Virus record (IMG/VR): IMGVR_UViG_3300047457_000243 | Location: 1 to 25,866 of that record | From: a virus | Direction: 5' to 3' (one strand) | Length of the DNA: 25,866 nucleotides | In this document: positions 1-25,866 of the stretch, one piece after another | How the letters are laid out: every line of letters begins with the position of its first letter | How positions within the stretch are numbered: position 1 is the first letter of the stretch | Notes under the pieces: generated by a model | What the model was told of the DNA's origin: nothing | Database searches by the model: none | The model's input: only the letters and a program-made list of their open reading frames with translations | Translations under genes and position numbers: made by a program

Positions 1-256
1 TTACACGGGCGAACTGCTATACTTCGGCAAGATACCTGCGCTGTCGGACTCGGCCACGACCAACTGGCTCTTGACCAACGCGCCGGATGCCTACCTCTAT
101 GGGGCGCTGATCCATTCGGCGCCATACCTGAAGGACGACGCCCGCATTCAAATCTGGGCAGCCCTGTATCAATCCGCGATTGATAGCCTGAACGACTCTT
201 CCAACGACGCGCGGCACAGCGGAACCGGCCTGCGTATGAAAATCAGGAGCTTCTGA
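1..256 (+). CDS. Phage adaptor (head-tail connector) protein, C-terminal part
   Basis: The reading frame is open from base 2 to the TGA at 254-256, so the start lies left of the window. The visible 84 residues contain the pattern TNWLL, DAYLYGALIHSAPYLKDDAR, QIWAALYQ and a basic tail ending in MKIRSF. From memory this is typical of the SU10-like/gp6-like adaptor family, which binds the portal ring and links it to the tail nozzle. The fibre gene downstream begins with a TGATG overlap. The SU10-type capsid gene 16 kb downstream fits this assignment. The family call rests on motif recognition, not on a search. Confidence 0.75.
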   Translation, partial: YTGELLYFGKIPALSDSATTNWLLTNAPDAYLYGALIHSAPYLKDDARIQIWAALYQSAIDSLNDSSNDARHSGTGLRMKIRSF

Positions 257-642
257 TGTCACTGACCAACTCTTTTGAAACCAGCGTCCTGACGTGGCTC
301 CTGACGGCATCCTCGCCGTCTCCGGCACGTCCGAGTGCTTGGTATCTTGGCCTGTTCACGGCTGCACCGGGTGAAAGCGGCGGCGGCACCGAGGTGAGCG
401 GCAACGGCTACACCCGAGAGGCCGTCACGTTCACAGTGAGCGGCAACAACGCTTCGAACGATGCAGCCATCGAATTCCCGACTGCAACGGGAAGCTGGGG
501 CACCATCACGCACGCAGCGGTGTTCGACGCTTCAACCTCGGGCAACATGATCGCCTACGCCTCGCTGACCGCTTCCAAGGTGATTGACACCGGGGACGTT
601 CTGCGCGTGCCGACAGGCGATCTCGACATCAACCTCGACTGA
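256..642 (+). CDS. Phage tail fibre-like protein (gp80-like)
   Basis: This 128-aa protein starts at the ATG overlapping the adaptor stop, with AGGAG at 245-249 as ribosome binding site. It contains WYLGLFTAAPGE near residues 29-40, GYTREAVTF near 51, then FPTATGSWGTITHAAVFDA and a C-terminal strand-rich segment ending in LDINLD. This string of motifs is characteristic of a small beta-rich tail protein family common in tailed phages and usually annotated as tail fibre protein. It has no signal peptide or membrane segment. It is probably part of the tail or fibre base. Its exact position in the virion cannot be told from sequence. Confidence 0.7.
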   Translation: MSLTNSFETSVLTWLLTASSPSPARPSAWYLGLFTAAPGESGGGTEVSGNGYTREAVTFTVSGNNASNDAAIEFPTATGSWGTITHAAVFDASTSGNMIAYASLTASKVIDTGDVLRVPTGDLDINLD

Positions 643-652
643 GGCTGAGTAG

Positions 653-1312
653 GTGGCGGCCTACCGTACAGGGTTCGGTACAGGCGCATACGGCGTAAAG
701 GCGTATGGGCTTGACGGCGAGGTGAAAGACGCCTCGGCAGCGGCTTCGGTCGCTGTTGCCGTTTCTGTACTGGCTGGCAAGCGTCTGGACGCATCCGCAA
801 CCATCACTATCACATCTACGACAACGGTTTCGGCGCAGCGTGCGCGTGATGCCAGCGCGACTGCTTCCGTCACCTCATCAGTATCTGCTGATGCGGATCG
901 CGTGCGGGATGCCTCCGCCTCTGCTGCGTGTGCAGCATCTGTTTCTGCGGATGCACAACGGCTGCGTGAGGTTGATGCGCCGATCTCGGTTGCCACCACG
1001 GTTTCTCTTGACGCCTACCGGGCGCGCAACATTTCGGGCGCGGCGGCGGCTGCGTTGACGACTTCTGTCTCGACGGTGGCGCTGGTCAATGTGTCGGCCA
1101 CATCGGCGTGCGCTGTTTCCGTTGAAGCGTCTTTGCAGCGCGTGCGCTTGGGTAGTGCGCTTTCTCAAATTTCGTGTATAGTGTCGGCATCCTTCATCAA
1201 GAAGTGGGAACCCGGTCAGGATACGGCAGAGACATGGACGCCGCAGTCTGATACAGGAGAGACTTGGACGCCTGTCTCTGACACGGCGGAAATTTGGACC
1301 GAAGCGGCATAA
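653..1312 (+). CDS. Repeat-containing tail protein (eight 20-aa repeats plus Trp repeats)
   Basis: This 219-aa protein uses a GTG start with GAGG at 641-644. The N-terminus is Gly/Tyr-rich (AYRTGFGTGAYG). Residues 26-185 form eight 20-residue units, each opening with D/N-x-S-A or a close variant at residues 26, 46, 66, 86, 106, 126, 146 and 166. Each unit carries a VS pair and several copies an R-x-R. The C-terminal tail has Trp at 185, 195, 205 and 215 inside DTxExWTP units of 10 residues. The protein lies between two fibre genes and is probably a tail or fibre component with a repetitive beta-strand or helical shaft. I do not recognise a named family. Confidence 0.75.
   Translation: MAAYRTGFGTGAYGVKAYGLDGEVKDASAAASVAVAVSVLAGKRLDASATITITSTTTVSAQRARDASATASVTSSVSADADRVRDASASAACAASVSADAQRLREVDAPISVATTVSLDAYRARNISGAAAAALTTSVSTVALVNVSATSACAVSVEASLQRVRLGSALSQISCIVSASFIKKWEPGQDTAETWTPQSDTGETWTPVSDTAEIWTEAA
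728..1207 (+). repeat. Eight tandem 60-bp coding repeats
   Basis: The repeats encode residues 26-185 of the 219-aa tail protein at an exact 20-residue period. They are well conserved at the protein level in the first four copies (DASA at residues 26, 46, 66 and 86). They diverge in the last four (EVDA, NISG, NVSA, LGSA). No indels break the 60-bp register. Confidence 0.8.
1205..1303 (+). repeat. 30-bp Trp-containing coding repeats
   Basis: These encode the C-terminal units with tryptophan at residues 185, 195, 205 and 215 of the same tail protein. The consensus is W-T-P-x-S-D-T-x-E-x. The 10-residue period is half that of the preceding 20-residue array. Confidence 0.75.
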
Positions 1313-1324
1313 GGGCGGCTTAAA

Positions 1325-1909
1325 ATGGCAGACGCAACGACAACGACATTTGGCCTCGTGAAGCCCGAAGTTGGCGCATCCGAGGACACTTGGGGCGGCA
1401 AAATCAACGACAACCTTGATGATCTTGATGATCTGCTTGACGGCACGACGGCGATTAAACCGAACCTAACCGCCGGTGAGTGGAAGGTCGGCGGGACGGT
1501 GGTCACTTCGACTGCCGCAGAATTGAATTACAACGACATCACCACCCTCGGAACGACGCAAGCATCCAAAGTCGTTACCGCTGATGCGAGTGGTGACGTT
1601 AAGTTCGCCAACGCCATCATCGAGACGGTTTATGCGCTGAGCGGCACGACGCCTGCCTTGAACCCCAATAACGGCACGATCCAAACGTGGACCCTATCGG
1701 CAAACTCGACGCCTACCGACAGCTTTGCTGCTGGCGAGGCGATGACGCTGATGATTGATGACGGCACGGCCTACACGATCACTTGGCCGTCTGTGACTTG
1801 GAAGACGGACGGTGGCGTTGCCCCGACGCTGAACACCAGCGGCTTCACGGTCGTTACCCTATGGAAGGTCAGCACGACGCTTTATGGCGCGCGTGTAGGA
1901 GACGCATAA
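1325..1909 (+). CDS. Tail fibre protein with conserved phage N-terminal motif
   Basis: This 194-aa protein starts at the ATG after an AAGGGCGG-like site. Residues 4-30 contain the motif [20 protein letters not shown] followed by [12 protein letters not shown]. That motif is widespread at the N-terminus of phage fibre and appendage proteins. Residues ~60-90 carry [20 protein letters not shown] and [12 protein letters not shown], the usual fibre shaft repeat flavour. The C-terminal half is beta-rich ([20 protein letters not shown]). The stop overlaps the next start as TAATG, so the two fibre genes are probably translationally coupled. Confidence 0.8.
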
Positions 1910-3861
1910 TGCTCACCAAAAAGGCGTTGATGTCTACCGCTGTCGCGGCTGATTCTTTGGCCATTGAGGACGTTTTCTCGACGTACCTCTACACTGGCAA
2001 CGGCTCCACACAGACGATCACCAACGGGATTGACCTTGCTGGCGAGGGCGGGTTGGTTTGGATTAAGAGTAGGTCTTCCTCGGCTTCACATTTTTTGTTT
2101 GACACAAGCAGGGGCGTTTACAACTATTTATTCTCTGACGCAAACTCGGCACAAGCAACGCGAGTCGCGAGCTTAACAAGTTTTAGCGCTGCTGGATTTT
2201 CTCTCGGGTCAGATTCTGGTGTAAACGCTTCAGGAGCAACGCACGCCTCATGGACCTTCCGTCAAGCGCCTCGGTTCTTTGATGTGGTGACGTATACGGG
2301 GACGGGCGCAAACCGCACGATTGCCCATGATCTTGGTGTCGTCCCAGGCTGCATTATCGTCAAGCGCACGGACACTACGGGTGCCTGGCAGGTTTATCAT
2401 CGCAGTCTTGCGAATACCGAATATCTTGTGCTGAGCTCGACCGCCGCCAAGGCTACTGGCACGACACGCTGGAACAGCACGACACCTACGTCTACCGTGT
2501 TTTCTCTCGGCACGGATGCCACGGTCAACGCATCTGGCGGCACCTACGTCGCCTACCTGTTCGCCCACGATCCCCTCGGCCCGTCTGGTGATGGCTCGGA
2601 TGGGTTGATTGCGTGTGGGAGCTATACGGGGAATGGTTCTAACACCGCTGGACCCATAGTCAATCTTGGATGGGAGCCGCAATGGCTACTCGTCAAAAGC
2701 GCGACAAGTTCTTGGGATTGGATTTTGGTAGACAGCATGAGGGGACTTCCTGTCTACGACGGATTTTCAAATACCCTTAGACCAAATACTACAGCTACGG
2801 AATCAGCCAGCCATAGGTTCAACCCTTCGGCTACAGGGTTTCAAGTAAATGATGACAACGCCTTAGTGAACGCATCTGGTGGAACCTACATCTACGTCGC
2901 CATCCGCCGTGGTCCTATGCGAAAACCTACGAGCGGGACGCAGGTGTTGGGTCTTAACGCAAGAACAGGAACGGGGGCGAACGCTACGGTTACTGGCGGG
3001 CTAACTGCCGATGCTGTCCTTGTGAAAAACCGTGGGTCAGCGGTTGCAAGCCTGTTTTCATCTCGGATGACCGGGACGGGGTACCTTGTTACGTCTACAA
3101 CTGCCGCCGAAGTAGCCGCTGGGACTACGATCCTGCAAGCTAACCCTTGGGATGTAATGAATGGGGTTAAGGTTGGCACAACATCAACAATCACCAACGC
3201 ATCAGGCAACACGTTCATAAACTACCTGTTCAAGCGCGCCCCCGGTTTCTTCGATGTGGTGGCGTATACTGGGAATGGGGTAGCAGGCCGCACTGTGCCG
3301 CATAACTTGGGTGTTGCGCCTGAGTTGATTATTGTGAAGCGCCGCACTTCGACCGCTAGCTGGAGCGTGTATTATGGTGATAACACGGACTATCTTCTTC
3401 TAAACGTCACTAACGCAACAGCCGATGACGTTGATTATTGGAATGACACCAGTCCAACAGCTACTGCGTTTACTGTAGGTACGAACGCAGACGTAAATGG
3501 GATTTTCGCTGGGGCGGGCTTCCCCTACATCGCCTACCTGTTCGCCTCACTTCCCGGCATCAGCAAAGTTGGGACGTACACTGGCAATGGCTCTAGCCAG
3601 ACGATTGACTGTGGTTTTACAGGCGGCGCAAGGTTTGTTCTCATTAAGCGCACGAATAGCACGGGTGATTGGTATGTCTGGGATACGGCAAGAGGTATCG
3701 TCACGGGCAACGATCCTCACTTGAGCCTGAACACGACTGCCGCAGAGGTGACGACAAACGACACGATTGACCCGGATAGCACTGGCTTCATCGTCAATCA
3801 GGTTGCTGCCACAAACGTAAACGTCAACACTGCGACCTACATCTATCTGGCGATTGCCTAA
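1909..3861 (+). CDS. Large tail fibre protein with six ~100-aa repeats (DUF7483-like)
   Basis: This 650-aa protein starts at ATG 1909, which overlaps the previous stop and follows GTAGGAGA. An upstream in-frame extension to 1783 lies inside the previous gene and is not needed. Six repeats open with YTGNG/YTGTG-like strings at residues ~28, 129, 239, 352, 453 and 557. Each continues with a hydrophobic V/I-K-R/S strand, a polar middle and a closing N-A-S-G-x-T-Y-x-x-Y-L-F strand. This layout matches the repeat family often called DUF7483 in phage fibre proteins, and the name is from memory. Repeats 2 and 5 share an FFDVV lead. The likely role is a host-binding or spacer fibre. Some stretches (2050-2230, 2690-2850) are AT-richer than the flanks, suggesting mosaic exchange. 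Confidence 0.8.
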   Translation: MLTKKALMSTAVAADSLAIEDVFSTYLYTGNGSTQTITNGIDLAGEGGLVWIKSRSSSASHFLFDTSRGVYNYLFSDANSAQATRVASLTSFSAAGFSLGSDSGVNASGATHASWTFRQAPRFFDVVTYTGTGANRTIAHDLGVVPGCIIVKRTDTTGAWQVYHRSLANTEYLVLSSTAAKATGTTRWNSTTPTSTVFSLGTDATVNASGGTYVAYLFAHDPLGPSGDGSDGLIACGSYTGNGSNTAGPIVNLGWEPQWLLVKSATSSWDWILVDSMRGLPVYDGFSNTLRPNTTATESASHRFNPSATGFQVNDDNALVNASGGTYIYVAIRRGPMRKPTSGTQVLGLNARTGTGANATVTGGLTADAVLVKNRGSAVASLFSSRMTGTGYLVTSTTAAEVAAGTTILQANPWDVMNGVKVGTTSTITNASGNTFINYLFKRAPGFFDVVAYTGNGVAGRTVPHNLGVAPELIIVKRRTSTASWSVYYGDNTDYLLLNVTNATADDVDYWNDTSPTATAFTVGTNADVNGIFAGAGFPYIAYLFASLPGISKVGTYTGNGSSQTIDCGFTGGARFVLIKRTNSTGDWYVWDTARGIVTGNDPHLSLNTTAAEVTTNDTIDPDSTGFIVNQVAATNVNVNTATYIYLAIA

Positions 3862-3888
3862 TCACCCCCATCTGAAAGGATCAATCTC

Positions 3889-4368
3889 ATGGGCGAATAC
3901 AGACACAAGGCCACTGGCGAGGTTAAGTCGCAGGGTGAGTGGCGTGCCGCCAATCCTCAAATCTCGCTCCCTCGCTCTTGGAACCAGAACGTCCTTGATG
4001 CGCTCAACATCGAAGCCGTTTTTGAAGCCCCGAAACCTGAAGCTGGAAAATACCAGACCGCAGTTCGCAATGGGGTCAAAAAAGACGCCAAAGGCAACTG
4101 GGTGCAGGCTTGGGCCGTCGTTGACATGTTCAAGGACGATGCGGAAGGCACCAAGGCTGAGAAGGAAGCGGCGTATCAAGCCAACCTTGATGCAGAGGCA
4201 GCCAAGGCTGTTCGCTCTCAGCGCGACAGCCTGCTCGCCGCGACCGATTGGATGGCTTTGTCCGACGTAACGCTGAGCGCAGAGATGGCTACCTATCGGC
4301 AGGCGCTTCGTGATATAACGGCTCAAGAGGGCTTCCCGCACAGCGTGAACTGGCCCGCCAAGCCGTAA
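3889..4368 (+). CDS. Phage tail assembly chaperone-like protein
   Basis: This 159-aa protein starts at ATG with GAAAGGA just upstream. The C-terminal ~50 residues carry RDSLLAATDWMALSDVTLS, then YRQALRDITAQEGFPHSVNW and a final PAKP. That is the hallmark of the Phage_tail_APC/fibre-assembly chaperone family. The N-terminal half contains YRHKATGEVKSQGEWRAANP, and the middle is charged and probably helical. Proteins of this type usually sit directly after the fibre gene and help fold or attach fibres. Its location after the 650-aa fibre supports that role. Confidence 0.8.
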   Translation: MGEYRHKATGEVKSQGEWRAANPQISLPRSWNQNVLDALNIEAVFEAPKPEAGKYQTAVRNGVKKDAKGNWVQAWAVVDMFKDDAEGTKAEKEAAYQANLDAEAAKAVRSQRDSLLAATDWMALSDVTLSAEMATYRQALRDITAQEGFPHSVNWPAKP

Positions 4369-4377
4369 GGAGCGCAC

Positions 4378-5850
4378 ATGCCGCTTGTCCCGCTTCAAAT
4401 ACCGCCGGGCATTTCTCGCAAGGGAACTGCTCTAGAAAGCACGGGCCGCTGGTTTGACGGCTCGCTCGTTCGCTGGAAAGATGGCGTCATGCAGCCCGTT
4501 GGGGGCTGGGTTCAGCGGGGCGATGCAACGGCTACAGGCGTGGCTCGCGGGGCTGTAGCGTGGCGCGCAAACAACGGCGCGCGATGGCTGGCATTTGGCA
4601 CGCATAACGCACTGAAAGTTATGAACGCTGGAAACACCGTAACCGATATTACTCCGACCGGGCTGACGGCTGGCATTGTCAGCGCAGATGCAAATGATGG
4701 ATACGGCGGCGGGCTTTATGGCGTCAGCTTCTACGGAACTGAGCGGCCAGAGGCAGAAACCCCAATCCCGGCGACAACTTGGTCTTTGGATAACTGGGGA
4801 GAGTATCTTGTCGCCTGCTCCAATGCTGACGGCGACATTTATGAATGGACGCTCAACACGGCCAATGATGCCGTTGTCGTGACAAATGCGCCGACGAGCA
4901 ACAGCGGCATTCTTGTTACCGAGGAGCGTTTCCTGTTTGCCCTTGGCGCTGGCGGCAACCCTCGCAAGGTTCAGTGGTCAGACCGAGAAAACAACACAGT
5001 CTGGACGCCCAGCACGACGAACGAGGCTGGCGATCTGGAGTTGCAGACCAACGGCCAGATCATGCTGGCGCTTCGCACGCGCGGGCAGGCGTTGATCTTG
5101 ACCGACGTGGACGCGCACACAGCGACATACCAAGGTCCGCCCTTTGTCTACGGCTTTGAGCGTGTCGGCTCATCTTGCGGTGCCGCCTCACGCAACTGCG
5201 CTGCGGCGGTTGATGCTGGCGTGTTCTGGATGAGCCGCGACGGGTTCTACTCGTTCACCGGCGGCGGCGTGCAGCCGTCCGAGGTATCGGACTACGTTTT
5301 CAGCAATCTAAACCTCGCACAAATTTCTAAGGTCGCCTGCGTGGCGAATGGCCTTCAGAATGAGGTTTGGTGGTTCTACCCATCTGCCACTTCTAACGAA
5401 AACGACAGGTATGTAGCCTATAACTACGCTGAAGGGTATTGGACTATCGGCGCGATGGCCCGCACATGCGGCGTCGATGCTGGCGTGTTCCGCAACCCAA
5501 TTATGATCGCGCCAACAGGGCCGATTTACGCGCATGAAACCGGCTGGAACTATGATGGGGCCGAGGTTTATGTCGAAAGTGGCCCGGTGCAGATCGGCGT
5601 TGGCGATCAAACGATGATGGCCAAAGAGTTGATCCCGGACGAGAAAACGCAGGGCGACGTGACTACGACGTTCAAGACCCGGTTCTATCCAAATGACACT
5701 GAGCGGTCTTATGGCCCATATTCGATGGCGGCACCGACCAGCGTGCGGTTTAGCGGGCGTCAGGTTTCGATGCGCGTTGTCGGCGCGCGTTTGGCCGACT
5801 GGCGCTGGGGCATCCCGAGGCTTGACGTTGATGCTGGGGGCCGTCGATGA
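4378..5850 (+). CDS. Tail nozzle / P22 gp10-like stabilisation protein
   Basis: This 490-aa protein starts at ATG with GGAG eight bases upstream. The N-terminus (PLQIPPGISRKGTALESTGR, then WFDGSLVRWKDG and MQPVGGW) matches phage tail-tube or nozzle proteins of P22/SU10-like phages. The body is rich in Trp, Gly and short strands, including LAFGTHNAL, WGEYLVACSNADGDIYEW and FLFALGAGGNPRKVQWSDR. These suggest a beta-propeller. FWMSRDGFYSFTGGG and VWWFYPS follow in the second half. In the family this ring closes the portal-adaptor channel and forms the distal tail. No chaperone or enzymatic motif is seen. Confidence 0.7.
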   Translation: MPLVPLQIPPGISRKGTALESTGRWFDGSLVRWKDGVMQPVGGWVQRGDATATGVARGAVAWRANNGARWLAFGTHNALKVMNAGNTVTDITPTGLTAGIVSADANDGYGGGLYGVSFYGTERPEAETPIPATTWSLDNWGEYLVACSNADGDIYEWTLNTANDAVVVTNAPTSNSGILVTEERFLFALGAGGNPRKVQWSDRENNTVWTPSTTNEAGDLELQTNGQIMLALRTRGQALILTDVDAHTATYQGPPFVYGFERVGSSCGAASRNCAAAVDAGVFWMSRDGFYSFTGGGVQPSEVSDYVFSNLNLAQISKVACVANGLQNEVWWFYPSATSNENDRYVAYNYAEGYWTIGAMARTCGVDAGVFRNPIMIAPTGPIYAHETGWNYDGAEVYVESGPVQIGVGDQTMMAKELIPDEKTQGDVTTTFKTRFYPNDTERSYGPYSMAAPTSVRFSGRQVSMRVVGARLADWRWGIPRLDVDAGGRR

Positions 5851-6503
5851 GGTTTGGCATCCCGGTCATCGGGCAGGATTTGCGCGGGTGGGGCGAGGAG
5901 TTGCGCCGCTTTCTTGCGCGGACGTGGGATAACCTCAGCTTCAAATCGAGCGATGCCAGCCCGGCGACGGACGGGATTATTCTGTGGGATGCGTCCGGCG
6001 GTTATCCTGTCGTTTCCAAGAATGGCGAGTGGCGGCAGGTCGTGCTGGGCGATGGTCACGCCATCTTCGCTCAGGATGCAACGATTACCGCAGCCGCCAG
6101 CGACACGGCCTATGCGATTGAATTTGACGCGCCGTCGCTTGCTGATGGCATTACGAAAAGCGGAACGAACCCTACCCGCATTGTGTTCTCTGAGGGCGGC
6201 CTGTATCGCGTCTCGTTTACAGCGCAGATTGCATCGTCTTCGGCCAGCACGCTGGAATTCAGGTTCTGGCCGCGCGTGAATGGCACGAACATAACGGGAA
6301 GCACAATGGTCGCCAGCCTGCACAACAATGGCGCGACCATTGTCGTCTCGCGCGACTCGATTTTCCAGTTTGCAGCCGATGATTACCTTGAGGCCATGTG
6401 GGCCACGACCAGCACAAGCGGCTCCCTTCTCGCCCATGCTGCGACTGCATATGCCCCAGCTTCGCCTTCCGCGACGATGGCCATCAGTCGGGTGCAAGCA
6501 TGA
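5847..6503 (+). CDS. Tail protein with C1q/TNF-like jelly-roll C-terminus
   Basis: This 218-aa protein's ATG overlaps the nozzle stop (ATGA). Residues 1-33 contain IPVIGQDLRGWGEELRRFLA, then RTWDNLSFK, which looks like an amphipathic attachment helix. Residues 74-218 are strand-rich, with LYRVSFTAQI at 119-128, FRFWPRVNGTNITGS near 138-152 and FQFAADDYLEAMW near 173-185. This resembles phage C1q-like trimeric knob domains. It is probably a small tail knob or nozzle-associated receptor-binding protein. The fold call is by pattern only. Confidence 0.6.
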   Translation: MRFGIPVIGQDLRGWGEELRRFLARTWDNLSFKSSDASPATDGIILWDASGGYPVVSKNGEWRQVVLGDGHAIFAQDATITAAASDTAYAIEFDAPSLADGITKSGTNPTRIVFSEGGLYRVSFTAQIASSSASTLEFRFWPRVNGTNITGSTMVASLHNNGATIVVSRDSIFQFAADDYLEAMWATTSTSGSLLAHAATAYAPASPSATMAISRVQA

Positions 6504-6859
6504 CGCTCTTAGAGCATTGCCGCAAGTGGATTGAGGACGCGCTGGAATACAGCGGCGGTTCGCATGATTTCCAAGATGTGGCTGAGGGCATCCTGAGCGG
6601 GCGCATGCAGTTGTGGCCTGCTGAAAAGGGGTGCGCTGTCACTGAGATTGTGTTATATCCTAAGAAAAGTGTCCTGCACGTTTTTTTAGCCGGTGGTGAG
6701 ATGGAAACAATCGTCAACATGATTGATTCCGCCGTGGCTTGGGGAAAGACACAGGGCTGCACATCAATGACAATCGCTGGGCGACGTGGCTGGGAGCGAG
6801 TTCTTGCGAAGCACGGATACAGGCCAGTGATGACAGTGTTGGAAAGGGACTTTGAATGA
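6500..6859 (+). CDS. Small conserved phage protein, GNAT-like fold
   Basis: This 119-aa protein begins at ATG 6500, which overlaps the preceding stop (ATGA). A longer frame from 6398 lies inside the previous gene and is rejected. It contains DVAEGILSGRMQLWPAEKG, TEIVLYP, LHVFLAGGEME, AWGKTQGCTSMTIAGRRGW and a C-terminal GYRPVMTVLERDFE. The end resembles the last strands of GNAT folds, but no acetyl-CoA loop is apparent. I recall proteins of this pattern next to virion genes in many phages. The enzymatic role is unproven and it may be structural. Confidence 0.65.
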   Translation: MTLLEHCRKWIEDALEYSGGSHDFQDVAEGILSGRMQLWPAEKGCAVTEIVLYPKKSVLHVFLAGGEMETIVNMIDSAVAWGKTQGCTSMTIAGRRGWERVLAKHGYRPVMTVLERDFE

Positions 6860-7536
6860 GCGGCGGCGGTAAGGGTGGCAAGTCCACCACGGAAGTCAAA
6901 ATCCCCGAATGGCTGGAAGCGGCGGCCCAAGAGAATTTGGCGCGCGGCCAAGGTGTCGCCAACATCGGTTATACCCCATATTACGGTCCTGACGTTGCTG
7001 CCATGACGCCGATGCAGATGGCGTCTATGCAGGGCACAAGCAGCGCAGCCGGGGCTTTTGGTCTGCCGGGTGGCGGCATGACCGGCATGGAGGGAATGCC
7101 TGCACCGCAGACCTTCGCTGGCGGATTGCAGGGTTACTCGTCAGGCGGTCTTTACGATCAGGCATTGGCTGAGTTGCAGACCCGCCGACCGGGCCAATAT
7201 GACGCCATCACGGGCATGTTCATTGACCCGATCACTGGCGCGCAGCCTATCAACACTTTCGAACCGATTACGACGCTTCCTGTGATGCCAACGCCTGCCA
7301 TCCCTTCGGCAAACAGTCAGCGTGATGATCGTGGGCGTGATGGAGATCGTGGCATGTCGCGCTCGACTAATGCGAACGATGGCGGCTTCACCAGCGTTCG
7401 AGACATGTTTGACGGCGGTGGGCCGGGTCGCAGCGGCACTACATTTTCTGGCGGCCCGCTTTCTGGGGCTGCCAATCGTGCAGGAATTGGCCCTATTGGG
7501 CGTGACGGCGGCGGCGGTATGGGACGGGGGAAATAA
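6856..7536 (+). CDS. Gly-rich putative internal virion protein
   Basis: This 226-aa protein's start overlaps the previous stop (ATGA). The N-terminus GGGKGGKSTTEVKIPEWL is followed by a short helix, then IGYTPYYGPDVAAMTPMQMA (residues 37-56) and TFAGGLQGYSSGGLYDQALA (86-105), then RRPGQYDAITGMFIDP (110-125). The last 80 residues are low-complexity Gly/Arg/Asp-rich. I recall similar proteins preceding the Ala/Gln-rich virion protein in related phages. It is likely packaged in the capsid or core. No catalytic motif is seen. Confidence 0.6.
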   Translation: MSGGGKGGKSTTEVKIPEWLEAAAQENLARGQGVANIGYTPYYGPDVAAMTPMQMASMQGTSSAAGAFGLPGGGMTGMEGMPAPQTFAGGLQGYSSGGLYDQALAELQTRRPGQYDAITGMFIDPITGAQPINTFEPITTLPVMPTPAIPSANSQRDDRGRDGDRGMSRSTNANDGGFTSVRDMFDGGGPGRSGTTFSGGPLSGAANRAGIGPIGRDGGGGMGRGK

Positions 7537-7538
7537 TC

Positions 7539-8795
7539 ATGGCTGGTGGATCGAATCCAAGACGAGTCGCAACGCCGTCTGCTGCGCCAGCCACTGTTCC
7601 CGCGGCAGTGGTTCGCCCGGCTCCTACGCCGTTTAACAGCACGCCTGTTCGCCCGGCTCCGATGCAAGCAACTGTCATGCCGCAGCCCGCAGCGCCGACG
7701 CAGCCCGCAGCGCCGACGCAGCCCGCAGCGCCGACGCAGCCGAACATCTTCCAACAGTCGGCTGGCGCTTACACGGGCGCGATCAACGCTGCCAACGCGG
7801 CGGCGGCATTCCAGCCGCAGCAGGTTGGAACATCGTTTGGCTACAAGCCCGACGCGGTGGCCACGAATTTCGGATACACGCCAGATGCCCTGACGGCTGA
7901 GCGCGTTGGAACGACTTTCGGATATGACCCGCAACAGGTGGCTGCGCAGGCCGCTCTCGGCGGGGTCCAGCAGTATTTCAACCCGTATGAGCAACAGGTC
8001 ATTGAAGGCTCTATGGGCGACCTTGAGCGCCAGCGTATGCGGCAGATGGCTCAGATGGGCGCGCAGGCAACCGCAGCGCGTGCTTTCGGCGGGTCTCGTC
8101 AGGGCGTGGCTCAGGCGCTAACCAACGAAGCCTTTGCACAGCAAGGCGGCCAGCTTGCCTCGCAGCTTCGCGCGCAGGGCTTCCAAACGGCTCTCGGGGC
8201 GTCTCAGCAGGACGTTGCAAACCAGCTTCAGGCATCTCTTGCCAACCAAGGCGCATTCGCTCGCTCTCAGGAGTTCGGTCAATCGACCACACTTCAGGCC
8301 CAGCAGGCCAATCAGGCCGCCGCATTGCAGGCTGCACAGGCTAACCAAGCCGCACGGGCGGCGGCGGCCCAGTTCGCGCAATCACAACGCGCGCAGGCTG
8401 AACAGGCCAACCAAGCAGCCCGCGCTGCCGCCGCACAGTTCGGCCAATCGACGGGGTTGCAGGCACAGCTTGCTAACCAATCTGCTGGTCTATCGGCAGC
8501 GGGCCTGCGGGCGGGCGCTGCTGGCCAGCTTGGCGGCCTTGCTCAGCAGGGCTTCAACATGGGCCAGAGCATCACGCAACAGCAGATGCAACAAGGCGCG
8601 ATGCAGCAGGCCATCAATCAGGCTTTGATTGACGCTGCACGCGGTCAGTATGGCGGCTTCACGGGTGCGCCCGGTCAGTCGCTTAACGCTACATTGGCTG
8701 CTCTCGGCGGCGCAAATATGGGCCAGCAGACGACCTCCCAAACGCAGCGTCCGGGCCTGTTTAACTATCTGTCGCTGGGTCTGGGGGCGCTGTAA
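7539..8795 (+). CDS. Ala/Gln-rich putative ejection (internal core) protein
   Basis: This 418-aa protein starts two bases after the previous stop. Residues 1-70 are Pro/Ala-rich with three PAAPTQ units. Residues 100-130 hold three FGYxPD-like repeats. Residues 146-210 contain YFNPYEQQVIEGSMGDLERQ and ARAFGGSRQGVAQALTNEAF, a motif set I associate with phage internal or tail-core proteins. Residues 250-320 are long Gln/Ala helical repeats, including two copies of QANQAARAAAAQF 22 residues apart. The flanking transglycosylase-like and pilot-like proteins suggest a DNA-ejection apparatus. No signal peptide is present. Confidence 0.65.
   Translation: MAGGSNPRRVATPSAAPATVPAAVVRPAPTPFNSTPVRPAPMQATVMPQPAAPTQPAAPTQPAAPTQPNIFQQSAGAYTGAINAANAAAAFQPQQVGTSFGYKPDAVATNFGYTPDALTAERVGTTFGYDPQQVAAQAALGGVQQYFNPYEQQVIEGSMGDLERQRMRQMAQMGAQATAARAFGGSRQGVAQALTNEAFAQQGGQLASQLRAQGFQTALGASQQDVANQLQASLANQGAFARSQEFGQSTTLQAQQANQAAALQAAQANQAARAAAAQFAQSQRAQAEQANQAARAAAAQFGQSTGLQAQLANQSAGLSAAGLRAGAAGQLGGLAQQGFNMGQSITQQQMQQGAMQQAINQALIDAARGQYGGFTGAPGQSLNATLAALGGANMGQQTTSQTQRPGLFNYLSLGLGAL
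7681..7742 (+). repeat. Three tandem 18-bp repeats coding Pro-Ala-Ala-Pro-Thr-Gln
   Basis: Three perfect 18-bp units begin at 7681, 7699 and 7717, with a partial fourth. They lie in the proline-rich N-terminal linker of the ejection protein. Perfect nucleotide identity points to recent slippage expansion. Confidence 0.85.
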
Positions 8796-9436
8796 TGAGC
8801 GTGATGGACTACGCCAACGCGATTGCGAGCATTGAAAGCGCCGGAAGCGGCGACTACGCTGCGCTTGGCCCGGTCACGAAAAAGGGCAACAGGGCGTATG
8901 GCCGTTATCAGGTCATGGACTTCAACATTGGCCCTTGGACTGAGCAATATTATGGCCGTCGCTTGACGCCGGAAGAATTCCTCGCCAATCCGCAGGCGCA
9001 GGATGCCGTGTTTGCTGGGGCTTTCGGATCGAGTGTTCAAAAATATGGCAATCCGCAGGATGCGGCGTCTGTTTGGTTCACCGGCAAGCCCCTGTCTGAA
9101 GGTGCAAACCGTAGCGACATTCTCGGGACCACAGGAAGCGTTTACGTTGACAAGTTCAACAAGGCTCTCGGCATCGGCACCATGCCGGTAACAGCCAGCG
9201 CCACTGGCAACGCAGGCGCTTCAACCTACGATGTGCCTTTCCGTCCCGCCACGATGGACGATCCGTTCGAGGGCATGGGCCTGCTTTCTCGCTTGGCTGC
9301 ATCCCGTGGCATCGCGCAGGACGCGGAGGCATCGCCCATCGCAAACCTGTTTAATATTCTGACGCAGAAAGAAGACCCGCGTTTGGCTGCACTAGCCAAG
9401 CAGCGTGGCGGCTTCTTCGGGCTTTTGGGGGGCTAA
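8795..9436 (+). CDS. Lytic transglycosylase-like internal virion protein
   Basis: This 213-aa protein's ATG overlaps the upstream stop (TAATG). Residues 5-21 contain DYANAIASIESAGSGDY, with Glu14 as the probable catalytic acid. GRYQVM at 36-41 corresponds to the usual G-x-x-Q-I/V-M motif of SLT-type transglycosylases. ASVWFTGKPLS and VDKFNKALG near residues 89-128 complete the lysozyme-like domain. The remaining C-terminal ~80 residues look flexible. As one of four consecutive ejection-type genes, it probably opens a local hole in peptidoglycan during DNA entry. It is not the bulk lysis enzyme, because a separate endolysin lies at 17875. Confidence 0.75.
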   Translation: MSVMDYANAIASIESAGSGDYAALGPVTKKGNRAYGRYQVMDFNIGPWTEQYYGRRLTPEEFLANPQAQDAVFAGAFGSSVQKYGNPQDAASVWFTGKPLSEGANRSDILGTTGSVYVDKFNKALGIGTMPVTASATGNAGASTYDVPFRPATMDDPFEGMGLLSRLAASRGIAQDAEASPIANLFNILTQKEDPRLAALAKQRGGFFGLLGG

Positions 9437-10477
9437 ATGGCTATCACACGCGAAGACTTGATGCGCGCGGGTATCGGTACGGGCGGCATGAACCCCAACG
9501 TCATTCCCGTGCAGGACATGAGGATTGCTGGCCTGCCAGCGGCAGCCCCCATGCAAGCTGCACCGATGCCTGCGCAGGCTGCACCCCAGCGCCAAGGCTT
9601 GCTCGGTGGCTTCTTTGGGCCGCAGGGTCGTGACGCACGCGCCCGCCTTGCCATTGCTCTGGAAGGCATGACGCTGAACCCCAATCAGGCGCTGATTGGG
9701 CAGTTGCAGCAGGGCATCGAAAGCCGTGAGACAGCAGCCCAAAAGAACGCCACAGCCGCTTGGCTGCGCTCACGCGGACGTGATGATCTGGCTGCTGCAA
9801 TGGAAGGCGGCTTGCCTGCGGCTGACGCGCTAAGAATTGCTATGGAACCTGCTGACCCAATGGCGGCGATTAATCTTGAAAAAGCACAGCTTGAATTGGA
9901 TAAATTGCGCGGCCCGCAGCCCACGCTTACCGGCGATCAACTGACGGCAATCAATTCGATCCGCGACGACGTGCGCGCTGAATTGGCCCCGTTTGAGATT
10001 GTGAAGCAGGGATACGGGAACATCACAACATTTTATTCAAACCCGAATGCAACAAGCGACTACGCCCTTGCAGTCGCGTTTGCCAAGATCCTTGACCCCG
10101 GCTCAGTTGCTCGTGAAGGCGAAGTTGCGGCCGTGCAAAACGCTGGGGCGCGTATTCCTGCCCTTGGCCAAGCGTTGAGAAACGCTGTCACCGGCGAAGG
10201 TTCATTGACGCCTGAAGTGCGGCAGCAAATCGCTGAGTTGGCCACTCAAATTTATACTGAGCGTGCTTCTGCGGCTCAAACTACACTGGGAAGATATACG
10301 AAATTGGCGGAACAAGCGGGCGTGCCACCTGAGTTCATTTATTCAGGCGTTATCCCAGAGGCGCAAGCTGTTGTACCAGCAGTCGTCCCACCGTCGGCAG
10401 TTGCACTTGGGGTTGCCCAAGAGGATTGGGACTTGATGACCCAAGACGAGCGCAGAGCATTCATGGAGGGCCGATAA
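9437..10477 (+). CDS. Internal virion / ejection protein
   Basis: This 346-aa protein starts directly after the transglycosylase stop. The N-terminus is Pro/Ala/Met-rich (APMQAAPMPAQAAPQRQG). The middle is helical. Residues ~205-300 contain DYALAVAFAKILDPGSVARE, GEVAAVQNAGARIP, TPEVRQQIAELATQIYTERA and a closing LAEQAGVPPEF. That conserved block occurs in phage ejection proteins beside transglycosylase subunits. The C-terminal tail is WDLMTQDERRAFMEGR. There is no membrane segment. The assignment relies on the motif block and position. Confidence 0.65.
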   Translation: MAITREDLMRAGIGTGGMNPNVIPVQDMRIAGLPAAAPMQAAPMPAQAAPQRQGLLGGFFGPQGRDARARLAIALEGMTLNPNQALIGQLQQGIESRETAAQKNATAAWLRSRGRDDLAAAMEGGLPAADALRIAMEPADPMAAINLEKAQLELDKLRGPQPTLTGDQLTAINSIRDDVRAELAPFEIVKQGYGNITTFYSNPNATSDYALAVAFAKILDPGSVAREGEVAAVQNAGARIPALGQALRNAVTGEGSLTPEVRQQIAELATQIYTERASAAQTTLGRYTKLAEQAGVPPEFIYSGVIPEAQAVVPAVVPPSAVALGVAQEDWDLMTQDERRAFMEGR

Positions 10478-12423
10478 TGGTTGAGATGACTGAAGCCCAG
10501 CGCAAAGCCGTTGAGGCTGCACGCGCACGCCGCCAGCAGAAACAGGCCGAAGTGGAGGCTGCCCCGCGTGAGCGATTTCGCACCTCGATGCAAGGTCTGT
10601 CGCTCGGGACCGCTGATGAGATTGAGGCAGCAGCCCGCGCTGCGGCTACATCCGTTGCGTCAACGCTTGGCTTCAATGTCAATGACCGTTCGTATGAGGA
10701 CGTTCTTAACGAGATCAGGGGCAGCCTGAAATCTTACCAGCAGGCTCGCCCGCTTGAGGCGCTGGCCTATGAGGCTGGCGGCGCTGCTTTGCCAGCGCTT
10801 GCTGCTGTTGCGGCTGCTCCGTTCACAGGAGGATCGTCAACGGTTGCCGTGGCCCCCACTTTGGGACGCCTTGCTGGCCTTGGTGCGCTTGAGGGCGGCG
10901 CATATGCATTTGGAACTGGGGAGGGTGGCCTTGCGGAGCGTGCGGCTCGCGTCCCCGGCGGCGCGGTTACAGGCGCAATTAGCGGCGCGGTGGCGGGTGG
11001 TGTTACCAGAGCCGCAGGTGGTGCTGTTAATGCCCTGACCGACGCTGCACGGCGCATCGTTGGCAATCGCGGATCAAGCGTTGTTGAAAACGAAATCCAG
11101 CGTCTTGCGAAGCAAACCGGCAAGACGGCAGATGAAATCGCTGACGACGTTCTGAATGGTCGCATCATGGCCGAAAACGAGACGATCAAGGCTGCGGTTC
11201 GCGCATATCGTGCTGGTGGCGGTGAAGCTTCTACAATCATCACGCAAGCCATGACCCCGCGCCCTGCTCAAACCCGCGCGCAGGCAATGGATGAAATCCG
11301 TCAGTATCTTTCCGACGTAAACGCGCCCAGTGCATTGCGCGCGCAGCGTGCGAGTGAGGAGGCGGCTAAGGCAGCGGAACGTGCGGCCTATGCGCCATTC
11401 AAGGATATTGAGGCCCCTGAGACGGTTTCGCGGGAAGTCTTATCTGCTCTTGAAGTTGTCCCGGAAGCCATTGGAGAAGTGAACAAAATTTTCCGTGGTC
11501 TTGTTGCTACAACTCCACCGGCAAGCGGTGTCGGGCCTGCAAATGTGACATTCACTCGGCCAATTACAATGGACGAGGCGGAAAGAGTGCGCCGGGCCAT
11601 CGCAAACGCCGCAAATGTAGAATATCGCGCTGGTTATGGTGGCGCTGGAGAGGCATTTTCTGAAGCGGAAAAGGGATTGCGCGGTGTTCTTGATGTGGCG
11701 TCTCCTGACCTTGGCGCAACCAGGGCCACGGCGGCTTCTGTAAGAGGGCAAAGGGATGCTTTCGAGGCTGGTCAGACGGCGCTTTCTGGTGATGTGAACG
11801 AGAAACTCTTGGCGTTCTCAAAGATCACTGACCCGCAAAAGATTGAGGCTTATCGCGCTGGCCTGATGGCTGCGCTTGAGGCCCGTGCAGCTACTGGTTC
11901 GCGTCAAAGCATGATCCGCAATCTTGCCAACCCTGAAACGAAAGAAGGCCGCATTCTGCGTGAGGTTCTGCCGCAAGACACAATTGACGACGTGTTGAAT
12001 AAGCTTGAAACAGCCCGCGCGTCTCAGGTCACGACAGACTTTGTGCTTGGCGGAAGCCCGACGGCGGAAACAGCGATGGAAGCAGCGCGTCAAGGCATGG
12101 GCATTTCGGTTGCAGATGTGGCTGGTGTTCTTTCTGGAAGCCCGGACGCCATGATTAGCGTGGCATCAAACATCGCCTCGCGTTTTAGCCGTGATCTGAC
12201 AGACGCAGAACGCGCCCGCGTGGCTCGCATTTTGGTTTCGGAAGACCCGGACCTTGTGCGCCGCGCGATCAGCGATGAGGGTGCAATGGCAGCACTTCAG
12301 CAACGCGTTCAGGCATTGACGGCGGCTTCCGCTAAGGGCGCAGGTCGGGCCGGAACCGTGACAGGGGCGCAGCCGGGTGCTAATCTATCACAGCAGGCAA
12401 TTCGCGGCCTTCTCGCACAATAA
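10477..12423 (+). CDS. Large ejection / DNA pilot-like protein
   Basis: This 648-aa protein starts at ATG 10477, which overlaps the previous stop (TAATG). The in-frame extension to 10426 lies within the previous gene. Residues 40-56 contain LSLGTADEIEAAARAAA, followed by SYEDVLNEIRGSL. Residues 92-185 are Ala/Gly/Val-rich and include LEGGAYAFGTGEGGLAERAA, a recognisable pattern of phage pilot proteins with membrane-inserting glycine-zipper-like segments. The rest is long helical sequence. It probably crosses the host envelope with the transglycosylase-like and Ala/Gln-rich partners to form an ejection conduit. No catalytic motif is seen. Confidence 0.7.
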   Translation: MVEMTEAQRKAVEAARARRQQKQAEVEAAPRERFRTSMQGLSLGTADEIEAAARAAATSVASTLGFNVNDRSYEDVLNEIRGSLKSYQQARPLEALAYEAGGAALPALAAVAAAPFTGGSSTVAVAPTLGRLAGLGALEGGAYAFGTGEGGLAERAARVPGGAVTGAISGAVAGGVTRAAGGAVNALTDAARRIVGNRGSSVVENEIQRLAKQTGKTADEIADDVLNGRIMAENETIKAAVRAYRAGGGEASTIITQAMTPRPAQTRAQAMDEIRQYLSDVNAPSALRAQRASEEAAKAAERAAYAPFKDIEAPETVSREVLSALEVVPEAIGEVNKIFRGLVATTPPASGVGPANVTFTRPITMDEAERVRRAIANAANVEYRAGYGGAGEAFSEAEKGLRGVLDVASPDLGATRATAASVRGQRDAFEAGQTALSGDVNEKLLAFSKITDPQKIEAYRAGLMAALEARAATGSRQSMIRNLANPETKEGRILREVLPQDTIDDVLNKLETARASQVTTDFVLGGSPTAETAMEAARQGMGISVADVAGVLSGSPDAMISVASNIASRFSRDLTDAERARVARILVSEDPDLVRRAISDEGAMAALQQRVQALTAASAKGAGRAGTVTGAQPGANLSQQAIRGLLAQ

Positions 12424-12434
12424 CGGAGATACAG

Positions 12435-14537
12435 ATGCAGCCGAAACGCCTGACGGACGACGAAATCCAGAACACCATCACAACCTCCGTGCGCGAGGCC
12501 GTGGACTTCGTGGAAACCGAAGTTGCGCCAGACCGCATCAAATCGCAAAAATATTTCGACGGAAAGTCTGCGGTTGACTACGAGGAAGGCCGGTCGAAGG
12601 TCGTGGCAACCAAGGTGCGTGACACGATCCGGGCCATCAAGCCCGCGCTGATGCGTGTGTTCCTGCAATCCGACAAGCCGGTGGAGTTTATCCCGAACAC
12701 GCCGCAAGCTGTCATGGGCGCAGATCAGGCGACCAAATACGCCAAGTATGTGTTTGAGCGGAACAACGGCTTCCGTATCCTGTCGGACGTTTTCCACGAC
12801 GCGCTTATCAAAAAGGTTGGCGTGGCTAAGGTTTACTACGACGAGGTGCAGCACGTTGAGATTGACGAATACAGCGACCTGACGCCCGAACAGCTTGCTT
12901 ACATCGAAAACGACCCGGAAAGCGAAGTTCTGTCGCAGGAAGAAACGATCATTGCCGAGGCCGTGATTGACGAAATGGGCATCGAAATCCAGCCGCGCAT
13001 GGCCAGCTATAATCTGCGCGTTGCCCGCACGTCCACCAAGGGCCAGATCAAAATCCAGAGTGTTGCCCCCGAGGACTTCTTCGTGGATCGCATGGCCGTC
13101 AGCATTGACGACTGCTACGTCTGCGGCCACACCAGCGAAGCCCGCGTTGGCGATCTGGTGGCGATGGGCTTTGACTTTGAGACTGTCTACAACCTCGCGG
13201 GCGCATCTGACGGCACGGTTGATGACGAAGAAGAAATGGCCCGCCGTGGCTGGGACGACACCGACGACGATGAAAACGCCGCCGATCCGTCCATGCGGAA
13301 GGTGCAATTCACCGAAGCCTACATGAAGATGGACATTGAAGGCACGGGGGTTCCGCGCCTTTACAAGTTTATCTGCGCTGGCAACGACTACGAAATCTTG
13401 GACTACGAACTGTGCGACTACATCCCGTTCGCCATCTTCGAGGTTGACCCGGAGCCACACACTTTCTTCGGTCGCTCGCTGGCCGAGATCGTGATTGAAG
13501 ATCAGGACGCGGCAACGTCGCTTTTGCGTGGCCTTCTGGATGGTCTGGCGATGGCCAACAATCCCCGCGTGATGGCCGTTCAAAACCTTGTGAACATGGA
13601 CGACCTTCTCAATAACGAGATCGGCGGCGTGGTGCGCGTCAAGGACATCAACGCCCTGCGCGAGTTTTCCATCGGCGGCGCTGCATCGGCGGCCCTGCCA
13701 GCCCTGCAATTCTACGACGAGTCGATCCGCGCCAAGACGGGCGTGACGGGCGCGGCTATGGGCATGGATGCGGATGCGCTGCAATCTCAGACTGCCGCTG
13801 GCGTCAATGCCGCCGTGCAGGCCGCCTCGGCTGTCTCTGAGTTGATCGCCCGCAATCTGGCCGAAGGCGGTATGCGGCAGATGTTCCGTCTGATTGCCCA
13901 GATCGCTCGCGCCAATCCGAACCCGAACGAGATGATGCGGCTTGACGGCCAGTTTGTCCCGGTCGATCCGCGTTCGTGGACCAACGATCTGGATTTGGTC
14001 ACCAACGTCGGCTTGGGCAACAATCGCCGCGAGGATCGGATTGCGGCCCTGCAAATGACCATGCAGACGCAGATGCAAATCTGGCAAGCCTACGGGCCGC
14101 AGAACGGCATCGTCACGATGACCGGCATCCGCAACACGCTGGCTGACATCTTGGGCATGGCTGGCATCCACAACGCGGATCGATATTACAACCCGATGAA
14201 CCCGCGGACCGAGCAAATGCTGATGACGCAGGCCGCGCAGGCCGCGCAGGGTGATCCGTCTCAGCAGCAGCCGTCTGACCCCAATCAGGCGTTCTTGCAG
14301 GCAGAGCAGATGAAGATGTCGGCCCGCGTGCAGGCTGACATGGCCAAGACGCAGCTTGACGCCCGGCGCCTGCAAATGGAAGATGACCTGAAGCGGGACC
14401 AGATGGCTCAAGACTTGGCTTTGAAGGCCGCCGAGCTTCTCGCTAAAACCGGCGTTCAGCTTGATCTGAATGCTATCAAGCGTGAACAGCAAATGCCGAG
14501 GATGCCATTTGTCCCTAATCAAACAGCGGGCTTCTGA
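12435..14537 (+). CDS. Portal protein (P22/SU10-like)
   Basis: This 700-aa protein starts at ATG with GGAG upstream. The N-terminus contains TTSVREAVDFVETEVAPDR, QKYFDG and KVRDTIRAIKPALMRVF. It continues with VEFIPN, QATKYAKYVF, KKVGVAKVYYDE and VAPEDFFVDRMA. HTFFGRSLAEIVIEDQDAA and LLRGLLDGLAMANNPRVMA form the core portal signature. The C-terminal ~100 residues are Gln/Met-rich coiled coil, suiting a portal barrel or scaffold contact. Length and motifs match long podovirus portals. In the virion it forms the dodecameric DNA channel and packaging motor dock. The scaffold and capsid genes follow. Confidence 0.9.
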   Translation: MQPKRLTDDEIQNTITTSVREAVDFVETEVAPDRIKSQKYFDGKSAVDYEEGRSKVVATKVRDTIRAIKPALMRVFLQSDKPVEFIPNTPQAVMGADQATKYAKYVFERNNGFRILSDVFHDALIKKVGVAKVYYDEVQHVEIDEYSDLTPEQLAYIENDPESEVLSQEETIIAEAVIDEMGIEIQPRMASYNLRVARTSTKGQIKIQSVAPEDFFVDRMAVSIDDCYVCGHTSEARVGDLVAMGFDFETVYNLAGASDGTVDDEEEMARRGWDDTDDDENAADPSMRKVQFTEAYMKMDIEGTGVPRLYKFICAGNDYEILDYELCDYIPFAIFEVDPEPHTFFGRSLAEIVIEDQDAATSLLRGLLDGLAMANNPRVMAVQNLVNMDDLLNNEIGGVVRVKDINALREFSIGGAASAALPALQFYDESIRAKTGVTGAAMGMDADALQSQTAAGVNAAVQAASAVSELIARNLAEGGMRQMFRLIAQIARANPNPNEMMRLDGQFVPVDPRSWTNDLDLVTNVGLGNNRREDRIAALQMTMQTQMQIWQAYGPQNGIVTMTGIRNTLADILGMAGIHNADRYYNPMNPRTEQMLMTQAAQAAQGDPSQQQPSDPNQAFLQAEQMKMSARVQADMAKTQLDARRLQMEDDLKRDQMAQDLALKAAELLAKTGVQLDLNAIKREQQMPRMPFVPNQTAGF

Positions 14538-14757
14538 AGCCAAAACACTCCTCGCCGATCACGTTTTCCAAGCCGTGATCGGCGAAATCCGCAATGATGC
14601 AGTGGGGGTGTTTTTAGACGCAACCTGTGATATAAACAGGGTCGCGGCGGCACACGAACATGTGCGCGCCGTTCAACTCATTCTCGACGCTCTCCAAGCG
14701 CGACTAGACGCCGAGATCGTTGAGTCAAAACAGGATCGGGACCGTGCAAACGACTGA
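14509..14757 (+). CDS. Small conserved protein between portal and scaffold, TTG start
   Basis: This 82-aa protein is proposed from TTG 14509 inside the portal 3' end, with GAGGA at 14498-14502 six bases upstream. ATG 14470 would give a longer protein but lacks such a site. It begins SLIKQRASEAKTLLADHVFQ and continues AVIGEIRNDAVGVFLDA, then AHEHVRAVQLILDALQARLD and a charged tail. It is predicted to be mostly helical. It overlaps both the portal end and the scaffold start. The function is unknown. A packaging or portal-assembly accessory is possible from position only. Confidence 0.65.
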   Translation: MSLIKQRASEAKTLLADHVFQAVIGEIRNDAVGVFLDATCDINRVAAAHEHVRAVQLILDALQARLDAEIVESKQDRDRAND

Positions 14758-15709
14758 TACACTCGAAGCGGCTGTTGATAGCCTGCTTGCTCCTATGAAC
14801 GACGAACCGAAAGCCCAACCCGAAACGGCGGCAGAGGAAGATGTCGAGGACGAAACTGAAGCGGATTATGAAGGCCAAGAGGCCGATGCCGCAGACAATT
14901 CCGAGGACGACGCTGAAGAAGCCGACGCCGAGGATGATGAGGATGAGGAAAGCGAAGAAACCGACGCTCAAGAGACGCCAACGACCTTTTCTGTCAAAGT
15001 TGACGGCAAGGAAACGCAGGTCACCCTCGATGAGCTAAAGCGGTCCTATTCGGGAAATGCCTACATCCAGAAGGGAATGCAGGAGGCCGCCGCCGTCCGT
15101 AAGGAAGCTGAAAACCTCTACTACACCCTTCAAAACGAGCGACAGCAGTTTCTTGCGACGTTGGAAAGTGTGCAACAGCAAGGAATTATGAAGGCCCCGC
15201 AGGCTCCTGATATTCGAATGCTGGACAGTGATCCCATCGGATACATGCAGGAGAAGGCGAAATACGAAATCAAGGCGCAAGAGTTTCAGGCGCAGCAACG
15301 GCAACTTCACGAGCAGGCACAGCGTCAATCGGCGCTTCAAGAGCAGGCTCGTCAAGTGGAACTGCAAGAGCAGGCCCGCCGTTTGACTGAGGCCATCCCT
15401 GAGTTTGCCAACCCTGAAAAGGCGGCTGCACTCAAGGCGAACCTCGTTAGCTTTGCTTCAAAGTACGGGCTTTCGGCTGAAGAAGTGGCAAGCACAGTCG
15501 ATGCTCGCCTCGTGCAAGTCTTGTATGACGCTTATCGCTACAATCAGCTTTCAGCGGTAAAGGCTCAGGCCAAAAAGCCCGAACCCCCGCGCAACGTAAA
15601 GCCGATGCCGCGTAAGCCTGCACCTGAGAAAATCGTTCGTGATCGACAGATGAAGGCCGCAAAGAGATCAGGGAAGCCAGAGGCTTTTATTGATCTTCTT
15701 TTCCGTTAA
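14744..15709 (+). CDS. Capsid scaffolding protein
   Basis: This 321-aa protein is chosen from GTG 14744, with AGGA at 14732-14735; TTG 14720 is an alternative start. The first ~85 residues after the start are extremely acidic (runs of Asp/Glu). Then comes FSVKVDGKETQVTLDELKRS, a Gln/Glu-rich coiled coil (LHEQAQRQSALQEQARQVEL), a helical domain and a basic Pro/Lys-rich C-terminal tail. Acidic N-terminus, central coil and basic tail immediately before the major capsid gene fit podovirus scaffolds, whose basic end binds the coat. No protease motif is visible. Confidence 0.8.
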   Translation: MQTTDTLEAAVDSLLAPMNDEPKAQPETAAEEDVEDETEADYEGQEADAADNSEDDAEEADAEDDEDEESEETDAQETPTTFSVKVDGKETQVTLDELKRSYSGNAYIQKGMQEAAAVRKEAENLYYTLQNERQQFLATLESVQQQGIMKAPQAPDIRMLDSDPIGYMQEKAKYEIKAQEFQAQQRQLHEQAQRQSALQEQARQVELQEQARRLTEAIPEFANPEKAAALKANLVSFASKYGLSAEEVASTVDARLVQVLYDAYRYNQLSAVKAQAKKPEPPRNVKPMPRKPAPEKIVRDRQMKAAKRSGKPEAFIDLLFR

Positions 15710-15728
15710 ACCCTGAAAGGACGACATC

Positions 15729-16685
15729 ATGGCACAGCCAACAAATACCCTCGACTCCTACGACGTTCGCGGTATCCGCGAAGACCTTTCCGACGTGATC
15801 TATGATATTTCGCCGGAAGAAACCCCCTTCTACACCGCTTGCGCTAAGGCAAAAGCGACCAACACGCTGCACGAGTGGCAGACCGACGCACTGCGTGCTT
15901 CGGGCGATAACGCTCACATCGAAGGCGACGACACCATTGCTGAAGCACGTTCGGCCACTGTTCGCCTAAATAATCGGACGCAAATCTTCAAAAATAGCGT
16001 CGTGATCCCGGGCACCGATCAGGGTCTGAACAAAGCCGGTCGCGCACGCGAAATGGCCTATCAGGTTCTGAAGATTGCCAAAGAGCAGAAGCTGGACATC
16101 GAAAAGGCAATGTTTGCTAACCAAGCAAAAGTTGCTGGTGACAGCACGACTGCACGCCGCATGGCTGGCGTTCCGGCTTGGCTGACCACCAACACCAACT
16201 TCCAATCCGGTTCTTCGGGTGCTGACCCCACCGGCGACGGCTCCAACGCCCGCACCGACGATGGCACCCCGACTGCATTCTCGCAGACCAAGTTCGACAG
16301 CGTGATGCAGTCGATCTGGGTCTCGGGCGGCAAGCCGGACTCGGTGTACCTGTCGGCGTTCCAGATGAACCTCGCTCTGGGCTTCACTGGTAACAACAAC
16401 CAGCGTTCGAACATCACGGCTGAAGCTGAGAAGGTCATCAAGCACATGGCCGTCTACGTCACCCCGTGGGGTACTGTTGAATTCAAACCGACCCGCGAAA
16501 ACCGCGCTCGGGACGTGTTCATCATGCAGGACGACATGTGGGCTGTTGGCGTTCTGCGTGCGACCAAGAACGAAGAACTGGCCAAGACCGGCGACAACGA
16601 AAAGCGTCAGGTTGTCACCGAACTGACCTTGGTCTGCCGGAACGAGAAATCGTCGGGCGGCATCTACGACAACACCACCTCGTAA
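15729..16685 (+). CDS. Major capsid protein, SU10/DUF5309 family
   Basis: This 318-aa protein starts at ATG with AAGGA upstream. The N-terminus contains SYDVRGIREDLSDVIYDISP and EETPFYTACAKAKATNTLHEW. These are followed by EGDDTIAEARSATVRLNNRT, FKNSVVIPGTDQGLNKAGRA, REMAYQVLKIAKEQKLDIEK and RMAGVPAWLTTNTN. These are hallmark strings of the DUF5309/SU10 major capsid family, an HK97-fold coat protein. Codon use is strongly biased to preferred codons (GGC, CTG, GAC), as expected for a highly expressed gene. It ends before a strong terminator hairpin. Confidence 0.92.
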   Translation: MAQPTNTLDSYDVRGIREDLSDVIYDISPEETPFYTACAKAKATNTLHEWQTDALRASGDNAHIEGDDTIAEARSATVRLNNRTQIFKNSVVIPGTDQGLNKAGRAREMAYQVLKIAKEQKLDIEKAMFANQAKVAGDSTTARRMAGVPAWLTTNTNFQSGSSGADPTGDGSNARTDDGTPTAFSQTKFDSVMQSIWVSGGKPDSVYLSAFQMNLALGFTGNNNQRSNITAEAEKVIKHMAVYVTPWGTVEFKPTRENRARDVFIMQDDMWAVGVLRATKNEELAKTGDNEKRQVVTELTLVCRNEKSSGGIYDNTTS

Positions 16686-16692
16686 TCGTGAT

Positions 16693-16717
16693 GGGGCGGG
16701 CTTCGGCTCGCCCCTTT
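16693..16717 (+). terminator. Intrinsic terminator, UUCG tetraloop
   Basis: Nine-base-pair stem GGGGCGGGC/GCUCGCCCC (one G-U pair) closed by a C(UUCG)G tetraloop and followed by TTT. It lies 8 bp after the capsid stop. It probably reduces readthrough or fixes the 3' end of the capsid mRNA. Confidence 0.85.
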
Positions 16718-16745
16718 CCTCATCTCATGGCTGAAGGAAAATCCC

Positions 16746-17186
16746 ATGCCCTCAAATTACTTTGAGAACTACGGCATCGTCACGGTTGCGTCTGCGACTG
16801 TCACGATCACCGACGAGGCTCACGTTGGCCAGCGCGTTATCTTCAACCGCGCTGCTGGTGTGACCGCAACCCTGCCGGAAGCTACCGGCTCGGGCAACCG
16901 TTACGAGTTCATCGGCGCAGTCGATGCCTCGGGTAGCCAGATCATCAAGGTTGTCGGCAACGACACGATGGCTGGCGTGGCCTATCTGGGCAACGATAGT
17001 GCAGGTGCTTCGTGCTTCTACACTGCCGCCACCTCCGACACCATCACGCTTGATGGCTCGACCACTGGTGGCCTCAAGGGCTGGCGCGTCATCTGTGACG
17101 ACATCGCTGCCGACACTTGGGCTGTTATGGTTATGTCGGAAGCCTCTGGCACCGAAGCGACCCCGTTCTCGGCCACCGTGTCGTGA
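16746..17186 (+). CDS. Capsid decoration / minor capsid protein candidate
   Basis: This 146-aa protein starts at ATG with AAGGA at about 8 bp spacing. It contains NYGIVTVASATVTITDEAHV, VIFNRAAGVTATLPEATG, TITLDGSTTGGLKGW and a terminal GTEATPFSATVS. It is strand-rich with no membrane segment or signal. Related proteins next to SU10-like capsid genes are familiar to me as small beta-rich virion proteins and are usually interpreted as capsid decoration. Codon use resembles the capsid gene, so strong expression is likely. It is bracketed by two identical terminator hairpins, forming its own expression unit. Confidence 0.7.
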   Translation: MPSNYFENYGIVTVASATVTITDEAHVGQRVIFNRAAGVTATLPEATGSGNRYEFIGAVDASGSQIIKVVGNDTMAGVAYLGNDSAGASCFYTAATSDTITLDGSTTGGLKGWRVICDDIAADTWAVMVMSEASGTEATPFSATVS

Positions 17187-17193
17187 TAAAAGA

Positions 17194-17221
17194 GGGGCGG
17201 GCTTCGGCTCGCCCCTTATTT
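17194..17221 (+). terminator. Second copy of the UUCG terminator
   Basis: The same nine-base-pair stem and UUCG loop as at 16693 recurs here with identical stem bases, followed by TTATTT. It lies 7 bp after the decoration gene stop and just before the next small gene. Confidence 0.85.
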
Positions 17222-17225
17222 CAAA

Positions 17226-17534
17226 ATGATGGAATATCGCGTAACATGTGATGGAATATTCCGGGGTGGTGTTCGCTATCGTCGCGGGCAAATCTTACGG
17301 ATGCCGCAGGAAGTTGCGGATGTTATGCGTTTGGCCTACCCTAACCTGACTTTTGAGGACGCCCATGTCGAAGATCGCGGAGAGAATGTTCGAGGAGGAC
17401 GGGAAGATCATCGTGCAGCAGACGCACGACTTCAGCCCGGTTCTGGAACGAGCGAAAGCCCTAAAAAGCGCCGGGGCAGACAGCTTCGGGGAAAGCAAGC
17501 TGGTGGGCTTGGTGCCGATGAAGGTCTGGGCTGA
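17226..17534 (+). CDS. Small unknown protein overlapping the next gene
   Basis: This 102-aa frame starts at tandem ATGs 17226/17229. No clear ribosome binding site is present because the terminator ends just upstream. Residues 1-48 (YRVTCDGIFRGGVRYRRGQI, then LRMPQEVADVMRLAYPNLTF) look like a genuine small phage domain. The last ~55 residues are Gly/Arg-rich, low-complexity, and overlap the next gene in another frame for 170 bp. Either a real N-terminal domain has a dual-coded tail, or the 3' part is disrupted. Function unknown. Confidence 0.5.
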   Translation: MMEYRVTCDGIFRGGVRYRRGQILRMPQEVADVMRLAYPNLTFEDAHVEDRGENVRGGREDHRAADARLQPGSGTSESPKKRRGRQLRGKQAGGLGADEGLG

Positions 17535-17652
17535 GTGGGCTAAAAAATGGGGCGTCAATCCCAATGACGCAGCGGCCATGCGTGAAGTCGTTGCCCGCGA
17601 AATGAACAACAGCGACAATGCACATTTGCGTGTTTGGGAAGGGCGCTATTGA
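17365..17652 (+). CDS. Conserved hypothetical phage protein
   Basis: This 95-aa protein starts at ATG 17365, with GAGGA five bases upstream. It contains IAERMFEEDGKIIVQQTHDF, RAKALKSAGADSFGESKLVG, MKVWAEWAKKWGVNPNDAAA and a terminal NAHLRVWEGRY. I recall this pattern as a conserved protein close to the capsid gene in related phages. It has no membrane segment or known catalytic motif. A virion or head-completion role is possible from position, but I see no direct evidence. Confidence 0.75.
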   Translation: MSKIAERMFEEDGKIIVQQTHDFSPVLERAKALKSAGADSFGESKLVGLVPMKVWAEWAKKWGVNPNDAAAMREVVAREMNNSDNAHLRVWEGRY

Positions 17653-17653
17653 G

Positions 17654-17878
17654 ATGGACGTTATTGAATCTGTCATGAAGTGGATCGTGGCCCCCGTGGC
17701 CGCCTTTGTCTGGCTCATGCACCTCAAGCAGCAAAGCCATGCCACCGACATTGAGGTCTTGAAGGCCCAAGCGGCGGCCACCACCAAGGCGCATGATCTC
17801 GAAATGAAGAACCTTCAAACTCTGATCCAGAAGGTCTTTGACAAACTGGACAAGATAGAAGAGAGCCTCCGCAAATGA
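17654..17878 (+). CDS. Holin-like membrane protein (TM plus coiled coil)
   Basis: This 74-aa protein starts at ATG 17654, one base after the preceding stop. An upstream in-frame extension to 17618 lies within that gene. Residues ~6-23 (SVMKWIVAPVAAFVWLMH) form one hydrophobic segment. Residues 35-74 are a charged heptad-like coiled coil ending KVFDKLDKIEESLRK. Its position directly before the endolysin, with an ATGA overlap, suggests a class III-type holin or lysis accessory. The holin assignment is inferred from topology and context only. Confidence 0.6.
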   Translation: MDVIESVMKWIVAPVAAFVWLMHLKQQSHATDIEVLKAQAAATTKAHDLEMKNLQTLIQKVFDKLDKIEESLRK

Positions 17879-18540
17879 AGATAAACCGAGCAACCGCCGA
17901 TCTGGTCAAAGAGTTTGAGGGCTTCAGCGCGAAGGCCTATAAATGCCCGGCTGGCATCTGGACAATCGGATATGGCACCACGGCTGCCGCCAACGTCGGC
18001 ATCACGCCGAAGAGTGGCATGACTATCACGCGCAGCGACGCCGAGGGTTACCTGCACGCGGCCCTAGAGAAATTCGCCAGCCAGATCGAAGATGCCATCA
18101 CCGCCCCGATCAATGAAAACGAGTTCGGGGCCTTTGTGTCTCTGGCCTACAACATCGGGCCGGGGGCGTTTCGGAAGTCATCAGCCCTGCGCCTGTTCAA
18201 CGAGGGCGACAAGACTAAAGCTGCCAACGCCCTGCTCCTCTGGAACAAGGCAGGCGGCAAGGTGCTGAAGGGTCTGACGCGCCGCCGTGAGGCCGAGCGC
18301 AAGCTGTTCTTGACGCCTGTAGGCGGTGAGTTTGAGGGCCGCACAAGCGTGGCACAATCGACCACCATGCAGGCGTCTGCCGTGCAGATCGCATCCGGCG
18401 CTGGCGCTGGCATTGCCGCCGTTGGCGCGTTGGATGGCACGGCTCAGATCGTCGCGCTGGTGTTCGCTGGCGTCGTCGTGCTGGCGGCCCTGTGGGTCAT
18501 GCGTGAGCGCCTGAAGAAGTGGGCGGAGGGCGTGAGATGA
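17875..18540 (+). CDS. GH24 lysozyme-like endolysin with C-terminal membrane anchor
   Basis: This 221-aa protein overlaps the holin-like gene (ATGA). The N-terminal GH24 domain has Glu15 in KEFEGFSAKAY, Cys24 and Thr30 in KCPAGIWTIGYGTT. This gives the E-8-(D/C)-5-T catalytic spacing of T4-like phage lysozymes. AYNIGPGAFRKSSALRLFN and LLWNKAGGKVLKGLTRRREA follow at ~91-140. There is no N-terminal signal or SAR segment. Residues ~189-209 (QIVALVFAGVVVLAALWVM) form a strong hydrophobic segment followed by a basic tail, which implies a tail-anchored enzyme. It cleaves peptidoglycan glycan strands at lysis. The anchor is unusual for this family. Confidence 0.88.
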   Translation: MKINRATADLVKEFEGFSAKAYKCPAGIWTIGYGTTAAANVGITPKSGMTITRSDAEGYLHAALEKFASQIEDAITAPINENEFGAFVSLAYNIGPGAFRKSSALRLFNEGDKTKAANALLLWNKAGGKVLKGLTRRREAERKLFLTPVGGEFEGRTSVAQSTTMQASAVQIASGAGAGIAAVGALDGTAQIVALVFAGVVVLAALWVMRERLKKWAEGVR

Positions 18541-18722
18541 TCTGGTCTTTGGTGCTTCTGGTCTGCGACGGCGCGATGTGCGTTGCCATGAGCGGACCGA
18601 TCACCAAGACAGAAGAAGAATGTTTCGCGTCCGTCGAGGAAAACGTAACATTCGTTCAAGACCAGTACGGCCTGTCTGAGGTCGTGTCATACAAATGCAT
18701 TCCTTGGGGAAGTGAAGCATGA
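18537..18722 (+). CDS. Small Cys-containing membrane/secreted lysis-cassette protein
   Basis: This 61-aa protein starts at the ATG that overlaps the endolysin stop (ATGA). An earlier in-frame start at 18519 lies inside that gene. The N-terminus MIWSLVLLVCDGAMCVAM is hydrophobic, like a short signal or anchor. Cysteines are at 10, 15, 29 and 54, and the pattern T-E-E-E-C is followed by a mostly acidic C-terminal half ending in YKCIPWGSEA. It overlaps the spanin gene by ATGA. It may act in the periplasm during lysis, but no family is recognised. It resembles the 62-aa early protein at 22120-22308 in layout. Confidence 0.65.
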   Translation: MIWSLVLLVCDGAMCVAMSGPITKTEEECFASVEENVTFVQDQYGLSEVVSYKCIPWGSEA

Positions 18723-18937
18723 TCTTCGCACGCCTGAAAATGTGGGCGATGGGGTTTGGCCTCATCGTGGCCGCGCTGGCAGCAAGCTGGTTTAGCGGCA
18801 GAAAGTCGGCTCAGGCTGACGCCAAGCAAGAGGAGCTTGAGGGCTATGTCGAAACGCGAAAGCGCATGGATGAGATTGGCCGCATGTCTGATGCTGACGC
18901 TGCCCGTGAGTGGCTGCGTGAGCGCGGTAAGCACTGA
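18719..18937 (+). CDS. Rz-like inner-membrane spanin
   Basis: This 72-aa protein begins at an ATGA overlap with the previous stop. Residues 8-25 (MWAMGFGLIVAALAASWF) are one transmembrane segment. The rest is a charged helical coiled coil (KQEELEGYVETRKRMDEIGR) ending WLRERGKH. This is the topology of Rz i-spanins, which connect the inner membrane to an outer-membrane lipoprotein. A second reading frame starting inside this gene encodes that lipoprotein. The order holin-like, endolysin, Rz, Rz1 supports the call. Confidence 0.8.
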   Translation: MIFARLKMWAMGFGLIVAALAASWFSGRKSAQADAKQEELEGYVETRKRMDEIGRMSDADAAREWLRERGKH

Positions 18938-19073
18938 TGCGGTCTGCGCCGGGACCGAAGCGGCGCGGACGGATCATGCGGCGGCATTGGCTCACGATGG
19001 TGGGCCTCTATCGGTTATCACGGGCGCGCATCTGATCCGCTTGGTTGACGCGGGCTGCGGATATGACACCTAG
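18846..19073 (+). CDS. Rz1-like outer-membrane spanin lipoprotein
   Basis: This frame lies in a different phase from the Rz-like gene and starts within it. ATG 18846 follows AGGAG at 18831-18835 and gives 75 residues; ATG 18870 is an alternative. The sequence MRLAACLMLTLPVSGCVSAV is a short signal peptide with a perfect lipobox V-S-G-C, so the mature protein would start at Cys32 (counting from 18846). The remainder is short and hydrophilic. Overlapping Rz/Rz1 genes with the lipoprotein frame extending past the Rz stop are a classic phage arrangement. It overlaps the next gene start at 19063 by 11 bp. Confidence 0.78.
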   Translation: MSKRESAWMRLAACLMLTLPVSGCVSAVSTDAVCAGTEAARTDHAAALAHDGGPLSVITGAHLIRLVDAGCGYDT

Positions 19074-20205
19074 ACAGCAAGAGGCCGTCGAGGCCTTCAA
19101 GCGAACGGGCAACGTGGCCGAGGCTGCGCGCGAGATTGGCATAAATCGGCGCGACATGCAGAGAATGTTGAATCGTGCCGGATTCACGCCGGATGTCAGG
19201 GCAGATTATCGCATCGATCCCGCCATCGCTGACAGCATGGCAGCCGTCGGCACCAACATGATGCCGTCGCTGGCGTGGGTGAAGGTTCCGGCCAAAGACG
19301 ATGAGCCGGGCTATTCCGTCATGCTGCGCCCCGATGGGGAGCCTCCAGAGGCCGTCGCAGAGCGCATAAGGGCGGCTCTAGAGGGCATGGTCGCGTCTGA
19401 GCCTGTGGTGGCCCCGGAAACCGTCATGGCCGATCTGTGCGCCGTCTATCCGCTGATGGACGCCCACGTCGGCATGCTGGCTTGGGGCCGAGAGACAGGC
19501 GCGCAGGACTATGACTTGGCGCACGCAGCAAAAGACATGCGGCACGCCTTTGCAAAGGTGCTTGCGCTTACGCCAGCCGCCGAGCAGGCGATCCTGCTGA
19601 TCGGGGGTGACTACTTCCACAGCGATGACACCAGAGCCGAGACGCCCGCAAACCGCCACAGGCTGGACGTTGACGGGCGCTTCTGGAAGGTTCTCGACGT
19701 TGGCATCGGCATCATCGCGGAAACGGTCCACCAGCTTTTGCAGAAGCACTCACGCGTGCTGGTGCGCGTCCTGCGCGGGAACCATGACCCGCATTCCAGC
19801 ATGACGCTGAACTTTGCGCTGGCCGAGCGTTACCGAAACGAGCCTCGGATCGTGGTCGAGAAAGAGCCACGCGATCTGTTCATGATGCAGTGGGGAAAAT
19901 GCGCGATCTTCGCCCACCACGGGGACAAGGGCAAGCCGCAGCAGATGGCGTTGTATCTCTCCGATGTCTGCACCTTCTGGTCGCAAACACGCCACCGCCA
20001 CTATCTGACAGGCCACGTCCATCACGATCAGGCCAAAGACTTCGGGCCTCTTCGCTGGGAAAGCCTGCGTGCTTTCTGCCCGCCTGATGCCTACGCCGCT
20101 GGCATGGGTTACGGCGCGAGGCGCGCTTTGCAGTCTATTACCTTCCACAAGCAGGACGGGCTTGTCCTGCGCGCGCTTGACCCTATTGACAGAGTTTCGG
20201 AGTAA
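19063..20205 (+). CDS. HTH-metallophosphoesterase fusion protein
   Basis: This 380-aa protein is taken from ATG 19063; TTG 19045 is an in-frame alternative. Residues 1-45 are an HTH-like unit (AVEAFKRTGNVAEAAREIGI, then RDMQRMLNRAG). Residues ~125-370 are a calcineurin-like metallophosphoesterase. The metal motifs are D133-A-H135, G182-D183, GNHD at 239-242, AHHGD at 284-288 and GHVH at 317-320. All expected metal ligands are present, so it should be active on a phosphoester, perhaps nucleic acid. Such HTH-phosphoesterase proteins are known in phages but their substrate is unclear. It is the last rightward late gene and follows the spanins. Confidence 0.85.
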   Translation: MTPRQQEAVEAFKRTGNVAEAAREIGINRRDMQRMLNRAGFTPDVRADYRIDPAIADSMAAVGTNMMPSLAWVKVPAKDDEPGYSVMLRPDGEPPEAVAERIRAALEGMVASEPVVAPETVMADLCAVYPLMDAHVGMLAWGRETGAQDYDLAHAAKDMRHAFAKVLALTPAAEQAILLIGGDYFHSDDTRAETPANRHRLDVDGRFWKVLDVGIGIIAETVHQLLQKHSRVLVRVLRGNHDPHSSMTLNFALAERYRNEPRIVVEKEPRDLFMMQWGKCAIFAHHGDKGKPQQMALYLSDVCTFWSQTRHRHYLTGHVHHDQAKDFGPLRWESLRAFCPPDAYAAGMGYGARRALQSITFHKQDGLVLRALDPIDRVSE

Positions 20206-20207
20206 TC

Positions 20208-20306
20208 GCGAGGGGCGCTCTGGTGAAAATGAGCCGTAGCGCAGTCTGATCTTCGACCAACACAAAGCCACCCGTGACGGTTTCTTGGATGTGTTGCGCC
20301 CCTCGC
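20208..20306. repeat. Perfect 11-bp inverted repeat spanning the convergent gap
   Basis: GCGAGGGGCGC at 20208-20218 and its exact reverse complement at 20296-20306 enclose 77 bp. The arms sit just after the rightward stop (20205) and just before the leftward stop (20323), so the whole convergent gap is bracketed. There is no U-run, and the loop is long for a simple terminator. It may be a bidirectional transcription boundary or a structured RNA. I see no convincing gene in this 117-bp gap. Confidence 0.7.
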
Positions 20307-20322
20307 AATTGGTTTTAGCGGC

Positions 20323-20634
20323 TCAGCTTAACGCCCGCAACCGCTTTTCGTTCTGAATTCGCCGCAAAGTACGCTCGACCGCCGCTGGGCTGGCAGACAG
20401 TTTGACCTTGGGCTTTGTTTCCCCATCGGCGATGTCGATCCACACTTTGCTCTTTGGGCTAACCCGTTGCGGTGAAAACGGGTGCATCGGCAATGTGATT
20501 CCGAAACGCTCACAGGCTGCTGCGATGCTTGATCGATGCATCCCGTAATGATTGGCTGTTAGGCTCAGATGCCAACCTTGGTCTTTGGCGGCTTGGATCA
20601 TGTCACGGGTGATTAGTCGTCTCGGCGGTGCCAT
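20323..20634 (-). CDS. HTH-like early protein
   Basis: This 103-aa protein begins APPRRLITRDMIQAAKDQGW, then HLSLTANHYGMHRSSIAAAC and ERFGITLP. That pattern reads as a homeodomain-like helix-turn-helix. A basic C-terminal half follows (KVWIDIADGETKPKVKLSAS, then VERTLRRIQNEKRLRALS). It is the last gene of the leftward early operon and overlaps the upstream 60-aa gene by 22 bp. It is probably DNA-binding. A regulator or small packaging-type protein are both possible, with no strong family match from sight. Confidence 0.65.
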   Translation of the reverse strand: MAPPRRLITRDMIQAAKDQGWHLSLTANHYGMHRSSIAAACERFGITLPMHPFSPQRVSPKSKVWIDIADGETKPKVKLSASPAAVERTLRRIQNEKRLRALS

Positions 20635-20795
20635 TCGGCTTGGTCCTTTATTCTGTTGATCTCTGCCAAGTTCTGCTTGGCCATGTATTCGATCAGTTGC
20701 AGTTGCTCTTCAGTCACCCACCACGCGGGCAACTTGACATACCCAGCCAGCCTCAACGCCCTCGCGCCGGGGCTGTTGGAGGGGTCACGCGGCAT
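20613..20795 (-). CDS. Small conserved early protein
   Basis: This 60-aa protein contains MPRDPSNSPGARALRLAGYV, then KLPAWWVTEEQLQLIEYMAK and a charged tail. The pairing of an Arg-rich N-terminus with a WVTxEQLxLIxYMA helix is one I associate with small phage early proteins. It overlaps the zinc-ribbon gene upstream by 11 bp and the HTH-like gene downstream by 22 bp, typical of this dense operon. No catalytic or membrane feature is seen. Function unknown. Confidence 0.65.
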   Translation of the reverse strand: MPRDPSNSPGARALRLAGYVKLPAWWVTEEQLQLIEYMAKQNLAEINRIKDQAEWHRRDD

Positions 20796-20979
20796 CGTCG
20801 GCCTTCACATTCGCCCGCAGATACAGCCGCTTCGATCCGGCCCCGCATGTCGGGCATTTGGTTTCACGGACCAGCTTGCTCAGCTTCTTCACGTCCATCG
20901 GGAAGACCGCATCGGGGGTGCTGAAGTTGGTGTCGCAATCTCCGCAGCGGAAGTGCATGCGCTTGTCTAGGTCAGTCAT
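20785..20979 (-). CDS. Zinc-ribbon protein
   Basis: This 64-aa protein has C12-x2-C15 and C42-x2-C45 in FRCGDCDTNF and TKCPTCGAGS, a clear four-cysteine zinc ribbon. The start ATG is preceded by GGGAGAGAAGGG. That site lies in a 32-bp segment duplicated at 21247-21278. A nucleic-acid-binding or protein-docking role is likely. It is co-directional with the other early genes. The exact partner is unknown. Confidence 0.75.
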   Translation of the reverse strand: MTDLDKRMHFRCGDCDTNFSTPDAVFPMDVKKLSKLVRETKCPTCGAGSKRLYLRANVKADDAA

Positions 20980-21006
20980 CCCTTCTCTCCCTCAATCTCG
21001 GCCAGC
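20975..21006 (-). repeat. 32-bp direct repeat, copy 1
   Basis: Perfectly identical to 21247-21278. On the - strand it reads from a Leu-Ala-Glu-Ile-Glu-Gly-Glu-Lys-Gly coding remnant through the ribosome binding site to the ATG of the zinc-ribbon gene. Here the coding part belongs to no full-length gene. Confidence 0.9.
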
Positions 21007-21026
21007 GTGGTGCTCACGTCGACTAA

Positions 21027-21251
21027 TCATTTTTCTCTCCATGCTCTGCTCGGCCAATTCCACACGTCCTGAACGCGGCACCACCAGCCGACGAGAGGCG
21101 CGGGAACCCAGCCGGGAATGACGTTCACTGTCTCACTGACATCAAACCCATCTGCCCGCCATTCCGCCGCGTCGTTGTCGGTGCCGCGCATCGGAAAGCC
21201 CCATTCATACTGCCGCCCCCTGACAGTCACTATCCAGTTGCGAATGGTCAT
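21027..21251 (-). CDS. Small Trp-rich unknown protein between direct repeats
   Basis: This 74-aa protein contains MTIRNWIVTVRGRQYEWGFP, then NDAAEWRADGFDVSETVNVI and WVPAPLVGWWCRVQDVWNW. It carries seven or more tryptophans in 74 residues and no membrane span. The ATG overlaps the stop of the upstream 95-aa gene (ATGA). Both the start and the zone just past the stop lie in a 32-bp direct repeat, so the gene is effectively a 272-bp cassette. Function unknown. Confidence 0.65.
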   Translation of the reverse strand: MTIRNWIVTVRGRQYEWGFPMRGTDNDAAEWRADGFDVSETVNVIPGWVPAPLVGWWCRVQDVWNWPSRAWREK

Positions 21252-21278
21252 CCCTTCTCTCCCTCAATCTCGGCCAGC
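21247..21278 (-). repeat. 32-bp direct repeat, copy 2
   Basis: Perfectly identical to 20975-21006. In this copy the segment is the real 3' end of the 95-aa gene (residues ending LAEIEGEKG), the ribosome binding site and the ATG of the Trp-rich gene. Confidence 0.9.
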
Positions 21279-21535
21279 AGGGCGCGGACTTCTTTCGCAA
21301 TTAGGGACCAATCTGAGATGTAGTCTTTGGGGTTTCTTCCTTTCGAAGTCATGTGAACAACGTGCCTATCCTCAATTAGCGCAGCGGCTTTATCCAACCC
21401 CTCCACCGCCTTCGCCAGCTTGGCCTCCAGTTCTTCGATGCGGTCGGCATCAGTAACCTTGTTGCAGTTTGGGCATTCGGCTTCGAGATACATGCAGCCG
21501 CACATGCAATGCTTCACCAGTTCTTCGTCAGTCAT
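21248..21535 (-). CDS. Cys-rich N-terminal / coiled-coil early protein
   Basis: This 95-aa protein has His9 and cysteines at 10, 12, 14, 21 and 24 in KHCMCGCMYLEAECPNC, a probable zinc site. A coiled-coil segment (DRIEELEAKLAKAVEGLDKA) follows, then ISDWSLIAKEVRALLAEIEG. The design resembles small phage Ead/Lar-like accessory proteins with a metal knuckle and coil, although I cannot name a family. It is followed by an ATGA overlap with the Trp-rich gene. Its 3' end is duplicated 272 bp away. Confidence 0.65.
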   Translation of the reverse strand: MTDEELVKHCMCGCMYLEAECPNCNKVTDADRIEELEAKLAKAVEGLDKAAALIEDRHVVHMTSKGRNPKDYISDWSLIAKEVRALLAEIEGEKG

Positions 21536-21536
21536 G

Positions 21537-21725
21537 TCAGTCTCTCCATGTCTTCATCAGCAGCGAGTTCAGATGCACAACTTCACCAAGCCTCGCCATG
21601 CGCCACCTTCCCCACGCCCAGCTATAACCGTCCTCTGGGTATGACTTCCGCACCATCACGATAGGGAGCCACCCCCACTTTAGATGGATGCAAACTTGCT
21701 GTGCGTCATGCGATGGCTCACTCAT
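21537..21725 (-). CDS. Small Trp-rich early protein
   Basis: This 62-aa protein contains MSEPSHDAQQVCIHLKWGWL, then YPEDGYSWAWGRWRMARLGE and a tail ending LLMKTWRD. It is a compact aromatic and basic protein without signal or zinc motif. It overlaps the upstream gene by 4 bp and lies 1 bp before the next gene, within the leftward operon. It shares the aromatic-rich character of its neighbours at 21027 and 21722. Function unknown. Confidence 0.6.
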   Translation of the reverse strand: MSEPSHDAQQVCIHLKWGWLPIVMVRKSYPEDGYSWAWGRWRMARLGEVVHLNSLLMKTWRD

Positions 21726-22123
21726 CTCGGCCTCCGCTGCTTGCTGTCTCGCCAGTCACACGTCCCGATCTGCACCACGATGCCGGGGAAGCCGTCGATG
21801 CGGCGGTACTCGCTAGAGTCCGTGTGCCAAAAAAAACTATTACCAATGGGTTCATCCTGCCATGCATAGATTTCTCCGTCCTGATCCCGTGAAACCCACT
21901 CAGCCCACTCAGGCAACCGATCCCATGCGATCACGTCTTGGGTCTTGGGCAGGGGGACGGTGCGGCAGACGCCATGCACACCCCAATTGCCGTTAGGATG
22001 CCAAAGCCCGCCGCTGAAATAGACAAACCTCCCGCCCGCCTTTTCATGTGCTTCCAGCGCAGCCTTTTCCTCTTCGGTCAGCAGGCCATACGGCACACGG
22101 TTGTTGGTCATGTCGATGGTCAT
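21722..22123 (-). CDS. Hypothetical early protein
   Basis: This 133-aa protein has ATG at 22121-22123, with GGAG upstream. ATG 22109-22111 is an alternative. It contains VPYGLLTEEEKAALEAHEKA, GGRFVYFSGGLWHPNGNWG, DVIAWDRLPEWAEWVSRD and a terminal basic tail. The first block looks like a short helical module also seen in other phage early proteins, followed by an aromatic-rich domain. There is no catalytic motif or membrane segment. The start overlaps the stop of the next gene upstream by 4 bp. Confidence 0.65.
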   Translation of the reverse strand: MTIDMTNNRVPYGLLTEEEKAALEAHEKAGGRFVYFSGGLWHPNGNWGVHGVCRTVPLPKTQDVIAWDRLPEWAEWVSRDQDGEIYAWQDEPIGNSFFWHTDSSEYRRIDGFPGIVVQIGTCDWRDSKQRRPR

Positions 22124-22308
22124 GGTAGCATCTCCACTTCAACGGGCATGGGGGTGCACTCCATGCTGTAATCGTAGTCGAGGGCATCGCCCACGGGCAC
22201 CATCGCCTGCTTGCAGGCGGCTTCGGTCAGGAACGGGATGCCGTAGGTGCTGCCGTCGAGCGGGCCGCCGTGCATCGTGATCCAGAGGATTGCGACGTAT
22301 TCGATCAT
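22120..22308 (-). CDS. Small protein with hydrophobic N-terminus
   Basis: This 62-aa protein is taken from ATG 22306-22308, which follows GGGAGAGAG; a longer in-frame start at 22359 has no such site. It starts MIEYVAILWITMHGGPLDG, then YGIPFLTEAACKQAMVPVGD and YDYSMECTPMPVEVEMLP. The hydrophobic N-terminus, one mid Cys after T-E-A-A and one late Cys before Pro parallel the lysis-cassette protein at 18537-18722. It may be exported or membrane-bound. Function unknown. Confidence 0.6.
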   Translation of the reverse strand: MIEYVAILWITMHGGPLDGSTYGIPFLTEAACKQAMVPVGDALDYDYSMECTPMPVEVEMLP

Positions 22309-22318
22309 CTCTCTCTCC

Positions 22319-22588
22319 CTAGTGCTTCGTTTGCGTGCGATGAACTGCATCGTAAGCATCCGAACTCGCCCGCAGGACGAACGAAATATCCTTACGGCTC
22401 ATGCCGCTTGTCTGACCGAGGGTGTATATCGTGGCGATCAATTCAGAAATGATCTGTGCCGGGTCGTCCATGAAGGCTCTGTAGATCGTCAGCGTTGTGG
22501 CGCACAGTTCACCCTCGTCCATCTCATCTGGCAGGGCATCCAGCAGGGCCTTCAGCTTGTCTTCGGTCATGTTGGGGCTAAGGCTCAT
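22319..22588 (-). CDS. Helical early protein
   Basis: This 89-aa protein is taken from ATG 22586-22588, which overlaps the stop of the upstream gene (ATGA). Starts further upstream lie inside that gene. It contains MSLSPNMTEDKLKALLDALP, then DEMDEGELCATTLTIYRAFM and LIATIYTLGQTSGMSRKDIS. It is acidic and predicted to be mostly helical. It lacks membrane or metal motifs. Function unknown. It lies in the middle of the leftward early operon. Confidence 0.65.
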   Translation of the reverse strand: MSLSPNMTEDKLKALLDALPDEMDEGELCATTLTIYRAFMDDPAQIISELIATIYTLGQTSGMSRKDISFVLRASSDAYDAVHRTQTKH

Positions 22589-22989
22589 GCAAGCACCCGC
22601 AGGTCCATAGCATCCAAAGCCCACAGCTCGGTGTTCGGCAGCCGCATCGTGCGCAGTTCAGCTTCCACTTCCCTAACGCCCGCGCCCAGCGCGTTGGCTA
22701 ATTCGTAAACTGTGGCAGCCCCGTGTTCTAGCTCGGCGCGGATTCGATCACGCAAATCCATCGATGGGGCAATCCCGCCATCTTCCAAGGAGATCGCCAG
22801 CCAAGGCGTCTTTTCCGGCTGGCTCATGTTCGGCACGATCTGCGCCATGATCTTCTGGCCGGGGCGCAGGACGGCTTCTAATGCCAGCTTGCTAGGGATG
22901 AACACATTCTGCGTCATGTCGCTGGCCAGCACGGCGAAGGTGGTGCCAGTGGCGAGGCGGTTTGTTACGATAATTTCAGTCGGTTGCAT
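22585..22989 (-). CDS. OB-like plus winged-helix-like early protein
   Basis: This 134-aa protein is taken from ATG 22987-22989, with GGAG seven bases upstream. Residues 1-68 (IIVTNRLATGTTFAVLASD, QNVFIPSKLA, LRPGQKIMAQIVPN) resemble a cold-shock/OB-fold-like strand set. Residues 78-130 (LRDRIRAELEHGAATVYELA, then GAGVREVEAELRTMR) resemble a winged helix. Together they suggest nucleic-acid binding. It overlaps the upstream gene by 14 bp. Fold calls are by pattern only. Confidence 0.65.
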   Translation of the reverse strand: MQPTEIIVTNRLATGTTFAVLASDMTQNVFIPSKLALEAVLRPGQKIMAQIVPNMSQPEKTPWLAISLEDGGIAPSMDLRDRIRAELEHGAATVYELANALGAGVREVEAELRTMRLPNTELWALDAMDLRVLA

Positions 22990-23161
22990 TGTCTTTCTCC
23001 AGTTCTGCAAGCTGTCTCTGCGCGTCGTTTCTGTAGTGGCTCAAAATAGCTACCTCTTCTCCAACCCATGCAGGGCGAACACCCGTGCCATATCTCCTTT
23101 CCAGATCGTCGATCTGGCTCTGCCGCAGTTCGATGTAGGCGATGATGTCCTGCTTGCTCAT
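22976..23161 (-). CDS. Small charged coiled-coil early protein
   Basis: This 61-aa protein is taken from ATG 23159-23161, with two in-frame GTG codons just upstream as alternatives. It contains MSKQDIIAYIELRQSQIDDL, then ERRYGTGVRPAWVGEEVAIL and a charged helical tail ending EKDNATD. It starts two bases after the stop of the 32-aa membrane peptide and overlaps the next gene by 14 bp. Function unknown. Confidence 0.65.
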   Translation of the reverse strand: MSKQDIIAYIELRQSQIDDLERRYGTGVRPAWVGEEVAILSHYRNDAQRQLAELEKDNATD

Positions 23162-23163
23162 GC

Positions 23164-23262
23164 TCACCACCCCATCCCGTGTCCGATGAGCAAGAGGCCG
23201 TAGCCCACTGCGAACAATGCGATGACTGCGATGGCTTCAGCGAGGATGTCACGGATACGCAT
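23164..23262 (-). CDS. 32-aa single-span membrane peptide
   Basis: This very short gene has strong context. ATG 23260-23262 overlaps the upstream stop (TAATG), GGAG lies eight bases ahead, and its TGA ends two bases before the next ATG. The product is MRIRDILAEAIAVIALFAVG followed by YGLLLIGHGMGW. That is a basic/acidic N-terminus, one ~20-residue hydrophobic span and a Gly/Trp end. The fit into the gap between two genes, plus ribosome binding site, supports a real gene. Function unknown. A membrane-modulating early peptide is a guess. Confidence 0.65.
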   Translation of the reverse strand: MRIRDILAEAIAVIALFAVGYGLLLIGHGMGW

Positions 23263-23456
23263 TAGTTGTTCTCCTTTGCATTTTTGATGGCGGCGTGCAG
23301 GCGCTCACGCAATTCAACGCGGCGCAGGTTGTGCAGCATCTCGCCCAGATCCTGATAGTCGGGCTGGCTGTGCGTGCTGTAGTCCATATCACGGTCGATA
23401 CAGTCGATGGCCGTGTAAGCGTGGTCAAGCGAGATGGTGATGGTGATGTTGGTCAT
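23262..23456 (-). CDS. Small early protein
   Basis: This 64-aa protein starts with MTNITITISLDHAYTAIDCI, then DRDMDYSTHSQPDYQDLGEM and LHNLRRVELRERLHAAIKNA. A short beta-strand pair is followed by a helix-rich half. The start has AGGAG upstream, overlapping the end of the 57-aa gene. It is downstream-coupled to the 32-aa peptide through TAATG. Function unknown. Confidence 0.65.
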   Translation of the reverse strand: MTNITITISLDHAYTAIDCIDRDMDYSTHSQPDYQDLGEMLHNLRRVELRERLHAAIKNAKENN

Positions 23457-23465
23457 GTCATTCTC

Positions 23466-23639
23466 CTAGAATGGTGGTTCGGCTTGGTCTTTGGTTGGTT
23501 TCCACTGTGGCGGCGCGTAGGCCGCTGGCTGCGGGCGGGGTGCTTGCTGGGCGATGACGCCCAGCAAGTCTAGTTCATCGTCGCGTTGCTTGTGATAAAG
23601 CCAATCGCCGTAGTCTTCTTCGTAGCGGTAGCGGGTCAT
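23466..23639 (-). CDS. 57-aa Pro/aromatic-rich early protein
   Basis: This gene starts at ATG 23637-23639, which overlaps the upstream stop (ATGA), and ends at TAG 23466-23468. It encodes MTRYRYEEDYGDWLYHKQRD, then DELDLLGVIAQQAPRPQPAA and a Pro-rich tail ending DQAEPPF. It fills exactly the gap between the 66-aa and 64-aa genes, and its TAG is part of the next ribosome binding site (TAGGAG). The N-terminus is charged and aromatic and the C-terminus is flexible. Function unknown. Confidence 0.65.
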   Translation of the reverse strand: MTRYRYEEDYGDWLYHKQRDDELDLLGVIAQQAPRPQPAAYAPPQWKPTKDQAEPPF

Positions 23640-23836
23640 GCTTGCGACCGCGCAACCGTTGCATCAACCGCAGCATCAAGGATGCGCGCCTTTGCAATAT
23701 CCAGCTTCCACTGCGAGCGGCTGGATGCTGCGGCTCGCATGGCTGCATTCAGAATGCTGCAAGCAGCTTCAATGCGCCCGTGTGCTGCATGCTGCTCTGC
23801 AATCTGAATGGTTTTTGCGATGGTCATCTTGGTCAT
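23636..23836 (-). CDS. First gene of leftward early operon, helical protein
   Basis: This 66-aa protein contains MTKMTIAKTIQIAEQHAAHG, then RIEAACSILNAAMRAAASSR and a closing ILDAAVDATVARSQA. It is Ala-rich and looks like a helical repeat (TPR-like) fragment. ATG 23834-23836 or the second Met three codons later may be used. It lies directly downstream of the leftward promoter candidate at 23861-23888. Function unknown. Confidence 0.65.
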   Translation of the reverse strand: MTKMTIAKTIQIAEQHAAHGRIEAACSILNAAMRAAASSRSQWKLDIAKARILDAAVDATVARSQA

Positions 23837-23860
23837 CCTTGTTTGCTAGTTCGTGCCACC

Positions 23861-23888
23861 ACCATACAGCCTGCCGCACCGCGTGCAA
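23861..23888 (-). promoter_or_regulatory. Leftward early promoter candidate
   Basis: On the - strand TTGCAC (23883-23888) and TATGGT (23861-23866) are separated by 16 bp, a sigma70-like pair. It lies 25 bp upstream of the first gene of the leftward operon. It was found by eye and is untested. Confidence 0.5.
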
Positions 23889-23896
23889 ACAAATAA

Positions 23897-23934
23897 TTGC
23901 GCTTGACGCATCTTTTTTTGAGCATTAAGCGTAA
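23897..23934 (+). promoter_or_regulatory. Imperfect inverted-repeat operator candidate
   Basis: TTGCGCTTGACGC at 23897-23909 and GCATTAAGCGTAA at 23922-23934 form an inverted repeat, matching at 10 of 13 positions, with a 12-bp T-rich centre. The left arm overlaps the rightward -35 candidate and the right arm its -10 zone. It lies upstream of the HTH gene at 23962, so autoregulation is plausible. Confidence 0.5.
23903..23931 (+). promoter_or_regulatory. Rightward promoter candidate
   Basis: TTGACG (23903-23908) is a good -35 match, followed after 17 bp by TAAGCG (23926-23931), a weak -10. It would serve the HTH operon starting at 23962. The poor -10 makes this tentative. Confidence 0.35.
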
Positions 23935-23961
23935 ATCACCGAAACAAGGGAGAGCGCCAAC

Positions 23962-24180
23962 ATGATGGCTCAGAAACAAATACGGGAGTGGTGCGCCAAA
24001 GACGGCCGCAAGCTGGGCTGGGTCGCACAGCAGATCCCGGTGGCATCCTCCAGCTTCAGCCGCTGGATGACGGGACGCATCGTGCCGTCCGCAGTCTACC
24101 GCCACCGCATCGCGGACATCACAGGGATCGAGGATCTGCGGTTCGAAGAAGAATGGATCGCGGAAGGAGCAATGTCGTGA
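23962..24180 (+). CDS. Cro/CI-like HTH regulator
   Basis: This 72-aa protein has tandem ATGs at 23962/23965 with GGGAG nine bases upstream. It contains QKQIREWCAKDGRKLGWVAQ, QIPVASSSFSRWMTGRIVPS and YRHRIADITGIEDLRF. The middle is a classic xre/Cro-type helix-turn-helix, with the recognition helix near SSSFSRWMTG. It is the first gene of a rightward four-gene operon, divergent from the early leftward operon. An inverted repeat lies upstream, so control of both directions is likely. Cro versus repressor cannot be told from this sequence. Confidence 0.8.
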   Translation: MMAQKQIREWCAKDGRKLGWVAQQIPVASSSFSRWMTGRIVPSAVYRHRIADITGIEDLRFEEEWIAEGAMS

Positions 24181-24494
24181 AGCGCGCAGAAATACTCGAC
24201 ACCGCCAAAGAGTACGTCACCAAGGATCGCGCAGGCACGCACGGCGACGCGGAGGCCAACTTCGGATTGATCGCCGCGTACTGGTCGGCCCACCTCGGGC
24301 GGAACATCAAGCCGCACGACGTGGCCGTCATGATGACGCTCCTGAAGCTGGCACGCGCCAAGTCGAACCCGGCCCACGCGGACAACTGGGTCGATGGCTG
24401 CGGCTATCTGGCCTGCGGCGGCGAGATCGCTGACAAGGAGAGCGACGCGCAGGCCAAGATGATGGTCGGCTTGAGGGGGGAGGCTCTGCGATGA
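24177..24494 (+). CDS. DUF6378-like phage protein
   Basis: This 105-aa protein is read from GTG 24177, which overlaps the regulator stop (GTGA), with GGAAGGAG upstream. It contains AEILDTAKEYVTKDRAGTHG, then DAEANFGLIAAYWSAHLG, VAVMMTLLKLARAK and HADNWVDGCGYLACGGEIA. That THGD plus HADNWVDxxGYLACGG pattern is the DUF6378-type family seen in phage early regions, as recalled. It may relate to MazG-like nucleotide metabolism, but no metal-binding E-x-x-E motif is clear. Function unknown. Confidence 0.75.
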   Translation: MKRAEILDTAKEYVTKDRAGTHGDAEANFGLIAAYWSAHLGRNIKPHDVAVMMTLLKLARAKSNPAHADNWVDGCGYLACGGEIADKESDAQAKMMVGLRGEALR

Positions 24495-24697
24495 AGCTGC
24501 ACGAACTCAAAGCAATCATCGACGGCTTGGTCGATGTCCACGGCGGCGACATGGAAGCGCGGTTCAAATACCGTTTCGGATCGGGCCGCACGGCGCAAGG
24601 ATCGGTCACATCGTATCAGGTCAGCACGCCAATGCACGGCGACAGAAGCGGCTTTGTACGCTTCGCCATCGACCACGCACGCGGGGAGCCTGAGTGA
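24491..24697 (+). CDS. Small unknown protein of the HTH operon
   Basis: This 68-aa protein starts at ATG overlapping the previous stop (ATGA). It contains MKLHELKAIIDGLVDVHGGD, then RFKYRFGSGRTAQGSVTSYQ and a tail ending DHARGEPE. A helix, strand and loop pattern is seen with no metal or membrane motif. It is translationally coupled to its neighbours on both sides. Function unknown. Confidence 0.65.
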   Translation: MKLHELKAIIDGLVDVHGGDMEARFKYRFGSGRTAQGSVTSYQVSTPMHGDRSGFVRFAIDHARGEPE

Positions 24698-24918
24698 AGC
24701 TTGAAAGGAGCAAAGCAGAATGGCATTGCCTGCGTGTTGCGGCACGCGGGCAAGAGCCAACACATGCCGAAAAGGTAGCGACAATCATCGGCGTGCAGGA
24801 ACTTAAAGGTTATATGCTTCAACTGCACAAAGAAAACCGTCTTGACGATGGTGCCAAGACGGCAATTCAAAGGCGGCTTTCCGAACTAGAAGCTTTTTAT
24901 GGGCGCAAGCTGGGCTAG
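24694..24918 (+). CDS. Small helical protein, last gene of HTH operon
   Basis: This 74-aa protein is read from GTG 24694, which overlaps the previous stop (GTGA). It contains LERSKAEWHCLRVAARGQEP, then HAEKVATIIGVQELKGYMLQ and LDDGAKTAIQRRLSELEAFY. It is mostly helical and basic. Its 3' end overlaps the 3' end of the oppositely oriented nuclease gene by 33 bp, a tail-to-tail overlap with no terminator visible between them. Function unknown. Confidence 0.65.
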   Translation: MKLERSKAEWHCLRVAARGQEPTHAEKVATIIGVQELKGYMLQLHKENRLDDGAKTAIQRRLSELEAFYGRKLG

Positions 24919-25353
24919 ATCACTGGCCGCCAGCCAAGCCTCAAAAGCCTGCCAAGCCGCGTCACAGCCCATCGCAACACAGGCAAACGCCCCAGCTTTG
25001 GCCGATGCTGCAAGATATTCCTTCTGCCCATCTTGCCAGCGCCCTTGCGTCGGGTCGCGGCGCTTCAATTCGCATACAAAAGCCACCCGCGCCGGGATGA
25101 TGATGTCCGAAGCACCCGGCGTCATGCCTTCGGCCTTGTGCTTCGACACAGCGCCAAACTGGCCTCCGATCCGCAGTCCTTCATTGCGCGGATGCAGCGC
25201 CAAGATCCCCCATGTGTCGGGATGCGCGCGCCGCAGCCGACCGAAGAACGTGATCTGTTCTTGCTCCTCGGTAGGGCATTTGCCGCGAAACTCCAGATCA
25301 CCAAATGTCAGCACGCCATCCTGCGCGATGTCCTGAAAATCACTGAGCCGCAT
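24886..25353 (-). CDS. VRR-NUC-type nuclease
   Basis: This 155-aa protein is taken from ATG 25351-25353, with GGGAG seven bases upstream; an earlier in-frame start lies inside the previous gene. It contains PTEEQEQITFFGRLRRAHPD, then LALHPRNEGLRIGG, KAEGMTPGASDIIIP (73-87) and CELKRRDPTQGRWQDGQKEYL (94-114, spelled here as overlapping blocks CELKRRD and GRWQDGQKEYL). HP-N-E-G, G-x-S-D and E-L-K with downstream Q are PD-(D/E)xK VRR-NUC signatures. The family includes structure-specific phage nucleases acting in recombination or replication. It overlaps the upstream helicase-like gene by 14 bp. Confidence 0.8.
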   Translation of the reverse strand: MRLSDFQDIAQDGVLTFGDLEFRGKCPTEEQEQITFFGRLRRAHPDTWGILALHPRNEGLRIGGQFGAVSKHKAEGMTPGASDIIIPARVAFVCELKRRDPTQGRWQDGQKEYLAASAKAGAFACVAMGCDAAWQAFEAWLAASDLAQLAPIKSF

Positions 25354-25866
25354 GTTGTTCTCCCTCGCTAAATGGATCCCACTCGATTTCCGCAACGCTT
25401 GGCGCTTCCGGCTCTATGTCCTCCGGGCGGTTATAGGCGCGGATGTCAAAAAACCCGCTTTCAACGTCTTTGCGATATGTCACGGTCCTTGGCGCAACAG
25501 TTCCGCCTTGCGTGGCTCCGTCAAAGGCGTTCCACTGAGACTGCCCTCTAATGTGCTTGGCCTCCGGCATCACCCAAGTCGTAAATTGCCTGTGAGGTGT
25601 CACCCATTCAACGCGCAGGGTCTTGTTGCCGCTGCGGCTGATGTTGGGCGATGCCGACATGCTAAGAACACGGTCAGTCTGCCAGCGCGTGGGATCGCGT
25701 TTCAGTGCCTTAAAGTCTGCCTTCAGCTTCTCATTTGGGTCGACAATCTCGCACTTGCAGAATGCACAGTATCGCGCGGCAATGTCGTTCTCCATGCTGC
25801 AATTCGGGCACTCTTTAAACGTCCAGCGATAGCCGCAGCGTTCATACTCACCGCGCTTGCCAGATT
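25340..25866 (-). CDS. Helicase-like protein, C-terminal part with zinc fingers
   Basis: The frame is open to the right window edge, so the N-terminus is missing; ATG 25795 is internal. The visible part has zinc-binding C-G-Y-R, then KECPNCSMENDI and ARYCAFCKCEIVDPNEKLKA. A beta-rich C-terminal domain follows (LRVEWVTPHRQFTTWVMP, RTVTYRKDVESG, FFDIRAYNRPEDIEP). This zinc-ribbon plus closing domain pattern is one I associate with the C-terminal ends of phage DEAD/DEAH-type helicases. The helicase core is outside the window, so the assignment is tentative. The nuclease gene downstream overlaps its stop. Confidence 0.6.
   Translation of the reverse strand, partial: SGKRGEYERCGYRWTFKECPNCSMENDIAARYCAFCKCEIVDPNEKLKADFKALKRDPTRWQTDRVLSMSASPNISRSGNKTLRVEWVTPHRQFTTWVMPEAKHIRGQSQWNAFDGATQGGTVAPRTVTYRKDVESGFFDIRAYNRPEDIEPEAPSVAEIEWDPFSEGEQHAAQ

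Follow-up and report, generated by a model that had tools for sequence, protein, structure and literature searches.

We describe an endolysin gene in a viral DNA of 25,866 nucleotides (IMG/VR record IMGVR_UViG_3300047457_000243; hereafter the window) whose product ends in what is almost certainly, judged by sequence comparison, a portable two-helix membrane module. This predicted hairpin appears to be a fixed part of the lysis cassette, together with a one-span coiled-coil gene and the spanins, and the catalytic domain preceding it appears to be the exchangeable part (GH24, amidase, M15 or CHAP). Endolysins with C-terminal transmembrane (TM) domains are already known; what is new is this tail family, portable across enzyme folds. 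A search of the open-access literature (subscription journals lay mostly outside it) returned no description of the module or of its portability, and the paper on the roseophages CRP-811 and CRP-406, which both carry it, does not mention it.

The gene occupies positions 17875-18540 of the plus strand and encodes 221 amino acids followed by a stop codon, exactly the frame that the initial annotation had assigned to a GH24 endolysin. The Pfam family PF00959 (Phage_lysozyme/GH24) matches residues 12 to 141 (E 2.5e-43; 147.8 bits against a gathering score of 22.3) and the PHROGs family phrog_7, endolysin, matches the open reading frame with E 2.7e-57. The T4-type lysozyme domain comprises residues 1 to 146 (17875-18312, plus strand); it was modelled by AlphaFold (AF2) with a pLDDT of about 76-94 and has lysozyme relatives in the PDB. 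A Foldseek search against viral models returned mainly lysozyme domains and was uninformative on the tail. The catalytic triad of E15 (codon 17917-17919), C24 (17944-17946) and T30 (17962-17964), all on the plus strand, has the spacing E-x8-C-x5-T of the Glu-8X-Asp/Cys-5X-Thr motif. Residues 147 to 155 (18313-18339, plus strand) form a linker that varies in length and sequence among relatives and is longer in those of up to 233 residues. The whole reading frame, tail included, is kept in relatives that share between about 55% and 98% identity; a frameshift, an assembly artefact or a chance open reading frame could be ruled out because the frame is intact at many loci and dN/dS is low.

A hydrophobicity scan found residues 1 to 25 free of hydrophobic segments, bearing out the earlier claim that the enzyme possesses neither an N-terminal signal nor a SAR segment. 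As a signal-anchor is absent before residue 26, the protein was not classed as a SAR endolysin. The cysteine at the middle triad position had also been singled out. The residue had been read correctly, but Cys is common here in tailed relatives: among dereplicated GH24 proteins, 18 tailed forms have Cys at this position and 7 have Asp, against 3 Cys and 25 Asp in the tail-less ones. Cys24 was rejected as an unusual or regulated catalytic residue, since Cys is a canonical alternative (PMC5674055) and this is the sole cysteine of the endolysin. With no second Cys to pair with C24, an internal disulfide switch of the P1 Lyz type is impossible within the chain. The Cys24 half of the initial finding is thus ordinary.

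The C-terminal module spans residues 156 to 221 (66 residues; 18340-18537, plus strand) and follows the consensus R-x4-[QE]S-x-T-[MV]-Q-A ... LDGTAQ ... RER-x-KW-x-x-G. Its lowest-energy 19-residue window, residues 191 to 209, has a summed Hessa value of -0.69 and a mean Kyte-Doolittle value of 2.54, and is followed by the basic end RERLKKWAEGVR with a net charge of +3, in agreement with the strong span at about 189-209 and the basic tail first reported. The reading of this span as a single C-terminal anchor was dropped, as both the scan and AF2 place a second, weaker helix before it. This Gly/Ala-rich segment (about residues 163-186, summed Hessa 5.4) is parted from the strong span by a short LDGT turn. 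The full-length AF2 model has helices at 163-183 and 188-217, with low confidence in the tail, and a model of the tail alone, built from 73 sequences, has helices at tail residues 8-29 and 33-62 with a mean pLDDT of 80. On the strength of one energy scale plus AlphaFold, we place helix 1 at residues 163-184 (18361-18426, plus strand) and helix 2 at residues 188-217 (18436-18525, plus strand), the latter with its core at 191-209 and then the basic stretch RERLKKWA. Purely as an illustration, the two segments of the phage 21 pinholin score 6.4 and 1.0 by the same measure.

Across 75 tails, the last 12 residues carry a charge of +1 to +5 (mostly +2 or +3), the turn 0 or -1, and the N-side of the hairpin mostly +1 or +2. 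By the positive-inside rule this pattern predicts an N-in/C-in topology. The catalytic domain is therefore likely to be cytoplasmic before triggering, a placement drawn from the tail charges and from SpmX, a GH24::2TM protein whose muramidase domain was judged largely cytoplasmic (PMC5347347). The earlier proposal of a cytoplasmic, membrane-tethered enzyme accordingly survives as the best reading of sequence and charge, without its single anchor. The last 66 residues align without gaps in 28 full-length relatives; no Pfam family, PF23987 included, matched any of 23 scanned tails above cut-off.

Searching viral contigs with the tail alone yielded 80 loci, mostly on metagenomic contigs and some of them overlapping. 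In all 80 the tail is fused to an upstream hydrolase: GH24 in 51, an amidase in 10 and other enzymes in 19 (one of these, L104, cut by the contig end). Tested representatives matched Amidase_2 (PF01510), Peptidase_M15_4 (PF13539), Peptidase_M15_3 (PF08291) and CHAP (PF05257) above the Pfam gathering scores, so that with PF00959 the same 66-residue module occurs on at least five hydrolase families in related marine-phage lysis cassettes. The isolates CRP-811 and CRP-406 carry the tail on amidases; that of CRP-406 is recorded as a lysozyme in its annotation.

Three pairs of loci from different catalytic classes were compared at the DNA level. Between L153 (M15_3) and L359 (M15_4) the DNA is alike up to the start codon, no similarity is reported in the catalytic part, and the two then match at 98.8% identity for 2.6 kb, beginning at about the tail's first base. 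The pairs L350/L184 and L121/L033 have nearly the same break points. Breaks at the start codon and at the tail indicate that enzymes are exchanged and that the tail is left in place in the cassette. In a tree of 75 tails, built from 66 columns with few forks resolved, the catalytic classes are intermingled, requiring 31 changes where 4 would be the minimum, and yet more clustered than chance; well-supported branches force 6, 5 and 3 changes for the three large classes.

Immediately upstream lies a gene (17654-17878, plus strand) for a 74-residue protein with an N-terminal TM segment and a predicted cytoplasmic coiled coil, N-out/C-in by charge and without a Pfam match above cut-off. It is a candidate holin, anti-holin or releasin-like partner. 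Its layout, an N-out/C-in TM segment with a cytoplasmic domain, resembles that of the Mu gp25 releasin (PMC9239132), of HolAP from phage AP1 (PMC8879335) and of Enc34 ORF38, and 1-TM coiled-coil genes of this kind may commonly accompany membrane-bound endolysins and be poorly named. The gene is conserved across several catalytic types; it was rejected as the element that the tail replaces, because it occurs in both tailed and tail-less cassettes.

Downstream, a 61-residue protein with a hydrophobic N-terminus and Cys residues (18537-18722, plus strand) is present in part of the cassettes only. It is followed by conserved spanin-like genes. The i-spanin-like (Rz) protein (18719-18937, plus strand) has 72 residues and an N-terminal TM segment, matches the Rz-like spanin family phrog_1026 (E 2.1e-6) and is conserved beside the endolysin. 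The o-spanin-like (Rz1) lipoprotein (lipobox LPVSGC; MRLAACLMLTLPVSGC) is encoded at 18870-19073 (plus strand), starting within the i-spanin gene in another frame and extending beyond its end. Further upstream, at 12435-16685, the window encodes a portal protein and a major capsid protein matching, respectively, PF23899 (SU10 portal) and PF17236 (SU10_MCP), with a scaffolding protein (phrog_3927) between them, by sequence a podovirus-type head module. The 25.9-kb window may be a genome fragment, in which case a holin might be encoded elsewhere in the genome.

The content of related cassettes bears on what the hairpin does. We scored 144 cassettes, dereplicated at 85%, for a separate small 2-TM open reading frame nearby, with genes predicted by a simple caller and TM segments by an energy threshold. 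Of the 75 tailed cassettes, 3 had such a gene by these calls, as did 40 of the 69 without a tail (Fisher p 1.8e-13, a value that overstates the independence of the sample, since too few phylogenetically independent contrasts are supported for significance). The same pattern was found within each large enzyme class: 1/25 tailed against 14/31 tail-less for GH24, 1/26 against 13/18 for amidases and 0/20 against 13/20 for M15_4. Both downstream calls in tailed cassettes (L346 and L082) look like mis-read o-spanins. By the same rough gene calls, a separate 2-TM gene is also missing from 29 of the 69 cassettes without a tail, and the counts as a whole hinge on the calling of short open reading frames. 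At the level of gene content, we consider the evidence that tail and separate 2-TM gene nearly exclude each other to be strong, though short of conclusive.

In several tail-less relatives the separate gene can be assigned by alignment to PF23987, a holin family (for one member, Pfam gave E 2.3e-15), and its start lies only a few bases from the stop codon of the endolysin. At two loci (L066:3001-3663 and L232:3001-3711) PF23987 (Phage_holin_10, Pam3 gp28) is fused in frame to the C-terminus of the GH24 enzyme. These fusions set a precedent in nature for the attachment of a recognised holin family to this endolysin. The hairpin of the window was rejected as a member of PF23987 or of the Enc34 or LysAP tail families, as profile comparison detected no homology (hhalign 0.2-0.5% for PF23987). 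The equivalence we propose is consequently one of function and not of descent.

On balance, we favour reading the protein as a GH24 endolysin joined through a linker to an N-in/C-in hairpin, a module resembling a class II holin that would tether the enzyme in cis. The hairpin is similar to class II holins in its size, its distribution of charges and its cassette position, and it has by prediction two TM helices, a short turn and a basic C-terminus; it departs from them in that no small stand-alone copy was found, every hairpin among the called genes of the scored cassettes being fused to a hydrolase. That the module tethers is well supported. That C-terminal TM domains matter is indicated by LysAP, M4Lys and SpmX (PMC8879335, PMC7143992, PMC5347347). 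A holin function of the hairpin is our inference, and it may or may not be that the hairpin itself supplies the 2-TM holin function; the data suggest a single protein that may be both seated in the membrane and involved in opening the cell. More tentatively, the hairpin could be a true holin domain, with one polypeptide serving as holin and endolysin and one transferable membrane module serving at least five enzyme families, joined to whichever hydrolase the cassette has acquired. Finding neither a free-standing hairpin among the called genes nor homology to PF23987 weakens the case for descent from a holin, and in M4Lys, an unrelated analogue, the TMD alone is bacteriostatic and not lytic (PMC7143992), which speaks against a self-sufficient holin there.

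Under the tethered, holin-like reading, the catalytic domain would be synthesised in the cytoplasm, where the hairpin would keep it attached to the inner membrane. Late in infection, the hairpins would gather and open or depolarise this membrane, either by themselves or together with the 1-TM protein encoded upstream. The attached enzyme would then reach the peptidoglycan at the membrane lesion, and the spanins would finish the outer membrane.

A less probable, though serious, alternative is that the hairpin only concentrates the enzyme at the inner membrane, which would be opened or collapsed by the 1-TM coiled-coil protein encoded upstream, acting as holin or releasin. The upstream gene adjoins the hydrolase across several catalytic types, its layout resembles those of Mu gp25, HolAP and Enc34 ORF38, and LysAP accumulates in the cytosol when its TMD is removed (PMC8879335). 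Against this, the upstream gene coexists with a separate 2-TM gene in the tail-less cassette L067 (and a similar 1-TM gene is present in L072), so that some 2-TM function is present in addition to that of the upstream protein; nor would plain tethering account for the near-exclusion seen in the cassette counts.

It is improbable that the tail acts as a C-terminal SAR-like export signal, yielding an inactive periplasmic enzyme tethered N-out/C-in by one effective span and freed or activated on depolarisation. Such export has been put forward for M4Lys and LysAP, both able to lyse E. coli when expressed with no holin (PMC7143992, PMC8879335), and azide delays lysis by LysAP, suggesting Sec (PMC8879335); here, the basic C-terminus fits C-in and helix 1 is weakly hydrophobic, as SAR segments are. 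The N-terminal part of our protein carries no signal, however, and two helices fit N-in/C-in better. Lysis by M4Lys is only delayed by azide and not blocked (PMC7143992), the GH24::2TM protein SpmX was judged largely cytoplasmic (PMC5347347), and no route is known by which a C-terminal signal exports an N-terminal hydrophilic domain (PMC8943055). That this is an ordinary soluble-type endolysin with a functionless, neutral tail is very improbable even though many GH24 endolysins are tail-less, for purifying selection on the tail matches that on the catalytic domain and already refutes neutrality (dN/dS 0.04-0.23 and 0.06-0.14, respectively, from few pairs with dS often near saturation), residues are near-invariant across 73-75 diverse tails, and the tail is retained through catalytic-domain swaps.

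With its N-terminal hydrolase, C-terminal TM segments and place in a lysis cassette, the protein belongs with the C-terminal-TM endolysins of the LysAP, M4Lys and Enc34 kind. The earlier contrast with soluble and SAR endolysins holds on sequence, but the topology is not without parallel, as LysAP, M4Lys and Enc34 ORF39 illustrate. LysAP, from Acidovorax oryzae phage AP1, is close in plan: a GH24 enzyme (E-x8-[D/C]-x5-T) with a C-terminal TM span and basic residues, preceded by the 1-TM N-out/C-in protein HolAP as our endolysin is by the upstream gene, and dependent on its TMD for lysis and membrane localisation (PMC8879335). It differs in having Asp in the triad, in being described with a single TMD and in that spanins were not reported there. 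No other phage record searched contained its tail, which gave an hhalign value of 11.9% against the hairpin, with only the end of the TM span and an ER-K stretch aligning. M4Lys, Enc34 ORF39 and Siskin likewise combine a catalytic domain with a C-terminal two-helix TMD (PMC7143992, PMC8943055), and the Enc34-type cassette has the same order as the window (1-TM coiled-coil 'holin', endolysin::2TM, Rz, Rz1). Their catalytic domain (PHA02564) is unrelated, their tail is dissimilar (hhalign 0.2%, Enc34), and the type has been reported as limited to Chivirus and relatives (PMC7143992, PMC8943055). Common descent of the tail with LysAP or Enc34 was thus not detected by these comparisons, though a distant kinship is possible.

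Other relatives share parts of this architecture. The Caulobacter polarity factor SpmX (NF051871) also has a GH24 domain followed by two C-terminal TM segments, and matches residues 2 to 159 of the endolysin with E 1.2e-32, far below the NCBIfam cut-off; it differs in its cellular role, its Pro-rich middle region and its undetected lysozyme activity (PMC5347347). BgtA of BaGTA (NF058676) matches residues 2 to 215 of 221 (E 2.7e-39), but at 135 bits against a curated cut-off of 315 the protein was not assigned to that family. Phage_holin_10 (PF23987) shares with the hairpin two TM segments, a basic C-terminal end and a position adjoining or fused to the same GH24 family, without detectable homology. 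The SAR endolysins P1 Lyz, R21 and Mu gp22 are membrane-associated GH24 enzymes, P1 Lyz also with Cys in the triad (PMC3556154); their SAR segment is N-terminal and exports the enzyme, whereas here the module is C-terminal and there is one Cys. The endolysins of another roseophage group were reported to be free of membrane anchors (PMC6775973).

How a membrane-joined endolysin gets to the cell wall was left as an open question by the authors working on LysAP, M4Lys and Enc34. Natural tail-less relatives with a separate 2-TM gene, together with natural holin fusions, make that question open to swap experiments. The five-family module, the tail-less relatives and the holin fusions suggest that a single chain can combine the functions of holin and endolysin.

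In 114 of 150 distinct tails, the codon following S-T-T at the start of helix 1 (window 18367-18369, plus strand; tail residue 10) reads ATG or GTG, and GTG makes up 78% of the Val codons at this position compared with 44% elsewhere in the tail. An internal start here could possibly yield a free hairpin as a second product. A Shine-Dalgarno-like motif precedes the putative start in 1 of the 150 tails, and the codon bias is otherwise explicable, as a one-base exchange of Met for Val gives GTG anyway.

Tail-less relatives often end in a short, amphipathic-looking and possibly membrane-active helix after a linker (e.g. ESTLAAIFNAIVALFQGLKK and SLVTVIIRAIAAMFGVK), as in L074, L210, L213, L217-L219, L224, L229-L231 and others.

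The bacterial genomes that carry the tail are nearly all Rhodobacteraceae. It is rare in bacterial chromosomes, with 11 loci in genome contigs and presence in 2 of 100 Rhodobacteraceae genomes searched; one locus each was found in a Beijerinckiaceae MAG and an Opitutae MAG, the latter possibly a binning error. Eight of the 11 (L165-L172, CATOSB01) are hairpin-tailed amidase copies at different sites of one Rhodobacteraceae MAG, all with the same 222-residue frame, as if from a multi-copy or transposable prophage.
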